Below are positions 1 to 64,000 of a DNA stretch of 64,000 bases, piece by piece (positions within the stretch are counted from its first letter, which is position 1; each line of letters opens with the position of its first letter). The stretch is from Acaryochloris sp. CCMEE 5410 (GTDB taxonomy: Bacteria; Cyanobacteriota; Cyanobacteriia; Thermosynechococcales; Thermosynechococcaceae): assembly GCF_000238775.2 (NCBI RefSeq), contig NZ_AFEJ02000001.1:2480001-2544000 (forward strand), in the 5' to 3' direction. The translations under genes and the position numbers were made by a program. Under the pieces are notes generated by a model, which saw only the letters and a list, made by a program, of their open reading frames with translations, had not been told where the DNA came from and did no database searches.

Positions 1-51
1 GTTGCCCGTATTCATAGTTTGTAGTTTAACCACCATTAACCAGTGAAATCC

Positions 52-498
52 ATGTCACAACCGATCTATCTCAGAGTGGGGAATTGGCTCAAGCAATTCC
101 CCCAATCCATTGCCACCGGAGCACCAGATGCCCCAACGGTATCTGGCCCCGCTGCTGCTGCACTACTCAGCGCTGCCTTTAGCTGCTTTTTATTGATGGT
201 GAATCAACATTTAACTGTTGTGTTTAAGAGTTGGAATGCCATTGTTTGGTCTTTAGGGGACTGGATTCCAGGCAGCCGTACCTCTGACCAAGTCTATGGC
301 GAAATTGGCAGCTATTCCGGTAAAGAAACCATCATGCTCATGGGCTGGCTGTTGAGCTGGGTATTACTACATCAGCTCTGGAAAAAACGCAATATTCATG
401 CCAGCAGTCTATATGGCAGTCTAATCTTTTTTCTAGTGGCGGCCACCGTGATGAATTGGCACCCGATATTTCCGTATTTACCCCTCATGCCCCATTAA
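52..498 (+). CDS. Small conserved membrane protein, function unknown
   Basis: About 148 residues. At least two or three hydrophobic stretches can be seen: around residues 35-52 (LLSAAFSCFLLMV), 90-110 (IMLMGWLLSWVLLHQLW) and 120-140 (GSLIFFLVAATVM). This suggests an integral membrane protein. No catalytic motif is visible. The start is taken as ATG 52 (MSQPIYLRV); an in-frame GTG at 43 would add three residues, and neither has a convincing ribosome binding site. The next small ORF begins 24 nt downstream on the same strand, so the two are probably co-transcribed. I do not recognise the family. Confidence 0.7.
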   Translation: MSQPIYLRVGNWLKQFPQSIATGAPDAPTVSGPAAAALLSAAFSCFLLMVNQHLTVVFKSWNAIVWSLGDWIPGSRTSDQVYGEIGSYSGKETIMLMGWLLSWVLLHQLWKKRNIHASSLYGSLIFFLVAATVMNWHPIFPYLPLMPH

Positions 499-522
499 TA
501 ACGATTTTTGAGGTTCAAAACC

Positions 523-729
523 ATGCAAACTCAGATAAAGACACCTACCCATCGTCTAACAACCCGGGCCATGCATAAGTATGTCATGTTGGGCGTGGGA
601 ATTTGGATTACCTTTCTCGGCACATTTGCGATCGCATATGTTCGGGTCAGCAATAGTCATCGATTTGCCGGGGAGCCTTTTCAGGCTTTATCCCCCAATG
701 AAACCCAAAAACCAGCTTCTTCCTACTAA
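523..729 (+). CDS. Small single-span membrane protein, function unknown
   Basis: About 68 residues with one clear transmembrane segment near residues 20-40 (VMLGVGIWITFLGTFAIAYV), a basic N-terminal side and a short polar tail. ATG 523 is preferred over TTG 508 because a GAGG sequence at 510-513 lies about 9 nt upstream. The 24-nt gap from the preceding membrane protein suggests an operon of two small membrane proteins. No family recognised; the orientation (N-in by the positive-inside rule) is inferred. Confidence 0.6.
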   Translation: MQTQIKTPTHRLTTRAMHKYVMLGVGIWITFLGTFAIAYVRVSNSHRFAGEPFQALSPNETQKPASSY

Positions 730-1108
730 ATCTGGGACGCCTACATTCCTTGCAGGCACTAGGATAAAACCCCAGAAAACGTACAAGTGAGCAGGTCCTG
801 CGACAGAGAATAAGTCCGGCTGAACACTATCTAAATCGCAAATGGCAAATTTTTAATTGATATATATTCTCAATTAATACTACAGTGTTGTTGGATCTGA
901 TAGGTTCCAAACTCTTCTAAAACAAGTTAGGTTGACTAGTCCTTTGATTAGACAACTTAGCTGGTCATGAAACCTGATTCACTTGAGCCGCGCAGACAAG
1001 GGGGGTCATAGATCCTGACTCCCTTTGTTTTTTTGTGATCCCACATTGACGAGTCACCCATTTCCTCAAACTGCGGTTTATTCATTTGTTTTTTGGCTTT
1101 GATTCCCC
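730..1108 (+). other. Intergenic region ending in an orphan terminator
   Basis: No convincing ORF. It contains an 8-bp AT-rich inverted repeat (853-860 with 870-877), an imperfect stem around 933-956 and a good factor-independent terminator at 997-1034. The terminator lies about 270 nt after the last gene and about 75 nt before the next, which would suit a short non-coding transcript. Confidence 0.4.
997..1034 (+). terminator. Factor-independent terminator
   Basis: A 12-bp stem (997-1008 with 1016-1027, two G-U pairs) with a 7-nt loop is followed directly by a run of seven T. It could end read-through from the two small membrane genes or a small RNA of its own. Confidence 0.7.
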
Positions 1109-1888
1109 ATGCATGCTTGGTATCGCCCCACCTTTGCGCCAGAACATGGTGCTTTGCTAGTCTTATTTGGATCGTTACTCTCTGGTGCTGCGTTAGCCCA
1201 GTCCTGGACCAATGACACGACCTGGGCTTGTGTTTGCGCCGGTTGTGCCCTCCAAGCCGAGCATCCCCTCATTGTCCAACTCAAACAACGTCGTAGTTGG
1301 AAACCGCGATATTTAGTTTGGGCCAGTATTTATGGAGGTTCTAGTCTTTTAGTAGCGCTCTATTTGGCTCAGCAGAACCCCATCTTGATATGGCTATATC
1401 TCTGCGGTGCCATCGCTTTGATCTTGGATGCGATCGCAGTACTCAACCATCAACAAAAATCCATTGCCAATGAGTTGGTGATGTTTGCCGCCATTTGCCT
1501 ATCCACATTGCTAACCTATGGGGCAACCGCTGGCACCTTAACCCCGCAAGCCTGGGGTCTATGGATATTGAATACATTATTTTATGCCAGCGCTATTTTT
1601 ACCATCAAACTCCGCAAGACCAAAACCAGCAATCTCAAACCTAGCTTTATCTTTTTGAGTATTGCCATTTTGATCACCCTGGGATTGTTCTACAGCGAAT
1701 GGCTACTGCCCCTCACTGCCCTGACCTTTACCGTCGCTCTGCTGAAATTTGCAGTCGTCATCTGGCAGCGAGACTGGTATACCCAATGTCGCTTTGAGCA
1801 TATTGCTCGTTTTGAAACCTATTTCACGGTGGTTTATGTCTGTTTGGTTGCTCTAACAGTTTTACCCCCGACATTGCCCAGCACCTAA
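1109..1888 (+). CDS. YwiC-like integral membrane protein
   Basis: 259 residues, strongly hydrophobic, with about seven or eight predicted transmembrane stretches. The N-terminal PEHGALLVLFGSLLSG resembles the K/E-HG-A start of the YwiC-like family, which has no established biochemical role. The C-terminal third has a WQRDW(Y) loop before the last hydrophobic segment. It reads toward the ferredoxin gene 57 nt downstream; linkage is possible but not shown. The start at ATG 1109 is the first methionine, and the family motif lies within the first 15 residues. Confidence 0.7.
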   Translation: MHAWYRPTFAPEHGALLVLFGSLLSGAALAQSWTNDTTWACVCAGCALQAEHPLIVQLKQRRSWKPRYLVWASIYGGSSLLVALYLAQQNPILIWLYLCGAIALILDAIAVLNHQQKSIANELVMFAAICLSTLLTYGATAGTLTPQAWGLWILNTLFYASAIFTIKLRKTKTSNLKPSFIFLSIAILITLGLFYSEWLLPLTALTFTVALLKFAVVIWQRDWYTQCRFEHIARFETYFTVVYVCLVALTVLPPTLPST

Positions 1889-1945
1889 GAAAGATGGGCT
1901 TCCGCTTTTCACACCATTCCGCTGTTTTCGATGAGGAGACTTGTA

Positions 1946-2248
1946 ATGACCACCTACTTCAAAGTCACTTTAGTCAATCAGGAAAAGGGGCTTGAAGAAA
2001 CGATTGAAGTGCCAGATGACGAATATATTCTAGATGTGGCCGAAGATAATGGCCTCGATCTGCCCTTTTCCTGTCGGGCAGGGGCTTGTTCCTCCTGTGC
2101 AGGCAAAGTGATTAAAGGCAACATCGATCAAGCCGATCAATCTTTTTTAGACGATGACCAAATTGGAGAAGGTTACACCTTGCTGTGCGTGACCTATGCC
2201 TTGTCAGACTGCATCATTGCCACCGATCAAGAAGAAGGGCTGTATTAA
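1946..2248 (+). CDS. Plant-type [2Fe-2S] ferredoxin
   Basis: About 100 residues. Electron carrier of the photosynthetic type that takes electrons from photosystem I and passes them to FNR and other reductases. The cluster-binding cysteines are plain: CRAGACSSC (C-x4-C-x2-C) followed about 29 residues later by LLCVTY. The tail DQEEGLY is typical of PetF-like ferredoxins. ATG 1946 is chosen because GAGGAG lies just upstream (1933-1938); an upstream ATG at 1931 would overlap this ribosome binding site. The paralogue within the petF group cannot be set from sequence alone. Confidence 0.93.
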
Positions 2249-2293
2249 AGATGCCGTTGATCGGTCACCAACATCCCTCGCCCAAGCAGCAGA

Positions 2294-3922
2294 TTAGGAC
2301 TTACGAATGGTCCATAGCGGGAACTGCTGCGTTTTAGTAATCTGGACGCCCTCAACCCCTTTGCCACTAAAGGCATATTCCTTCCGTTGAATCAGGGGAA
2401 CATAAGGAATATCTTCAGCTAGGATTTCTTGAATCTGGGTCAAAAATGTCTGGCGCTCCTGAGAATCTTGCGTTTGGCGTTGTTGCTCAATAAGCTGATT
2501 GACCTTGGCATTGTAGTAAAAAGATCCAAGGGAGCGACTCGCCCCATCTTCACAACCGTTCTGCTCTGTTCCTTTGCTACAGGACAGAAACGGTTGAATA
2601 TAGGTATCTGGATCAAAAAAGTCTGGATACCAATTCACTAAATAGGCGGGGTAAATTCCTTTAGACAAGCTGTTATTGCCAACGGTCGATTCCACCCCTT
2701 CCAGCTTCAGCTTGAGAATCCCTTGCGAGCGTTCTTCCACAATAGCCTTCATTAAGTTCGCAGTTAACCGCCGAGCCACATAATTAGACGGATACCATAG
2801 GTCTAGGGTTAAGGGCTTTTGGGCTGAAAAACCCGCAGATATTAACAGCTGACGAGCCTGAGCCGCATCCCCATCTCCATATTTGTCTTGAAATACGGGT
2901 CGAGCAGCGTCGAAGGTACTGGGAATCAGGCTGTAAAGCGGCTCCGCTTGTCCCTGATAAACCCGCTCCTTAATCAAAGGCCGATCCACCAGAAGAGCAA
3001 TCGCCCGTCGCACCGTGGGCTGATCTAACGGTTTTTGCTTTACATTCAATACCATATGCGTGACGGCATTGCCCTTGGCCTCAATCACTTGCCAACCCGC
3101 CGCAGAAGCATCTGTCTGTAAGCGTTGAATTTGCTCAGTTTCTAAACCTTGATAGCCCACGTCAATCGCCCCCGTTTGAAACTGGTTGAAGAGATTCGCA
3201 GGAGTCGATAAGAGCTGTAGATTGATGCCCTGATTCGCCGGTTTTTCTCCCCAGTACTGATCAAACACATCTAAGCGAATAAAATCGCTTTTGTAATCCA
3301 CCAGTTGGTAAGGGCCAGTACCTACAAAGCTTTTGGGTTTAAAGGCACCAGGGCCAATGGTGTAAGCCTGGGGTGAAATCGCACAGGCTCCAAAAAAGGT
3401 TAGTAGGGCGGGTAAGGCTGCAAAGGGCTGGTTGAGAGTAATTTGGAGTTCATAATCTCCCGACGCTTTTACTCCTGCAATCGGTTCAGCTAACAAGAAG
3501 GAGGGTTGACCGCCATTTTCCATAAATCGCCGCAAGGAAAAGGCCATGGCCTCGGCGTTAAAGGGAGTCCCATCATGAAACAAAACCCCTTCTCGCAAGG
3601 GAATCGTGTACTGAAGACCATCTTCACTGACCGTGGGTAATGCAGTGGCTAATTGGGGCTTCAGGGTGGTGTTGTCTAAATCATAGGTATAAAGGGTTTC
3701 GCCCATGTTGTAGAGCAAGGTTGCCGGGAAAAGCTCATAGGCATCCGCCGGATCTATGGTCCGAATTTTGGCGGTACTGCCCAAAATAATCCGCCCGTCT
3801 CCCGCATTAGAGGGCGCATCAGACGGTCGAGGGCTACAGCTGATCACCAAAAACACGACCAGACAAAATAGCCCGATCCACTTGCGAGGAAGCGGGAATC
3901 GAGTTGCGATCGCGTTCACCAT
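2294..3922 (-). CDS. ABC transporter substrate-binding lipoprotein, peptide/nickel (SBP_bac_5) type
   Basis: About 542 residues, the usual size for family 5 binding proteins (DppA/OppA-like). The N-terminus is a signal peptide ending in a lipobox (LVISC), so it should be lipid-anchored in the periplasm and hand peptides or similar solutes to an inner-membrane ABC permease. Family hallmarks include YTIPLREGVLFHDGTPFNAE near the N-terminus and KPLTLDLWYPSN in the middle. ATG 3922 is preferred over the upstream start at 3943 because AAGGGG lies about 4 nt before it. No permease or ATPase gene is adjacent, so the partner is elsewhere. The substrate is not predictable. Confidence 0.88.
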   Translation of the reverse strand: MVNAIATRFPLPRKWIGLFCLVVFLVISCSPRPSDAPSNAGDGRIILGSTAKIRTIDPADAYELFPATLLYNMGETLYTYDLDNTTLKPQLATALPTVSEDGLQYTIPLREGVLFHDGTPFNAEAMAFSLRRFMENGGQPSFLLAEPIAGVKASGDYELQITLNQPFAALPALLTFFGACAISPQAYTIGPGAFKPKSFVGTGPYQLVDYKSDFIRLDVFDQYWGEKPANQGINLQLLSTPANLFNQFQTGAIDVGYQGLETEQIQRLQTDASAAGWQVIEAKGNAVTHMVLNVKQKPLDQPTVRRAIALLVDRPLIKERVYQGQAEPLYSLIPSTFDAARPVFQDKYGDGDAAQARQLLISAGFSAQKPLTLDLWYPSNYVARRLTANLMKAIVEERSQGILKLKLEGVESTVGNNSLSKGIYPAYLVNWYPDFFDPDTYIQPFLSCSKGTEQNGCEDGASRSLGSFYYNAKVNQLIEQQRQTQDSQERQTFLTQIQEILAEDIPYVPLIQRKEYAFSGKGVEGVQITKTQQFPLWTIRKS

Positions 3923-3958
3923 ACAGCCCCTTTCCCCAAGCATCTCAACACCATCGGT

Positions 3959-4486
3959 CTACTCACAATACAACGTGTCTCGAGTATTCCGCCCCGTCAC
4001 GGGATTCGTACCTTGGGCAGCCGCACAGAGTATCTCTAGGGTGTCATCGCGCAAATCGACATCGGTAAAGTCTGCACCATCAATAATCGCTTTGCGAAAT
4101 TCAGCGTTAAACGCAAACGCTCCTTCTAGATTGGCATTGGTGAGATTAGCCCGAGCAAATCGGGCACTATCTAAGGTCGCAACACTCAAATTTGCCCCTT
4201 CCAGATTGACATCCTCCAGGTTGGCTGCAAAAAAGCTCACCCCTCGTAAATCACTATTACTAAAATCACTGCCACGCAGATCCGCCTTTGTAAAGCTAGC
4301 GTCCGTTAAATCGCGATTCGAGAAATCGGCATTTAATAATATCTCTTTGTTATAGACATCAGCTTGAGCCGTTGGCAGCCAACTGGTTAGACTGACGCCA
4401 ACCAACAGCATTGCCATAAAACAGGCCCCCACGATTCGTCTCAGTTGTGGAAAAGCTGTGGATAAGTTAAAACCTTTCATTTTCAT
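3959..4486 (-). CDS. Secreted or thylakoid-lumen pentapeptide repeat protein
   Basis: 175 residues. An N-terminal signal peptide (hydrophobic core FMAMLLVGVSLTSW, cleavage probably after AQA) is followed by tandem pentapeptide repeats of the A(D/N)Lxx type from about residue 50 to 150, e.g. ADFSN, TDASF, ADLRG, SDFSN, VNLEGANLS. These build a right-handed quadrilateral beta-helix. The C-terminal segment has two cysteines (LCAAAQG and LYCE), as seen in lumenal pentapeptide proteins. The gene lies 36 nt upstream of the binding-protein gene on the same strand, so they may be co-transcribed. Function unknown. Confidence 0.85.
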   Translation of the reverse strand: MKMKGFNLSTAFPQLRRIVGACFMAMLLVGVSLTSWLPTAQADVYNKEILLNADFSNRDLTDASFTKADLRGSDFSNSDLRGVSFFAANLEDVNLEGANLSVATLDSARFARANLTNANLEGAFAFNAEFRKAIIDGADFTDVDLRDDTLEILCAAAQGTNPVTGRNTRDTLYCE

Positions 4487-4528
4487 AATTATTGTTAGTA
4501 AGTCAGGGGATTAACGACGCGATCAAGG

Positions 4529-5107
4529 ATGATAAAGCCGATAGTGCATATATTGATCCTATCGAACTCTTGGCTGCTTGATAGAAATATGCCTCCTCCT
4601 GCCGCACCTCGTCCCAATCGTCAGTCCCGCAACCTCCAAGTGGGGGAGTGGGGTGAACAACTGGTCTGTCAATGGCTGACCCAGCAACAGTGGCACATTC
4701 TTGACAGACGCTGGCATTGTCGATGGGGTGAAATCGATATTATCGCCAGATCGAGCCTTTCCCCTCCTAGCTCGAATAGCAATACTCGCCTAGCTTTCGT
4801 AGAAGTTAAAACCCGTCGGGCTCAAAATTGGGATGCGGATGGTCTCTTGGCGATCACACCCCAGAAACAACAGAAGCTATGGAAAACCGCTCAACTTTAC
4901 TTGAAAAAGCACCCTGAGTTAGCGGAGCTATTCTGTCAATTTGATGTAGCGCTAGTACAGTGCAACTTAAACTCAAACTCGCCCTCCAAGACAGTCCATG
5001 TGCAGGACGACTTACAAGTCACTACCGTAGAGATCAACCAGCCTATCCGTTTGAGAGGCTATCAATTCATGTTGCTGGACTATATAGAATCTGCATTTAC
5101 GCTGTAA
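4529..5107 (+). CDS. YraN family (UPF0102) predicted endonuclease
   Basis: 192 residues. It shows the restriction-endonuclease-like core of the UPF0102 family: GEWGEQLVCQWL, then RWGEIDIIARS (conserved E-x-D), then FVEVKTRR (E-x-K catalytic lysine). The family is linked to DNA repair or natural transformation without a firm activity. The first 20 residues are probably not part of the domain; an internal ATG at 4589 (MPPPAAPRPNRQ) is an alternative start with a weak upstream signal. It is divergent from the pentapeptide gene, with a 42-nt gap. Confidence 0.85.
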   Translation: MIKPIVHILILSNSWLLDRNMPPPAAPRPNRQSRNLQVGEWGEQLVCQWLTQQQWHILDRRWHCRWGEIDIIARSSLSPPSSNSNTRLAFVEVKTRRAQNWDADGLLAITPQKQQKLWKTAQLYLKKHPELAELFCQFDVALVQCNLNSNSPSKTVHVQDDLQVTTVEINQPIRLRGYQFMLLDYIESAFTL

Positions 5108-5436
5108 CGGCAAGAAACCCCTGCGTCTCAAACCATATGGGGTTGGTCACGAGATCACACAGCAGTTGCCCTGGGTACTGAATCTCTTGGGTGAGAGCTA
5201 AAGACGACTCTGATCCCCTTAAGACCTCAATATGTCATGAATTCATGACCATAAGATCCCCAAAAATACCTACTTTCCATAAACCAGCCTTTTTTACTAG
5301 CTTTTACGCCTTGACGAACTCAGAGATCTCGTACATATTTGTTAACAAAGCGATCCCCAACTAGTTATATTTACTCAAGGTTAACTATGGTTTGGCGCTC
5401 TCAACTCGTTCGTTACCCTTAGAGGTCTCTGCTGAT
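5108..5436 (+). other. Intergenic/leader region with palindrome and short leader ORF
   Basis: Upstream region of the DUF4912 gene. It contains a perfect 16-bp palindrome at 5234-5249 and a tiny ORF, ATG 5386 to TAG 5421 (MVWRSQLVRYP), that overlaps the possible TTG start at 5392 in another frame. No other gene is visible. Confidence 0.4.
5234..5249. promoter_or_regulatory. 16-bp perfect palindrome, candidate operator
   Basis: GTCATGAATTCATGAC is fully self-complementary and lies about 190 nt before the DUF4912 start. Such palindromes often bind dimeric regulators, but no regulator is known for this one. Confidence 0.35.
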
Positions 5437-6672
5437 ATGTCTCCAGATCAATTGCCTTTAGAACAGATGACTTTGCGTCAACTTCGTCGTGTCGCCAGCC
5501 GTTATGGGGTGTCACGTTACAGCCGCATGCGCAAAGACCAGTTGCTCGAGTCCATTCGCGTCGCCCAGCAAAACGCATCCGTGCCTTCCACCATGAATCA
5601 CCAAGCTAGCCCTGACTTTTCTGGGGCTGTGACGGATCAGGAGCGGGTAGAAGCTGCAAAATTTGAAGTGGGGCAAGAAGACGCTGTGGAGTTAGCATCT
5701 GTTGATACCGAAATAAATGACCTACCCGAGGGCTACGGTGAAACTCGGATTGTCCTGATGCCTAGGGATCCTCAATGGGCTTATACCTACTGGGATATTC
5801 CTCATGACCATAAGGTAATTTTGCGCAATCAGGGCGGACAACAGCTCGCATTACGTCTCTACGATGCCACGGATATTGACTTGGCTTACCAAGTCCCTCA
5901 CAGTGTGCAGGAATATCCCTGTGATGAGTTAGCCCGGGAATGGTACCTCCCCCTACCTGTGAGCGATCGCGATTACGTCATCGAAATTGGCTATCGCTGT
6001 GCCGATGGTCGCTGGTTAGTCTTAGCCCGCTCTGTACCCGTACATGTTCCCCCCACCTATCCTTCCGATTGGGTTGAAGATCAGTTTGTGACTGTCGATT
6101 GGGATATGGACCTACGGGGCAAGCAGATTACAACTCTTGTGCCCCCAGAGAAGAAGCCTGTGGCTCCTGTTACTGACAACAGCATTTATGACGAGGTCTT
6201 CGGTATGGCCGAGGGCGTCGAAGCATTGCGAGTTGCAGGTTCTCTCTATGGCTCCATGCAGCATGCTCCCGCTCATGAGTCGACCTTGAGCTCCTATGTC
6301 TTTCCTTCTGGCGTCGGTCTCTGGGCTATCCCCACTGCTTCTGGTGTCAATATGTCTGGAGTCGGCTTCTCGGCTTCTGCACCGCCCATTCGACCTCGCC
6401 AGTTCTGGTTAGTGGCTGATGCTGAGCTGATTGTCTACGGTGCCACCGAACCCGATGCAACGGTTACCATTGGCGGCCAGCCCATCCAGCTCAATCCCGA
6501 TGGAACATTCCGATTCCAAATGTCTTTCCAAGATGGTCTAATTGATTACCCAATCATGGCTGTTGCTGCGGATGGTGAGCAAAATCGCTCCATCCACATG
6601 AAGTTCACTCGGGAAACTCCTGAGCGCCGCACAAACACCAAGGAAGAAGCTGTTTTGGAATGGTTAGTTTAA
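5437..6672 (+). CDS. DUF4912 protein with N-terminal Rho-N/SAP-like domain
   Basis: About 411 residues from ATG 5437, or 426 from TTG 5392. The N-terminal 40 residues (MTLRQLRRVASRYGVSRYSR, then MRKDQLLESI) match the Rho N-terminal/SAP-like helical fold. A DUF4912 domain follows at about residues 105-215, with TRIVLMPRDPQWAYTYWDI and a YVIEIGYRCADGRWLVLARS segment. The C-terminal part (FWLVADAELIVYGATEPDA) is an Ig-like segment seen in cyanobacterial homologues. ATG 5437 has AGAGG about 10 nt upstream. Function unknown; nucleic-acid binding is inferred from the Rho-N fold only. A strong terminator follows. Confidence 0.8.
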   Translation: MSPDQLPLEQMTLRQLRRVASRYGVSRYSRMRKDQLLESIRVAQQNASVPSTMNHQASPDFSGAVTDQERVEAAKFEVGQEDAVELASVDTEINDLPEGYGETRIVLMPRDPQWAYTYWDIPHDHKVILRNQGGQQLALRLYDATDIDLAYQVPHSVQEYPCDELAREWYLPLPVSDRDYVIEIGYRCADGRWLVLARSVPVHVPPTYPSDWVEDQFVTVDWDMDLRGKQITTLVPPEKKPVAPVTDNSIYDEVFGMAEGVEALRVAGSLYGSMQHAPAHESTLSSYVFPSGVGLWAIPTASGVNMSGVGFSASAPPIRPRQFWLVADAELIVYGATEPDATVTIGGQPIQLNPDGTFRFQMSFQDGLIDYPIMAVAADGEQNRSIHMKFTRETPERRTNTKEEAVLEWLV

Positions 6673-6707
6673 TCCTCTCTTGTCTTAAAACTTAACCTCT
6701 TCTGATG

Positions 6708-6742
6708 CGAAGCGAGAAAGGTATCTTTCTCGCTTCGTTTTT
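6708..6742 (+). terminator. Strong factor-independent terminator
   Basis: A perfect 13-bp stem (6708-6720 with 6725-6737), tetraloop GTAT, and a T run right after. It ends the DUF4912 transcript. Confidence 0.9.
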
Positions 6743-6909
6743 ATCCTTAGCAGACAAATATAGTGGCCGTACCAAAGAGGATCCCCAAGTAAAACCCTTG
6801 CATAGGGTAGTGATCCCCGTCTATCTGACTTGTGTGGTCCAGCCTGTTCTCCGGGCAAACTAAGGTTAAAGCGATCTAGGTTTTTCGCAGAACCGAGGAT
6901 ACACCGTCA

Positions 6910-8502
6910 GTGAAGCTGCTCAACAAATACTTTAATTTCAATCAATCGTCAACGCCAACTCCAAGCCAAAAATCAGGTATTCAGGTTGGTCAACTCTTAA
7001 TTGATCGCTACAAGTTAGTGGAGTTAGTGGGCAGTGGCGCTATGGGAAGCGTCTATCGGGCTCAAGATCAGCTCCTAGGTGACGTGACCGTTGCCGTAAA
7101 ATTTCTCACCCATACCCTCAACAATGATGCGATCGCATCTCGTTTTGCCAGAGAAGCACGGATTGGTGCCTTATTAGGCCATCAAAGTCTAAATATTGTG
7201 CGGGTCTTAGATTACGGCTTACATGACGAGCAGGTTCCGTTCTACGTCATGGAGTTTATGCAAGGGCAAACCTTGGATGACCTCATTGAAGCAGGTCGTT
7301 TACCCTTAAATCGCTTCATTCACATCATGACCCAGGTTTGTGCAGGATTGAAGTGTGCCCATCAAGGTATCAATATCGAAGGTGAATTACATCAAGTCAT
7401 TCACCGAGATATCAAGCCTAGTAATATTTTTCTGATCAAAGATGCTAGTTTAGGCGAGCTTACCAAGCTCCTAGACTTCGGAATTGCAGACTTCCTCAGT
7501 AGCCAGTCTGAGGATATGCGCTCTCATTCCTTTGTAGGAACCGTTGCTTATGGCTCACCCGAGCAGTTTTCGGGGGCAGTTGTAGATGTCCGTTCTGATA
7601 TCTATAGTTTGGGAATCACCATGTTCGAAACCCTCACGGGCTATTTCCCCATTATGGCTACTGCCAACACCATTGAGAGTTGGGCCCAAGCACATCAGCA
7701 ATTTCACCCTCAACGCTTACGGGATGTGGTTCCAACTCTGAAAATCCCTAAGGCCCTTGAAGACTTAGTGATGAGTTGCTTAGCCAAGTCTCCCGCTCAA
7801 AGACCTCAATCGGTTACAGACATCATCAAAACCCTGAAGAGCATCACTCATCAAGGGTCTGGAGTAGATCCTTCGTTGATCAACAACTCTTCTATTGACT
7901 TAACCTCGATTACTCCCCAACAGCACACTCAGCGGGCGAACTTAACGGTTGCTGAGCAAACACAAGTTGTCTTTTGGTCAACCGAGGATCTAGCATGGCG
8001 AGCATCCTGGCCAGATAATAAACCGATTGCCAATATTGTCTTTGCGCAAACCATCCAATCTTCAGACCAAGAGGCTGTCGGTTTATGGGTGATGTTAACC
8101 AAACAAGAAATTGAGCAACGTTCCCTCAGTAAGCGCCATAGTAATTTCCTTTGTACCTTTTCTCCTCATCCAGCCATTCTTTGGATCACCACTTTATTCG
8201 ATCGCCAGCAAGGGCCTCGGTGGCTCCCTTGTTATGTGGACCTAAAGGATAACGGGGGGCAACACATCACTCAATTGCTGAGCGAGATGGGGTACTACTT
8301 ACTCATGTTGTTTGATTCATCCAATCCTGGTCAACCCGTCAGTGTCGTCACCATTAAGATTCCAGAACGGCAATGCAAACTGCTCAAAGATTGTTTATCT
8401 ACCGCCAAGCAAACCGCGACTACAGGCACATTAGTCGATAGTAAGCAGTTGCTCAAGCAGAAATATCAAGCCGTCAAGGAAAAAATTCTTGCAAAACTCT
8501 AG
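6910..8502 (+). CDS. Serine/threonine protein kinase
   Basis: 530 residues, GTG start. A Hanks-type kinase domain covers about residues 32-312. It shows the glycine loop LVGSGAMGSVYRA, the VAIK-like lysine in VAVKFLTH, the catalytic loop VIHRDIKPSN (about 163-172), the LLDFGIADF magnesium loop and GTVAYGSPEQF for the activation segment end, so it should be active. The C-terminal 200 residues have no recognised domain and no clear membrane segment, which suggests a soluble kinase with a private sensor or partner domain. The domain starts only some 30 residues in, which supports this start. Substrates unknown. Confidence 0.92.
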   Translation: MKLLNKYFNFNQSSTPTPSQKSGIQVGQLLIDRYKLVELVGSGAMGSVYRAQDQLLGDVTVAVKFLTHTLNNDAIASRFAREARIGALLGHQSLNIVRVLDYGLHDEQVPFYVMEFMQGQTLDDLIEAGRLPLNRFIHIMTQVCAGLKCAHQGINIEGELHQVIHRDIKPSNIFLIKDASLGELTKLLDFGIADFLSSQSEDMRSHSFVGTVAYGSPEQFSGAVVDVRSDIYSLGITMFETLTGYFPIMATANTIESWAQAHQQFHPQRLRDVVPTLKIPKALEDLVMSCLAKSPAQRPQSVTDIIKTLKSITHQGSGVDPSLINNSSIDLTSITPQQHTQRANLTVAEQTQVVFWSTEDLAWRASWPDNKPIANIVFAQTIQSSDQEAVGLWVMLTKQEIEQRSLSKRHSNFLCTFSPHPAILWITTLFDRQQGPRWLPCYVDLKDNGGQHITQLLSEMGYYLLMLFDSSNPGQPVSVVTIKIPERQCKLLKDCLSTAKQTATTGTLVDSKQLLKQKYQAVKEKILAKL

Positions 8503-8960
8503 CCATCAGCAATGACTCTTACAAGGCTATTGCAAATTCAAGAGGGAAAATCTAGATCGGCCATTCTTGCGTACATCGATCTTTATCCGTGCGTTTACGA
8601 CTAACGACCTCTCAACACTTTTGAATCAGTTCTAAAGAGCTGAAATCAGTATCAACAGCTTTCGCCTAACAGACCACATCTTCAGACGATCCCCCCCCCT
8701 TGCACTATAAGCTATCCAACAATCCTGGGCATTTAAACAAGACTAAAGCAAGCTGAAGAATCTGCAGACGCGAATCCTTCAGGTTTTACCAGAACTGAGA
8801 CACAGCTTCAATCTTCTTTAAGATGAAACTACGTCAAGCCCGCCAGATATACAGATCAATCGTGCTCACGCTAAACGATAAAGGCTGATACCTTAATGAC
8901 AGAAATGGTCTTCATTCGATAATGGATGAAGACCATTTCTGCAACTATCCAGGGATACCC
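8503..8960. other. Intergenic region between convergent genes
   Basis: 457 bp between the kinase and the minus-strand NB-ARC gene. It holds a C homopolymer near 8692-8700 and the long hairpin at 8900-8941. I see no gene. Confidence 0.5.
8900..8941 (-). terminator. Long hairpin at the 3' end of the NB-ARC gene
   Basis: A 16-bp perfect inverted repeat (8900-8915 with 8926-8941) with a 10-nt loop lies 20 nt beyond the stop codon of the minus-strand gene. There is no strong T run, so it may act as a 3'-protecting hairpin or a weak terminator. Confidence 0.55.
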
Positions 8961-10412
8961 TTAAGCTCTCCCTAATCTGTTGGATGCTCGAATATATTCT
9001 TTGAGGAGCTGAGGAACACTAATACGACCATTTTGCTTCCAGATAAAAGAACGGCGATGTAAGGACTCCAAAGCATCTAATAGTAAATCGCTTTCCTCTA
9101 AGGAGATGTCCTTCGCAATATCTGCTAAAGAACCAGGAGTATCCAGGCTTGCCAAGCTTTGCATAATAGACATTTCTAATTTAGAAAGACGACCAAATTG
9201 CTGTAATAACAGCCGTCTGATGTCCCCATAAATCAATTCATCTCTATCCAGAAATTGAGGAACATTTCCAGCGAAAAAATCAACAATGGTTTTCACTGCA
9301 ATGCGCAAAGCGAGAGGGTTGCCAGTATAACGCTCTAGCAAAACGTCAGAACAGTCATCAGAAGCCTCTAAGCCAAAAGCTTGCAAAGCTTCTTGACCTG
9401 ATTCTTGGTCTAGGCCATCTAAATACAGGGTTCGACTTGGAAACGCTTCATTATCAGTAAATGCCAAGCCAGCAGGTTGTTCTCGGCTCGTAATTAAGAC
9501 ACAGCTATTATGGCGACTTTCACTAATCCGTCTTAGGAGTAAACCATAGGTCTCACAGCCTTCCTGGTAGCTACCTGCTAACTCATGCCCCTGCAAAACA
9601 GAGAACCAATCATCTAACACTAAAAGGCAACGATGTTGGTCCAAGTAAGCAAGCAAAAGGGTTACTTTATCTTGAGCTGTGTCAGGCAGATCCAGATCTT
9701 CTTGGCCAGTAATAGACTGCAACAAATCCATCATCAAAGCGTCAAAATCTGGCTGATCTCTCAAAGATCGCCAAATAACGCAGTCAAAAAGACTTTGAAC
9801 TTGTTCCACACATTTCACGGCGAGGGCCGTTTTACCCACGCCACCCAAACCGAAAATACCAATGAGGCGATTGTGATCTTCAATAATCCATCGCTTCAGC
9901 TGAGTTAATACAAACTGCCGTCCCACAAACACAGGTACAGCTGCAGCCTCACCCCAATCGCACACGGGTAGTGAACGTCCTGCTCCTTTTTTCGACTTGT
10001 GAGATTGCATCGTCCTCACACCGCCGGTATGAGACACTTGAGCCAATTCAGCATCTTCCAACTGCTGGTATCGACGCCTGAGAATTGAACAAAAATTATG
10101 TTTAGATAAAGACTCTCCCAAGAGTTCTGACAATTTCCGCCATAATTTATGGCCAACATCCTTAATGTAGTCCGCATCATAGCCCGTACTCTGAGCTATT
10201 TGCTGATAAGTTTTTCCCTGCCAAGCCTGAAGAAAAACGGTTGTTTGAATATTACTTAATTCTGCATTTGGGAAAAGGCGCTGCAGAATTAAGTAGGCTT
10301 GCTTAGACTCCGGTTGTCCTTGGGGGAGGGAAGGCACTAGATAAAGGGGATCAGCCACTTTTGCTTGAGTTGGGGTTGTGTCATTGATAAAGTTGCGGGC
10401 GCCATTATACAT
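8961..10412 (-). CDS. STAND protein: N-terminal vMAP-type HTH plus NB-ARC NTPase
   Basis: 483 residues. The N-terminal part (about 35-115) contains LSNIQTTVFLQAWQGKTYQQ and a following helical KDVGHKLWRKLSELL segment. This resembles the helix-turn-helix domain at the start of cyanobacterial vWA-MoxR-associated and similar signalling ATPases. An NB-ARC ATPase follows from about residue 165: VFVGRQ, Walker A GIFGLGGVGKTALA (about 187-200), Walker B CLLVLDDW (about 262-269), a sensor LITSREQP and the TGNPLALRI (GxP) motif. The C-terminus is a winged-helix segment, without WD40 or TPR repeats, so the sensor arm is short or missing. Such proteins act as nucleotide-switched regulators; its target is unknown. 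An unusually long AT-rich region lies upstream. Confidence 0.85.
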   Translation of the reverse strand: MYNGARNFINDTTPTQAKVADPLYLVPSLPQGQPESKQAYLILQRLFPNAELSNIQTTVFLQAWQGKTYQQIAQSTGYDADYIKDVGHKLWRKLSELLGESLSKHNFCSILRRRYQQLEDAELAQVSHTGGVRTMQSHKSKKGAGRSLPVCDWGEAAAVPVFVGRQFVLTQLKRWIIEDHNRLIGIFGLGGVGKTALAVKCVEQVQSLFDCVIWRSLRDQPDFDALMMDLLQSITGQEDLDLPDTAQDKVTLLLAYLDQHRCLLVLDDWFSVLQGHELAGSYQEGCETYGLLLRRISESRHNSCVLITSREQPAGLAFTDNEAFPSRTLYLDGLDQESGQEALQAFGLEASDDCSDVLLERYTGNPLALRIAVKTIVDFFAGNVPQFLDRDELIYGDIRRLLLQQFGRLSKLEMSIMQSLASLDTPGSLADIAKDISLEESDLLLDALESLHRRSFIWKQNGRISVPQLLKEYIRASNRLGRA

Positions 10413-11037
10413 ATTTTTTGACTATTTCTGAATAGCCTCTTGTTGGAGATACAAATTATGGGTCGGGTAGGTGCTTACCCAACTTTTATTGAGACCGACA
10501 TTAGGATGGTCTATCCCCCCCTTATTAGCTTTCCCAAGTTAGCCCTTCAAAATTACGTCAGAAAATAATAAATATTGACGCTAGTTATTTTTGTAATTTG
10601 TTAACTCTGCTCAGATCTAAGTTTTCCCGTTTAAAACAATCTCTTAATATCTTTAGAATCTAGATTTTGAGGATACAATGCCCTGGCAAATCAGCAATTA
10701 TTTTTGCTAAATATTCAGAGAAAAATCAATTACAGGAGAGCCATAAACCTTAACCGATCTAACAAATTCATCTATTTCCCTAAAGGTATTAATAGAGAAT
10801 TGATTCTTTTCTAGAAATTCATAAATCATGAAAAGAATTGAAAAATCAAATAAACGCTAGATGCACACACTTATAAAATAATCTGCATTGCATCAACAAT
10901 TTATGCAATATTTTACTTTATTTACTTTTTTTTAACAATTCTACACTAAATTTGCTGACAGTACTCTTTTTTGAAGAAGATTGCTAACAGCTGATGAGTG
11001 GTAAGGCAACTCTTGGTTTATCCAAAAAAATAATGCT

Positions 11038-11066
11038 GATTGGACTTAGACTAAGTCCAATCTTTT
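11038..11066 (+). terminator. Terminator-like hairpin in a gene-free region
   Basis: An 11-bp perfect stem (11038-11048 with 11052-11062), 3-nt loop, then TTTT. No plus-strand gene lies within several hundred bases upstream, so it may end an unannotated small RNA. Confidence 0.5.
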
Positions 11067-11102
11067 GGCTACTCGACTGTACAACGACTGAGTTTACTAG
11101 TT

Positions 11103-11118
11103 TGTGATGCTAGTCACA
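11103..11118. promoter_or_regulatory. Perfect CRP-type binding site
   Basis: TGTGATGCTAGTCACA fits TGTGA-N6-TCACA exactly, the consensus used by CRP and by cyanobacterial SyCRP1. It lies about 470 nt before the ORF at 11586 and about 690 nt before the NB-ARC gene, so the target is unclear. Confidence 0.5.
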
Positions 11119-11521
11119 GTCCCTTAAAATCAGTCAAGCGATTCAGTTCGCTGTGTATTCCCACAAGTTTTAGATAGTGTTTCACGAGCAATTGTTCCCC
11201 TATATAGACCAGGCACCTCCTCATATCAAACGTAGAAGTTATAGTTATTAGGCCATAGACCTGACGTTTATTGTCTTCAATAAAGTCATATTAAGTCATA
11301 AGTTTTAGTAAAATTCTGGCTCAGATTATCGGTCTGGTTTAAACGAAGGAACGTGAATACTACCCCTAATTAGTTTTTTTAAGCGGGTCTTCGCAACCAC
11401 TACTGTATCTCGATCCTACAAGACTTTCATCCCTGACAATGCAGGTATAGCAGCCACACAAGCCCAGCCTGTTTATGAATGCGCTGGGTCGAGCCAGACA
11501 GACTATTCACCATAAAATCAT

Positions 11522-11550
11522 CTGACAAGTGTGATAATGTAAGATATATT
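11522..11550 (+). promoter_or_regulatory. Sigma-70-like promoter
   Basis: CTGACA (11522-11527), a 17-nt spacer and TATATT (11545-11550) give a near-consensus vegetative promoter that would start transcription some 28 nt before ATG 11586. Confidence 0.5.
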
Positions 11551-11585
11551 ACACCGACTTAAGTTTTCGGGGGATCTTTACATCA

Positions 11586-11882
11586 ATGGTATTCACGCAA
11601 TTCCACCAGCCCATCTCATCTCCACGTTGGAATGTACCAGTTCGCTCACACAAGAGCAGAGTTCATCGCTACGAGCACTCTGCCTTGTCTAGCGATTTTT
11701 GTATTGAAGCAGCCCCTGATCAATCTGGTTTCTTTATGACATCTTGTAAGACAGGCGTACGAAGAGGAGATGTGATTCACATTTCCGAGGCAGGTCAACA
11801 GTCAGAGTATCGAATTGATGAAATTGACTATTACAGCGATCCATCTGATATGTGGATTGCCAAGCTGAGAATGGTGTCATAA
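11586..11882 (+). CDS. Small hypothetical protein
   Basis: 98 residues, not recognised. The second half (HISEAGQQSEYRIDEIDYYS, then DMWIAKLRMVS) reads like a small beta-rich domain; there is no signal peptide or membrane segment. A plausible promoter is directly upstream and GGGGGA precedes the ATG by about 13 nt. It ends 38 nt from the end of the convergent lexA gene. Its own promoter supports a real gene, but the function is unknown. Confidence 0.6.
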   Translation: MVFTQFHQPISSPRWNVPVRSHKSRVHRYEHSALSSDFCIEAAPDQSGFFMTSCKTGVRRGDVIHISEAGQQSEYRIDEIDYYSDPSDMWIAKLRMVS

Positions 11883-11920
11883 CGCTTGAGCTTAAAGTGC
11901 ACCTACTACGTAACATTCTT

Positions 11921-12541
11921 TTAAAAATATTTTCGCCATACTCCAATTAAAGAGCCTTGGATTTCTACCTGTGTTGCTAACACTTTGATCGGCTGATATT
12001 TCAGATTAGCGGCCTCAAGGGTGACTTCATTCCTTTCTAAGTGAAACCGCTTTAGGGTCGTTCCTTCTCCTTCGACTCTCGCGGCAACGATTGTCCCATT
12101 TTTAATAGTTTTCGGTTCTTGAACGGGCCGCATAATGACGATGTCTCCATCTGTAATATGCGCATCGATCATGCTGTCTCCATTCACCCTAAGTGCATAG
12201 GATTTAGGGGGCAATTGTTTAGGACTGAATTCTAAAGAATCCACTACTTCAACAAAGGGCTCAATTAATCCCCCTGCTGCGATCGCACCTAAGATCGGAA
12301 TCTGATCCATATCCGCCTGTAAGTGCTCTGGGTGAACAATTCGCAACGTCCGGGCTTGGCCAATTTCCCAATCGACATAGCCTTTCTTACGCAAATGATC
12401 CAAACGACTCTGAACTGGGGCCGGAGATTTGAGTTTCATGGCCTGCATCATCTGCCGAATAGAAGGCGCATGTTGATGTTGTTCAATAAATTGAACCAAC
12501 CAATCAAATAATTCTTGTTGAGCTTTTGATAAAGGTTCCAC
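11921..12541 (-). CDS. lexA: LexA-type repressor/protease
   Basis: About 206 residues from GTG 12541 (reads MEPLSKAQQELFDWL, the usual LexA start); an ATG at 12565 would add eight residues but has no ribosome binding site. The N-terminal winged helix spans about 1-70. The C-terminal S24 domain keeps an Ala-Gly cleavage pair (GAIAAGGLIEP), the catalytic serine in NGDSMIDA and the lysine in TTLKRF. So it looks able to self-cleave on RecA stimulation, unlike some cyanobacterial LexA proteins that have lost these residues. A LexA-box-like sequence lies upstream and suggests autoregulation. Its regulon may go beyond DNA damage, since cyanobacterial LexA often controls other processes. Confidence 0.9.
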   Translation of the reverse strand: MEPLSKAQQELFDWLVQFIEQHQHAPSIRQMMQAMKLKSPAPVQSRLDHLRKKGYVDWEIGQARTLRIVHPEHLQADMDQIPILGAIAAGGLIEPFVEVVDSLEFSPKQLPPKSYALRVNGDSMIDAHITDGDIVIMRPVQEPKTIKNGTIVAARVEGEGTTLKRFHLERNEVTLEAANLKYQPIKVLATQVEIQGSLIGVWRKYF

Positions 12542-12852
12542 GATTGATCCAGCCCCTGCGCACATTGAGTCAATATTGTTATCTCACAGGTTTTTATTGC
12601 TTTAGGCCCATTAGAATAGAGAGCAACCAATAAAACACCTGTACTACTTGAGTATACAGACAAGTCGGATAACTCGACAAATTTTGGTCAAAATCGGACC
12701 CAGCGCCATATCCTTCACACAGCATGAACATCATGGACTTGAACTTTCCCTGACAAAGATAAATTCAACCTGGATTTCCCCATGATCCTGCCATCTATGG
12801 TTTAGGTTACAGCTATCTTTAATGCCAATCCTCTGGGTCATAGTGAGTAAAT
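12542..12852. other. Divergent lexA-pfkA intergenic region
   Basis: 310 bp between two divergent genes. It contains a LexA-box candidate at 12632-12645 and presumably both promoters; no ORF. Confidence 0.5.
12632..12645 (-). promoter_or_regulatory. lexA: Candidate LexA box
   Basis: On the minus strand AGTACAGGTGTTTT matches the cyanobacterial LexA consensus RGTACNNNDGTWCB at all but one fixed position. It lies about 90 nt upstream of the lexA start, which fits autoregulation. Confidence 0.4.
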
Positions 12853-13935
12853 ATGGGTGATACAAAACGGATCGGTATTCTAACGAGCGGCGGTGATTGT
12901 GCAGGGCTTAACCCCACGATTCGCGCAGTCGTGCTTCGAGCGGTTGAACATTATGGTTGGGAGGTGATTGGGATTCAACAAGCCACCCATGGTTTATTGA
13001 AAGATCCCCCTGCAGCCATGGCGCTGCAACCTCAACAGATGAGTCCTCTACTCACCGCAGGAGGGACCATGTTAGGAACGACCAATAAGGGTAATCCCTT
13101 TGCCTTTCCGATGCCAGATGGCACGCTAATCGATCGCTCCGAAGATATGATTGACGGCTATCGCAAGCTGGGCTTAGACGCTCTGATCGGGATTGGTGGC
13201 GATGGTAGCATCGCCATTCTCCGTAAGCTAGCCCAACAGGGTAATTGGAACTTGGTGGGCATTCCCAAAACCATTGACAATGATGTGGGAGTAACGGAAC
13301 GATCGGTCGGATTTGATACGGCGGTCAATATTGCCACAGAAGCCCTAGACCGCTTGCAATTTACTGCAGCCAGCCATAGCCGTGTCATTATCCTGGAGGT
13401 GATGGGGCGGGATGCGGGTCATATTGCCATCAGTGCAGGTATTGCCGGAGGGGCAGATATCATTTTGATTCCTGAAATCCCCTACACCATTGATAATGTC
13501 TGCGCCAAAATCAAAGAACGCCAGAGTAAGGGCAAAAACTATTCTCTGATAATCGTGGCCGAGGCGGTGCGGACTGAGGGCGGTGATCCCTTAACCCATA
13601 CAGATGGCTTGGGCGAATGCCGTCTGGGGGGAATCGGCCAATATTTATCTGAGCAAATTTGCAGTCGTCATGTGGCCGAAACCCGGGTGACGGTTTTAGG
13701 ACATGTTCAGCGCGGCGGCATACCGTCCCCTTCCGATCGCCTGATTGGGGCAGCTTTTGGCGTCGCAGCCGTCGATCTGATTGCTGAAGGTCAGTTTGAT
13801 CAAATGGTGACTTGGCAAAATCGCCAGGTGATGAGTGTTCCGATTACTGATGCGATCGCACATTACAGAGCCGTCGACCCCACCGGAACGCTGGTCAAAA
13901 CTGCCAGAGGGTTAGGGATTTACCTCGGAGACTAA
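12853..13935 (+). CDS. pfkA: 6-phosphofructokinase
   Basis: 360 residues. Phosphorylates fructose 6-phosphate to fructose 1,6-bisphosphate in glycolysis. Phosphoryl-donor loop: SGGDCAGLNP near the N-terminus and GIGGDGSIA near residue 114. Substrate site: GIPKTIDNDVG (catalytic Asp), MGRDAGHIA and a C-terminal HVQRGG. Gly in GGDGS favours ATP as donor, while Lys in PKTIDND is the residue found in PPi-dependent enzymes, so it belongs to the mixed G/K group common in cyanobacteria and actinobacteria. It ends before a long hairpin shared with the convergent epimerase gene. Confidence 0.95.
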   Translation: MGDTKRIGILTSGGDCAGLNPTIRAVVLRAVEHYGWEVIGIQQATHGLLKDPPAAMALQPQQMSPLLTAGGTMLGTTNKGNPFAFPMPDGTLIDRSEDMIDGYRKLGLDALIGIGGDGSIAILRKLAQQGNWNLVGIPKTIDNDVGVTERSVGFDTAVNIATEALDRLQFTAASHSRVIILEVMGRDAGHIAISAGIAGGADIILIPEIPYTIDNVCAKIKERQSKGKNYSLIIVAEAVRTEGGDPLTHTDGLGECRLGGIGQYLSEQICSRHVAETRVTVLGHVQRGGIPSPSDRLIGAAFGVAAVDLIAEGQFDQMVTWQNRQVMSVPITDAIAHYRAVDPTGTLVKTARGLGIYLGD

Positions 13936-13949
13936 GGCTCTACCGACTC

Positions 13950-13990
13950 TTCACACCTAAAAATTGAGGCGTTCAATTTTTAGGTGTGAA
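13950..13990. terminator. Bidirectional 18-bp hairpin between convergent genes
   Basis: A perfect 18-bp inverted repeat (13950-13967 with 13973-13990) with a 5-nt loop separates pfkA from the minus-strand epimerase gene. The A/T-rich arms give U-rich RNA on both strands, so it can serve both genes. Confidence 0.75.
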
Positions 13991-14004
13991 ACCCCTGAGT
14001 GGCC

Positions 14005-14943
14005 CTAGGCCGCTGCTGCCAAAATTTGATCATCCAGGGAGAAATCAATGTCAGCTTGATCGCGTTGACCAGCCAGATAGTCATTTTGAAACGAATCTTT
14101 CAGGCCGCTCACCAGATCATATTGAGGATGCCAACCAAGCTCGGTGCAAGCCTTATGAATATCAGCAAAGAAGTGCTGCAACCGCATAGGAAAGGCTTTC
14201 CGCTTGCCAAAGTCAAATTGAGCGGGGTCATAATGCACCAACCTTAAGGCATCAGGGGACTGGCCAGCAGCTAAGGCACAGGCTTTGGCAATACCATCGA
14301 AGGTGACATAGCGATCACCACTGATATTATAAATCTGGCCGATTGCTTGAGGATTACCGAGGACAGAGGCCATCGCTTGAGCTAAATCTTGAACATGTCC
14401 GAGTTGGGTCATATGTTGACCATTCCCCGGAATCGGAATCGGACGCTGACGAACTATCCGGTCAAAGAACCAAGCTTCTACATCGTTATAGTTTTTGGGG
14501 CCATAGATATAAGTCGGGCGAATCGAAGTAAACGGCAAGCCCTGAGCCGCTAAATCGGCTTCTGATTCTGCTTTACCGAGATGGCGACTGTTTGGATCCG
14601 TCGGATCGTCTTCCCGATGGGGCATTTGATTCGATTTGAGATAGACTCCCGCCGAACTCATATACACAAAGTGTTGAACCTGATCTTTAAAGAGAGTGGC
14701 CAAAGGTTGAGTATCGGATAATTTTCGACCATTGTTATCAAAAATGGCATCAAATTTCTCATGGGCCAGCTTCGATTTGAGCTGAGCCGCATCCGTACGA
14801 TCGCCCTGAATTTGAGTCAAGCCTGCCACAGCAGGGGCATGGTTTCCCCGATTGAACAACACCACGTCGTGCCCCTGATCAGCCAAAATCTGGCTGAGGT
14901 AAATACCAATAAACCGGGTTCCGCCCATCATTAATATGCGCAT
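14005..14943 (-). CDS. NAD-dependent epimerase/dehydratase-like protein, CSP41-related
   Basis: About 312 residues from ATG 14943 (MRILMMGGTRFIG), which puts the Rossmann glycine motif at the very N-terminus; upstream starts only add a basic leader. An atypical SDR fold: GGTRFIG for the nucleotide, FVYMSSAGVYLKS where a YxxxK catalytic pair would be, and FTSIRPTYIYGPKNY. The pattern fits cyanobacterial homologues of the chloroplast stem-loop-binding proteins CSP41a/b, which bind RNA and ribosomes rather than act on sugars. The exact role here is inferred. Confidence 0.82.
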   Translation of the reverse strand: MRILMMGGTRFIGIYLSQILADQGHDVVLFNRGNHAPAVAGLTQIQGDRTDAAQLKSKLAHEKFDAIFDNNGRKLSDTQPLATLFKDQVQHFVYMSSAGVYLKSNQMPHREDDPTDPNSRHLGKAESEADLAAQGLPFTSIRPTYIYGPKNYNDVEAWFFDRIVRQRPIPIPGNGQHMTQLGHVQDLAQAMASVLGNPQAIGQIYNISGDRYVTFDGIAKACALAAGQSPDALRLVHYDPAQFDFGKRKAFPMRLQHFFADIHKACTELGWHPQYDLVSGLKDSFQNDYLAGQRDQADIDFSLDDQILAAAA

Positions 14944-15193
14944 TTCATGCCAATTCCTTCGGTGATGTGGTGCTCTATTCTGAACCATATCAGCATACGA
15001 AACCTATCCCCAAAGATGGTTGTGCTTTAGGGTTCCACTTGATACTTAATAAATTGTTTCAATTAATCTTTTTGAATCGTCTAGAGTCTCATGGACCTCA
15101 TTTCAGACGAAAAAGCGACTTCCTCATGCTGTTTCACCCAGATCTCGCTATAGTAAGTCCAGAATATTCGTTGACTAGTTTATTTTTAGAGCG

Positions 15194-16978
15194 ATGGCAA
15201 GTCATTCTATCTTTACTTCAACCCTTCTCAAGAAAAAGCTTTTAAGCTCAACTCTACTGCTCTGGGGATTGGCAACAGTAAACGGAGTGATGCCTGATCG
15301 AGTCCAAGCCCAAGCCTCATCTACGTCGACGCCATCATCAGCTTCCACCCAACCTCAGCCCTCCTCTGCCAAGACGCCAACACAGCCGTCTTCACTTACC
15401 CCATTGCCCAACGAATTTATCGAGAAGGCTCCTGGACCCATCCGAACTCCGGATCCCCGCAAAGTCACTGAGCCGTCTCCACCCTCTTCAACTTCAGCAG
15501 AAAAAGCTGAGGCCAAGCCTACTCAAACTCAGCCAGCTGAAGCTAAGCCTGCTCAAACCAAAATCACTGAAACCAAGCCAGCTGAAGCTAAGCCTGCTCA
15601 AACCAAACCTTCAGCGGGTCAGGCTGCTCCGGCCAAGCCAGCAGCACAACCCGCAAAACCCAAAGCGCCGACGGCTAAACCACCCACAACACCCAAAGCA
15701 CCGACCGCTAAACCACCTACAACCCCCAAAGCGCCGACGGCTAAACCACCCACAAAAACCAAGCCCGTTGCCCAGCCGACCCAAAAGGCCGCACCGAAAG
15801 CAGTCAAAAAAACTCAGCCGGCCAAGCCCAAGGCAGCAGCCAAATCGGGTAAAGGCGGTCAGCAGGCCCTGGCCCATTTACGCCAAGGCGTTGAAAAGTA
15901 TGGCCAAGGGAATTTCAAAGGCGCCATTCAAGACTACGACAAAGCCATTCAAATCAATGGTAACTATGCCCTAGCCTATGTCAATCGTGGCTACGCCCAT
16001 ACGGTCTTAGGCAATAGCCAATCTGCGATCGCAGATTACACCAAGGTCATTCAACTCAACCCTAAAAATATTGAGTTAACCAAAATCTATTTAAATCGAG
16101 GCTTAGCGTTTGCTGCGGCCAAGAACTATCCAGCGGCCCTTCAAGACTATAATCAGGTCTTGCAGCGAGATGCCAAGAATCCAGAAGCGTACCTCAACCG
16201 GGGGCGCGCTCACGCGGCCAGCGGCAACCATCTTGCTGCCATTCAAGACTATGGACAGGTAATTAAATTCCAGCCCAAGTCCGCTTTAGCCTACTTTAAT
16301 CGTGGTGTCGCCTATAGCAAGGTGGGAGATAATGCCACGGCCCTGGCGGATTATTCGAAGGCCATTCAACTAGATCCAAAATATGCCGCCGCCTTATATA
16401 ACCGAGGCCTGGTCCAGCTTAATCAGGGAAACTCCCAAGACGCCATCGCGGATTTTACGGCATCCATTCAAATGGACACCAAATATGCCGCCGCCTATAA
16501 GAATCGTGGCACCGCCCATCTGAAAGCAGGCAATACCGAAGCGGCCATTGCAGACTTCACCCAAGCGATTACGTTCAATGCAGAAGATACCTTGGCCTAC
16601 TACAATCGAGGCATTGCCCACAGCACGGCTGGGCAAAACGAAGCTGCGATCGCAGATTATTCACAAGTGCTGACACTCGATCCAAAATTTGCTGCTGCCT
16701 ATACCAACCGAGGCAACCTCCATGCTGCTCAAGGCGATCGAGACGCCGCCCTAAAGGACTATTCTCAAGCCATCGAGGCAAATCCTGAGAATGCCACAGC
16801 TTACAATAACCGAGCCCTCATTCATTCAGCACTCCGGCAATACGAAGAAGCTTTATCAGACTATCAGCAAGCCGCCAAAATCTATCAAGGGCAGGGATCT
16901 ACTCAAGATTATGAGCGCATCCAACCCCTGATTACAGAGCTCAAAAAGCGAGTTGAACGCCAAAAGAATCAATCCTAG
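15194..16978 (+). CDS. Exported TPR protein with a long Pro/Ala/Lys-rich linker
   Basis: 594 residues. An N-terminal signal peptide (hydrophobic core LLLWGLATVNGV, cleavage near VQAQA) is followed by about 180 residues of low-complexity Pro/Ala/Lys/Thr sequence, including repeats of KAPTAKPPTTP and (E)AKPAQTK. The C-terminal two thirds hold about ten TPR units with the W/Y-x-N-R-G-x-A-x-x-x-x-G pattern (NRGYAHTVLGN, NRGRAHAASGN, NRGVAYSKVGD). This suggests a periplasmic or lumenal scaffold with a flexible stalk. No enzyme motif. Confidence 0.85.
   Translation: MASHSIFTSTLLKKKLLSSTLLLWGLATVNGVMPDRVQAQASSTSTPSSASTQPQPSSAKTPTQPSSLTPLPNEFIEKAPGPIRTPDPRKVTEPSPPSSTSAEKAEAKPTQTQPAEAKPAQTKITETKPAEAKPAQTKPSAGQAAPAKPAAQPAKPKAPTAKPPTTPKAPTAKPPTTPKAPTAKPPTKTKPVAQPTQKAAPKAVKKTQPAKPKAAAKSGKGGQQALAHLRQGVEKYGQGNFKGAIQDYDKAIQINGNYALAYVNRGYAHTVLGNSQSAIADYTKVIQLNPKNIELTKIYLNRGLAFAAAKNYPAALQDYNQVLQRDAKNPEAYLNRGRAHAASGNHLAAIQDYGQVIKFQPKSALAYFNRGVAYSKVGDNATALADYSKAIQLDPKYAAALYNRGLVQLNQGNSQDAIADFTASIQMDTKYAAAYKNRGTAHLKAGNTEAAIADFTQAITFNAEDTLAYYNRGIAHSTAGQNEAAIADYSQVLTLDPKFAAAYTNRGNLHAAQGDRDAALKDYSQAIEANPENATAYNNRALIHSALRQYEEALSDYQQAAKIYQGQGSTQDYERIQPLITELKKRVERQKNQS
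15659..15757 (+). repeat. Three tandem 33-bp coding repeats
   Basis: Three near-identical 33-bp units (starts 15659, 15692, 15725) encode the 11-residue unit PKAPTAKPPTT in the linker of the TPR protein. The unit number is likely to vary between strains. Confidence 0.85.
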
Positions 16979-17118
16979 CGGCTCCTGACTTCAGCCTAAA
17001 AAAAATGGCTCCTGTTTTGCTATCAAAGCAGGCAGTCCTCTTTCGAGTGCTCCCGCAATTCTGTAAGCTGTTGAGGTACGTTCATCTTTACCGCTGCAAT
17101 TAACAGCGACTTGATTCT

Positions 17119-18084
17119 ATGTCTGCCTCCAGCCCTCGCGTGATTCGGATTGGTTCCCGTAAAAGTCAACTAGCCCTAGTGCAGACGCACTGGGTCCAAG
17201 GAGAATTACAAAAACATTTTCCGGAGTACGAATTTGAAGTTTGCACCATGTCCACACAAGGGGACAATATCCTCGATGTTGCTCTGGCTAAGATTGGAGA
17301 CAAGGGATTATTTACGAAGGAGCTAGAGGTATCCATGCTCCGTAAAGAGACCGATTTGGCAGTGCATTCCCTCAAAGATCTACCGACGAACCTACCGGAA
17401 GGTCTGTGCCTAGGCGTTGTGACAGAGCGGGTTGATCCTGCAGATGCCCTAGTCGTCCATGAAAATTTTAAAGCGTATCAGCTAGATACCCTCCCGGAAG
17501 GAGCGGTCATTGGTACGTCATCCCTCCGGCGGCTCGCTCAACTCCGTTATAACTATCCCCATTTAGAATTCAAAGATATTCGCGGCAACTTAAATACCCG
17601 CCTTCAGAAGCTAGATGAGGGTGAATATGATGGCATCATCCTGGCAGTTGCTGGATTGCAGCGACTCGGCTTTGGCGATCGAATCCATCAGGTGATCCCT
17701 GCAGATATTTCGTTACATGCTGTCGGCCAGGGTGCCTTAGGCATTGAATGCCGCGAAGGGGATGAAGAAATTATGGCCTTTATCAAGGCCCTAGAGCATG
17801 CACCCTCAGCCCATCGCTGTACAGCTGAACGCTCCTTTCTGCATGAATTGGAGGGCGGCTGTCAAGTTCCCATCGGCGTCAATACAACCCTTAAGGAAGG
17901 CCAGTTAACCCTCGTGGGTATGGTGGCCAGTTTAGACGGCAAACGCTTGATTAAAGACACCGTTTCAGGGCCCATTGCTAGTGCCACCCAACTCGGAATT
18001 GATCTCGCCCTGAAAGTGAGGGAACAAGGAGCCCAAGAAATTCTAGAGGAAATATTTGCCGCTGCTCGTCCCTCAGATCTCTGA
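17119..18084 (+). CDS. hemC: Hydroxymethylbilane synthase (porphobilinogen deaminase)
   Basis: 321 residues. Polymerises four porphobilinogen molecules to hydroxymethylbilane on the way to haem and chlorophyll. Motifs: [13 protein letters not shown] at the start, [32 protein letters not shown], and [10 protein letters not shown], whose cysteine (about residue 248) carries the dipyrromethane cofactor. Full length with an ATG start. Upstream is a TPR gene and downstream a sugar kinase, so it is not in a haem operon here. Confidence 0.97.
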
Positions 18085-18215
18085 TAGTCTGATAGCACCC
18101 ACTTTTTGGATCGACCTGGCTAGTCTTTGAGATCTCTGTTGGTTTTCACCACAACAGGGTAGGTTTCTTCACTATCCAGATCGTTGGTTCAGGCCGTTCT
18201 GAGAGGAGTTGCAGA

Positions 18216-19181
18216 ATGTCTAATCCCCAAGTGTTATGTCTGGGAGAAATTCTGTTGGACTGTCTTGCGGATCAGCCCGGTCGAGCCTTAGAAGCCGTTA
18301 CCTCCTGGACCCCTTACCCCGGCGGTGCGCCAGCCAATGTCGCCTGTGCACTCGTTAAATTAGGCATCTCTGCTGGCTTTATCGGTTGTGTCGGTGACGA
18401 TGCACCTGGCAGACAACTCACTGAGCTGTTACAGCAAACCACCGTTAATACTCAAGGCATCCAAACGGATCCAGCTCCCACTCGTCAGGTGTATGTCACC
18501 CGAACAATAGCGGGAGATCGCACGTTTGCTGGGTTTGGTCAATATGACACCGCTGCATTTGCCGATACCCAATTGCAGGCTAGCCATATCCCCGAAGACC
18601 TGTTTGCCAACGCCGACTTTTTAATCCTCGGCACCTTAGAACTGGCTTATCCTCAATCAGCAGCGGCTGTCCGTCAATCCGTGCATCTAGCCCAACAGCA
18701 TCAGGTGCAAATCTTAATTGATGTCAATTGGCGACCCGTCTTCTGGACCGACCCAGATGAAGCCCGCCAGATTATTTTGCAGCTCCTTCCCCATGCCAAC
18801 TATTTGAAACTCGCTGAAGAAGAAGCGTTATGGTTATGGAACACCACAGATCCAACAGCGATGGTGAAGCAGTTACCCACCGTTCAGGGCATTATGGTGA
18901 CGGCGGGAGCAAAGGGATGTACTTACTCCTTCCAAGATATCGATGGAACTTGTCCGAGCTTCACCGTTGAAGTGCAAGATACCACGGGTGCAGGAGATGC
19001 ATTTGTAGCTGGATTTATCCATCAGCTCATCACTCAAGGTCATCCTACAGATATGCAAACTGCTCAAGCTATGATGACCTATGCCAGTGCGGTGGGTGCT
19101 CTGACAACCACAAAGGCAGGGGCCATCGCAGCCCAACCCACTGCTCATGAGGTTGCCACTTTTCTGCAAGCTCAACCCTAG
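18216..19181 (+). CDS. PfkB-family carbohydrate kinase, probable fructokinase
   Basis: 321 residues. Ribokinase-like fold. N-terminal GEILLDCLAD and PGGAPANVACALVKLG, and the C-terminal signature DTTGAGDAFVAGF (about residues 256-268) that holds the catalytic Asp and the anion hole. The closest functional type by pattern is fructokinase, but sugar specificity in this family cannot be read from sequence. GAGGAG about 10 nt before the ATG supports the start. The small ORF 24 nt downstream is probably co-transcribed. Confidence 0.88.
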   Translation: MSNPQVLCLGEILLDCLADQPGRALEAVTSWTPYPGGAPANVACALVKLGISAGFIGCVGDDAPGRQLTELLQQTTVNTQGIQTDPAPTRQVYVTRTIAGDRTFAGFGQYDTAAFADTQLQASHIPEDLFANADFLILGTLELAYPQSAAAVRQSVHLAQQHQVQILIDVNWRPVFWTDPDEARQIILQLLPHANYLKLAEEEALWLWNTTDPTAMVKQLPTVQGIMVTAGAKGCTYSFQDIDGTCPSFTVEVQDTTGAGDAFVAGFIHQLITQGHPTDMQTAQAMMTYASAVGALTTTKAGAIAAQPTAHEVATFLQAQP

Positions 19182-19205
19182 CGCGATCCACACGGGGACT
19201 CTTTC

Positions 19206-19628
19206 ATGTCAACCACTGGGACTATGCCTCCATCTCCACCATCCGCCCAGATCACTGGTATCTCCATCAATCATCCGTGGCCAACAGGATATATTTTTCA
19301 AAGTCCTGGCAATCAGTTTAGCTATCGTGTGATCGGTCCCTGCTGTCGACTCTTTGATCGAGATAAATTACCGTGGCCTTGCTGCCGATTACAATGGCGA
19401 GGCAAGGAACCCAGTTGGCGCCGCATTGGCCGGCGCTTGATTGCTGATTTATCGGCTAAACGCTACCCATCTTATTGTGTTGAACTGGTGGGGTATCAGG
19501 GCGCCGCCCCCTTAGTCACGACACTCTACACCTATCGGCTCCCCTCCCCATTGCAACAATGGTGGTACGCCAAACATCTTTCAACTCAAACGGTTGATCC
19601 GCCCACTACTTCCCTTGAGCAGATTTAG
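19206..19628 (+). CDS. Hypothetical protein downstream of sugar kinase
   Basis: 140 residues, rich in Trp, Arg and Cys (PCCRLFDRDKLPWPCCRLQW carries two CC pairs). No signal peptide. It reads as a small basic soluble protein; I do not recognise the family. Only 24 nt separate it from the kinase, and its last 23 bases overlap the 3' end of the convergent TPR gene, which argues for compact real genes. Confidence 0.6.
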   Translation: MSTTGTMPPSPPSAQITGISINHPWPTGYIFQSPGNQFSYRVIGPCCRLFDRDKLPWPCCRLQWRGKEPSWRRIGRRLIADLSAKRYPSYCVELVGYQGAAPLVTTLYTYRLPSPLQQWWYAKHLSTQTVDPPTTSLEQI

Positions 19629-20304
19629 CTTTTTTGAGTTTTTTCTGTACTTGGCTAACTTTGCGAAATTTCTCTTCTTTTTCGTATAGTTTGGCTGCTT
19701 GTTCTAAGTCTTGAATAGCTGCAGTTGCATTGTTATTAGCTAAATGGCTTTCACCCCGTTTCTGAAAGGCCAGAGCATGCTTAGGATTGAGTTCAATGAC
19801 TTTAGAGAAATCCGCAATGGCTTCTGCTGGCTGCTTTTGCTCGTATAACGCCATGCCTCGATATAGATAGGCAAACAGGTTATCAGGGGCAATTTTCAAG
19901 GCGGTAGTGTAATCTGCGATCGCAGCCTCATATGCTTCTAACTGCCGATAGGCATTGGCCCGATTGTAAAGTGCATAGGCATTCAGCTTATAGGCCTGCA
20001 AGGCCTGACTATAAGCCTCTACAGCCCCTTTATAATCCGCTTGAGCATAGCGATCATCTCCCAATCGAACTGTCTCAGTGACGGAGGGTTGTGAGGAGGG
20101 TTTAGGCGCTTGGCTCTCAGGGCTGGATAAACGGTCCGTATTAGTCTGCCCTTGCGGCTCAGAGATAGGAGATGACGTCTCTGGTAAAGACTGTGCTCGT
20201 AAGCTCCCTGAACCCATAGAGACACTGCCCAATACTGCTAGGGAAAAAGACACGACTCGTAAACATTGCTGATATGGGGTAATGAATCTAGGACAATTTT
20301 TCAT
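19606..20304 (-). CDS. Exported TPR repeat protein
   Basis: About 232 residues from ATG 20304, chosen because AGGAG lies 5 nt upstream and a signal peptide (VVSFSLAVLGSVSMGSGSL, cleavage near LRAQS) then starts at the N-terminus; the longer frame to 20343 adds 13 residues ahead of it. A polar linker leads to about three or four TPR units (ALYNRANAYRQLEAYEAAIA, YLYRGMALYEQKQPAEAIA) and a basic coiled tail rich in K/Q. Likely an extracytoplasmic protein-binding scaffold. Partner unknown. Confidence 0.8.
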   Translation of the reverse strand: MKNCPRFITPYQQCLRVVSFSLAVLGSVSMGSGSLRAQSLPETSSPISEPQGQTNTDRLSSPESQAPKPSSQPSVTETVRLGDDRYAQADYKGAVEAYSQALQAYKLNAYALYNRANAYRQLEAYEAAIADYTTALKIAPDNLFAYLYRGMALYEQKQPAEAIADFSKVIELNPKHALAFQKRGESHLANNNATAAIQDLEQAAKLYEKEEKFRKVSQVQKKLKKAKSAQGK

Positions 20305-20463
20305 ATAAACTCCTGAAATACCACACAAACTTTTGCCTAACACACCCAGACTAGATTCCGGTCATGGCCACTCTATTGAGTCAGAACCTTAACTCTCTTC
20401 GATAGGGTTCAGTATCGCTTTGTTCCAAGGACTAGCCTGTTAATAAATCTGCCTTGAATACAC

Positions 20464-20505
20464 AAAAGGTTTATAGGGATATTCATACATCCCTATAAAC
20501 CTTTT
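20464..20505 (-). terminator. Terminator of ahcY
   Basis: A perfect 16-bp stem (20464-20479 with 20490-20505) with a 10-nt loop. On the minus strand its 3' arm ends in CCTTTT and lies about 80 nt after the ahcY stop. Confidence 0.75.
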
Positions 20506-20583
20506 ACATTATCAACATACACAAGAGTCTTAAACGCCCTCAACCCTTAACAGGGTCGAGGCAAAGCACACGTCTGCAAAGAC

Positions 20584-21969
20584 TTAGTACTTATAACTCT
20601 CTGTTTTGAAGGGTCCCTGGACAGGAACGTTGATGTACTGGGCTTGTTCAGAAGTGAGCTGGGTAATCACACCCCCAAAGCCTTCCACCATATACCGGGC
20701 AACTTCTTCATCTAGCTGCTTAGGTAGCACATCCACCGTGATCGCGGCAGCCTTCTGATCTGCGGGTAAGTCAGCAAACTTACGCTCAAACAAAAACATT
20801 TGCGCTAAGACTTGGTTCGCAAAAGAGCCATCCATAATCCGTGAAGGGTGGCCCGTTGCATTTCCTAAGTTCACCAATCGCCCTTCTGACAGAAGGATCA
20901 AAAAGTCTTGTGAATCATCACTCCGGTAAACCTGATGGACCTGAGGCTTCACCTCTTCCCAACGCCAGGTTTTGCGCATATAGGCCGTATCAATTTCATT
21001 ATCGAAATGACCAATATTGCAAACGACTGCCCCTTGTTTGAGGGAAACCAACATATTGGCATCACAAACATTAAAGTTACCGGTTGTAGTAACGACTAGA
21101 TCCGTATTGGCCAACAGGTCCTTGTTGATGGAGTTAAGGGTACCGTCATTCACGCCATTGTTGTAGGGTGAAACGACTTCAAAGCCATCCATACAAGCCT
21201 GCATTGCGCAGATAGGATCCGCTTCAGTCACTTTGACGATCATGCCTTCTTGTCGCAAAGAAGCCGCAGACCCCTTACCCACATCACCGTAGCCGATCAC
21301 CAAAGCCTTCTTACCAGACATGAGGTGGTCTGTACCCCGCTTAATCGCATCATTGAGGCTATGGCGACAACCATACTTATTGTCATTTTTGGACTTCGTG
21401 ACCGAGTCATTGACATTGATAGCGGGAACTTTGAGTTCTCCCTTCTCCAACATCTCTAATAAACGATGTACACCCGTGGTGGTTTCTTCAGTCACACCAT
21501 GAATGTGATTCAGCATATCTGGATAGTGCTCATGGATATGCCCCGTCAAGTCACCGCCATCATCCAAAATCATGTTGGCATCCCAAAAGGCACCTTCAGG
21601 GGTGCGGCAAGTCTGCTCAATGCACCATATATATTCATCTTCAGTCTCACCCTTCCAGGCAAAAACCGGAATTCCTGCAGCGGCAATCGCTGCTGCGGCA
21701 TGATCTTGAGTTGAAAAAATATTACAGGAAGACCAACGTACTTCTGCACCTAGGGCACAGAGCGTCTCAATCAAGACCGCAGTCTGAATGGTCATGTGAA
21801 TACAACCAATGATTTTTGCCCCTTGCAAAGGCTTACTATCACGGTATTTAGAACGAATCGCCATCAATGCCGGCATTTCACCCTCAGCAATGGCCATCTC
21901 TTTACGTCCCCAATCTGCCAGGGAAATATCCGCAACTTTATAGTCTCGGGTCAAAACTTGTGGGCTCAT
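20584..21969 (-). CDS. ahcY: Adenosylhomocysteinase
   Basis: 461 residues. Splits S-adenosylhomocysteine into adenosine and homocysteine and keeps methylation reactions running. Motifs: [17 protein letters not shown] near the N-terminus, [15 protein letters not shown] in the substrate region, the NAD-binding [10 protein letters not shown] (about residue 222), [11 protein letters not shown] and a C-terminal ESYKY tail. The start has GAAGGA 7 nt upstream. A TATAAT-like box on the minus strand (22014-22019) lies about 45 nt before the start codon and may be its promoter. I see no obvious SAH riboswitch in the short leader. Confidence 0.96.
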
Positions 21970-22238
21970 GTGATCCTTCTCAACAATGGGTGTACTTATT
22001 TGATCCTCTGTTAATTATAGTGAGGCATTCTATATAAATTTGGCGGGGAATAATGAATAGTTGCTTTATTTGCCATCCTGATTAATCTATCAGTGAATTC
22101 TGGCAAACTGCATTGATTCAGTCTCCACAGATACTCTTGAAGGTTGATCATCTCTAACAATTATTCCTCCTGGATACGGCTTTTTGCTGTATTCTTTGCG
22201 TAATCCTTTACCATGCATGAGGTTGCTCTCAATTTTTT

Positions 22239-22871
22239 ATGGCACGCCTGTCGTCAGAACTCCAGCGCACATTCTTAGACAACGAACATCCTCCTCATGT
22301 CACTTTGCAAGAATTGTTGACTCTAGCAGAAGAACGAGTATTTGGGGTCTTATTTGTTGTGTTGGCGCTTCCTTCCGCGCTCCCGGTCCCAGCGCCCGGA
22401 TACTCAGTTCCCTTTGGGGTGATGATCTTTCTGCTGTCTGTTCAGATGATTGCTGGTTCTAAGCAACCCTGGTTCCCCCAAAAATTTTCGACTCATCCAG
22501 TTGCCCTCTCAACCGTACAGGGCATCTTAAAAAAGGCTTTACCTCGACTACGCAACATTGAAGCCATTACTCGCCCCCGCTTTTTACCGATCTGTACCAG
22601 CGTTCCGGGACGAATTATCATTGGCTGCATATTGGCGTTGATGGGCATTTCAATGATGATACCTATCCCAGGAACCAATACAGTGCCCGCCATTGGCATT
22701 TTCGTCACTGGCTTTGGTTTATTAGAAGATGATGGAGCCATTAGTTTGGGTGGCTTAGTCATCAGTTTATTTGGCGCTGCAATCACTATCTCAATTCTGG
22801 TGGCTTTCATTTGGGGAGGAAGCAGCTTAATAGAGATAATAAAAGGATGGCTGGAGGGTCTATGGAATTAA
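22239..22871 (+). CDS. Exopolysaccharide synthesis ExoD family membrane protein
   Basis: 210 residues. The N-terminal cytosolic segment (VTLQELLTLAEERVFGVLFV) followed by PSALPVPAPGYSVPFG and several hydrophobic stretches is the ExoD pattern. ExoD affects exopolysaccharide output in rhizobia, with unknown chemistry; cyanobacterial members are common and uncharacterised. About four transmembrane segments are predicted by eye (55-80, 125-150, 155-175, 180-205). It stands alone between divergent ahcY and a signalling gene. Confidence 0.82.
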   Translation: MARLSSELQRTFLDNEHPPHVTLQELLTLAEERVFGVLFVVLALPSALPVPAPGYSVPFGVMIFLLSVQMIAGSKQPWFPQKFSTHPVALSTVQGILKKALPRLRNIEAITRPRFLPICTSVPGRIIIGCILALMGISMMIPIPGTNTVPAIGIFVTGFGLLEDDGAISLGGLVISLFGAAITISILVAFIWGGSSLIEIIKGWLEGLWN

Positions 22872-23254
22872 AGCCATTTTCTCCTTATAAATACACCGAA
22901 CAGCTTTATTTAGTTTTTTTCAGTACCTTTCAGTAGCTTAAACCACTATTTCTTCTAGTACTAACCTGAAACATAGAAAATGTAGGGCTAAACTAATACT
23001 GCATTACTTTATTGAGGTAGATGTTTAGACAGTCTCTCTTGCATCACTCCTGCATGCAAGGAGTAGTATAAGCTGTCCAGTTTATGGGCATTCTAGAGAA
23101 AGACCCCTGTTACAATCAAGGTCTATATCTAGCTCCATCTACCCAGATAGTGGCATTAAATAAAAGTCATTTATACATCTATTGATTCGTCTTTAGAAAT
23201 GCTCGTTTGAGCCCCTCCATAAGGGATTTGTGATTTTCACAACCTATCATCACC
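22872..23254. other. Intergenic leader of the receiver-kinase gene
   Basis: 382 bp without a gene. It contains a near-palindrome around 23047-23066 (ACTCCTGCATGCAAGGAGT) and an inverted repeat TTGTGA-TTT-TCACAA at 23228-23242, which ends 12 nt before the next start codon. Confidence 0.4.
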
Positions 23255-24346
23255 ATGTCCAAAGTTCTTGTCATTGAAGATCAAGATGACATTCGCAGTA
23301 TTGTTTGCGAAATATTAATTGCTGAAAGCTTCAATGTAATCGAAGCGGAAGACGGTCACATCGGCGTTTTACTAGCTCAGGAAGAAATGCCAGATCTAGT
23401 GATTTGTGACATTATGATGCCTGAATTTGATGGCTATAGCGTCATGACCCAACTTCGACAAAATCCTTATTTGCAATCCGTTCCGTTTATCTTTTTAACA
23501 GCAAAAGCCAGTAAGACCGATCTGAGATTAGGGATGGAGCTAGGCGCCAATGATTATTTAACCAAACCCTTTACACGAGATGAACTATTAGGAGCAGTCA
23601 ATGCTCAAATAGAGACCGTATCAACTCATCAATCTGATGATCAGCCCATTTGGAAAGATCGCTGCTGCGATCTCATTCAATCTCTTCCCGTAGAAATACA
23701 TCAACCTCTACAACACATTCTCAAGCTTTCACAGTCCTCGCTAGAGGAAGAATGCCAGAATAGTGCTCCTGCTCAGAATAGCTTGAATGAGATCAAGGGT
23801 ACGGGAGATTTATTATACAAACGGCTCCAAAATATTTTCATTTATCAAGAATTAGCAAGTATAGAACAAAATTCTCAACGCCTAAGAGTATTTAGAAAGA
23901 ATCCGGGTATTTGTGACACAAAAGCGGTTATTACTAATATTGCTCATTCTCAAGCTCAATACTATAGCCGCATCTCTGATTTACAATTGGAATTAGAAGA
24001 CGCAACTGTACTACTCGCACAGCCAAAATTACAAAAAATCATAGAAGAAATTGTTGATAATTCATTTAAATATTCCTCTCTAGGAACTTCTGTACGCCTT
24101 AAGAGTTCCGTTCATGGTCATACTTTCTTGTTTCAGATTATGAACGAAGGGCAAGGTCCTAGCCCTAATCAGCTACAAGCGCTGGGATCTCATATGCAAT
24201 TTGACCATGCTTCTTATCTACATAAGTGTGTTGGCTTGGGGTTGATTATTGCCAAGCTCATTGCTGAACTCCATGGAGGTGAGTTGCAAGTCAAATGTGA
24301 GCAAGAGAAATATACAAAAGTGTCAATATTTTTGCCTTTAGCCTAA
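23255..24346 (+). CDS. Hybrid signalling protein: receiver domain plus histidine-kinase-like ATPase
   Basis: 363 residues. The receiver domain (1-120) has the acidic pair in IEDQDD, the phospho-acceptor in VICDIMMPEFDG (about D51), LTAKAS and the LTKPF lysine. It is followed by a helical region, where IHQPLQ sits in the place of an H-box, and an HATPase_c domain: IVDNSFKYSS (N-box), NEGQGPSP (G1) and GLGLIIAKLIAELHGG (G2). The H-box is poor, so it may act as a phospho-dependent ATPase or partner rather than a standard kinase. A PAS-GGDEF-EAL-FHA gene follows on the same strand 217 nt on; a functional pair is plausible. Confidence 0.85.
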   Translation: MSKVLVIEDQDDIRSIVCEILIAESFNVIEAEDGHIGVLLAQEEMPDLVICDIMMPEFDGYSVMTQLRQNPYLQSVPFIFLTAKASKTDLRLGMELGANDYLTKPFTRDELLGAVNAQIETVSTHQSDDQPIWKDRCCDLIQSLPVEIHQPLQHILKLSQSSLEEECQNSAPAQNSLNEIKGTGDLLYKRLQNIFIYQELASIEQNSQRLRVFRKNPGICDTKAVITNIAHSQAQYYSRISDLQLELEDATVLLAQPKLQKIIEEIVDNSFKYSSLGTSVRLKSSVHGHTFLFQIMNEGQGPSPNQLQALGSHMQFDHASYLHKCVGLGLIIAKLIAELHGGELQVKCEQEKYTKVSIFLPLA

Positions 24347-24563
24347 AAACTGAACCTATTTCAAACTATTGACAATGGTCAGTCTATCTATCGTAATTTA
24401 CTAGCTTAATTATTCGAATTCTTCAATAGATTCAAGATAGTGGCAAGGATACTTTAGATTTTTTATATCCCCAAAAAAAATACCAGATCAAGAAGGATCT
24501 GTTTCAAGATTAGGGAACTATAGAAACAGGGTAGAAGGCGCAGATAATAAGTTAGGTAATTCC

Positions 24564-27500
24564 GTGGGGAATCATATAAAGCAGGGGAGTGGAATATTTG
24601 AGGCTTATGAGTTAAACACTCATGAGTTATTAGAGAAAGTTGTATGCGACGCCAATAGGGCCATCTTCATTATTGAAGCTGCCATTGACGCAGCCAAGGG
24701 TCCTCAAGTTTTGTATGCAAATGATGCATACCATCAATTGGTGTTCAATTCAGAGGACGAGCAACCTAAATATCCACACTTTTTGTATGACTATTTAGTC
24801 CCTGAAGATATCAATCATCTAGCAACTATTATCTCTAATTTACCGATTCAGGAAGAAGGTTCAGCCAACTTTGCAGCCAAGACAGGCCAACAGCAACAGC
24901 TTGTCCCATTCCACATCGTTCCCTTATCGGACACGAATCACTGTTTTAAAGCTGTACTTCTAACCCAACACATTGAACCATCTAGTCCTTCAACGCAACT
25001 GAGCATTTCTACACCTATCACAGCACAAACTCAAAAGCTTAAAGCAGCAGATCATCCCGAGAGAAATCATCGCGATGTCCCAGGTCATAATTTACAGTCT
25101 TTGATCGATTCTTTACCCGGTATAGTTTTTACCTGCAACAGTGATTTAGGATGGTCTCGTCGATCCTTAAGCCAAGGCTGCCTTACACTCACGGGATATG
25201 CTCCTGAAGAACTATTAGGAACGTTCAACCTTACCTACAATACCCTGATCGATCCAGATGACTTACCCCAGTTAACAGCCGCCATTACCACAGCAATCGC
25301 AACACAGCAGGTTTATACGGTTGAGTATCGGATTCGCACAAAGTCGGGTCAATTGAAGTGGTTTCTAGAACAAGGCAATGGCATCTTTGATAAACAAGGG
25401 CAAGCCTTAGGACTAGAAGGGTTTATCACAGATATTTCTAAGCTCAAGCAAGCTGAAACACAGTTAAGACATGATGCGTTCTATGACAAGCTAACTGGAT
25501 TACCCAATCGATCCTTATTTATGGATCGATTAGAGTATTGTATTAAGCGAGTTAAACGGCACCCGGATCAGATTTTTGCAGTACTGTTTCTCGATCTGGA
25601 TCGATTTAAGGTCGTAAATGACAGCCTGGGCCATGCAGCTGGTGATCAGCTTCTGGTCGAAATTGCAGAACGATTGACGGCTTGTGTCCGTGAAAGCGAT
25701 ACCCTAGCACGATTAGGGGGAGACGAATTTACCGTTCTTCTAGAAGGAATTAAGGATTTAAGTGATGCCCTACTCGTCTGCGGGCGCATTCAGCAATCAT
25801 TGAACTGTCCATTTAATTTAAATGGCCGCGAGGTTTTGATTACCGTTAGTACGGGCGTTGCCCTAAGTACGATGGGCTATGACGATCCTGAGCAACTCCT
25901 GCACAATGCTGATGCGGCCATGTATCGCGCTAAGGCCTTAGGCAAAGCACAGTGGGAAGTGTTTACCGCTGACATGCACAGTAATGCTTCGGCACAGCTA
26001 CAGCTAGAAGTTGATCTACGACGGGCGATTGAGCGGCAAGAATTTCAACTCCATTACCAACCCATTTTTCATTTAGAAACAGCAGCAATTGTTGGCTTTG
26101 AAGCACTGTTGCGCTGGCACCATCCTTTGCGAGGGTTAATTTCACCGGTAGAGTTTATTCCAGTTGCGGAGGAAACAGGGTTAATTTTGCCGATTAGCTG
26201 GTGGGTCTTGCAGGAAGCTTGCCGACAGCTCAGCTGCTGGCAAACGCAATTCCCATTAGAGGTTCCATTATTTGTAAGTGTTAATTTCTCTAGCAAGCAA
26301 TTTTCCGAAGTTGGGCTAATTCCCCAAATTGAGGACATTCTCCACACCACAGGTTTGGCCCCCCAGAGTTTGAAACTGGAAATTACAGAAAGTGCCATTA
26401 TGGAGAATGCTGAAGCAACCGCTGCGAAATTGCTAGAAATTAAGGCCCTAGGAATTCAACTGGGGATTGATGATTTTGGGACGGGATATTCCTCTCTCAG
26501 CTATTTACATCGTTTTCCCGTCGATATTCTCAAAGTTGATCGCTCATTTGTAAGTGCGATGGATAGTCATGAGAATTTACAGATCGTCCACACCATCACC
26601 ATGCTGTCTCAAAATCTGGGAATGCGAGCTGTGGCAGAAGGAGTGGAGACAGCTGAGCAAGCGGCCCAATTAAGAGCGATGAATTGTCAATATGCTCAAG
26701 GGTATTTTTTCTCCAAGCCGATTGATGCCAGTTCAATGGAACACTTACTCGCTCATCATTATCAGTCGTCTCCTGAAGATCCTTCGACGTTACCGCTAGC
26801 TCGTTTGAAGTTGCGAGTGAACGCGGCCTATTCCTATCGTCCTTTAGTTGGCAAAACATCTTGGACCATTGGCACCAGCCAAAGTTGCGATATCTTGCTA
26901 GCTGAACCTAATGTTGCCTCCAAACATGCCATGTTGCAGTTAATGGGCACGGGGAATTATTACTTGGTCAATCTTGCTACTCATGTTGGTGTAGTGGTGA
27001 ATGGTCAACTCATTACCCGCCCTACTCTGCTACAAGAGGGGGATCGCATCACGATTGGAACCACAACCCTCACCTTTGAATCTGAGGATCTATCTTTGGG
27101 GCATCTGGGCATCTCCAAGTCAGATAAGACAGTGATGATGTCCCAATCCATTCAATTTCAAGGAGAAATCTGGCAAGCAGCACTGACCTCTCAAGGGGTA
27201 TCCGTAACATGGCAACCTGCAGAACAGAATGTCAGGCAAACCCTAACACAGATGCAAAAGATGGGTTATGCAATACCCGATTTACTTTTAATGGATAAAC
27301 ATCTTGTCTTGAAAGAGTTAGAAGATTTTTGTCTCTGGTGCTCAGAACATCATCCACACCTTAAGTTGATGTTTACCAATGGCGAACAACCCCAAGTTGC
27401 TCCTTCCGAACACCAAAGAGTCATAGACCATGGCGCGGTGGACCTATTACCCGGCTTTTCTGAGCATAATGTATTGCTGAATCTAGTCGATACCTTGACC

Positions 27501-27611
27501 AAAATTAATATTGTGCTGCAATCCATAGAATCGCAGCCCTTAGACCGAAAAGCATTAATTGCTGGGCTGATGCCCTTACAAAATATTGTTAAACAAGGGG
27601 TTTTCCAGTAG
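24564..27611 (+). CDS. Multidomain c-di-GMP protein: PAS-GGDEF-EAL-FHA plus degenerate receiver
   Basis: 1015 residues, GTG start. Domain order: a first PAS-like region (about 20-140), PAS/PAC (about 180-295, ending EGFITDISKLKQAE), GGDEF (about 300-470, with RLGGDEFTVL), EAL (about 485-735, with GFEALLRWHHP and DDFGTGYSSLSYL), FHA-like (about 755-850, WTIGTSQSCDILL and SKHAMLQL), and a C-terminal segment (about 865-1000) that looks like a receiver fold (PDLLLMDKHL). Both GGDEF and EAL keep their main catalytic motifs, so it may both make and degrade cyclic-di-GMP. The FHA part could bind phospho-threonine proteins, linking it to Ser/Thr kinases. Confidence 0.88.
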   Translation: MGNHIKQGSGIFEAYELNTHELLEKVVCDANRAIFIIEAAIDAAKGPQVLYANDAYHQLVFNSEDEQPKYPHFLYDYLVPEDINHLATIISNLPIQEEGSANFAAKTGQQQQLVPFHIVPLSDTNHCFKAVLLTQHIEPSSPSTQLSISTPITAQTQKLKAADHPERNHRDVPGHNLQSLIDSLPGIVFTCNSDLGWSRRSLSQGCLTLTGYAPEELLGTFNLTYNTLIDPDDLPQLTAAITTAIATQQVYTVEYRIRTKSGQLKWFLEQGNGIFDKQGQALGLEGFITDISKLKQAETQLRHDAFYDKLTGLPNRSLFMDRLEYCIKRVKRHPDQIFAVLFLDLDRFKVVNDSLGHAAGDQLLVEIAERLTACVRESDTLARLGGDEFTVLLEGIKDLSDALLVCGRIQQSLNCPFNLNGREVLITVSTGVALSTMGYDDPEQLLHNADAAMYRAKALGKAQWEVFTADMHSNASAQLQLEVDLRRAIERQEFQLHYQPIFHLETAAIVGFEALLRWHHPLRGLISPVEFIPVAEETGLILPISWWVLQEACRQLSCWQTQFPLEVPLFVSVNFSSKQFSEVGLIPQIEDILHTTGLAPQSLKLEITESAIMENAEATAAKLLEIKALGIQLGIDDFGTGYSSLSYLHRFPVDILKVDRSFVSAMDSHENLQIVHTITMLSQNLGMRAVAEGVETAEQAAQLRAMNCQYAQGYFFSKPIDASSMEHLLAHHYQSSPEDPSTLPLARLKLRVNAAYSYRPLVGKTSWTIGTSQSCDILLAEPNVASKHAMLQLMGTGNYYLVNLATHVGVVVNGQLITRPTLLQEGDRITIGTTTLTFESEDLSLGHLGISKSDKTVMMSQSIQFQGEIWQAALTSQGVSVTWQPAEQNVRQTLTQMQKMGYAIPDLLLMDKHLVLKELEDFCLWCSEHHPHLKLMFTNGEQPQVAPSEHQRVIDHGAVDLLPGFSEHNVLLNLVDTLTKINIVLQSIESQPLDRKALIAGLMPLQNIVKQGVFQ

Positions 27612-27718
27612 TAGGCAAATGACTTGCATTGAGGCTTCAAAACTGAAGATCCGCTGATTTATTTGAGCAATAATCCCCGCTATAAGGCCAATCCCAGTCC
27701 AGTTTTTCCCTGTTATTT

Positions 27719-27759
27719 CCCAGGGAGGGAGAACTAGACGTCCAGACAGCCCCCCTGGG
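27719..27759 (+). promoter_or_regulatory. GC-rich hairpin in the efp leader
   Basis: CCCAGGG (27719-27725) pairs with CCCTGGG (27753-27759) about 43 nt before the efp start. It may be a 5'-UTR structure or a leftover terminator of the upstream gene. Confidence 0.3.
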
Positions 27760-27802
27760 CGGTAAAATGAATTGCCGATTGTTCTTCCCATGCCGAAAAT
27801 CG

Positions 27803-28360
27803 ATGATTTCCAGTAATGACTTCCGCACAGGTGTGTCAATTGAGCTTGATGGCTCAGTCTGGCGAGTTGTAGAGTTTCTCCATGTCAAACCTGGTAAAGG
27901 CTCTGCATTCGTGCGAACAAAATTAAAGAATGTCCAAAGTGGCAGTGTCGTAGAACGGACATTCCGAGCGGGAGAAACCGTTCCCCAAGCCAATTTAGAA
28001 AAGCGGGTCATGCAGCACACCTATAAAGATGGTGACCAATTTGTGTTCATGGATATGGAAAGCTATGAAGAAGCTAGCCTGAGCCAAGAGCAAATTGGCA
28101 CTCGCGTGAAATACTTGAAAGAAGGCATGGAAGTCAATGTCATCCAATGGGGAGAGCAAGTTTTAGAGGTTGAGTTGCCAACATCAGTCGTTTTGGAAGT
28201 CACCCAAACCGATCCAGGTGTGAAAGGTGACACAGCAACGGGGGGGAGCAAGCCAGCTATTGTGGAAACAGGAGCGCAGGTGATGGTCCCTTTATTTATT
28301 TCTGAAGGAGAAAGAATTAAAGTGGATACCCGCAACGACTCCTATCTAGGCCGAGAGTAA
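27803..28360 (+). CDS. efp: Translation elongation factor P
   Basis: 185 residues from ATG 27803 ([17 protein letters not shown]), the conserved EF-P start; an earlier in-frame ATG at 27767 would add 12 unlikely residues. EF-P relieves ribosomes stalled at proline runs. The KOW-like N-domain contains [15 protein letters not shown], with the lysine at the tip loop, and the C-terminal OB domains include [13 protein letters not shown]. accB starts 16 nt downstream, a pairing that is common in cyanobacteria. Confidence 0.97.
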
Positions 28361-28375
28361 GGAGTAACATCAACG

Positions 28376-28843
28376 GTGGAATTTGATCTCAACCAACTCC
28401 GTGAACTATTAGCAATTCTCAATCAAACGGATATTGATGAGCTAAGCCTTAAAAGTAATGATTTTGAGCTGACTATCCATAAGACAAACCAAACTACAGC
28501 GACGGTCTCCTCTGCGACCGCACAGCCAATGGTTATGGATGCCGCTGCACTAGAAGCTGCAGTTCCAGACTCTTCTCCCCCTTCTGCACCTGATAAGAAA
28601 TGGGTCGATGTGATTTCTCCGATGGTAGGTACGTTTTATCGTTCCCCCGCGCCCGATGAGCCGCCTTTTGTAGAAGTTGGGGATGCCGCCCGACGTGGGC
28701 AAACCATCTGCATTATCGAAGCAATGAAGTTAATGAATGAGCTAGAAGCTGAGGTGAATGGCGAAATCGTTGAGATTCTCGTAGAAAACGGAGAACCTAT
28801 TGAATTTGGTCAAACCCTCATGCGCATTAACCCTTCGAGCTAG
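28376..28843 (+). CDS. accB: Biotin carboxyl carrier protein of acetyl-CoA carboxylase
   Basis: 155 residues, GTG start (reads MEFDLNQLRELLAILNQ). Carries carboxy-biotin between biotin carboxylase and carboxyltransferase in the first step of fatty acid synthesis. It has a helical N-terminal segment, an Ala/Pro/Ser-rich linker (about 45-75) and a C-terminal biotinyl domain with VISPMVGTFYRSPAP and the biotinylation motif EAMKLMNE. It lies 16 nt after efp and is probably translated from the same mRNA. Confidence 0.97.
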   Translation: MEFDLNQLRELLAILNQTDIDELSLKSNDFELTIHKTNQTTATVSSATAQPMVMDAAALEAAVPDSSPPSAPDKKWVDVISPMVGTFYRSPAPDEPPFVEVGDAARRGQTICIIEAMKLMNELEAEVNGEIVEILVENGEPIEFGQTLMRINPSS

Positions 28844-28858
28844 CCGTTATCATCCTAG

Positions 28859-29380
28859 CTAGCCATTATCTTCGAAACCCACAGATGAGGAGGCAATACT
28901 GCCATCCGGCATAATCGTATCTTGCAAGATGGCATCGGTTAGATCGATGTGCTCTAAGTTAGCACCTAAAAAATCAGCACCGCTCAGGTTCGCGCCTTTA
29001 AAATTCGCGTTCTGTAGATCTGCATCTCTAAAATTGACCCCACTCAGATCGCTGTAATTTAATGAGGCTCGTTGCAAGTTAGCCTTCGATAGACAGGCTC
29101 CGACTAAGATGGCGCCACTCAAGAGGGAATTACTCAAGTTGCTTTTGGTTAGGTCTGCCCCTGTCAGATTAGCCCCAATGAGTTTAGCGGCGGACAGATT
29201 GGCGGCGGATAAGTTCGCACACAATAGATCGATCCCATGAAGGGCCGCATGGCTTAAATTGGTATCTCGTAAAACAATATGATCGAGCTGAGCTAGGCTT
29301 AAATCCTGCTTTGATAAATTCGATTTACTAAAATCTCGTTCGCCATTGGCATAGCGCTTTAATAGTTCTTCAACGGTCAT
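28859..29380 (-). CDS. Cytosolic pentapeptide repeat protein
   Basis: 173 residues without a signal peptide. A short helical N-terminus (MTVEELLKRYANGERDFS) leads into about 20 tandem A(D/N)Lxx repeats (ANLSA, AKLIG, ANLTG, ADLTK) that should form a continuous beta-helix. The N-terminal pattern ...YAxGERDFS is frequent in cyanobacterial pentapeptide proteins. It ends 16 nt from the convergent accB gene. Function unknown. Confidence 0.87.
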   Translation of the reverse strand: MTVEELLKRYANGERDFSKSNLSKQDLSLAQLDHIVLRDTNLSHAALHGIDLLCANLSAANLSAAKLIGANLTGADLTKSNLSNSLLSGAILVGACLSKANLQRASLNYSDLSGVNFRDADLQNANFKGANLSGADFLGANLEHIDLTDAILQDTIMPDGSIASSSVGFEDNG

Positions 29381-29579
29381 AGCCTAAGTATCGCCTTCCC
29401 ACCGATGCTTTTATTGTGCCAGGGGTTGGGACTCACCAAATGAGTTTATGCTGATTTTTGGTAAAATGGGTGCGATCGCAAACCACAACACCCAAATTAT
29501 GCATTCCCTATTCCATGGCCATATCTTGGGTCTTATCTCCAGATACTCTTCGGGAATACATACAGTTGGGACTGTTGGC

Positions 29580-30344
29580 TCAAATGACGCTCAGCGGGTC
29601 CAGCCAGCGCAAGATCGCTTTTTCAAGGTGGTTGACATCCTTATATAGCTCTTGACGAAACCATTGCCCAACCGCATCTAAAGGAGTAAACGTGTCTCCG
29701 GGCTGCCAACGAACATCTTGCCCTAGGGGCGTCAGATGATTGCCTGCGAGTCGCTGAATGGAAATCATGCCAGGGAAACGCTGTTCTAACAACCCGGATA
29801 ATCTCAAGGTTTGATCTAGGGTGTCATTAGAAAACTTGACCAGTAAGTTCCTAGGAACTTGGTAGTGTCGTTCCACTAAACGGTTGGTTTGAGTGGGATT
29901 GGGCGAAAATTCAATCGGCACTGCGGGGGTAATCAAGTCAGCGAAGGGAATGGCCTTATCAATTGGGGCGTTGTTAAAGGAAATCAAGATATTCCCAGCT
30001 CGCTTAACCTCAAACAAACTGCCAATCAGGAGGTGGAGTTTGCAGCCCATACTATGACCGATACCATAGATGGGTAGAAACTGGGGCAATCGTGCAGTTC
30101 TTTGTAGACGGTCAACCGTATCTTCAAATTGATGGAGCGCTTCTTCCGCAATACCGGCATGGTCAACCGAGGTGAGGAAGGGAGTAGCAATGACGGCATA
30201 TCCTTGATTGGCGAGCCCTTCCAGAAGTCTCCGGTAGGTTGCTTGCGGAGCAGTAGCGACAAAAGCCCCCCCCAAAAAATGAATTAGGGCGATGGGTTGG
30301 GGAGGAATAAGAATCAAGTTATTAGCTATTTCTTGCCAGTTCAT
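29580..30344 (-). CDS. DUF1350 family alpha/beta-hydrolase-like protein
   Basis: About 254 residues from ATG 30344 (MNWQEIANNLILIPP), the usual start in this cyanobacterial and plastid family. Features: ALIHFLGGAFVATAPQ near the N-terminus and GIGHSMGCKLHLL, a nucleophile-elbow-like G-x-S-x-G. The start overlaps the stop of the upstream small gene by 4 nt (ATGA), so the two are translationally coupled. No substrate is known. Confidence 0.85.
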   Translation of the reverse strand: MNWQEIANNLILIPPQPIALIHFLGGAFVATAPQATYRRLLEGLANQGYAVIATPFLTSVDHAGIAEEALHQFEDTVDRLQRTARLPQFLPIYGIGHSMGCKLHLLIGSLFEVKRAGNILISFNNAPIDKAIPFADLITPAVPIEFSPNPTQTNRLVERHYQVPRNLLVKFSNDTLDQTLRLSGLLEQRFPGMISIQRLAGNHLTPLGQDVRWQPGDTFTPLDAVGQWFRQELYKDVNHLEKAILRWLDPLSVI

Positions 30345-30595
30345 TCTGGATGTTCTTTTGGATGTAAATCTGAAGGTGGACGATCGCTGCTCCACGCCCA
30401 CCACGCCTGCCCGCACTGACATTGGTAGAACTCTTGCCACTTACGCATATAGGTTTCGGTAATGACCGGAGCCCGACGGTTAATCCACACAGCCTGAGCT
30501 TCTGAACAGGTCGCCCGACAACTTGGACAGCCAAAATGATGGGCATGGGTCGCGGTCTTGGTCCAGTTGGGTGGAGTTGGATCAAAAGCGTTCAT
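30341..30595 (-). CDS. Small zinc-ribbon-like protein
   Basis: 84 residues. Two cysteine pairs, FGCPSCRATC and YQCQCGQAW, spaced about 38 residues apart look like a zinc ribbon. His and Trp are common around them. It precedes the DUF1350 gene with a 4-nt ATGA overlap, so it is a real co-translated gene. Family not recognised. Confidence 0.7.
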   Translation of the reverse strand: MNAFDPTPPNWTKTATHAHHFGCPSCRATCSEAQAVWINRRAPVITETYMRKWQEFYQCQCGQAWWAWSSDRPPSDLHPKEHPE

Positions 30596-31033
30596 AACCG
30601 TATTGTAAGAGGATCCAGATTAGATGTGTTTAGAGGCAACACCATGGGAGAAGGTAGGCGTATAACACTATTGCACGAGTCTCCAACGAATACATAAATC
30701 TCCAATGAATAACAGGCAGCCATAATATTTTTGCTGGGTGGGCTGCAACCTTCAGTCAAACCTGGACAGTGCTGGCTTAACAGCACAAGCGATCAGCACA
30801 TATAAAGTATTCAGACCTAGACCACCAATATTTGAACATCAGCCCGTAGCTAGCATCTTGATTGTGTCACCTTGTCCAAATCATAAAAAGCGATCTAGAT
30901 TTCCTAGATCGCTTCCGAAAACTGTGATTGGAGTTGGGAACGAGCCGTAGCCCCGATTGTATCGCGACACAGATGTACAATCTGGAATTGCCATCGGGAA
31001 CCAGAATGGCTCTCCCATCTCACAGATCAGAAA
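30596..31033. other. Intergenic region rich in hairpins
   Basis: 437 bp with no supported gene. It holds a minus-strand terminator (30885-30914) and a nested imperfect palindrome at 30942-31012 made of three stacked stems. Confidence 0.45.
30885..30914 (-). terminator. Minus-strand terminator
   Basis: An 11-bp perfect stem (30888-30898 with 30904-30914) with a 5-nt loop. On the minus strand it is followed by a T run, as expected for the end of the transcript from the gene at 31034-31609. Confidence 0.7.
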
Positions 31034-31609
31034 CTACACACCACCCTGAATATTAAAAGCAGGTTTTGTGAGTCGAACTTTGTAATTACCACCAGCAGGC
31101 ACTGTTAAGAGTTGAGCTTTAAACGTGACAGACTGTCCTGCAGATAGAGTGGAAGGAGCAGGAACAGCGCTTCCAGTTTGTACCAGCTTGCCAGTACCAT
31201 CAACAACTTCAAAATTGACGCTAGATACCGTCACTGATTTCTTATTTCCATTTGTCAGGGTCCCCTGAACTTCAGACGAACCATTCAAACGAATAATAGG
31301 AACAAGGCGAAGATTAGACACCCGTAAATTCTTACTGAGTTGTTTTGCTAGAACTTGCGGATCCACATCGCTCTCTTCAAAGGAAGAAGTGGCGGAGTCA
31401 GCAGATTCCTCAGTCTCTGGTGGGCTGTTGAGGTTCATCAACCTCTGCCAATAATTTTGGAAACGGGACTGCTCAGAGGCACTCCCCCCAATTTGAATTA
31501 CGTCTCCTGCTGATTGGGTATGCCCTGGCAGTGTGGCGACCAATGCGGTAGACGTCATAACAGAACCAATCAGAAGGCGCGTCAACCAGCGCCGAGAAGA
31601 TGTCAACAT
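31034..31609 (-). CDS. Secreted hypothetical protein
   Basis: 191 residues. An N-terminal signal peptide (LLIGSVMTSTALVATLPGHT, cleavage near HTQSA) is followed by a mostly polar region and a C-terminal beta-rich domain (about 95-185) with regularly spaced V/T/S strands, such as VTVSSVNFEVVDGTGKLVQT and GQSVTFKAQLLTVPAGGNY. This resembles the FxLYD-like fold used in exported proteins, but that is a weak match by eye. No catalytic residues seen. Confidence 0.7.
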   Translation of the reverse strand: MLTSSRRWLTRLLIGSVMTSTALVATLPGHTQSAGDVIQIGGSASEQSRFQNYWQRLMNLNSPPETEESADSATSSFEESDVDPQVLAKQLSKNLRVSNLRLVPIIRLNGSSEVQGTLTNGNKKSVTVSSVNFEVVDGTGKLVQTGSAVPAPSTLSAGQSVTFKAQLLTVPAGGNYKVRLTKPAFNIQGGV

Positions 31610-31741
31610 TATTTATTTCACTCTCTCAACCAACATCTAGGAAAAACTTATCAATACTTGACTCAAATCCTATCTCAGGAATGTTTGAGAATCTGTCTGG
31701 GGTTAGTATGCCCTGCTCTGCATGCGAAGTAGACAGGACGT

Positions 31742-32266
31742 TTAACCACCGTAGTTCCAAGGCGTATCTTTCATCCATAGGGGTTGTCCATCACGATGCT
31801 GGCCCGCAGCAATCACTTCTCCCATAAAAATAGAATGATCGCCTTCTTCTAAACTGCCTTGGACACGACATTCTACAAAGCCTAAGGCACTGGCAATAAT
31901 CGGGCAACCAGTTTCTTCACCCAGGTAAAACTCCACATCACCAAATTTATCGCCGATTCTTTGTTGAGGCTTAAAAAAGGTCTCTGCTAAGTCTTGTTGT
32001 GACACTTCTAGAAAGCTAACGGCAAAGACTTGACTCGCCTTGATCATGGCGTGGGAGCGAGAATCTTGGCGCACCCCAATCACAATCAGCGGAGGCTTAA
32101 AGGAGGCTTGGGTCATCCAGCTTAGGGTAAATCCGTTGACGTCATCTCCTTCTTTGACGCCACAAATATTGAGGGGATGGGGAATGTTGCGGAGCAACGT
32201 GCGTTTGGCTTTTTCGTCTAACAAGGGTGCGGTATCCTTATACATCTCTTCAACTATGTCTCTCAC
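31742..32266 (-). CDS. Flavin reductase-like (FMN-binding split barrel) protein
   Basis: 174 residues. FlaRed-type fold: IPHPLNICGV at the start, then NGFTLSWMTQASFKPPLIVI (the flavin-binding S/T-x-x-S-x-x-P-P pattern), FAVSFLEVSQ, and a late GDHSIFMGEVI strand with the conserved His. It should bind FMN and reduce it with NAD(P)H, or serve as an electron donor to a partner. It is divergent from the phosphopantetheinyl transferase gene, with about 60 nt between start codons. Confidence 0.85.
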   Translation of the reverse strand: MRDIVEEMYKDTAPLLDEKAKRTLLRNIPHPLNICGVKEGDDVNGFTLSWMTQASFKPPLIVIGVRQDSRSHAMIKASQVFAVSFLEVSQQDLAETFFKPQQRIGDKFGDVEFYLGEETGCPIIASALGFVECRVQGSLEEGDHSIFMGEVIAAGQHRDGQPLWMKDTPWNYGG

Positions 32267-32327
32267 TTTAGCAAGGGATATAGGCGCAAGTTCAACCTAT
32301 GGTGATAAACGCATAAAAACCACTTAT

Positions 32328-33068
32328 ATGTCCGATTGGCAATGGATACCCACTCATACAGTCACCCCGATTGCCCCCCAGACACTACATATCTGGCGAC
32401 TCCCTTTAAGGTCAGAGGGGACCAATCATTGGTGGGACTTACTTTCTAGGGATGAACAACAGCGAGCCCAACGGTTTGTGCGATCGCAAGATCAAGACAA
32501 GTATGTACAGGTGCGAGGAACCCTACGATGCTTATTGGGCCAATATTTGCACATACCCGGTCAAACCCTGTGCTTCGATTATGGAGACTATGGCAAGCCC
32601 CAACTCATATCGTCTTGCAATTCCTTAAATCTGCAATTTAACGTTTCTCATTCCCATGAGTTAGCGGTGATTGCTGTTACTCAGACAACAGCAGTGGGTA
32701 TTGATATTGAACAGGTGAACCCACAGGCTAGATATATAGATATCAGCCAACGTTTCTTTGCGACAGCAGAACACGAGACTCTCTTGCAACAGCCTGTAGA
32801 GGAGCAATGCCGTACTTTTTTTCAACTGTGGACTCGGAAGGAGGCTTGTGTGAAGGCGATGGGTGGCAGCATTGCCCATGCGCTCGATCAAATTAATGTG
32901 GCTCAGGGATTACATCAAGCCAGCATTGCCATTGAGATGCAGGAGGAGCCCCATGAACTCTTTCTGCACAACCTATTCCCAGATCCTAACTTTGCCGGAG
33001 CCGTAGCAACCCAAGCGCCCTTGCAACATCTACACCTATGGCAGTGGGCCTCTATCAGTTCAGACTAA
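32328..33068 (+). CDS. 4'-phosphopantetheinyl transferase (Sfp type)
   Basis: About 246 residues from ATG 32328 (MSDWQWIPTHTVTP). The open frame runs further upstream to 32040, but that part overlaps the divergent flavin reductase gene and lacks family similarity. It moves the phosphopantetheine arm from CoA to carrier proteins of fatty acid, polyketide or heterocyst-glycolipid-like synthases. Motifs: GKPQL in the middle, FNVSHSHELAVIAV, VGIDIEQV (Mg-binding D-x-E) and FFQLWTRKEACVKAMG (W-x-x-K-E). In cyanobacteria one such enzyme often serves all carriers. Confidence 0.93.
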   Translation: MSDWQWIPTHTVTPIAPQTLHIWRLPLRSEGTNHWWDLLSRDEQQRAQRFVRSQDQDKYVQVRGTLRCLLGQYLHIPGQTLCFDYGDYGKPQLISSCNSLNLQFNVSHSHELAVIAVTQTTAVGIDIEQVNPQARYIDISQRFFATAEHETLLQQPVEEQCRTFFQLWTRKEACVKAMGGSIAHALDQINVAQGLHQASIAIEMQEEPHELFLHNLFPDPNFAGAVATQAPLQHLHLWQWASISSD

Positions 33069-33329
33069 ATAATTTGCCTGGGACATTAATTGGAATCTCT
33101 GACAAGCAAAGACTAAGATAAATTAAAGATATGTTACGATTTTTAATATAAAGAGTACAATTCAAGTCTGCTAAGCCCCTTATACAGACATCTGAGTTTA
33201 CAGAGCGTAATCTTTTTGACTGTTGTAAGTGTTTGGATACGGTATTGTACGTTTGACTTGCTAAACGGGATTGCCTTTGTAGTGGGACAGATGAGGATTC
33301 ATTTCTTACCAATCCGCACGCCATCCTAG

Positions 33330-34316
33330 ATGCCTTTGTCTAAACTTGAGAGACGCCCCATGAGAACCAAAGAAATTGCCAAAGATTCCGTGCGCTCTTA
33401 CTTGCGAGAGATTGGGCGTGTTCCTCTCTTAACCCATGAAGAAGAGGTAACGTTTGGTAAGCAGGTCCAAGATCTGATTAAGTTGCAAGCGATTCGCGAT
33501 GAATTAGCGGAGCAACTAGAGCGTCAACCGAATGATGCAGAGTGGTCGGTGGCTGCCCAGCTCTCAGAAGCTGAACTACAAAAGGCTTTACATGAAGGGG
33601 AAGCGGCTAAGCGGAAGATGGTGGAAGCCAATCTACGCTTAGTGGTTTCTGTCGCTAAGAAATACATCAAGCGCAATGTAGACCTGTTGGATCTGATCCA
33701 AGAGGGTACGATTGGCATGCAACGTGGCGTTGAGAAATTCGACCCAACCAAAGGGTATCGCTTCTCGACCTATGCCTACTGGTGGATTCGGCAGGCAATC
33801 ACCCGTGCGATCGCAGAAAAAGGACGGACAATTCGACTCCCGATCCACATCACGGAAAAGCTCAACAAAATTAAGAAGACGCAACGGCAGCTTTCCCAAA
33901 AGCTGGGCCGAGCCGCAACGATTAGCGAATTAGCCACGGCCTTAGACTTAACCACAAAGCAAGTCCGAGAATATTTGGAACGCGCTCGCCAGCCGTTATC
34001 CCTGGATGTTCGGGTTGGGGATAATCAGGATACGGAGCTGGGCGAACTGATCGAAGATCCATCTGAATCTCCTGAGAACTTTACCCTCCAAGCTTCTCTG
34101 CGAGGAGATTTGGAACGGCTAATGGCAGATCTGACGGACCAGCAACAACAGGTTCTCCATCTCCGTTTTGGTTTGGATGATGGTCAACCCCTGACCTTAG
34201 CTAAAATTGGCGATCGCTTAAGCATCAGCCGAGAACGAGTTCGACAGATTGAGCGAGAAGCTTTAAGTAAGCTGCGAAAGCGTAAAGCCGATATTTCTGA
34301 GTATCTAGCCAGCTAA
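33330..34316 (+). CDS. Group 2 sigma-70 family RNA polymerase sigma factor
   Basis: 328 residues. Region 1.2: [20 protein letters not shown]. Region 2: [33 protein letters not shown] and [14 protein letters not shown] (-10 recognition and melting). Region 3: [19 protein letters not shown]. Region 4: [17 protein letters not shown] and [17 protein letters not shown] (-35 recognition). The long region 1.1 of the primary RpoD is missing, so this is an alternative group 2 factor, but I cannot say which Sig letter. A second start at ATG 33360 ([13 protein letters not shown]) is equally possible. A clear hairpin follows. Confidence 0.93.
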
Positions 34317-34332
34317 AAGCCTATACCTAATC

Positions 34333-34362
34333 TGTGTGTGCCAAAATTTCTAGGCACACACA
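34333..34362 (+). terminator. Hairpin after the sigma factor gene
   Basis: A perfect 10-bp stem (34333-34342 with 34353-34362) with a 10-nt loop, 17 nt after the stop codon. No T run follows. Confidence 0.55.
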
Positions 34363-34448
34363 CCATTCCCCCCATCCTTCTTGAACAATCCAGGAGGAGT
34401 GATTTGAATAGACCTCTTGCATAATTGAGCTAACAAGATGATAGAGAA

Positions 34449-34904
34449 CTACAAATCCAGGCCAAGCTTTTTAAGGACTTCACTTTTGAAGAGATTTATT
34501 TCTTGTTCTGCTTCTTCAAGAGAGTTAGTGCCATGCTTTTTACACACTGACTGCCTCCATGTATAGCGATCGATAATACCATCGAATTCTGGATCGATTT
34601 TCATTGGCAGCCTGATACGCCAAAGTTTGTTGCTTAGTACCCTCCAATCAGGATTAAGAAGTTTGGGTAAGAGTTCTTGAAGTTCTTGTTCAGAGATCTC
34701 AAAAGGTTCCCAAGCAAAAAAAGGTCGATTCAGATTACCCCCTGCCCACCCTCGCTGAAGCAGGGTATTCAGAATATGCCGTGGAGGAAAAACGTTGCAA
34801 GCTGTTAAGTCTGGCAGTTCATAGAGAAAAATGCTTAAAGCCTCTGCTCGATCAGCATTCAAACTCCCCGCTTCTTGTCTCGAATATTGGATAATTCTTT
34901 CCAT
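34449..34904 (-). CDS. Orphan hypothetical protein in accessory block
   Basis: 151 residues, soluble, acidic and rich in Leu/Trp (ISEQELQELLPKLLNPDW, WRIRLPMKIDPEFDGIIDRY). No signal peptide or known motif. Size, acidity and setting among other short unrelated genes on the same strand are like immunity-type or cargo genes of accessory islands; this is inference only. AGAAAGG about 8 nt... no clean ribosome binding site was found (upstream purines only). Confidence 0.6.
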   Translation of the reverse strand: MERIIQYSRQEAGSLNADRAEALSIFLYELPDLTACNVFPPRHILNTLLQRGWAGGNLNRPFFAWEPFEISEQELQELLPKLLNPDWRVLSNKLWRIRLPMKIDPEFDGIIDRYTWRQSVCKKHGTNSLEEAEQEINLFKSEVLKKLGLDL

Positions 34905-35032
34905 TCAAATTGAAAAGAGAAACTTTATCATTCCATCAGCATCTTAGAAGCTTTTAACCTTGAATGTTAATAGATAGGCTCCAAAGATTGTCTTCATCAC
35001 AAACTTTTGGCATGACAATGTGATGTATGAGG

Positions 35033-35512
35033 TCAATGGTGTACGTCACCCAATAGTTCTCGTCTTGCGGTTGCAAGATCTGGCAATTTTGAATAAGCAG
35101 GATATTTTTCACAAAGGCATTGAAGGTTGTACAGTACCTGCTGTTCAATATTATCGGAAACAGAGAAGTCGTCTGATTCAGAAAACCTTCGCAACATAGA
35201 ATCCAGGACGACAAATTCAGATGTTGTTAAATGTAGGTCAATATGTGTGTTGTCGAACGATAGCAAGGGGGTGTCAATAGACAGACGAAGTGCATTAGCC
35301 CAGTGTCTGAGCATATCATTTGCTTCTCGGTTACCCCATTCTGTAGTTGAGTAATACCGCAATCGCATCACACACCGACGTAGTTCTTCAAGAAATCTGT
35401 CGTTGTAGTGTGCAACCATATATTTTGCCCAGTCTGCATTATCAGCATCTCCGTTAGCTAGTTGCACAAGGAAGTCAGCAAATATCAATCGTGCTTTTGT
35501 ATCTCGACTCAT
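35033..35512 (-). CDS. Orphan hypothetical protein in accessory block
   Basis: 159 residues, acidic and helical (KARLIFADFLVQLANGDADN, FLEELRRCVMRLRYYSTTEW), ending in ...RRELLGDVHH. No membrane segment, no motif I can name. Same strand as its neighbours, separated from them by about 100-nt gaps. Possibly an immunity-like protein, but without any direct sign of it. Confidence 0.6.
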   Translation of the reverse strand: MSRDTKARLIFADFLVQLANGDADNADWAKYMVAHYNDRFLEELRRCVMRLRYYSTTEWGNREANDMLRHWANALRLSIDTPLLSFDNTHIDLHLTTSEFVVLDSMLRRFSESDDFSVSDNIEQQVLYNLQCLCEKYPAYSKLPDLATARRELLGDVHH

Positions 35513-35605
35513 CTGATTCCAAGTGCTCAGCTATATTGAACAACAGTACGGCCATCAAGGGCGTTAAACACCATCCGAGCATTACATTGCTTTAGTGTGA
35601 CGATA

Positions 35606-35818
35606 CTACGCTTCCTGCCCTTGAATGATACCTAGTGCCTGCTTCAATGCTTTATCCGTATTATTTTCCCAATCTGGATCCGAGATTTTAATGGTTATTT
35701 CGGGTGATCGTGTTCTCAGTTCCTGATAGACTGCATCAACGGCGGGAGTACCCTTAAGCTCCCATAACAGTGCAATAAGCTGCTGCTTATCTAGAGAAGT
35801 TAGGTCTAAGTGAGTCAT
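35606..35818 (-). CDS. Small hypothetical protein, second gene of a coupled pair
   Basis: 70 residues (MTHLDLTSLDKQQLIALLWE at the start). A short helical N-terminal and an acidic C-terminal with KISDPDWENN. The start codon overlaps the stop of the upstream 61-residue gene by 4 nt (ATGA), which supports both as real coupled genes. A small two-gene unit of this type could be an antitoxin/toxin-like pair, but no family is recognised. Confidence 0.6.
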   Translation of the reverse strand: MTHLDLTSLDKQQLIALLWELKGTPAVDAVYQELRTRSPEITIKISDPDWENNTDKALKQALGIIQGQEA

Positions 35819-36000
35819 AACTCATAGTCTCCGTTAGGAAGAATGCAAATAACAGAATTCTCCGAGACTTCGTAGCGGCCAACATAAACATAGAGGTTGT
35901 TATCTGAAGCCAGTTCCACGAAAGCAATGAATGAGGACAATAGAACAACCCGTCGAACAATGCGATAGAACGCCAGAAGTTGTTCGCTAGTTGGATCCAT
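35815..36000 (-). CDS. Small hypothetical protein, first gene of a coupled pair
   Basis: 61 residues (MDPTSEQLLAFYRIVRRVVL at the start). A hydrophobic stretch VVLLSSFIAFVEL is followed by a beta-rich tail (NNLYVYVGRYEVSENSVICI). Could be a compact beta domain rather than a membrane segment. It overlaps the next gene by 4 nt. It begins 92 nt after the end of the IS-disrupted gene. Confidence 0.55.
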   Translation of the reverse strand: MDPTSEQLLAFYRIVRRVVLLSSFIAFVELASDNNLYVYVGRYEVSENSVICILPNGDYEL

Positions 36001-36190
36001 TTAATTCGTTACCTCATTATTTATGTCTATCTCTCATTATTCCTGGAGAATGTAAGTGAATGAATAAATCATGACACATTCGTTGGTGAAGTTATTCGTC
36101 ATCCCAACTCTCAAAATTTTGATTCTTTAATTGTTCAGCGGTGAGAGTATTTATCGCTCGTGGAACATAACATTGATACGCACCACCCAT

Positions 36191-36198
36191 GAATGCAG
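36191..36198. repeat. 8-bp target-site duplication, left copy
   Basis: GAATGCAG directly precedes the left end of the IS and is repeated exactly at 37267-37274. Confidence 0.95.
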
Positions 36199-36218
36199 GG
36201 CACTGGTCTGTTAGCAGG
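36199..36218 (+). repeat. Left terminal inverted repeat of the IS
   Basis: GGCACTGGTCTGTTAGCAGG; pairs with the right end at 37247-37266. Confidence 0.9.
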
Positions 36219-36258
36219 ATCTAGCTATAATGCTTCCGACGCAACCTAATGTAGATCA

Positions 36259-37254
36259 ATGGAATGCCCATATTGTCTAAGCGAGAAGATCCTAAAGCGC
36301 GGCTTTGATAGCCTGCAAGATGGGACATTAGTCCAGCGATATCAGTGTAAGGATTGCAATCGGCGTTTCAACGAACGCACGGGTACCCCAATGGCTCGCT
36401 TACGCACCGCTAGTTCAGTAGTGAGCTATGCCATCAAAGCTCGCACCGAAGGGATGGGTATTCGTGCTGCAGGTCGAACTTTCGGTAAATCTCATACCAC
36501 CATTATGCGTTGGGAAAAACGCCTAGCAGACCAAGCACAGAACTGGTCACCTCCCGCACCAGCAGCCTCTGATGTGACGGTAGAAGGGGATGAAGTTTAC
36601 ACGCGTGTAGGCAAAAATCTTCCCCCCCAGCCAATCCCAGGGCTGGACCATCCATTTCCTTGAACGCGAAAGCCGCTATTGGTTGACAGCACAAGCTGGC
36701 CTCAAGGATGCACAACTTTTGCAAATGGCGTTTACTCAGCTTGGGAGTGGGTCAAAGCCTGTGATGGGATTCGATGGTTTACCGATGGTGAGAGGCGTTA
36801 TGGACAAGAACTTTGGAAGCTCGCCAATGTCTATCTCAATGGTGAGGAGTGTCATCCTGACTATGGGCATCGCAAGGTTTGGCGAGAGGGGTTAGAAGTC
36901 GCGATGAAAGTTAAAGGGTCTCAGGGGAATCGGCGAGTAGAGTGGGTGAAAGCAGAGCATCCCTTTACCGCTATCAGTCTAGGGTCTGAGGTCCATGCCA
37001 ATCATAATGAGGCTCACAATGCTGCCTTGAGGAGACGATGTAGTGCTTATCGAAGACGGCAGAATCTCTACGCTAAGAAGCGGTCGGGGTTACAGCGAGT
37101 GCTAGATGTACAACGCCTGATTCATAACTGGGTTAGACCCCATTGGGGGCTCAGTAAGCAGACCACACCAGCAATGGAGATGGGATTTTGTTCTCGTCCG
37201 TTGAGCACACTAGAACTCCTCACCAATAAAGGGTTTAGGTATGTGCCCTGTTAG
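36259..37254 (+). pseudogene. IS1-like transposase with two compensating frameshifts
   Basis: The N-terminal piece (36259-36663) has a zinc ribbon (CPYC...CKDC), RRFNERTGTPMARL, an HTH (FGKSHTTIMRWEKRL) and the first DDE acid region VEGDEVYTRV. At the C7 run (36622-36628) one extra C shifts the frame and leads to a TGA at 36661. With C6 the protein continues GWTIHFLERESRYWL and AQAGLKDAQL. Near 36717-36720 one missing T shifts it back to FANGVYSAWEWV, after which TDGERRYG and EVHANHNEAH supply the remaining acidic residues. So the two errors cancel for the last 180 residues, but the protein is interrupted between. Inactive unless slippage occurs at both places. Confidence 0.85.
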
Positions 37255-37266
37255 TAGACCAGTGCC
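37247..37266 (-). repeat. Right terminal inverted repeat of the IS
   Basis: Complement of the left terminal repeat with four mismatches; directly followed by the second GAATGCAG. Confidence 0.9.
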
Positions 37267-37274
37267 GAATGCAG
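37267..37274. repeat. 8-bp target-site duplication, right copy
   Basis: GAATGCAG, identical to 36191-36198. Confidence 0.95.
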
Positions 37275-37565
37275 CCTCTTTAAATGCTCTCGCTTCAACC
37301 CAAGTAACTCCGCCTGCTATATCACCTCTTAAGTGAATATATACAACCGTTTTAGGCTTCAACAATAAAATTTTTCGTGGGGCTAATTCCGAAATAACTT
37401 TTTCAAAGCATTTACCTACAGAAAAGAAATCTCCCATTAGCATTCGAGGGTGTTTTAAACCTGCACAGCGATGTTTAATCGATTGTGGTTTGTCGAGATT
37501 AGTAGCGAGTATTTCATCACCTTGGACTTGTAAATATAGATGTTGTGTGCGCCAAAACATCCTGA

Positions 37566-38099
37566 TTATGAGAGTTGAAAAAGAACATAATTTTGTTGTG
37601 TCGCAGCTCTACGGAAAAAATCTACGAGATCTTCATAGAAGTCTAGCAAGTCATCAGCTCCACCTTCGTAACAGCACCAATGGATATGGTAAAGGTCTAA
37701 ATCCATAAAGGCGCTTGTTGCGACCCTCTTTCGCATCTCTTCGACGGAAAGGGCATTCAGGGCTTGAGATATTTCCATAACCTCACTAGGCGTTAGAAAG
37801 TGTGAAAATAGCGCACTTCCAAGCTCGACTTTAGTACCTCCACTGAAGATCATTCCAAGTGGCGGAGGTGATTGGCTGCGGCTCGGCGTTGCTGAATCTC
37901 CCGTTATTGCACAATGCAACATATGCCACCAATCACCGACATCAACCATACAATTCTCAGGATGTCGGTTAGGTAATATTGGCATTGGATGAAATAACTC
38001 TGCCAGAGCCTCATAGAACTTATCATCATCACCGAAAGTGGACTCTAAGCACTCAAATTGTGCCGCAGTCATCATTAAAAAATCGCCGGTTATACTCAT
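37566..38099 (-). CDS. DUF1877 (YfbM-like) protein
   Basis: 177 residues. Family features: VDVGDWWHMLHCAITG near residue 52, PLGMIFSGGTKVE, LTPSEVMEISQALNAL, and a C-terminal YEDLVDFFRRAATQQNYVLF. DUF1877 proteins occur in accessory islands and have been listed among possible immunity proteins of polymorphic toxins; no biochemical role is established. The disrupted MreB-like gene starts 5 nt after its stop, so the two formed an operon. No toxin gene is visible nearby. Confidence 0.8.
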   Translation of the reverse strand: MSITGDFLMMTAAQFECLESTFGDDDKFYEALAELFHPMPILPNRHPENCMVDVGDWWHMLHCAITGDSATPSRSQSPPPLGMIFSGGTKVELGSALFSHFLTPSEVMEISQALNALSVEEMRKRVATSAFMDLDLYHIHWCCYEGGADDLLDFYEDLVDFFRRAATQQNYVLFQLS

Positions 38100-38211
38100 G
38101 GTTGCATTTTTCTCTAATAGGCTAAAAAATAGCGAGCCATTAGCTTTTGATGTTAAGCATTCCCTGATTCATTTATCCTGATTCAAGGAAATCTAGAGTC
38201 AGTCAAGGTTG

Positions 38212-39318
38212 ATGGCCAAATCTCAACTGCAGCAGTTACCAATCACGAAATTAAGAACTGCTTTGCGAACTTGGTATCAAGAGTCAGGGCGAGATCTCCC
38301 GTGGAGGCAAACGCGAGACCCTTATGCTATCTGGGTCTCAGAGATCATGCTCCAGCAAACCCAGGTCAAAACCGTTATTCCCTATTACCAGCGCTGGTTG
38401 GCCCAATTCCCTACCATAGACAGCTTAGCAGCCGCTCCCCAACAGGAAGTCTTAAAAATCTGGCAAGGGCTAGGCTACTACGCTCGGGCACGGAACTTGC
38501 ATCGAGCCGCCCAGCAAGTCGTCGCAGACTGGGACGGAGCTTTCCCAGAGCAATTTGACCAAGTACTGAGCTTACCCGGCATCGGTCGAACTACTGCCGG
38601 GGGCATTCTTAGCGCCGCCTTTAATCAACCCACCCCTATTTTGGATGGTAACGTCAAGCGCATCTTAGTCCGACTACTCGCCATCCAAGAGCCACCTAAG
38701 AAAGTGTTGGCAGATCTGTGGGAAGCCTCCACAGCGCTCCTCGATCCAGAGTATCCTAGGGAATTCAACCAGGCATTTATGGACCTGGGGGCAACCCTGT
38801 GTACCCCCAAACAACCCCAGTGCGATCGCTGTCCCTGGGTGTCCGACTGCCAAGCCTACCGTTATCAACTGCAAACCACCTTACCCATGACTGAACAGAA
38901 AGCCCCAGTCCCCCATAAACAAATTGGCGTCGCCGTGATCTGGAACGACCAAAACCAGATTCTGATCGATAAACGGCCCCAAAAAGGACTACTGGGCGGC
39001 CTATGGGAATTTCCTGGGGGCAAAGTGGAACCCCAAGAATCCGTGGAAGACTGCATTCGTCGGGAGATAAAAGAAGAACTAGGGATTGAGATTGGCGTTG
39101 ACGATCATTTAATTACCGTCAACCACGCCTACACCCATTTTAAAGTCACCCTGATGGTGCATCACTGCCACCATATCCAAGGGGAACCCCAGGCCATTGA
39201 ATGTGATGAAATTCGCTGGGTGACCTTAGCAGAGCTAGATGAGTATCCTTTTCCTAAAGCCAATCAAGAAATCATTGCCGCCTTACGGGCTTCTAAACAA
39301 CCAGCCCCCAAAGGCTAA
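38212..39318 (+). CDS. mutY: A/G-specific adenine DNA glycosylase with C-terminal NUDIX domain
   Basis: 368 residues from ATG 38212; the TTG just before it is unlikely. Removes adenine mispaired with 8-oxoguanine. Motifs: DPYAIWVSEIMLQQTQVKTV (catalytic Glu), the helix-hairpin-helix LPGIGRTTAGGIL, PILDGNVKRIL (catalytic Asp) and the iron-sulfur loop with four cysteines (C-x6-C-x2-C-x5-C: CTPKQPQCDRCPWVSDC). The C-terminal domain (about 245-365) has a full NUDIX box, GGKVEPQE...REIKEELGI, where MutY usually has a degenerate one, so the tail might keep hydrolase activity. recR follows by 43 nt. Confidence 0.95.
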   Translation: MAKSQLQQLPITKLRTALRTWYQESGRDLPWRQTRDPYAIWVSEIMLQQTQVKTVIPYYQRWLAQFPTIDSLAAAPQQEVLKIWQGLGYYARARNLHRAAQQVVADWDGAFPEQFDQVLSLPGIGRTTAGGILSAAFNQPTPILDGNVKRILVRLLAIQEPPKKVLADLWEASTALLDPEYPREFNQAFMDLGATLCTPKQPQCDRCPWVSDCQAYRYQLQTTLPMTEQKAPVPHKQIGVAVIWNDQNQILIDKRPQKGLLGGLWEFPGGKVEPQESVEDCIRREIKEELGIEIGVDDHLITVNHAYTHFKVTLMVHHCHHIQGEPQAIECDEIRWVTLAELDEYPFPKANQEIIAALRASKQPAPKG

Positions 39319-39360
39319 AATAATGACCTCCACTCCATCCCTACCGAGAGGCACCCGACT

Positions 39361-39963
39361 GTGAGTACGGTTTATACCCGGCCCCTAGCCAGACTGGTTG
39401 AGCAACTGCAGCGACTCCCCGGCATCGGCCCCAAAAGTGCCCAACGGCTGGCTCTGCACCTGTTAAAACGCCCCACTGCCGAAGTCGAAGCCCTAGCCAA
39501 TGCCTTAATCGAGGCCAAACAGCAGGTCGGTTTTTGTTCAGTCTGTTTTCATTTGTCCGCTGACCCTGTCTGCGATATTTGTCGTGCCCCCAGTCGGGAT
39601 AAAACCGTGATTTGCGTGGTTGCCGATTCTAGGGACGTGATTGCCCTCGAAAAAACCCGAGAATTCAAGGGTCAATATCATGTGCTCGGCGGTTTAATTT
39701 CACCCATGGATGGCATTGGCCCCGATCAGCTCAATGTCCAGCCCCTAATCCGCCGGGTTCATCAAACAAAAACCCAAGAGGTGATTCTAGCCATTAACCC
39801 CAGTGTGGAAGGCGAAACCACCACCCTGTATGTGGGGCAACTGCTCAAGCCGTTTACACGGGTGACACGCATTGCCTTTGGTCTCCCCATGGGGGGTGAC
39901 TTAGAATATGCAGATGAAGTCACCCTTGCTAGAGCACTAGAAGGGCGACGAGATCTGGATTAA
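39361..39963 (+). CDS. recR: Recombination mediator RecR
   Basis: 200 residues, GTG start. Acts with RecO/RecF to load RecA on gapped DNA. N-terminal helix-hairpin-helix ([18 protein letters not shown]), C4 zinc finger ([16 protein letters not shown]), Toprim domain ([15 protein letters not shown] and [13 protein letters not shown]) and a C-terminal [19 protein letters not shown]. Complete. Probably co-transcribed with mutY, giving a two-gene repair unit. It ends 19 nt from a convergent response regulator gene. Confidence 0.97.
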
Positions 39964-39981
39964 ATTGATTGAGCTAAATTC

Positions 39982-40524
39982 TTAAAGCTTTTGCTTGACG
40001 AAGTTCACAAGCTGAGTCAACGCCCGCTTCAAGTTAGCAATCTCAGTTTCCATAGCCTCAACTCGCTGGCGTAGCTCAATCACCTCAGTATTATCGACAG
40101 CAGGAGCAGCCTCTGCAGGCTTGCTTGCTTCCGTGCGAAGTCGAGGTAGTCGCGATTTGGTAAAGGCACCTTTAATAGCTTTTTGTAATTGATGCTTCTC
40201 AAAAGGCTTTTCAATAAATTCAAAAAATTCGAAGGGTTCTGTCAGCTTATCGGTAACTTCTTCCTTCCGGCCTGACATGATCACCAGGGGAATGGACTGT
40301 AGATCATTTTCATTTTGCAGTTCTTGATAGACTTCCCAACCACTAACTCGGGGTAACAGAAAGTCCAACATGATTAAAGTAGGGCGTTCTTGCCGAATCA
40401 AGTTTAAGCCTTCTGCACCATCCTTAGCTTCTAACACCTGAAAGTCACCTTCCGGCAGCATATCCCGGACACGCATACGAATGACCTTACTGTCGTCAAT
40501 CACTAAGATTTTGTGACCTGCCAC
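39982..40524 (-). CDS. Response regulator with C-terminal coiled coil
   Basis: 180 residues. The receiver domain (1-125) has IDDSKVIRMRV, the phospho-acceptor in LIMLDFLLPRVSG (about D53), IMSGRK and EKPF (Lys). A short linker rich in Ala/Pro/Glu leads to a C-terminal coiled coil (VIELRQRVEAMETEIANLKR) that would dimerise or dock the protein. There is no DNA-binding or enzymatic output domain, so it acts through protein contact; PilG/PatA- or CheY-like use is possible. No kinase adjacent. Confidence 0.9.
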   Translation of the reverse strand: MAGHKILVIDDSKVIRMRVRDMLPEGDFQVLEAKDGAEGLNLIRQERPTLIMLDFLLPRVSGWEVYQELQNENDLQSIPLVIMSGRKEEVTDKLTEPFEFFEFIEKPFEKHQLQKAIKGAFTKSRLPRLRTEASKPAEAAPAVDNTEVIELRQRVEAMETEIANLKRALTQLVNFVKQKL

Positions 40525-40846
40525 GCTTAACTCCTACATCCACTAATGAGTAAGGGCTGAAAAATACCAGTCTAGTTCTAAACAATCTCTTGATAATGCA
40601 TCAGATTGAACAAGAATCTTGCCTAATAGAATTAGACCCTCTTCTAGAGTTTGCCCTGTTTTGACTCCAGAAATGTCACTTCACCTTAAGAAATAATTCA
40701 ACAATAAAGGAAAAAAGAGAATTTAGGAATCTGATTTCCCGTCATCTGGGCATTTTCTCCAGCTTTTTTTGGCCTGTTAGAGAGTCTGAAATGGTGTTAG
40801 TCTGCTGTTGATAAAGCTTGCCCTCTGCCTAAATTCTTACTGAGCC
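40525..40846. other. Divergent intergenic region
   Basis: 321 bp between the response regulator and the serine hydrolase gene. AT-rich, presumably with both promoters; I see no distinct element. Confidence 0.4.
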
Positions 40847-41788
40847 ATGCCGTTTTTTCAATCAGATGATCAGCTCCAATCTCAAGGCCAATCCATTTTG
40901 GAAGAAGTCTGGACCAAATTCCCCTGGTTAGCTCAAAATCAGCTGGCCATAACCTGGCTTGTCTATGATCCGCCTTTCATCACCAATACCGGCGGCAGCA
41001 TCAGTCCCCAAGAATTTTGGCAATATCCGGTGCGGGGGTATAGCTATCGGGGTGTGGAATGTATTTATCCCGCCAGCGTCGTCAAGCTGTTTTATCTCGT
41101 CGCCGCCCATGAGTGGTTAGAAACGGGCATGATGCAGCCATCGGCGGAATTAGACCGGGCGATGCAGGACATGATTATTGACTCTAGTAACGATGGCACG
41201 GGTCTGGTGGTGGATATGCTGACCGGCACCACCAGCGGTCCCGAGCTGCCCCCTGAACCGTTTAAAACCTGGCAGCACCAGCGCAACATCGTCAATCGGT
41301 ATTTCCAATCCTTGGGTTGGCCGGAACTGGGGACCATTAATGCCAATCAAAAAACCTGGGGCGATGGCCCCTACGGACGAGAACAGGCGTTTGTAGGAGA
41401 AACCCGAGCCAATCGCAATATGCTGACGACAGAAGCGACCGCCCGTCTGCTGCATAGTATTGTCGGTGGAGTATCGGTATCGGCGGTGCGATCGCAAGCC
41501 ATGCTCGACCTAATGCTACGAGACCTCAACCCCGACATACTAGCCGCAGACCCTGAAAATCAGGTCACTGGGTTTATCGGCGGTGGGGTTCCCTTAGATA
41601 CGAAGGTCTGGTCTAAGGCTGGATGGACCAGCACCGTCCGCCATGATGCTGCCTATATTGAACTGCCCAATCGCTCGCCCTATTTATTAGTGGTGTTTAC
41701 CGAGGGCAAACAAGCCAGCGATAACGAAGACGTCATTCCCTTTATTTCCGCCAAAGTGGCTGAGACTGTCCCCACCCACCCTGGCTAA
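40847..41788 (+). CDS. Class A beta-lactamase-fold serine hydrolase
   Basis: 313 residues, no signal peptide seen. The active-site motifs of the penicillin-recognising fold are present: S-x-x-K in YPASVVKLFYLV (about residue 83), S-x-N in IDSSNDGTG and a K-A-G-W stretch in VWSKAGWTSTV in place of the usual K-T/S-G. The E166-type omega loop is not obvious. Likely a cell-wall related or esterase-like relative rather than a resistance enzyme, because the motif is altered and the N-terminus has no export signal. It abuts the convergent ferredoxin gene with no gap. Confidence 0.8.
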   Translation: MPFFQSDDQLQSQGQSILEEVWTKFPWLAQNQLAITWLVYDPPFITNTGGSISPQEFWQYPVRGYSYRGVECIYPASVVKLFYLVAAHEWLETGMMQPSAELDRAMQDMIIDSSNDGTGLVVDMLTGTTSGPELPPEPFKTWQHQRNIVNRYFQSLGWPELGTINANQKTWGDGPYGREQAFVGETRANRNMLTTEATARLLHSIVGGVSVSAVRSQAMLDLMLRDLNPDILAADPENQVTGFIGGGVPLDTKVWSKAGWTSTVRHDAAYIELPNRSPYLLVVFTEGKQASDNEDVIPFISAKVAETVPTHPG

Positions 41789-42061
41789 TCACCAGGTGGG
41801 ATCTGAAAACAAATTAATCGTCAGTTGGGCATAGCCAGGTGGAACCGAGGAGATACAGGAACACAGCTCTCCAATCTCTTCAATGTCCACCTCACAGGCG
41901 TGACAAGAGCCCATCAAGCAACCCGTGGGAATGTCAATCCCTGCCCGTTCAGCAACTGTCAACAAGGGCTCACCCACTTCCGCCTCGATGGTGACATCGT
42001 CGGGCATAAATCTCACAGAGACAGACAAAGCTAAACCTCTCAAACCGGTTGGGCGTGTCAA
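41789..42061 (-). CDS. [2Fe-2S] ferredoxin-like protein with compressed cysteine spacing
   Basis: About 75-90 residues; the true start is unclear (TTG 42028, with GAGAGG upstream, GTG 42016 and ATG 42007 are all possible). The ubiquitin-like fold is shown by FMPDDVTIEAEVGEPLLTVA and the cluster loop PTGCLMGSCHACEVDI (C-x4-C-x2-C). The fourth cysteine, normally about 29 residues later, is here only 10-12 residues on (ELCSCISSVP). So the protein is a shortened member, with two candidate ligands in CSC. It may serve a specific oxygenase or reductase. Confidence 0.85.
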   Translation of the reverse strand: MTRPTGLRGLALSVSVRFMPDDVTIEAEVGEPLLTVAERAGIDIPTGCLMGSCHACEVDIEEIGELCSCISSVPPGYAQLTINLFSDPTW

Positions 42062-42508
42062 TAATCTTAATGAATTTCTTCCCGAAATGGCTAGGAGCCG
42101 CGTCTAATCGCAGTTATCCCTCTTGGCCTGAGGTCCACCCTGCCGATCTGCGTAACAAAGCCCCGCCCCCCCGATAACTGAGTGTAGTAACCCTGGCGTT
42201 TTTCCATTTCTATGTCTAATCCGTTGATATAAATCACTGTGTCTACCCTGGAGGAACCGCTAGACTTGCCGATAAGTTGCAATCCTCTCTAAACAGGTAC
42301 TTGCGTCTTTTAAATATTGGGTTCAAGAAGCGCCTCGTCTTGAACGAGAGCCAGCAACCATCAGACTGATCACAACATGCATATCAAAGCAGAGTGTGAA
42401 CGACATGATTTAGAGTCCGACCAAACCCTAAAAACTTGTAATTTTTGGGATTTCTATGAGTCGACTCTCTTAAAATATGGGTTGGAATGAGCGTTTTGGT
42501 TTGGGTTG
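42062..42508. other. Upstream region of the membrane kinase gene
   Basis: 446 bp. It contains a doubtful 63-codon minus-strand ORF (42091-42282) and an 8-bp inverted repeat (42321-42328 with 42338-42345). No terminator-like T run follows the repeat. Confidence 0.35.
42091..42282 (-). CDS. Possible small protein upstream of the ferredoxin-like gene
   Basis: 63 codons (MQLIGKSSGSSRVDTVIYIN at the start). The composition is protein-like, and it lies about 30 nt upstream of the longest ferredoxin-like frame on the same strand, so co-transcription is possible. No motif and no clear ribosome binding site, so it could equally be chance. Confidence 0.25.
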   Translation of the reverse strand: MQLIGKSSGSSRVDTVIYINGLDIEMEKRQGYYTQLSGGRGFVTQIGRVDLRPRGITAIRRGS

Positions 42509-44455
42509 ATGGTTGAGATGTCCGGACAAGTCATAGCCTATCGGTATCATGTGCTAAAAACCTTAGCGCAAGGGTCTTTTGGGACTACTTTTTTAGCCCG
42601 AGATACCTATTTACCCGATTATCCACAGTGCGTGATCAAGCAGCTCCAGCCCGATTCAAGTGATCCGAAATTCCTGGAGATTGCTCGCCGACTATTTGAA
42701 CAAGAAGCGAGCATTTTAGGCAACCTAGGTAACCATCCTCGGATTCCCAAACTTCTCTCTTATTTTGAGTCCGAACAAGATTTTTTTCTGGTCCAAGAAT
42801 TTATTGATGGCATTTCGATTGCCCAGGAATTGAGTCCCGATAAACGGTGGCCAGAAGCCAAGGTTAAAGCCTTCCTCATTGAATGTTTAGACATCCTCAA
42901 ATATGTCCATGACCTAGGGGTGATTCACCGAGATATTAAGCCGGACAACTTAATTCGACGATTGTCGGACCAGGCTGTATTTTTACTGGACTTTGGAGCC
43001 GTTAAGCAAATTAGCAGCGGTCAAAACCAAGCCACCGAGACCACGATTGCCGTCGGTACCCCAGGCTATATGCCGGACGAGCAAATTCGCGGCAAACCCC
43101 ATATTAGTAGCGATATCTATGCGTTAGGCACCATTGGTATCTATGGGTTAACGGGCGTTCGTCCCGTCGAGTTTGAGCGTAGCGAAGAAGACGAAATCCT
43201 CTGGCAGAGTCAAGCCGACGTCAGTACGGGGATGGCTGAAATTTTACGAAAGATGGTTCGTCGAGACTATCGCAAGCGCTATCAGTCTGTCGCCGAAGTG
43301 TTAGCGGATCTCGAACAGGTGCCTGATGTAATGGGCAGCAAGACCATGGCCGCCGCCAAAACGGAAGCCATACCCGGCCTGCTAGATGCAGAAAGTGTCC
43401 CAGCAGAGCCTCCTTCTACCATTTATCAATCTCCAGCCTCAGTTACTACCGACCACTCAACCAACCAAGTCACCAATCAAGACACGAACATTCAGGCACC
43501 CCCCGTACAGCCTGAAAAGGGCACTGCCCCCATCTATGAAACCAGCGGCGCCAAAACAAAATCCCGTCAATTGCTCAAGGTGCTCGTGCCCTCCACGGTT
43601 TTAGTCGGGGCAGGCATCGGTGGGTTTCTACTCTGGGGGCCAAAAACCCTTAGTCAAACGGCGGCTCAACTGAGTCAACTACATGGGCAAGCCAAATATT
43701 CTGAATGTATTGACCTAGGCGAGACTGCCATGACCCAGCAGTCTAAGGCAGTCAATCAATTACTCAACCCCCTCTCCAAGTGCTATCTCGGCCAGGCCAA
43801 ACAACTGGCTGAGGAAACGAAGTTGGGGGAGGCGGTACAGATGGTCACTAAGGTGTCCGATCAGAGTACCTATCATTTTCAAGCCACCCAGAAATTAGAT
43901 GACTGGTCCGCCCTGATCCTGCAAGAGGCTCGCCAGAACTATGAAATTAAGGGAGATTTAAAGCTGGCGTTGGCGGGAATTGAACAAATTCCCACGACTA
44001 GCGTCGTTAAGACCAAAGCCCAGCGTGAATCTAAGCAATGGCAAGACAAGCATAGTGCTAATGAAAAGAAGATCACGGCGGCTAAAAAAGCCTTAAAGGA
44101 AGGGCGTGAGGAAGATGCGATCGCAACTGCGAAACAAATCAAAGCGCCAGAGTATTGGAAGAAGATCGCCGATCAGATCCAGAAGGATGCCAAAACTGCG
44201 ATCGCCAATCGGCCAGCCCCCGAACCCGTTTGGCAGCCCCCTGCTCAAACAGCCACCCGGTCGGCCCCTCCGGTCTATCAGCCCCCCGTTCGCTCTGCTC
44301 CGGTTTACCAACCGCCAGTCCGGTCAGCGCCTCCCCCCGTCTATCGTCCCCCTGCCCGGTCGGCCCCTCCGGTCTATCAGCCCCCGGCACAACCGGCTCC
44401 TCCCCCCCAGAAAGAAGTAGTGAATATCTGCCCTGGTCCTTTGTGTTCAGAATGA
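42509..44455 (+). CDS. Membrane-anchored Ser/Thr protein kinase with Pro-rich repeat tail
   Basis: About 648 residues. Kinase domain at about 10-275: LAQGSFGTTFLARD, lysine in CVIKQLQPD, catalytic GVIHRDIKPDNL (about 138-149), LLDFGAVKQI and VGTPGYMPDEQ. A Ser/Thr/Pro-rich linker precedes a single transmembrane helix near 355-373 (LVPSTVLVGAGIGGFLLWG). The outer part has a helical region of about 190 residues and then tandem PPVYQPPVRSAP-type repeats (about 575-640), ending CPGPLCSE. So the kinase is inside and the repeats outside, as in envelope-sensing kinases. Downstream genes encode exported proteins on the same strand, its possible partners. Start ATG 42509; ATG 42518 is also possible. 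Confidence 0.9.
   Translation: MVEMSGQVIAYRYHVLKTLAQGSFGTTFLARDTYLPDYPQCVIKQLQPDSSDPKFLEIARRLFEQEASILGNLGNHPRIPKLLSYFESEQDFFLVQEFIDGISIAQELSPDKRWPEAKVKAFLIECLDILKYVHDLGVIHRDIKPDNLIRRLSDQAVFLLDFGAVKQISSGQNQATETTIAVGTPGYMPDEQIRGKPHISSDIYALGTIGIYGLTGVRPVEFERSEEDEILWQSQADVSTGMAEILRKMVRRDYRKRYQSVAEVLADLEQVPDVMGSKTMAAAKTEAIPGLLDAESVPAEPPSTIYQSPASVTTDHSTNQVTNQDTNIQAPPVQPEKGTAPIYETSGAKTKSRQLLKVLVPSTVLVGAGIGGFLLWGPKTLSQTAAQLSQLHGQAKYSECIDLGETAMTQQSKAVNQLLNPLSKCYLGQAKQLAEETKLGEAVQMVTKVSDQSTYHFQATQKLDDWSALILQEARQNYEIKGDLKLALAGIEQIPTTSVVKTKAQRESKQWQDKHSANEKKITAAKKALKEGREEDAIATAKQIKAPEYWKKIADQIQKDAKTAIANRPAPEPVWQPPAQTATRSAPPVYQPPVRSAPVYQPPVRSAPPPVYRPPARSAPPVYQPPAQPAPPPQKEVVNICPGPLCSE
44214..44400 (+). repeat. 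Coding repeats for the proline-rich tail of the kinase
   Basis: Imperfect copies of a unit encoding (R)SAPPVYQPPV, about 30-36 bp each, with a nearly identical stretch (CGGTCGGCCCCTCCGGTCTA) at 44260 and 44359. Copy number is likely to vary. Confidence 0.7.
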
Positions 44456-44577
44456 GGTTACCGATGTCATCAACAACGTCATCAACAATTTAGCTATCCG
44501 GCCTATCCCTGAGGGATCAGCCAACCAAATTTCATGCGGGTGATTTATGCCAGTGACAACGACTTCAAGGTATTGAA

Positions 44578-45255
44578 ATGACTTATTTTTCTAGAATTCT
44601 CTTCACATCTTCTCTCTGCTTAACAGCCACCCTGGCCCAGGTTGCTACCCCCTTAGCGGCCTCTGCCGACCCAAGTTTATCGACCCCCGGCATCCCTGCT
44701 GTCCCCACGGTTTCAGAAGGAGAAAACGCCACTTCCCCCCAAATCAAACCGGGTATTTCACCCGATCAACCCGTAAAACCCAGAATTCGCTATGAATGCA
44801 AAAATGAGGCGGATAAATTATCGACTGTCGCCCATACTGAGCGCGGCATGATTGAGCTGATTGTGTGGGAAAGCAACTTTTTTGGTACTACTTGGACCCC
44901 GGCAAAAAGATGTGAAACTGTAACCCAACGATTTCAGCAATTCTCTGACCAGCGACTCCTCAAATTTGTCTCGACAGGAAGTATGAATAACTACCAAGTT
45001 ATTTGTATCTCTGAGCAAGCAGGACAATGCCTGGATCAAGGATTATTAATTACCCTAGAGCCTAAAGATAAACCCACACGGGTATTGCGCCAACTGTTCA
45101 ACTATCGCACCAGTATTCGCCGAGGCGGTCCCAAAAAAGAGGTCATTGACTTTGAGCGTTTATTAAACGAAAGAACGCCCGTCGCTGAGCCTGAAAGCGC
45201 TATCGGTGGTACAGCAGACACTCCGATCAGCCCTAATCCTGGCTTAGATAATTAA
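44578..45255 (+). CDS. Exported COP23-domain protein
   Basis: 225 residues. An N-terminal signal peptide (LFTSSLCLTATLAQVATPLA, cleavage near ASA) and a short Pro-rich spacer precede a domain (about 70-195) with IRYECKNEADKLSTVA, WTPAKRCETVTQRFQQF and NNYQVICISEQAGQCLDQ. The four cysteines fit the COP23 family, named after a circadian-oscillating membrane-bound protein of Cyanothece. Function unknown; the even cysteines suggest disulphides in an oxidising compartment. It follows the membrane kinase by 122 nt and is closed by a terminator. Confidence 0.82.
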   Translation: MTYFSRILFTSSLCLTATLAQVATPLAASADPSLSTPGIPAVPTVSEGENATSPQIKPGISPDQPVKPRIRYECKNEADKLSTVAHTERGMIELIVWESNFFGTTWTPAKRCETVTQRFQQFSDQRLLKFVSTGSMNNYQVICISEQAGQCLDQGLLITLEPKDKPTRVLRQLFNYRTSIRRGGPKKEVIDFERLLNERTPVAEPESAIGGTADTPISPNPGLDN

Positions 45256-45341
45256 TGTTCGCTCTGTCTTAACGGACGTTTTCTTCTAAAGATTTAAGCC
45301 TTGTAGCGGTCAGTCTTTTAGGCCTGAATTATCAATTTTTT

Positions 45342-45379
45342 TCCAGAGAGTATGTTTCTTTTTACTCTCTGGATTTTTT
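45342..45379 (+). terminator. Factor-independent terminator
   Basis: An 11-bp perfect stem (45342-45352 with 45363-45373), 10-nt loop, followed by six T. Ends the kinase-COP23 transcript and separates it from the barrel-CHAT pair. Confidence 0.88.
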
Positions 45380-45543
45380 ATGGTGCAGTATCCAGTTGAG
45401 GGCAATTCATCCACCTGATAGATATTGATATTTTCTGAATATCAGCTTCAATCGCTTGACAGTATGCTTCAATCTAGGGTGACTAATTTCCTGAGTCTGT
45501 TCAAGAGGACTGTTATTTATTGCGCTTATTTGTGGATAAATTT

Positions 45544-46794
45544 ATGCCGTTAAAGCCATACTCTATTTGCCAGCTAAGTCTCCTCTCGATTTCTGTTTGT
45601 CTCTCCTTTCCTAGCCCAGTCAGATCAACAGAACTTTCTCTGAAAAATACGTACCCTTTTAGCCAGCAAGATTTAACCCTACAAGAGAGTCTGAGGGGAC
45701 AAACCGTCGCCCCTACTGCTCCTCTCGACGTAGTGCTGGCCCAAGACTCCACAGTAGCCCTGCCAACGACATTGCAGTCGCCTCTGCCTTTTGCCCTTGA
45801 CACTCCTGCCTCCCTACCAGACGCTCCAGCTGCAGGTTCCGACACGGCTGCTTCCCCCGAATTAATGCCTTCCTTGACAACAGAGGTAACGGAGACACCG
45901 AGTAAACCTCTGCCAAACCATTCATCCTTTTCTACAGGTGAGTTTTACCCCACGCGTCTACCCATCCCCCAAACGGTCCCACCCTTATTAACCCTGGACC
46001 AAATTGCTCAGGTGCCAGACGGACCCAACCCAGACGAATCGGCAGGTCGTCGGCCCAGTATTCGCACCCAACCCTCTACTCCCGATGAAGCGCCATTGGA
46101 TCTGCGAGAAGAGTTGCTCACCCCTAAGATTATATACAGTCCCAGCACGACGATTCTGACACCGTCAGCTTATGGCAAATCTTGGCGGCAAGCTTCAGTG
46201 GGCTTTGGATTTCAGCATCGCACTCGATTTACCAATAGCGCCGATGGAGCGATTGGTGTGGGCATTGGCTTAGGGGATGCCCGCAAGTATGTGGGGCTAG
46301 ATGTGGGCCTCACCCTCACGGATTTAGATAATTTTGATCGAGGCATTATTAGCTTTAAGCTACATCGACGACTACCTGATTTATTTGCCGTCGCCGTCGG
46401 CGTCAATGATGCCATTAGCTGGGGACCCGGAGATATTGACGGTCCTAGCCCCTATGGGGTCGTATCCAAAACATTTATTTTCCAAGAAAATACCAAAGAC
46501 CTATTTAGCCGCATGTACGTCTCCGCCGGGCTAGGAACAGGACGGTATCGAACCGAAAATAATGTGTTTACCGATGATGATACCCCTGGCGTTTTTGGCA
46601 GCGTCGCCCTGCGCATTGCGGATCCAGTGAATGCGATCGCAGAATGGTCTGGCCAAGATCTATCCCTGGGCTTTTCTCTACGACCATTTCGCGAAATTCC
46701 GCTGATCATTACCCCAGCCATCACGGATGTAACGGGTACCGCCGGAGACGGGGTGCGCTTTATTTTTGGCGTCGGTTACGCCATTACGTTTTAG
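45544..46794 (+). CDS. Predicted outer-membrane beta-barrel protein
   Basis: About 416 residues from ATG 45544; a TTG at 45520 is possible. A signal peptide (SICQLSLLSISVCLSFPSPV) precedes a disordered Ser/Pro/Thr-rich half (about 30-205). The C-terminal half (about 215-416) has alternating hydrophobic strands (RQASVGFGFQHRTRF, KYVGLDVGLTLTDL, DLFAVAVGVNDAI, GVFGSVALRIADP) and ends in Phe (GVGYAITF), the usual signal for barrel insertion. Likely an outer-membrane barrel of about 8-12 strands. The secreted CHAT protein gene starts 36-60 nt downstream, so they form an operon. Confidence 0.75.
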   Translation: MPLKPYSICQLSLLSISVCLSFPSPVRSTELSLKNTYPFSQQDLTLQESLRGQTVAPTAPLDVVLAQDSTVALPTTLQSPLPFALDTPASLPDAPAAGSDTAASPELMPSLTTEVTETPSKPLPNHSSFSTGEFYPTRLPIPQTVPPLLTLDQIAQVPDGPNPDESAGRRPSIRTQPSTPDEAPLDLREELLTPKIIYSPSTTILTPSAYGKSWRQASVGFGFQHRTRFTNSADGAIGVGIGLGDARKYVGLDVGLTLTDLDNFDRGIISFKLHRRLPDLFAVAVGVNDAISWGPGDIDGPSPYGVVSKTFIFQENTKDLFSRMYVSAGLGTGRYRTENNVFTDDDTPGVFGSVALRIADPVNAIAEWSGQDLSLGFSLRPFREIPLIITPAITDVTGTAGDGVRFIFGVGYAITF

Positions 46795-46853
46795 AGCATT
46801 TCGTTGATTGACCTGATCGATAGCCCACTTTGATAGAAAAATCTCTTGTGACC

Positions 46854-48443
46854 ATGACCCAACTATTTAAAACCCCTTTTCGCCTCATTCATTTAGGGTT
46901 GCTGACGGTGGCAATGACCTTAAGCGTTGCTGGGCGGAGTATGGCCCAAACTCCGCTAGATCCACCAATTACCCCTGGTACACCAGGCACGCCAGGCACG
47001 CCTCCCACCAGTCAATCCGATGTGAACATGACGGGTCAATCAGACGCCAACACCGACGTCAATCCGGGGTTTGAAGATCCGCCTGCAGATACGCCTTTTA
47101 TCAACGGTGCCCCCACGGAAATCGCCAGGATTGAAAGCAGCTTTGCAGGGGTTTACGCTTCTAAGTTTGGCCCCTTCTATGGTGAGGCTGCGTCTGCAGA
47201 GGTGATTTCCCAGGAGTTAAAAAAACTGGCTAAAGCTACAGGTACCAATCCAGCCTTGCTCTATGTCCTGAAAACGGGAGAGGGACTGCAGCTGGTCTTG
47301 GTGACGGCGAACCTCAATGACTCTGAGCTGAGCCGCATTGATCAAGCCATCCAAGTGGCGTCCAGCCGACCGATACAGCTGGGACAGGCGGCTCCGTCTA
47401 CAGACGATCTCAATAATCCCAACGTAACCTTTATAAAAGTGCCGGAGGCCACCCTAGATCAGGTCTCCAAGGTTTCTAAAGACTTTCGACAGCAGATCAG
47501 TGACCCGATTGATTTCAAGTCTAAAAGCTATTTGGAGTCTGCCCAACAGCTCTATCAATGGATGGTTCAGCCCCTAGCTGCCGAGTTAGAAAAGGAAAAG
47601 ATTGATACCATCATCTTTTCCATGGATGCAGGGTTGCGATCGCTCCCCCTTGCCGCCCTGCACGATGGTGAGCAGTTTTTGGTTGAGCAATATAATTTGG
47701 CTTTAATTCCCAGCTTTAGCCTGACAGATACCCGCTTCGCTCCTATCCAAGGTAAGCAGGTTCTGGGCATGGGCATTACCCAGGAAGTAGAAGGCCAATC
47801 TCCCTTACCCTCTGTGGCCGTGGAAATTCCCGCTCTCACTGAAAATATTTGGCAAGGATCGGCCTATCTTGATCCAGATGTCACCCTCGACAATCTCAAG
47901 AAATTTACCCAGCAACAGCAATTCGACATTATCCACTTGGCGACCCATGCCGAGTTCAACCCCGGCAAGATCGATAAGTCGTTTATCCAGCTGTGGGACG
48001 GCAAGCTTACCCTGAAAGACTTGCGCGAGGTTGCGACTCAATCCAAATGGAGTAGCACACCTACCGTAGAACTGCTGGTGCTTAGTGCCTGTCAAACGGC
48101 TCTGGGTAATACGGATGCAGAGCTGGGCTTTACAGGCTTAGCGATTCAATCTGGGGTTAAGTCGGCATTAGGAAGTCTGTGGTTTGTCAGCGATGAAGGG
48201 ACCCTGGGGCTGATGACGGGATTTTATCAGAACTTGAAAACGGCTCCGATCAAGTCCGCGGCCCTGCGACAGGCCCAAATCGCCATGTTGCAGGGACAAG
48301 TTCGCGTCACCGATGATGCCCAATTGGTCTTGGCAGATGGCTCACAAATCGCCCTACCCACTATTTTTGCGGAACGGGGGGAAGTGGAGTTTACCCATCC
48401 CTACTATTGGTCTTCCTTTACGATGGTGGGCAACTGGAATTGA
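46854..48443 (+). CDS. Secreted CHAT-domain (caspase-like) protein
   Basis: About 529 residues. A signal peptide (LIHLGLLTVAMTLSVAGRSM, cleavage near MAQTP) is followed by a Pro/Gly/Thr-rich spacer (PGTPGTPGTPPTS) and a CHAT domain over the last 350 residues: MDAGLRSLPLAALHDGEQFL, then the catalytic His in IIHLATHAEF (codon 47946) and the catalytic Cys in LLVLSACQTALG (codon 48090). The usual TPR array ahead of CHAT is missing. So a protease of the caspase/gingipain clan may work outside the cytoplasm. The upstream barrel gene is its likely operon partner. TTG 46830 and GTG 46848 are other possible starts. Confidence 0.88.
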   Translation: MTQLFKTPFRLIHLGLLTVAMTLSVAGRSMAQTPLDPPITPGTPGTPGTPPTSQSDVNMTGQSDANTDVNPGFEDPPADTPFINGAPTEIARIESSFAGVYASKFGPFYGEAASAEVISQELKKLAKATGTNPALLYVLKTGEGLQLVLVTANLNDSELSRIDQAIQVASSRPIQLGQAAPSTDDLNNPNVTFIKVPEATLDQVSKVSKDFRQQISDPIDFKSKSYLESAQQLYQWMVQPLAAELEKEKIDTIIFSMDAGLRSLPLAALHDGEQFLVEQYNLALIPSFSLTDTRFAPIQGKQVLGMGITQEVEGQSPLPSVAVEIPALTENIWQGSAYLDPDVTLDNLKKFTQQQQFDIIHLATHAEFNPGKIDKSFIQLWDGKLTLKDLREVATQSKWSSTPTVELLVLSACQTALGNTDAELGFTGLAIQSGVKSALGSLWFVSDEGTLGLMTGFYQNLKTAPIKSAALRQAQIAMLQGQVRVTDDAQLVLADGSQIALPTIFAERGEVEFTHPYYWSSFTMVGNWN

Positions 48444-48583
48444 TCTAAATCAAAGAGAAGTATCATTCCGTTAGCCTAAATCATTCCCTTTAGGATTCCT
48501 CCAAAATTAAGGGCAGAGGATGAAAAGGGCCAAATTTGATATGCTCTTGAACGAATTGAGGGAAGGGTTACAGGGTAGATCAT

Positions 48584-50224
48584 ATGCTCAAGCGTGTTGC
48601 AGAACTAGGACTAGCAGTTGGTTCAGCCGTTTGGCTGTCCGTTCATGTTCATCCCAAACCCGCCAGAGGTGCCGAACGCATCTTTGGCTCGTTTCTCTCT
48701 TTTGAGCAATCGGTCTCAGTTGAGTCTTTAGAGACCTTCGCTGAAACGGGACGCATCACGGGAGATTTTATTCCCTATGCTCGCTATATCAGTCCTGAGC
48801 AACGCCCCTTCCTCCAAAATGCATTACAGCAAAAGCTAGCCATCTCTCCCGTTGCCGTATCGCAATTTCTCTATTCAGATATTGGCGAGTTAATGGTGCG
48901 TCGCATCGCTAAAGTCATTCGGCCCAAATCCAATCAAGGTGGGTTTTATGCTCTTAGAGGCGCACTCATTGTTGCGGCTGCTGATCCAGAGGGACTAACG
49001 GTTCTGAACTTTTTAAAGCACTATCCTATCCAAGGTCTGAAGATAGATCTGGATGAAGGGTTAGCCATTTTCTCTCAAATACGTGGCTTAATTCGACAAA
49101 CGAATACCTTGATTGAGACCTTGGAGAAGCAGACCCCTGATCGTCCCACAGATAACCCAACCAGAGCTGCCTTGACCCAGCCGGGACAATTTTCCTGGCA
49201 ACAAACGACCCTCACGTTATCAGATCAAAGTCCCACACGGCAGAACCTAACCGGGCAGTCCCGTCAGTTCCCCGTTGATCTCTATCTACCGCAAACCGCC
49301 AGTCCCCAGCCCAAACCGATTGTTGTGATTTCTCATGGCCTGAATTCCAATCGCGACTCTTATGGCTATTTAGCAGAACATCTTGCGTCTTATGGATTTG
49401 TGGTGGTCATGCCAGAACATATTGGCAGCAATACCAACCAGCTCCAAGCCTTGATGCTAGGGCGAGTGAAAGAGGTCACCCAACCAACAGAATTTCTGGA
49501 TCGCCCCTTAGATGTGCAGTTTGTATTGGATGAACTGGAAAGGTTATCAACCTCTGATCCCATGCTTCAAGGGCAGTTAAATCTTGACCAGGTTGGCGTA
49601 ATTGGCCAGTCTTTTGGCGGATATACAGCGCTAGCCTTAGCTGGGGCAACGATTAATTTTGAGCAACTTCAGCAAGATTGTGGGTCACGGCTCAAAGACA
49701 CGATCAATATCTCCTTAATACTCCAGTGCCAAGTGATTAAGTTGCCTCAACGACGATATGAGCTAGCAGATCCTCGGATTAAAGGGTCGATCGCCATCAA
49801 TCCAGTCACGAGTAGCGTGTTGGGTGAGACGCTTAGCCAAATCCAAACGCCAGTTATGTTTGTATCCGGCAGTGCCGATAAGGTGTCACCATCACTCCTA
49901 GAACAGGCCACTCCGTTTACATGGCTGACCGTGACAGATAAATATTTTGTCTTGATGCAGGGGGGCACCCATTTTTCCACCATTGATGCCGATCAGCCCC
50001 ATGACTCACCATCTGAGTTCCAAGGACTTGCGGGTCCCTCCCCTGGAACAGCTAAAGCATACCTATCCGCGTTGAGTGTCGCTTTTATGAAACGGCATAT
50101 CTTGGAAGACGCTAAGTTTGACACATATTTATCACCTCAATTCGTGGCGACTTTGAGACAGGGTAAACTCAAGCTCAATCTATCTAAGACCCTCTCTACC
50201 AATGAAATTTTAAATCCAGGCTAA
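48584..50224 (+). CDS. DUF1400 plus alpha/beta-hydrolase protein
   Basis: 546 residues. A signal-like N-terminus (LGLAVGSAVWLSVHV) precedes a DUF1400 domain (about 35-185; GSFLSFEQSVSVESLETFAE, VAVSQFLYSDIGELMVRRI). Then a dienelactone hydrolase-like fold: PIVVISHGLNSNRDSYGYLA (oxyanion), VGVIGQSFGGYTALALAG with the nucleophile serine, MFVSGSADKVSP (acid) and QGGTHFST (His). The full triad is visible, so an active esterase or lipase is likely, probably periplasmic. Its start is about 140 nt after the CHAT gene, same strand. In cyanobacteria such proteins are annotated as predicted dienelactone hydrolases without proven substrate. Confidence 0.87.
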   Translation: MLKRVAELGLAVGSAVWLSVHVHPKPARGAERIFGSFLSFEQSVSVESLETFAETGRITGDFIPYARYISPEQRPFLQNALQQKLAISPVAVSQFLYSDIGELMVRRIAKVIRPKSNQGGFYALRGALIVAAADPEGLTVLNFLKHYPIQGLKIDLDEGLAIFSQIRGLIRQTNTLIETLEKQTPDRPTDNPTRAALTQPGQFSWQQTTLTLSDQSPTRQNLTGQSRQFPVDLYLPQTASPQPKPIVVISHGLNSNRDSYGYLAEHLASYGFVVVMPEHIGSNTNQLQALMLGRVKEVTQPTEFLDRPLDVQFVLDELERLSTSDPMLQGQLNLDQVGVIGQSFGGYTALALAGATINFEQLQQDCGSRLKDTINISLILQCQVIKLPQRRYELADPRIKGSIAINPVTSSVLGETLSQIQTPVMFVSGSADKVSPSLLEQATPFTWLTVTDKYFVLMQGGTHFSTIDADQPHDSPSEFQGLAGPSPGTAKAYLSALSVAFMKRHILEDAKFDTYLSPQFVATLRQGKLKLNLSKTLSTNEILNPG

Positions 50225-50368
50225 TCTAACACTGTCGTTTCTAAGAGCTAACTATTAGAAGAAAGAGCAAAGCTATCAGGCAGATGAGGTCTAGTTGATC
50301 ATGCCTGCCTGAGAGATTGATGTTTTCTATTGCCGTAGCTACAACGGTGATGGTAAGAAACTGAAGTT

Positions 50369-50761
50369 ATGAAAGATAGACATCCGGTCAAAATTCTTGA
50401 AAGCTTTTTGTGGCAGATGCTTCCAGGGAACTATCATCCCTATGGATATACATTTGATTGGAAAGTATCAAAACTATTCTTTGACCATGAGTTTTCAAAT
50501 TTAGAAACTATCGAAGCTGATTTCCAACGCGAATATGGAGCTGTCGTTGCCAAAATTCAAGAGGTTTGGGGAGCCGCTGATTTTCAAAGGAACATCAACA
50601 CTGGCTCTCCTGATTGGTATTGGAGCTACATTATCGAAATGAGTTGCTGGAATAAAGAAGAGGGCATAGCTTATGTTGCTTATCATAAAGAAGATAAAGA
50701 ACTGCCCTATGAAATAACCCTTGGAACAATGTTCAAAGAAGCACTTGAAGAAGAATGGTGA
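50369..50761 (+). CDS. Orphan hypothetical protein, acidic
   Basis: 130 residues, rich in Trp, Tyr, Glu and Phe (SPDWYWSYIIEMSCWNKEEG). No signal peptide or known motif. Size and composition are like small immunity-type proteins, but there is no toxin nearby. Codon positions and ATG start look ordinary. Confidence 0.55.
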   Translation: MKDRHPVKILESFLWQMLPGNYHPYGYTFDWKVSKLFFDHEFSNLETIEADFQREYGAVVAKIQEVWGAADFQRNINTGSPDWYWSYIIEMSCWNKEEGIAYVAYHKEDKELPYEITLGTMFKEALEEEW

Positions 50762-50852
50762 GTACTGGGGTTCCTTAGTCGGCACGTTTAGTTCTTTGCA
50801 GTGAATTTATCTTGAAGTCAACGGATACATTTCTATTTGAGCTAGCAATCAG

Positions 50853-51416
50853 ATGGTACAAACTCCTATCCAGCGCTTAACTTTAGCAGAGTTTTTGGCA
50901 TTGCCAGAAACAGAACCGGCTAGCGAGTACATAGACGGACAAATTATCCAAAAACCTATGCCGCAAGGAAAGCACAGTTCGATTCAGACAGAATTATCGA
51001 CTGCGATCAATGCTCAGCTACGGCCTAAAAAAATTGCCAGAGCCTTTTCAGAATTACGCTGTACATTTGGTGATCGATCAATCGTTCCCGATATCTCTGT
51101 TTTCAGTTGGGACAGAATTGCACGTGATCAGAATAGAGAGATCGCCAATGTTTTTCAACTGGCCCCAGATTGGATGATTGAAATCCTATCTCCCGATCAG
51201 AGTCATACTAAAGTGACTAAAAATATTCTGCATTGCCTCAATCATGGTGCTGAGATGGGATGGCTTATTGACCCAAGCGAAAAAGCAATCTTGGTGTATC
51301 GCCCCCAACAACAGACCTTAGTGTTTGATCAATCGACTGATGCACTGCCTGTACCTAAATTCGCTAGACCCATAACACTCACGATTGAAGTGGTGTTTAA
51401 CTGGTTGCTGGAGTAA
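50853..51416 (+). CDS. Uma2 family (DUF820) putative endonuclease
   Basis: 187 residues. PD-(D/E)xK-like fold common in cyanobacterial genomes in many copies. Visible pattern: FLALPETEPASEYIDGQIIQ at the N-terminus, RSIVPDISVFSWDRIA (conserved PD), DWMIEILSPDQS (E-x-L-S-P) and NHGAEMGWLIDPSEKAILVY. The family is linked to restriction-like folds but lacks a demonstrated role. A second member is at 56307-56873. Confidence 0.85.
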   Translation: MVQTPIQRLTLAEFLALPETEPASEYIDGQIIQKPMPQGKHSSIQTELSTAINAQLRPKKIARAFSELRCTFGDRSIVPDISVFSWDRIARDQNREIANVFQLAPDWMIEILSPDQSHTKVTKNILHCLNHGAEMGWLIDPSEKAILVYRPQQQTLVFDQSTDALPVPKFARPITLTIEVVFNWLLE

Positions 51417-51624
51417 TAGAGTTCTAGCAGATATGCTCAGGATTTATCAACTCCGTCTTTATCCAATGACTTAATGGAGCTAACAATAGATTTCTGGTTC
51501 GTTTGACAAGACATTAACGGAGCTATGCCAATAGTTTTTGGTTGAAAAGTTGAAGCATCGTTGAGATCTCGTTGATAATGTCTGAATGACTTATTGATGT
51601 TCTCTGCTGTATTGGCTAGAAATT

Positions 51625-54537
51625 GTGACAGAATCCGGACGCTATAAAAAGACCGTAAATCTCCCCAAAACCAAATTTGATATGCGCGCCAATGCGGTGA
51701 AGCGCGAACCTGAACTGCAAAAATTTTGGGCTGATCACCAGATTTACGAAAACCTGTCCCAGAATAATCCTGGAGATGTGTTTGTACTCCATGATGGGCC
51801 ACCCTATGCCAACGGCGATCTACACATTGGTCATGCCCTCAACAAAATTCTCAAAGACATCATCAATAAGTTTCAGCTTTTGCAGGGTCGCAAAGTTCGC
51901 TATGTACCGGGTTGGGACTGTCACGGCTTACCGATTGAGCTAAAGGTACTGCAGAATATTCAGCCTGAAAATCGGGCCAAGCTGACACCACTGAAATTGC
52001 GGTGGAAGGCTCGGGATTTTGCCCTGAAAACTGTGGAGAAGCAGAGTAAGAGTTTCCAGCGGTATGGAGTTTGGGGGAATTGGGAGAACCCCTATCTAAC
52101 ATTGAAGCCAGAATATGAAGCGGCCCAGATTGGCGTCTTTGGCAAAATGGCCCTTAAGGGGTACATCTATCGGGGATTTAAGCCCGTCTATTGGAGTCCC
52201 AGCTCACAAACAGCCCTAGCCGAAGCCGAGCTGGAATATCCAGAAGGTCATACCTCCCGTAGTATCTATGTCACGTTTAAGGTGACTGGGCTATCGGAGG
52301 CTGCCCAGCCTTTGCTCGATGAGTATTTACCAACCCTTAAAGTCGCCATCTGGACAACGACGCCTTGGACCATTCCGGGAAATTTAGCGGTTAGTTTAAA
52401 TCCTGACCTTACCTATGCAGTGGTGAAGGCAGGCGAAGATTATCTGATTGTGGCGGAAGACTTGGTGGAGACCTTGACGGAAACTTTGGAGTCCTCCTTC
52501 AAAATAATCAAGACCCTCCCTGGTAAAGCCCTAGAAAATTCCACCTACCAGCACCCACTGTTTGAGCGAGAAGGCCCCTTGGTCTTGGGTGACTATGTGA
52601 CCACTGAGTCGGGGACGGGACTGGTGCATACTGCACCAGGGCATGGTCAAGAAGACTATCAGGTGGGTCAGCAATATGGTTTAGCAATGCTGTCTCCAGT
52701 AGATGGAGATGGCACGTTTACTGATGAGGCGGGTCCTTTCGCTGGGCTGAATGTCTTAAATGGCGGTAATGAAGCGGTAATTGAGGCACTACAGTCAGCA
52801 GGTGCCCTGTTAAAAGAAGAAAGCTATGCCCACAAATATCCCTACGATTGGCGGACCAAAAAGCCAGTGATCTTGCGAGCAACGGAGCAGTGGTTTGCGT
52901 CGGTGGATGGGTTTAGGGAGGCAGTATTGGATGCGATCGCAACCGTAAACTGGATTCCTGCCCAAGGAGAAAACCGCATTACTTCTATGGTCTCAGAGCG
53001 ATCGGATTGGTGTATCTCGCGGCAGCGCAATTGGGGTGTACCCATTCCGGTGTTCTACAACGATGCCACGGGCGAACCTCTCCTGAATGAAGCTACGATC
53101 AACCATGTGCAGGCAATCGTGGCGGAGAAGGGCTCCGATGCCTGGTGGGAACTCGATAACGACGAACTCTTGCCCGAACCCTATCGTAGCGATGGCAATA
53201 CCTACCGCAAGGGCACCGACACCATGGATGTCTGGTTTGATTCCGGGTCATCCTGGGCGGCGGTCTGCGATCAGCGGGAGCCTTTGAAATATCCAGCGGA
53301 AATGTACTTAGAAGGGTCGGATCAGCATCGGGGTTGGTTCCAGTCTAGTATCTTGACCAGCGTGGCCACCAACGGCCATGCTCCCTATAAAACCGTCTTA
53401 ACCCACGGCTTTGTCCTGGATGAGCAGGGTCGCAAGATGAGTAAATCCATTGGGAATGTGGTGGACCCAGCCATCGTCATTGCTGGTGGCAAAAACCAAA
53501 AGCAAGATCCACCCTACGGTGCCGATGTGCTGCGCCTCTGGGTGTCTTCCGTGGACTATGCCTCCGACGTACCTTTGGGTAAAAATATCCTCAAGCAAAT
53601 GGCGGATGTGTATCGTAAGATCCGCAATACCTCTCGCTTCTTGCTGGGTAACCTCCATGACTTTGATCCGGCTCAAGATGCAGTGAACTACGAGGATTTG
53701 CCTCAACTCGATCGCTATATGCTGCATCGGATCACAGAGGTATTTACTGACGTGACAGAAGCTTTTGAGAGCTTCCAGTTCTTCCGATTCTTCCAGACCG
53801 TACAGAATTTCTGTGTCGTCGATCTATCCAATTTCTACTTAGATACGGCCAAGGATCGCCTCTATATCAGCGAGCCGAATAACCCTCGGCGGCGCAGCTG
53901 TCAGACAGTATTGGCCATTGCCCTAGAGAATTTGGCCCGCGCCATTGCCCCGGTGCTTTCCCATATGGCAGAGGATATCTGGCAGTCCTTGCCCTATCAG
54001 ACAGAACATCAATCGGTGTTTGCCTCCGGGTGGATGCATCTAGAAGATCAGTGGCAGAATCCTGATCTGGCTAGCCACTGGGTGGTACTGCGAGAGATTC
54101 GCCAAGAGGTGAATAAGGTGCTGGAGCAGGCTCGGGTGGAAAAACAGATCGGTTCTTCCCTGGAATCGAAGGTATTGCTGTATGTCAGTGATACGGACTT
54201 GCGTCAGCAGTTAGCCGCCATGAATCCTGCCACTGGAGCAGGTTCAAACAACGTAGATGAGTTGCGGTACCTATTTTTGGCGTCCCAGGTGGAATTGCTG
54301 GATACACCTAAAAAGTTAGATAGATTAATGTATCAGTTTCAGTCTGAAACCATAGGTGTGGGTGTTGTTAAGGCAGATGGACAGAAATGCGATCGCTGCT
54401 GGAATTACTCCACCTATGTCGGTCAGTCTAAAAAGCATCCCTTGCTATGCGATCGCTGCGAACCTATCATCGAAAACCAAATTACCCAAGGTCGGATTAG
54501 TAAATCTGAGGATGGCAGCTATCAACCGACTGTTTGA
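51625..54537 (+). CDS. ileS: Isoleucyl-tRNA synthetase
   Basis: 970 residues, GTG start. Charges tRNA-Ile. Class I signatures PPYANGDLHIGHALNK (HIGH) near residue 55 and KMSKSIGN (KMSKS) near 610, the editing domain between with TTTPWTIPGNLAV, and a C-terminal zinc-finger region with cysteines in CDRCWNYS and LLCDRCEP. The two CDRC codons sets lie in two HIP1-containing 13-bp repeats 60 bp apart (54387 and 54447). A diverged copy of the last 90 or so codons occurs at 56929-57234. Confidence 0.97.
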   Translation: MTESGRYKKTVNLPKTKFDMRANAVKREPELQKFWADHQIYENLSQNNPGDVFVLHDGPPYANGDLHIGHALNKILKDIINKFQLLQGRKVRYVPGWDCHGLPIELKVLQNIQPENRAKLTPLKLRWKARDFALKTVEKQSKSFQRYGVWGNWENPYLTLKPEYEAAQIGVFGKMALKGYIYRGFKPVYWSPSSQTALAEAELEYPEGHTSRSIYVTFKVTGLSEAAQPLLDEYLPTLKVAIWTTTPWTIPGNLAVSLNPDLTYAVVKAGEDYLIVAEDLVETLTETLESSFKIIKTLPGKALENSTYQHPLFEREGPLVLGDYVTTESGTGLVHTAPGHGQEDYQVGQQYGLAMLSPVDGDGTFTDEAGPFAGLNVLNGGNEAVIEALQSAGALLKEESYAHKYPYDWRTKKPVILRATEQWFASVDGFREAVLDAIATVNWIPAQGENRITSMVSERSDWCISRQRNWGVPIPVFYNDATGEPLLNEATINHVQAIVAEKGSDAWWELDNDELLPEPYRSDGNTYRKGTDTMDVWFDSGSSWAAVCDQREPLKYPAEMYLEGSDQHRGWFQSSILTSVATNGHAPYKTVLTHGFVLDEQGRKMSKSIGNVVDPAIVIAGGKNQKQDPPYGADVLRLWVSSVDYASDVPLGKNILKQMADVYRKIRNTSRFLLGNLHDFDPAQDAVNYEDLPQLDRYMLHRITEVFTDVTEAFESFQFFRFFQTVQNFCVVDLSNFYLDTAKDRLYISEPNNPRRRSCQTVLAIALENLARAIAPVLSHMAEDIWQSLPYQTEHQSVFASGWMHLEDQWQNPDLASHWVVLREIRQEVNKVLEQARVEKQIGSSLESKVLLYVSDTDLRQQLAAMNPATGAGSNNVDELRYLFLASQVELLDTPKKLDRLMYQFQSETIGVGVVKADGQKCDRCWNYSTYVGQSKKHPLLCDRCEPIIENQITQGRISKSEDGSYQPTV

Positions 54538-54587
54538 AACCAATTAACATAAAAATAGTCCAACAAAGATAGGCGATTGACTGCTGA

Positions 54588-54824
54588 CTATTTCATTTGC
54601 CAAAGCCAGTCTAGCTGATTGACAAAACTTATATCGATGTCATATGAATCAAAATTCATAGCATTAATGAAAAAACTATAGATTCCACCAAGAATATATA
54701 GAACCATAAACACAGCGGCAGCTCTATAGAGATTAGAGTGCCTCGGCGCAAGAATATAAATGAGGAACACACCCGGCAATATATAGAATGATATTCTCCA
54801 AAGAAAATCGATTGTATTAAACAT
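54588..54824 (-). CDS. Small membrane protein, unknown
   Basis: 78 residues with two hydrophobic stretches (ISFYILPGVFLIYILAP and YRAAAVFMVLYILGGIYSFF) and an acidic end (DSYDIDISFVNQLDWLWQMK). Probably two transmembrane helices. It lies just after the end of ileS on the opposite strand. Not recognised. Confidence 0.5.
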   Translation of the reverse strand: MFNTIDFLWRISFYILPGVFLIYILAPRHSNLYRAAAVFMVLYILGGIYSFFINAMNFDSYDIDISFVNQLDWLWQMK

Positions 54825-55040
54825 CTATTTTATAAAATAAGTAAACTGGGAAAATTTCTGTCACTAATTTGTAAACGTAAATATTCGAGGTTAGGAAGCT
54901 AATTTTTAAACTATTTTTTAGAGGGAGCTAAACTAAGCTATTTATTAACTTTATATAAGTTGAGAGAAATGATGTTTAGTAAAAACTGCCTTTATTTGAG
55001 TCCATTTTGTCTTCAAATAACACTAGATCTATAAGTATAT

Positions 55041-55436
55041 CTATCCTAGATAGCCAAAACCTAATCCCAAGCCAGCAGATATATATAGCAGAAAGGTACG
55101 TATAATAGTATTTGTGACGTTTGTTAAGTTAAGGTCAGCAATATTGAGTGTCATCCAAAAGCACATCACCATAGACCATCCAATGAATATATTGAACCCT
55201 ATATATGATGCTGCATACACTGCAAACTGGATAGACAGTCCACCCACTAAGAAAAGAATTATTCTGAACTTTCTCAACCAATTTATTTGAGTTGGAAAAG
55301 GACAAGCCACACACCCTATCAGGGCAGTTGTTCCCAGAATCTCTACGAACCCAAACCATGAAGGTGCAAGATTGTGGCCTAGCAACATACCACCAATGAA
55401 ATTGATTATTAGACCTAAAATATGATTTCTCATCAT
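55041..55436 (-). CDS. Membrane protein, unknown
   Basis: 131 residues with about four hydrophobic segments (LGLIINFIGGMLLGHNLAP, FVEILGTTALIGCVA, IILFLVGGLSIQFAVYAASY, FLLYISAGLGLGFGYLG). Small integral membrane protein in the block between ileS and its decayed tail copy. No family recognised. Confidence 0.55.
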   Translation of the reverse strand: MMRNHILGLIINFIGGMLLGHNLAPSWFGFVEILGTTALIGCVACPFPTQINWLRKFRIILFLVGGLSIQFAVYAASYIGFNIFIGWSMVMCFWMTLNIADLNLTNVTNTIIRTFLLYISAGLGLGFGYLG

Positions 55437-55701
55437 TGTTGAAGCTCAATTTTATACATTCTTGTATGTCAGTATTCCCATAAACAATCACCTCAGTGCG
55501 CTTGAAAACACGCAAGCTTAGGTATCATATCTACGGCATGCTGAAGCAATCATCACCCAAGTCATGATGCCAATTTATACTTGCCAATCTACTGATGTTT
55601 CAAAGATTTCTGTCTCAGAAAAAGGACAGATTTGAGGAAGTTGTGTGGGGTCCAAGGACATCTCTTTACCCACAAGATTGAGACCCTTTTCATACCCAAT
55701 C

Positions 55702-56016
55702 TCAATCGCTTCCACTCAGATAAGGCTTCAAGCTAGAATTCTCTCGCAGATGGCGTGCTATTTCCTGACGCTGCTCTTTAATCGCATAGAACCAGCTCTT
55801 AGATCGGGCTTCTGGTTGATAGCGCCACTGGAGTAAATGTCCCAACAAAACCCCCAATCGATTGCGCAGCTCTTGCCGTTTCCGCTTACCCAACGAGGCA
55901 ATCTCCTCAATCAGATTGTCAATATCCACTTGTTCCCATTGTTGAGCTTGCAGTAGTTCTATCTGGCGCTGGGTCCAATCGTAAAAATCTTGATCGTAGA
56001 GAGTGGTCGTCTGCAT
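55702..56016 (-). CDS. DUF29 family protein (full-length copy)
   Basis: 104 residues. Starts LYDQDFYDWTQRQIELL and has the DUF29 core IDNLIEEIASLGKRKRQELR and LLGHLLQWRYQPEARSKSW. This family occurs in many copies in cyanobacteria and has no known function. Nearly all of the coding region is repeated next door by an exact 271-bp tandem duplication; this copy keeps the native 3' end (QEIARHLRENSSLKPYLSG). Confidence 0.82.
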   Translation of the reverse strand: MQTTTLYDQDFYDWTQRQIELLQAQQWEQVDIDNLIEEIASLGKRKRQELRNRLGVLLGHLLQWRYQPEARSKSWFYAIKEQRQEIARHLRENSSLKPYLSGSD

Positions 56017-56056
56017 AGGAATGAGTGACCATACATTAAAAGCAACGACTCACTAA
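55786..56056. repeat. 271-bp tandem duplication, copy 1
   Basis: Direct repeat of 56057-56327. The two copies abut and I see only one difference (ACCC versus ATCC around 55888/56159), a Gly/Asp change in the DUF29 product. Confidence 0.9.
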
Positions 56057-56287
56057 ATAGAACCAGCTCTTAGATCGGGCTTCTGGTTGATAGCGCCACT
56101 GGAGTAAATGTCCCAACAAAACCCCCAATCGATTGCGCAGCTCTTGCCGTTTCCGCTTATCCAACGAGGCAATCTCCTCAATCAGATTGTCAATATCCAC
56201 TTGTTCCCATTGTTGAGCTTGCAGTAGTTCTATCTGGCGCTGGGTCCAATCGTAAAAATCTTGATCGTAGAGAGTGGTCGTCTGCAT
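56036..56287 (-). pseudogene. DUF29 family protein, 3'-truncated by tandem duplication
   Basis: 83 codons. Identical to the full-length DUF29 protein for 77 residues except Gly to Asp in SLDKRKRQ, then it runs across the duplication joint into the duplicated end of the Uma2 gene and stops after LVSRCF. The lost part is the last 27 residues. It may still be translated; its start region is intact and equal to that of the full copy. Confidence 0.8.
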
Positions 56288-56327
56288 AGGAATGAGTGAC
56301 CATACATTAAAAGCAACGACTCACTAA
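56057..56327. repeat. 271-bp tandem duplication, copy 2
   Basis: Contains the last codons of the Uma2 gene (LVSRCF and stop), the 19-nt intergenic gap and most of the DUF29 gene. Its copy lies at 55786-56056. Confidence 0.9.
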
Positions 56328-56873
56328 GCAGTCAAACCCTGGCAATAGAGAAGATGTAAGTGAATCTGTTTCTAACAACGTCGCCTGAAGCTGGAGTTGA
56401 GCATTGTCGCGGCGATAGATCTCAATTTGCTTGAGTCGCCAATTCAAAATCCAGTATTCCTTGACGCCTTTGAGGGAATAGAGCCTGAGTTTAATTTCAC
56501 GATCCCTCCGCTCATTCGTTGTCCCAGCAGAAAGCACCTCAATCACCAAATCAGGCGCTTCCGTAAAATGTCCCGATTCATCCACAATATTGGGCAGACG
56601 TTCCTTCTGCACCCAGACAACATCAGGAATCACATCATCCATATCAGAAAAAACGACGCCTGGGGCTAGAAAAGGTTTACCCAAGCCAGTGTCTTCCGAC
56701 CATAACAACAATCTGGCATAGGTTAAACCAGCAGAATCTTGATGTCCTAGATGGGGTGCTCGCGTCACAAACAACTCTCCATTCACAATTTCGTAACGCT
56801 TCCAATCACCCTCGGGAAACAGTTCCAAGTCTGCGCTGGTCCAACAAAGCTCTTTAGAAGTAGTTGTTGCCAT
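56307..56873 (-). CDS. Uma2 family (DUF820) putative endonuclease
   Basis: 188 residues. Conserved features: WKRYEIVNGELFVTRAPHLG, DDVIPDVVWVQKERL (conserved PD), DLVIEVLSAGTTNERRDREI (E-x-L-S) and KLRLYSLKGVKEYWILNWR (E-Y-W-I). The product end LLPGFDCLVSRCF is unusual; related proteins end soon after LLPG, so the last residues may come from read-through into new sequence. DUF29 genes follow 19 nt downstream on the same strand, so they are likely one operon. Confidence 0.85.
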   Translation of the reverse strand: MATTTSKELCWTSADLELFPEGDWKRYEIVNGELFVTRAPHLGHQDSAGLTYARLLLWSEDTGLGKPFLAPGVVFSDMDDVIPDVVWVQKERLPNIVDESGHFTEAPDLVIEVLSAGTTNERRDREIKLRLYSLKGVKEYWILNWRLKQIEIYRRDNAQLQLQATLLETDSLTSSLLPGFDCLVSRCF

Positions 56874-56928
56874 GCCGTCATTATATATTTAGTACAATTA
56901 TCAATATTTTATCGCAGGCGTTTTTAGG

Positions 56929-57234
56929 GTAACGCTAGCAGGGAGTGATCAGGATCTGCATCAGCAGTTAGCAGCCATGAATCCTACCGGTAAGGGTTCA
57001 AATAATGTGGATGAGTTACGATACCTATTTTTAGCGTCCCAGGTGAAATTGCTGGATACACCTAAAAATTTAGAGGAGTTAAAGTATCAGTCCCAGTCTG
57101 AAAACCGGGGTGTGGTCGGGGTAAAGGCAGATGGTGAGAAATGCGATCGCTGCGAACCCATCATCGAAAATTTAGTCACCCAAGGTCAAATCAGTCTAAC
57201 TCAGGAAGGTAGGTACCAATCGAATACAAAATAA
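56929..57234 (+). pseudogene. Decayed copy of the ileS 3' end
   Basis: Reads SDQDLHQQLAAMNPTGKGSN, VDELRYLFLASQVKLLDTPK and so on to EPIIENLVTQGQIS, parallel to the C-terminus of IleS at 54190-54537. Relative to ileS a 60-bp stretch between two HIP1-containing 13-mers is lost, so one CDRC remains instead of two and the zinc site is destroyed. Many silent and several amino-acid changes show it is not a fresh copy. An ATG at 56977 gives an 85-codon ORF, but a separate function is unlikely. Confidence 0.85.
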
Positions 57235-57608
57235 CGCCTGGTTTAGGCTATCCCTATTGGCCCATAACATCAACGAACGGATAAGGGGGTTGGATTGCCA
57301 GAACCAGAGTTTCGGCATAGTCCGAACTCCGATTGGCTTATGAGTTAAGCATCTGGTCGTTGTCGTAAATGTCTTGTGACGCATCCTTGGCTGCAGAGCG
57401 ACCAGAGATCAGATTGCTGGAACTTCATAGCAGTCTGGTCTTGAGAGTGGGTAAAGCCAAGAGAACCCCTCTCAATTTAGAGCTGCATCTTTAAATATTC
57501 TTTCCAGAAAGCTTGCTCTTTGGCATTCCGTAACTGCATGATGAAGCAAGGTGACTAATCATAAATATTCAGATTATTGATATCAATTCATTTTTTACTT
57601 TTTTCAAA
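57235..57608. other. Intergenic region after the ileS remnant
   Basis: 373 bp without a supported gene. It holds an imperfect hairpin at 57400-57440 (GACCAGA with TCTGGTC outside, ATTGCT with AGCAGT inside). Confidence 0.4.
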
Positions 57609-58253
57609 ATGTTTTCTTCAAACCAAAAGTTATCTTCATTTTTACTATCCCTTTATTCTTTACCCATACTGTTCTTATTTGCGATCGCATTCGCAAGTCT
57701 AAAATTTGATATCCCCATCACGACCTTTACTCGTGATCCAGCAGTTATTGGTAACATCAACCCCCTTGCCGGCATCGCATCGCATCTTGGAGTCCTTGTA
57801 CTCACTGCATCTGGTGCAATATGTATATTTAGCTGGGCTGCATTGCAACCCACTCGCAGCACCAAGAAATTTTCCCTGTTTTTACTAGGCTTAGGTATTT
57901 TTAGCTTACTTCTCGGGCTAGATGATTTATTTATGCTCCATGAATCAATCTATCCAAGACTGTTCAGAGTAAGTGAGAATGTTATTCTCCTGATTTACGG
58001 CTTGCTTGCAATCGGTGGAATCGTAAAATATTGGAGAACCATCTTACAAACAGACTATTTTATTTTTGGGGTTGCCCTTATTTTTTTTGCACTGTCACTC
58101 ATAGTGGATGCGTTTCCAGAACTGATTGAGGCAATGATTGGACAATGGCGAATCCTATTCGAAGACGGCTTCAAACTACTAGGCATTATTGGCTGGTTTG
58201 GCTATTCCTGGAGATGCTCAATACAAGGACTGAAGAAGATACAGACTCTTTAG
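57609..58253 (+). CDS. Multi-span membrane protein, unknown
   Basis: 214 residues with about six hydrophobic helices (SLYSLPILFLFAIAFASL, LGVLVLTASGAICIFSWAAL, FSLFLLGLGIFSLLLGLDDL, NVILLIYGLLAIGGIV, FIFGVALIFFALSLIV, and a C-terminal one). The motif GLDDLFMLHE between helices 3 and 4 carries Asp, His and Glu that might bind a metal, as seen in some bacterial membrane proteins. Family not recognised. Confidence 0.65.
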   Translation: MFSSNQKLSSFLLSLYSLPILFLFAIAFASLKFDIPITTFTRDPAVIGNINPLAGIASHLGVLVLTASGAICIFSWAALQPTRSTKKFSLFLLGLGIFSLLLGLDDLFMLHESIYPRLFRVSENVILLIYGLLAIGGIVKYWRTILQTDYFIFGVALIFFALSLIVDAFPELIEAMIGQWRILFEDGFKLLGIIGWFGYSWRCSIQGLKKIQTL

Positions 58254-58302
58254 TCTGTTGTGGAATCATACCCTTCCTAGATATTCAGCGCTGCTCAAAA
58301 CT

Positions 58303-59694
58303 TTAACAATGGCTAATTCCTTCTTGACGAGCGGCTTGCTCCACTGCCGAAGCGACTGCTGTAGCGACGCGCTCATCAAACACAGACGGAATAATGTGAT
58401 CGTGGTGGAGTTCGTCGCTTCCTACCAGTGCTGCGATCGCATAGGCAGCTTGTAGGTGCATTGTCGTTGTAATAGCGGCAGCACGGCAGTTCAGAGCACC
58501 TCGAAAAATCCCAGGAAACGCCAACACATTATTAATCTGGTTGGGATAATCACTGCGCCCTGTCGCAATCACCGCCACATCACTTTGAATCAGTTCAGGC
58601 TGGATTTCGGGAATCGGGTTGGCCATGGCAAACACAATCCGGTCGGGGGCCATTGTTTTGACCATCTCAGGGGTTAACACGCCGGGGGCGCTAACGCCCA
58701 GAAACACATCTGCACCTTTGAGGGCATCGGCTAAGGTACCTGACTGTTCCACGGCGAAGGACTGCTTCGTTTCGTTTAAGTCTGTGCGATCTCGGCTGAT
58801 TATGCCGTTGCGATCGCACAATCGAATCGTTTTTACTCCTGCTTTCTGCAATAACCGGGCAATGGCAACCCCCGCAGCCCCAGCCCCATTAATCACAATG
58901 GCAATCTCTTCAAAAGCTTTATCGACTAACTTCAAAGCATTAATTAACGCCGCCAACACCACAATCGCGGTGCCATGTTGATCATCATGAAAGACGGGAA
59001 TATCCAGTTCTCGGCGTAACCGTTCTTCCACTTCAAAGCAGCGTGGTGCACTAATATCCTCTAGGTTGACACCACCAAACACGGGAGCCATCCGCTTTAC
59101 CGTTTCCACAATTTCATCTACATCTTGGGTGGCAAGACAAACGGGAAAGGCATTAATCTTGCCAAATTCCTGGAACAGTAACGCCTTCCCTTCCATCACG
59201 GGTAAAGCTGCTTCTGGGCCAATATTGCCCAATCCCAACACCGCACTGCCATCGGTCACAACCGCCACGGTATTACTTTTGATGGTGTAACGATACACCT
59301 GGTCTTTCTCTTGGGCAATGGCCGTACAGATCCGGCCCACACCAGGGGTATAGGCCATGGATAAATCATCCTGGCTATGAAGGGGCAGCTTACTTTGGAC
59401 GGTAATTTTGCCGCCTCGGTGGCAATCAAACGTGCGATCGGAGATGTCCAGTAACGTAATCTGCGGCAATGCTTTCAACGCATCAACAATGGTACCTGCA
59501 TGCTCTGTACTGGAAGCATTAACCGTAATCTCGCGAGTCAGTGAGGTATGGGTCCGTTCTAAAAGATCGATATGTCCTAGACTGCCACCCGCATCACCGA
59601 TTGACTGCAGGACTTGAGCCAGCATTCCAGTTTGGTTGGGCAACTTAACCCGAATCGTGAGACTAAAGCTAGAGTTGGGAGTCAGTTGAACCAT
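58303..59694 (-). CDS. NAD(P)-dependent malic enzyme with N-terminal ACT domain
   Basis: 463 residues. Oxidatively decarboxylates malate to pyruvate. The ACT domain (about 8-90; TIRVKLPNQTGMLAQVLQSI) is an amino-acid-binding regulatory module. The catalytic part shows MAYTPGVGRICTAI (active Tyr region), VTDGSAVLGLGNIGPEAALP, MEGKALLFQEFG, DVDEIVETVKRM, FHDDQHGTAIVVLAAL (metal-binding) and VINGAGAAGVAIARLL (NAD site). Small bacterial type. It ends 49 nt from the convergent membrane protein gene. Confidence 0.93.
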   Translation of the reverse strand: MVQLTPNSSFSLTIRVKLPNQTGMLAQVLQSIGDAGGSLGHIDLLERTHTSLTREITVNASSTEHAGTIVDALKALPQITLLDISDRTFDCHRGGKITVQSKLPLHSQDDLSMAYTPGVGRICTAIAQEKDQVYRYTIKSNTVAVVTDGSAVLGLGNIGPEAALPVMEGKALLFQEFGKINAFPVCLATQDVDEIVETVKRMAPVFGGVNLEDISAPRCFEVEERLRRELDIPVFHDDQHGTAIVVLAALINALKLVDKAFEEIAIVINGAGAAGVAIARLLQKAGVKTIRLCDRNGIISRDRTDLNETKQSFAVEQSGTLADALKGADVFLGVSAPGVLTPEMVKTMAPDRIVFAMANPIPEIQPELIQSDVAVIATGRSDYPNQINNVLAFPGIFRGALNCRAAAITTTMHLQAAYAIAALVGSDELHHDHIIPSVFDERVATAVASAVEQAARQEGISHC

Positions 59695-59872
59695 GGTGAT
59701 ATCTACCGTACGTCAGATTTATTGCAAGCTACCGCTCCCAATTGTAACGGCATACAGGTGAGCCAAGAAGGCTTGTTTGGGGTCGAGAGATAAGGACATT
59801 GACTTCATATCTAATCGCTATACTGGACGATGCGCTGACACCATAAATACGAATTACCCGCTTAACTGCAGA

Positions 59873-60385
59873 ATGCCACATATCGTTGAGATCAACGGCC
59901 ATATCAACCCTTCTCCCTCACAACTCGATGCTATTGCAGAGCAGTTTAGTCAAGGATTAGGGGAGGTTTATGCACACCTCGATAACGACGATGCACTGAT
60001 TGTTGAACAGACCGAGCTAGGATTTGTGGTTTGTACCATCGACTATGTATTAGCGGATCCAACGCGTCCCGAAGAAATAGTCACTGTAGCGATTGGTGGG
60101 CAAGATACCCCCATCCACCATCAATGTTTAGTGCCGCGAGCCTTTGCTATACCTGCTGTTGTTCATTTCCTGAAACACTTGGATACACCTGCTGAATTAG
60201 GCTGGATATCCACAACAGACATGCCACAGCCATTGCCAGAGCCCATTCTGGACGATAAGGCCATCCTTGAGCTTTGGCATCAAGGGAATCGTATCGGAGC
60301 TATACGTGAATATCGACGGTCCCATAAACTTGGACTTGCTGAAGCTCTCACCACACTCCAAAATCTTGCTGCCCCTGAGGCCTAA
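59873..60385 (+). CDS. Hypothetical protein with a helical C-terminal motif
   Basis: About 170 residues from ATG 59873 (MPHIVEINGHINPSPSQLDA); the open frame extends upstream but without support. The last 40 residues (KAILELWHQGNRIGAIREYR and KLGLAEALTTLQNL) match the short repeat seen in bL12-like C-terminal and UBA-like helical modules (L-x-x-G-x-x-I-x-A-I-K). No enzyme motif. It lies divergent from the malic enzyme gene. Confidence 0.65.
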   Translation: MPHIVEINGHINPSPSQLDAIAEQFSQGLGEVYAHLDNDDALIVEQTELGFVVCTIDYVLADPTRPEEIVTVAIGGQDTPIHHQCLVPRAFAIPAVVHFLKHLDTPAELGWISTTDMPQPLPEPILDDKAILELWHQGNRIGAIREYRRSHKLGLAEALTTLQNLAAPEA

Positions 60386-60954
60386 TCATGTTTCTGTTAC
60401 ATCAACAATAATTTGTATAGTCTGCACTAGAAGACCTTGGTGGCATCTTGTCAGTCAAACCAGGGTCTGTTCTCAAGGATCGATATATCCCAGCCTGCCA
60501 CTAACAATGGCAAGACGTAACCTAGCATTCCAGGTTAATTAAGTAGCTTGACCATTTCAATGGCCTAAAGCGACATGATCATGTTTCTCCCTTATTCCTA
60601 GAAGAGACTAGAACACAATCCAGACAACATCACAGCATCTGCATAAGACCCAACTTCTTTTTTCTTCTGCCAACCATAATATTTGAGTCATTCGAAGAAA
60701 AATATTTTTAATTTTCAAGCATCTATTCCAGGCAATAGAAGATGTAAATGAATATCAAGATTTACCTAGCTCAAAACACAAGCAATCTAGAGCTAAACCT
60801 TATTTTGAAAGACTTTCAGAGTTTGCAAAGACTAGTAACTAATTGAACATAAGTCTTTGCAATTCGCATACGGTCCTGCGCCATATCTGATGATTCTAGT
60901 AGCCCCAAACATTTTTAAAGTTCTATTAGAATAACGTCTCAAATAGGAGTGACT
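60386..60954. other. 568-bp intergenic region upstream of lipoxygenase
   Basis: AT-rich, no supported gene. It contains an 11-bp perfect inverted repeat (60823-60833 with 60852-60862, 18-nt loop) about 92 nt before the lipoxygenase start, which could regulate it or mark an upstream terminator. Confidence 0.45.
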
Positions 60955-62898
60955 ATGACGCCACAATATGAATATCGATACGATGCCCTGAAAGACGTTT
61001 CCCCTGAATTGAAATATCCAATGGCCAAGGAGGTGTTTCCAGCAGACCAATCTTTGACAAAATGGCCCTGGACTCGAGATCTCGTTTCCGTTGTCCTCAG
61101 AATTATTGCCAATCAGGCCATGCAGGATATATCCGTCCGTAGAGGATCAGCCTGTCGTCTGATTACGTTTATTCGCTTATATCGAATTCTAGAAAATCCC
61201 CTCTATCAGTCAGGTCTGGAGAGGCTTTTCAATGCTGTCAATAATCTTGTACGGGGTCTCTCCAATATTTTTGGCAACAGAGCCCAGTCTCAAAATATCA
61301 AACATGATGTAAAGGAGGAGCAACATCCTGACAAAGTCTCCGCCCGCATTTCAGCAATGGTCAAGGATATCCAAGAAACGGCTGAATCGAGAGAGGCTAA
61401 AGAGCAACCGTCCTTAGCAGACTATCGCGATCTCTTTCAGATCATTTACTTACCAGACATTAGCAATCATTTCCTAGAAGATCGTGCCTTTGCCGCTCAA
61501 CGGGTTGCCGGAGCTAACCCCCTCGTGATTAACCGAATTTCTGAACTCCCAGACCATTTCCAAGTCACTGACCAACAGTTTAAATCGGTGATGGGAGATA
61601 GTGAGTCCCTCCAAGCAGCCTTGAATGATGGCCGAGTGTATCTGGTAGACTATCAAATTCTTGAAGAAATTGATGCGGGTACAGTCGAGGTGAAGGATCG
61701 TGAAATTCTGAAGTATCGCTATGCACCGTTGGCCTTATTTGCGATCGCATCCGGGAATTGTCCCGGTCGCCTCCTCCAGCCGATTGCCATTCAATGCCAT
61801 CAAGAAGCAGGCAGCCCGATATTTACACCACCCAGTCTAGAAGCCGATAAAGAGGAGCGGCTTGCTTGGAGAATGGCCAAGACCGTCGTTCAAATCGCCG
61901 ACGGTAACTACCATGAATTGATTTCTCATTTAGGGCGGACTCATCTCTGGATTGAGCCCATTGCTTTAGGCACTTACCGACGCCTAGGAACAGAGCATCC
62001 ACTGGGTAAATTGCTCCTACCCCACTTCGAAGGCACCTTATTTATCAACAATGCAGCAGCCAATAGCTTAATTGCCCCGGGTGGCACCGTAGACAAAATC
62101 TTGTTTGGCACCTTAAAGTCATCCGTTCAGCTCAGCGTCAAAGGCGCTAAGGGTTACCCCTTTTCTTTCAATGATTCCATGCTCCCCCAAACCTTTGCAT
62201 CCCGAGGCGTGGACGACCTACAAAAGCTACCGGACTACCCCTATCGAGATGATGCATTACTGATTTGGCATGCCATTCACGATTGGGTTGAGGCCTATCT
62301 TCAGATCTACTACAAAGATGATGATGCAGTTCTCAAGGATGAAACCCTCCAGGATTGGTTAACCGAGCTAAGAGCTGAAGATGGGGGCCAGATGACTGAA
62401 ATCGGTGAATCGACTCCAGAAGAACCCGAGCCTAAAATTCGCACCTTGGATTATCTAGTAAACGCGACAACGCTGATTATTTTCACTTGTAGTGCTCAAC
62501 ATGCATCGGTCAATTTTCCCCAAGCATCGTTGATGACGTTTGTCCCCAATATGCCCCTAGCCGGGTTCAATGAAGGCCCGACAGCAGAGAAAGCCAGTGA
62601 AGCAGACTATTTCTCTTTACTACCACCCCTGAGTTTGGCCGAACAACAGTTGGATCTAGGGTATACCTTGGGTTCGGTCTACTATACTCAGCTCGGATAT
62701 TACAAAGCCAATGATGTAGATTTAGGTGATATTAACAACCATACCTACTTCAACGACCTCCAAGTTAAACAGGCTCTCCTAAGCTTCCAACAAAGATTAG
62801 AAGAGATTGAGTTGATCATTCAAGACCGGAACGAAACCCGACCCACATATTACGACATCTTGCTCCCGTCCAAGATTCCCCAAAGTACCAACATTTAA
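60955..62898 (+). CDS. Lipoxygenase family protein
   Basis: About 647 residues from ATG 60955, with AGGAG 5 nt upstream; GTG 60949 would overlap that site. Adds oxygen to polyunsaturated fatty acids to form hydroperoxides. The iron ligands can be followed: H-x4-H in ISHLGRTHLWIEPIALG, the region EHPLGKLLLPHFEGTLFINN, then CSAQHASVNFPQ (His and Asn) and the C-terminal isoleucine (QSTNI). No PLAT/C2 domain is visible ahead; the N-terminal 130 residues are helical and separate. No desaturase or hydroperoxide-metabolising gene is nearby. Stereo- and regiochemistry cannot be read from sequence. Confidence 0.92.
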   Translation: MTPQYEYRYDALKDVSPELKYPMAKEVFPADQSLTKWPWTRDLVSVVLRIIANQAMQDISVRRGSACRLITFIRLYRILENPLYQSGLERLFNAVNNLVRGLSNIFGNRAQSQNIKHDVKEEQHPDKVSARISAMVKDIQETAESREAKEQPSLADYRDLFQIIYLPDISNHFLEDRAFAAQRVAGANPLVINRISELPDHFQVTDQQFKSVMGDSESLQAALNDGRVYLVDYQILEEIDAGTVEVKDREILKYRYAPLALFAIASGNCPGRLLQPIAIQCHQEAGSPIFTPPSLEADKEERLAWRMAKTVVQIADGNYHELISHLGRTHLWIEPIALGTYRRLGTEHPLGKLLLPHFEGTLFINNAAANSLIAPGGTVDKILFGTLKSSVQLSVKGAKGYPFSFNDSMLPQTFASRGVDDLQKLPDYPYRDDALLIWHAIHDWVEAYLQIYYKDDDAVLKDETLQDWLTELRAEDGGQMTEIGESTPEEPEPKIRTLDYLVNATTLIIFTCSAQHASVNFPQASLMTFVPNMPLAGFNEGPTAEKASEADYFSLLPPLSLAEQQLDLGYTLGSVYYTQLGYYKANDVDLGDINNHTYFNDLQVKQALLSFQQRLEEIELIIQDRNETRPTYYDILLPSKIPQSTNI

Positions 62899-63090
62899 GG
62901 TAGATCACCTGAGTTAGGGGTAAGTCCATTTTTTGAAATCTTTATACAGACGCATAAAGCCATCAACGCACGCCCAAATAAGGATTTCAGCTTATCCCGA
63001 ACTCAGGTTGCATCACTCTAGTCCAGAATCAAATTTGATCATGGCATGTAAGGACTAGGCCAAGTAAAAATCAGCGATCAAAATACGCCA

Positions 63091-64000
63091 CTAAGGCAAA
63101 CGTTTCAGTAAATTCAAGCGTTTAGTGACCTCTTTGTAGACCTCAGTCCGGCCTTTCTGTTGGGCCAGACTGGCGCTTTTTTCCAGATCTGCCCGTCCTT
63201 CATTTCTCTTACCGCTCAGGGCAAGCACCGTGCCACGACTCATATAGAACAAGGCATTGCCAGGAGACAGATTAATCGCCTTTGTCAAATCCTGCAGTCC
63301 ACCCAAAATATCTCGGATACTGGCCCGTGCTAGACCTCGGGCGTTATAGGCAAAGGCTGCATAGGGAGAATTGGCATCCAACTTTAAGGCTTGATTGGCA
63401 TCCTCGATGGCCATCTGCCACTGCCGCTGGTCGGCCAATAGATTGGCACGCAGGATATAAGGCATCGCATTTTGAGGATCTAACCTCAGGGCTTGGTTAA
63501 TATCAGCTGTCACCCCCGCGCCATCTTGCAAGACAAACTTGAGATAGGCTCTGATGGTATATGCATCGCTTAAGTTCGGGTTTAAGCGAATCGCCTCATT
63601 GATATCCTGTTGTGCCGCCAAGACTAGATCGCGATTCTTGCTAGATCGGCCCTCCATAAAGCTCCAACCAATCGAAGCCATGCGAGCATCCGCTCTTAAC
63701 CGATAGGCATCCGCTGCCTTAGGATCCGTTTCAATCGCTTGGTTGAGAGCGCTCAAAGCGGCTTCATTATTGCCCTGATAGAGTTGATTCCCGCTTTGGG
63801 CAATCAAATCATCCACCTTTGAAGGTTTTGCCCCTGGACTCGGAGCTGTTGCTTGAGAAGCTGCAACCTGCAAATCCAGATTGAGTCCCGATTGAGGTGC
63901 TAAAGCTAAAAATGTACTAATTGGAATCCCTAAGTTGTAGCCAACCTTAACCACCACATCTGGGTTGCGGGTGCTGGCTTGGCGATCCGTTTCGCCACGA
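63091..64000 (-). CDS. C-terminal part of a probable trypsin-like/TPR protein (cut by window edge)
   Basis: The frame is open to the window end, so the gene begins beyond 64000. The visible 303 residues begin RGETDRQASTRNPDVVVKVG and YNLGIPISTFLALAPQSGLN, which resembles the last strand of cyanobacterial trypsin-like proteases (after the GIHG-R turn, ...G-x-N-x-G-I-P-I-x-x-F). A linker and about five TPR units follow (AYRLRADARMASIGW, AYTIRAYLKFVLQDG, PYILRANLLADQRQW, NARGLARASIRD, MSRGTVLALSGKR). The protease identity rests only on that tail. A shorter GTG start at 63957 is possible but unlikely. Confidence 0.75.
   Translation of the reverse strand, partial: RGETDRQASTRNPDVVVKVGYNLGIPISTFLALAPQSGLNLDLQVAASQATAPSPGAKPSKVDDLIAQSGNQLYQGNNEAALSALNQAIETDPKAADAYRLRADARMASIGWSFMEGRSSKNRDLVLAAQQDINEAIRLNPNLSDAYTIRAYLKFVLQDGAGVTADINQALRLDPQNAMPYILRANLLADQRQWQMAIEDANQALKLDANSPYAAFAYNARGLARASIRDILGGLQDLTKAINLSPGNALFYMSRGTVLALSGKRNEGRADLEKSASLAQQKGRTEVYKEVTKRLNLLKRLP

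Follow-up and report, generated by a model that had tools for sequence, protein, structure and literature searches.

A predicted outer-membrane barrel and an adjacent CHAT protease as a candidate envelope module in cyanobacteria

Gene content of the locus

The window is a stretch of 64,000 nucleotides from Acaryochloris sp. CCMEE 5410. A sequence-only reading had described five consecutive forward-strand genes in it as an envelope cluster. All five ORFs were found, four matching Pfam families and the barrel being without a Pfam match. ORFs were called with a simple longest-ORF script, because of which some starts are too early and some gaps between genes are negative. The features of the locus are as follows.

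42506..44455, + strand: Ser/Thr kinase with a transmembrane segment (by eye) and a Pro-rich tail (Pfam Pkinase, 5e-35)
44578..45255, + strand: COP23-domain secreted protein (Pfam COP23, 2e-34)
45342..45373, + strand: hairpin resembling an intrinsic terminator, then a T-run, between COP23 and the barrel (folding energy)
45520..46794, + strand: outer-membrane 12-strand beta-barrel, 424 aa (AF2 model, fold match, strand alternation)
46830..48443, + strand: CHAT caspase-like protease, 537 aa (Pfam CHAT, 4e-74; model)
47010..47069, + strand: diverged, duplicated N-terminal tag of CHAT, SQSDVN...GQSDAN (sequence, alignment of relatives)
47946..47948, + strand: codon of His373 of the CHAT dyad, in HLATH (aligned paired CHATs)
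48090..48092, + strand: codon of Cys421 of the CHAT dyad, in LSACQTALG (aligned paired CHATs)
48584..50224, + strand: DUF1400 alpha/beta hydrolase, outside the module (Pfam DUF1400, 9e-42)

Judged by eye, the COP23, barrel, CHAT and DUF1400 products have signal-peptide-like starts. Barrel and CHAT genes are separated by 35 nt.

Transcription of the five genes as a single unit is improbable, since the hairpin with its T-run (11 pairs, -17.4 kcal/mol, z -7.4) splits COP23 from the barrel gene. This hairpin is missing from a simple pattern scan, its loop being longer than that scan permits. The COP23 assignment (PF14218) is strong, at 118.7 bits against a cut-off of 27. A COP23 gene is found just upstream of 17 of 45 CHAT-associated barrels in a search that reached 3 kb upstream, many flanks being shorter than this; comparison with the other barrels is uneven, since less than 700 nt of upstream sequence is present for 10 of these 102 and for none of the 45. 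In roughly one third of the CHAT-barrel loci, COP23 probably has an accessory role.

The order kinase-COP23-barrel-CHAT is present in five of the six genomes of the genus that have the pair, and the full order was seen only within the genus. Beyond it, kinase matches are located two genes upstream in two loci (L116 and L118) and, in L125, on the downstream side of a sibling barrel. Kinases are common in these genomes. The suggestion that an envelope-sensing kinase controls the protease is consequently weak. A DUF1400 gene follows CHAT in none of eight relatives, some of which are on short contigs, and the hydrolase is outside the barrel-CHAT module. The hairpin after COP23, the unconserved DUF1400 gene and the genus-only kinase order are the grounds on which a five-gene envelope operon was rejected. 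While the genes of the proposed cluster are real, they do not form a single unit, and its core is the barrel with CHAT.

The barrel protein

The barrel protein has a signal-peptide-like start, a Pro-rich disordered N-terminus at about residues 30–190, a barrel at 224–423 and a C-terminal Phe. In the AF2 model the barrel has 12 strands with pLDDT mostly above 90, and residues of about 30–190 have almost no helix and low pLDDT. An alternating strand pattern is also seen in the barrel alignment. There is no Pfam or NCBIfam match at E <= 0.1, so that the protein is not a known porin by sequence, and no POTRA domain is among its Pfam matches at this threshold.

By VIA-align the top fold match is FapF (Z 18.3, rmsd 3.0 over 195 residues), closely followed by KdgM (Z 17.0), a COG4313 channel (16.9) and NalP (16.1). 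In the Foldseek ranking by E-value, OmpA-short leads and FapF comes next, the two values being almost the same. The fold match of the modelled barrel does not single out FapF. At the sequence level, a search with a profile of 54 barrels returned no FapF chain at E <= 10.

Six residues assigned to the lumen are invariant (Q232, D242, K280, H282, E375 and R413), their inward orientation having been assigned by hydrophobicity. The segment 207–222 before strand 1 is conserved as well, with P208, P215 and G219 invariant in 54 rows, and from residue 202 on the barrel model aligns with FapF from residue 88 on. This segment may act as a plug of the lumen.

The CHAT protease

The CHAT domain (PF12770) is matched over residues 236–535 with 250 bits, against a cut-off of 24. 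A signal-peptide-like start is followed by a tagged disordered leader and by a pseudo-caspase and caspase part at 86–537; the folded part of the model begins at the pseudo-caspase part. The structure matches Csx29 (Z 28.4). The dyad His is kept in all 48 aligned paired CHATs, that of the window included, and the Cys in 47, the exception being L100, in which CHAT is split between frames. The CHAT of the window is, from its sequence and model, a putative protease with a complete pseudo-caspase/caspase pair and an intact His-Cys dyad.

No TPR family was found in CHAT by Pfam at E <= 0.1. A secreted, TPR-free CHAT next to a barrel had been called unusual. The special feature is the pairing with the barrel. 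Short secreted CHATs as such are not rare: among the relatives, L061, L062 and L063 encode similarly sized CHATs that have a signal-peptide-like start but no adjoining barrel, and there are 21 CHAT matches in the genome of the window.

Barrel-CHAT pairing in other cyanobacteria

Relatives were sought by scanning with one peptide pattern taken from the barrel; of the 159 obtained, the best 80 were kept. In these 80 loci a CHAT gene is present downstream on the same strand for 47 of 81 barrels, CHAT being accepted as the first or second next ORF, and the median gap is 30 nt. There is a small opposite-strand ORF between the two genes in L101, giving a gap of 499. The pair is found in Acaryochloris, Nostoc, Calothrix, Tolypothrix, Oscillatoria, Microcoleus, Laspinema, Spirulina, Roseofilum, Pleurocapsa and others. 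A lack of adjacency in relatives had been set beforehand as a finding that would refute the original envelope-cluster reading, and the adjacency proved to be conserved.

In a tree of the barrels, those partnered with CHAT are in a single clade. Of its 48 rows, 45 have CHAT and three are cut at contig ends; L104, L110 and L120 were scored as non-CHAT in the counts of changes on this tree. Recruitment of CHAT to the barrel probably happened once. The mirror-tree correlation over 42 barrel-CHAT pairs is 0.82, with none of 2000 permutations as high, a correlation that vertical descent alone would also yield. No natural fusion ORFs of barrel and CHAT are present in the loci compared for the mirror-tree.

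The barrel family and its other partners

The barrel is a member of a 12-strand family that has no name and is present in 104 of 291 genomes, about a third of the sample. The regions examined were 30 matches with given loci, 60 further regions and those of the earlier scan. Removal of barrels more than 95% alike in their last 120 residues reduced 186 to 150 non-redundant barrels. For 142 of these the next gene is on the same strand with a gap of -250 to 600 nt, and eight have no qualifying next gene. By a crude home-made rule, 128 of the 142 partners have a signal peptide, compared with 286 of 1337 control ORFs.

Sibling barrels have small partners that come from other families and start either as CHAT does or in a manner specific to their clade; some are low-complexity proteins resembling secreted material. 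Families were defined by clustering the bodies only, for which 140 of the 142 partners were long enough; this replaced a clustering with low-complexity sequence kept, which had chained 123 proteins. Single genomes can carry several sibling barrels, each with its own partner, as in Oscillatoria princeps RMCB-10 (L083, L091 and L126) and Oscillatoria sp. PCC 10802 (L084, L118 and L124).

The N-terminal tag

A short tag, NxSDxTG, is common to CHAT and at least two other partner families. In many relatives the CHAT tag reads Q-[ST]-G-N-[QM]-S-D-[VI]-T-x-P-N-P, and in the window it has diverged to SQSD/GQSD. Among the near-clade partners, 71 of 114 have NxSD within their first 120 residues, compared with 30 of 1337 control ORFs. 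The bodies behind it, which are CHAT and families of about 140 aa and about 205 aa, are unrelated by BLAST. Strict NxSD is present in 35 of 47 paired CHATs and in one of 14 unpaired CHATs, which is a split fragment; counted over 45 paired CHATs, it is absent from 11. Within the N-termini of the barrels themselves there is a single, chance-looking match. The disordered leader after the tag has an estimated length of about 15–350 residues across the family.

A DNA-pattern search for the tag, in which the barrel was not used, gave 16 sites in the 291 genomes. Eleven encode the tag right after a signal-peptide-like start, and all 11 are directly behind a barrel, seen for the eleventh as a fragment at a contig end. 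These 11 sites span only seven genera and none is a CHAT; the test is not wholly independent, because at least two sites are loci from which the motif was taken (L157 = L143 and L149 = L145). Since many partners share a tag at the mature start, there is a hint that the channel holds or exports them.

A possible mechanism and its alternatives

These observations suggest, at a little under even confidence, that barrel and CHAT are a dedicated envelope module in which the tagged partner is received by its cognate barrel at the outer membrane or exported through it. Both proteins would be sent through Sec, judging from their signal-peptide-like starts. As its predicted fold indicates, the barrel would form a 12-strand pore across the outer membrane; the charged lumen is conserved, and a plug may be present. 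CHAT carries a short tag near its mature N-terminus, then a variable disordered leader and a complete pseudo-caspase/caspase pair. The tag would engage the lumen of its own barrel, and CHAT would be held at, or carried through, the outer membrane. Of these outcomes, export through a FapF-like polypeptide pore is slightly favoured. It would require unfolded CHAT, because a caspase in its folded state is not expected to get through a pore of 12 strands. A barrel-displayed or barrel-exported protease, as originally imagined, is thus still the leading idea, supported by the tag and the FapF-like fold; both the binding of the tag by the barrel and the final side of the membrane for CHAT are inferred.

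The barrel may also be a general platform, with sibling barrels serving small partners of other families. It is tentatively possible that the tag is an address read by the barrel lumen, that the bodies behind it are swapped, and that one branch places a caspase-like protease at the cell surface or outer membrane. If the tag is such an address, it is NxSDxTG in the CHAT branch and other tags in other branches.

Alternatively, the tag may thread the barrel from the periplasm, perhaps reaching the surface, while the CHAT domain stays periplasmic on its flexible leader, as in an RcsF-like tether and sensor, with disturbance of the barrel freeing or activating the protease. The order of tag, linker and folded domain, the wide range of estimated linker lengths (about 15 to 350 aa) and a conserved charged lumen that suits a fixed ligand better than varied cargo are consistent with this arrangement. 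It is nevertheless less likely than the main reading, as no lipid anchor is apparent on CHAT by eye and sibling barrels have small partners, among them low-complexity proteins that look secreted.

Adjacency and co-evolution of barrel and CHAT can stem from co-regulation alone. The two might be co-transcribed to serve one condition while being physically independent, the tag being read by another sorting factor. The evidence is all genomic and operon conservation is no proof of contact, but the tie of the tag to the barrel family, at 11 of 11 signal-peptide-proximal sites in the DNA-pattern search, and the separate partner of each sibling barrel within one genome make this improbable. Least probable is a CHAT that processes another cargo of the barrel, comparable to the need for FapD when FapC is secreted through FapF: FapF is the best VIA-align fold match and FapC secretion requires the active-site cysteine of FapD (available text of PMC5557850), yet no conserved substrate-like third gene is present among the neighbourhood rows, COP23 adjoins only 17 of 45 loci, and non-protease partners also bear the tag.

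Implications

If barrel and CHAT do form such a module, caspase-like proteolysis would take place at the cell surface or outer membrane through a widespread CHAT with an intact dyad. To our knowledge, CHAT proteases of known role (Csx29/Craspase, HetF) act inside the cell or at the divisome. Possible roles include matrix processing, filament breakage, competition and envelope surveillance. The link between tag and barrel makes a cyanobacterial outer-membrane address code directly testable, and provides a first working hypothesis for the unnamed barrel family of 104 of the 291 genomes. No description of the pair was found in the available text of literature on the CHAT domain, cyanobacteria, the outer membrane and the periplasm, including PMC10907252, in a search that covered mainly papers available without subscription.

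Comparison with known systems

As in type Vb two-partner secretion, the barrel gene adjoins that of its own putatively exported partner, which bears a candidate N-terminal targeting feature. Type Vb systems (FhaC/FHA) have a 16-strand barrel with POTRA domains and a folded TPS domain. The barrel here has 12 predicted strands and no POTRA match, and its partner has a tag of about 10 residues rather than a folded TPS domain.

The TPR-CHAT proteases Csx29/Craspase and HetF of Anabaena (available text of PMC8406250) have the same pseudo-caspase/caspase fold and His-Cys dyad, whereas the CHAT of the window is without a TPR array, has a signal-peptide-like start and is paired with a barrel.

RcsF is a lipoprotein complexed with several OMPs, as described in the accessible part of PMC4942254. 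Here, too, the partner might be attached to a barrel through a flexible N-terminal stretch; the differences are that this partner is a protease and that a single barrel is involved, encoded by the adjacent gene.

In the Fap system of Pseudomonas, a 12-strand outer-membrane barrel and a Sec-exported cysteine protease are likewise encoded in the same locus, and secretion of FapC through FapF depends on FapD, a C39 cysteine peptidase of the periplasm (both from the available text of PMC5557850). Fap systems were found only in Proteobacteria, according to the portion of PMC3792158 available. The barrel described here differs from FapF in having no coiled coil in its AF2 model and no sequence match at E <= 10; the protease is of the CHAT/caspase type rather than C39, and a tagged partner takes the place of amyloid subunits.

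The barrel-protease pair and its neighbours

The barrel and CHAT genes are a real and conserved pair, and the pair is a member of a wider family in which a barrel is followed by a tagged partner. No published description of the barrel-protease pair was found in the literature searched. The genes concerned are:

42506-44455, + strand, membrane kinase
44578-45255, + strand, COP23 protein
45520-46794, + strand, barrel, a predicted outer-membrane protein of 424 aa
46830-48443, + strand, CHAT caspase-like protease of 537 aa with a signal-peptide-like start
48584-50224, + strand, DUF1400 hydrolase

Open reading frames are present for all five genes, which the sequence-only reading had located correctly and joined into one envelope cluster. 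The kinase, COP23, CHAT and DUF1400 genes are each backed by a Pfam match; the same domain search of the window proteins gave no Pfam support for the barrel. An 11-pair hairpin with a T-run lies between COP23 and the barrel, therefore on sequence grounds barrel and CHAT are probably a transcription unit of their own. The reading picked the right pair but drew the unit too wide, given this hairpin and the finding of the DUF1400 gene downstream in 0 of 8 relatives; the tag described below was not seen in it. A beta-lactamase2-family gene upstream of the kinase (40847-41788) stays close to the pair within the genus, and also in relative locus L043 (72% identical), which lacks the kinase.

Conservation of the pair

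Six of the seven genus genomes contain the pair, five of them with kinase, COP23, barrel and CHAT in order; no barrel was seen in the seventh, which is 87% complete. Barrel and CHAT remain together in three more family genomes, with COP23 divergent in two of these and none seen in the third. The genome collection was scanned with a single peptide pattern from the barrel alignment, giving 159 relatives, of which the best 80 loci were kept; all are cyanobacterial by record title except L100, titled as a Gracilibacteria bin. In these best 80 loci, 47 of 81 barrels are followed on the same strand by a CHAT gene, at a median distance of 30 nt. In a tree of 150 non-redundant barrels, made by a quick method and rooted at the midpoint, the CHAT-partnered barrels all fall within one 48-member clade (SH-aLRT 87), consisting of 45 with CHAT and three at contig ends. 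The start of a tagged protein is visible before the contig ends in two of these three (L104 and L110). Barrel and CHAT distances correlate (r 0.82, 42 pairs), as expected from joint vertical descent.

Of the 45 CHAT-barrel loci, 17 have COP23 no more than 400 nt upstream (15 same strand, 2 divergent), and it is also upstream of all three contig-end barrels; among the 102 other barrels, some with shorter flanks, only 2 have it within 3 kb. With 3-20 COP23 genes per genome in the ten genomes searched, this enrichment makes a chance association unlikely. As a guess, COP23 may inhibit the secreted protease, serve as its substrate or act as its chaperone. One Oscillatoria princeps cluster (L091:1-20678) contains two barrels, each followed by a partner, together with two COP23 genes.

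Predicted structures

The barrel model, built with a 54-row alignment, begins with a disordered, Pro-rich N-terminus, followed by 12 strands predicted with high confidence. When the hydrophobic set of alternating positions in each strand is assigned outward, the lumen is conserved (mean conservation 0.74 for the inward set versus 0.62 outward, p 0.005), and the invariant residues Q232, D242, K280, H282, E375 and R413 face inward.

The CHAT model has a disordered leader, then the full pseudo-caspase and caspase arrangement as in Csx29 (Z 28.4) and separase (Z up to 23.6). The catalytic dyad is conserved: all 48 aligned paired CHATs have the His and 47 have the Cys, the 48th being split between frames. 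Three loci (L061, L062, L063) have CHATs of 538-564 aa with a signal-peptide-like start and no barrel; these have another common start, AQF followed by FG/GP-rich sequence, and a giant CHAT protein is close by in L061 (2122 aa) and L062 (1773 aa). The window genome has 21 CHAT matches, and some of them lie in open frames just 405-480 residues long.

The wider barrel family

The barrel is present in 104 of 291 class genomes (one draw). For 142 of the 150 non-redundant barrels there is a next gene on the same strand at a gap of -250 to 600 nt (median 30 nt), and by a crude rule 128 of these 142 have a signal peptide, versus 286 of 1337 other ORFs.

Partner groups from BLAST of the bodies of 140 partners
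CHAT: 45
About 140 aa, Cys-containing: 26
About 300 aa: 22
About 205 aa: 12
Remainder: 18 singletons, and small groups with 6, 6, 3 and 2 members

By eye, a distant relationship between the groups of about 300 aa and about 205 aa is possible. Eight small partners were scanned, and none has a Pfam match above the cut-off. SLH domains were found in the one CHAT-less sibling barrel that was domain-scanned (L047), and are seen by eye in that of L051. In L049, a small tagged secreted protein lies between the barrel and genes for an ABC-2 permease, ABC ATPase, methyltransferases and glycosyltransferases; several other loci have downstream runs of similar gene lengths. A barrel placed as in L049 is a candidate for the outer-membrane component still missing from polysaccharide export in cyanobacteria.

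The N-terminal tag

Many CHATs have a motif directly after the signal peptide, typically Q-[ST]-G-N-[QM]-S-D-[VI]-T-x-P-N-P, and a closely similar N-x-S-D-[ITV]-T-G opens the mature part of many partners of about 140 aa and about 205 aa. Within their first 120 residues, 71 of the 114 near-clade partners contain NxSD, compared with 1 of 28 in the far clades and 30 of the 1337 control ORFs. Broken down by group, it occurs in 34 of 45 CHATs, in 19 of 26 partners of about 140 aa and in 10 of 12 of about 205 aa. Far clades have their own clade-specific motifs at this position (VPTGLTSGVSVGGSN, TPRGTSGINTGSEVAP and repeated SPSxGTAGSxSGG, for L226-L247, L205-L219 and L222-L246).

A DNA-pattern search of the 291 genomes for NQSD[IV]TG, in which the barrel was not used as input, gave 16 sites versus 9 for the reversed control pattern. 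Eleven encode the tag shortly after a signal-peptide-like start. In ten of these the tagged gene comes immediately after a barrel ORF, in some cases truncated at the locus edge; at the eleventh (G223:C323), the C-terminal 52 residues of a barrel are present at a contig end. These 11 sites, at least two of which are loci from which the motif was originally read, come from 7 genera and are all small partners, with no CHATs. Of the other five, four do not code for the tag, and one, which has no barrel, is in frame and reads NQTDITG at residue 81 in a protein of 483 aa.

Across loci up to L161, counting only CHATs whose start is complete, 35 of 47 paired proteins and 1 of 14 unpaired ones, the latter a split fragment in L100, have strict NxSD; the looser [NSGT]xSD is present in 43 of 47 versus 3 of 14. 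Paired CHATs have 0 to 5 copies of [NST]xSD and mostly 15 to 350 residues, estimated by subtraction, between tag and core. The window CHAT tag has diverged (SQSDVN, GQSDAN) and is displaced about 20 residues inward by a Pro/Gly/Thr insert. Three to four tandem copies, such as NxSDxTGPNxSDxTGPN, are seen in L098, L130, L175, L176 and L198; such repeats occur in both CHAT and small partners.

Possible mechanism

What the analysis shows is the pairing, the tag, the predicted folds and the conservation of dyad and lumen; from these it is inferred that the barrel would read the tag of its partner. Export or surface placement of CHAT is ranked slightly ahead of a tether of the RcsF kind, since the sibling partners resemble secreted low-complexity material. 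Such a tether, holding CHAT on the periplasmic side, accounts equally well for a tag, long linker and folded domain, and is considered a rather doubtful alternative.

The closest solved barrel by VIA-align is FapF, with nearly equal scores for KdgM, a COG4313 channel and NalP, and in Foldseek OmpA-short and FapF are level. A search for a sequence link between the barrel and FapF found none, and the modelled fold is not decisive by itself. FapF is described as a gated channel for polypeptides that has 12 strands and contains a helical plug, in a system where a periplasmic cysteine protease is required for secretion (PMC5557850), and by analogy this makes an attractive parallel for the barrel and CHAT.
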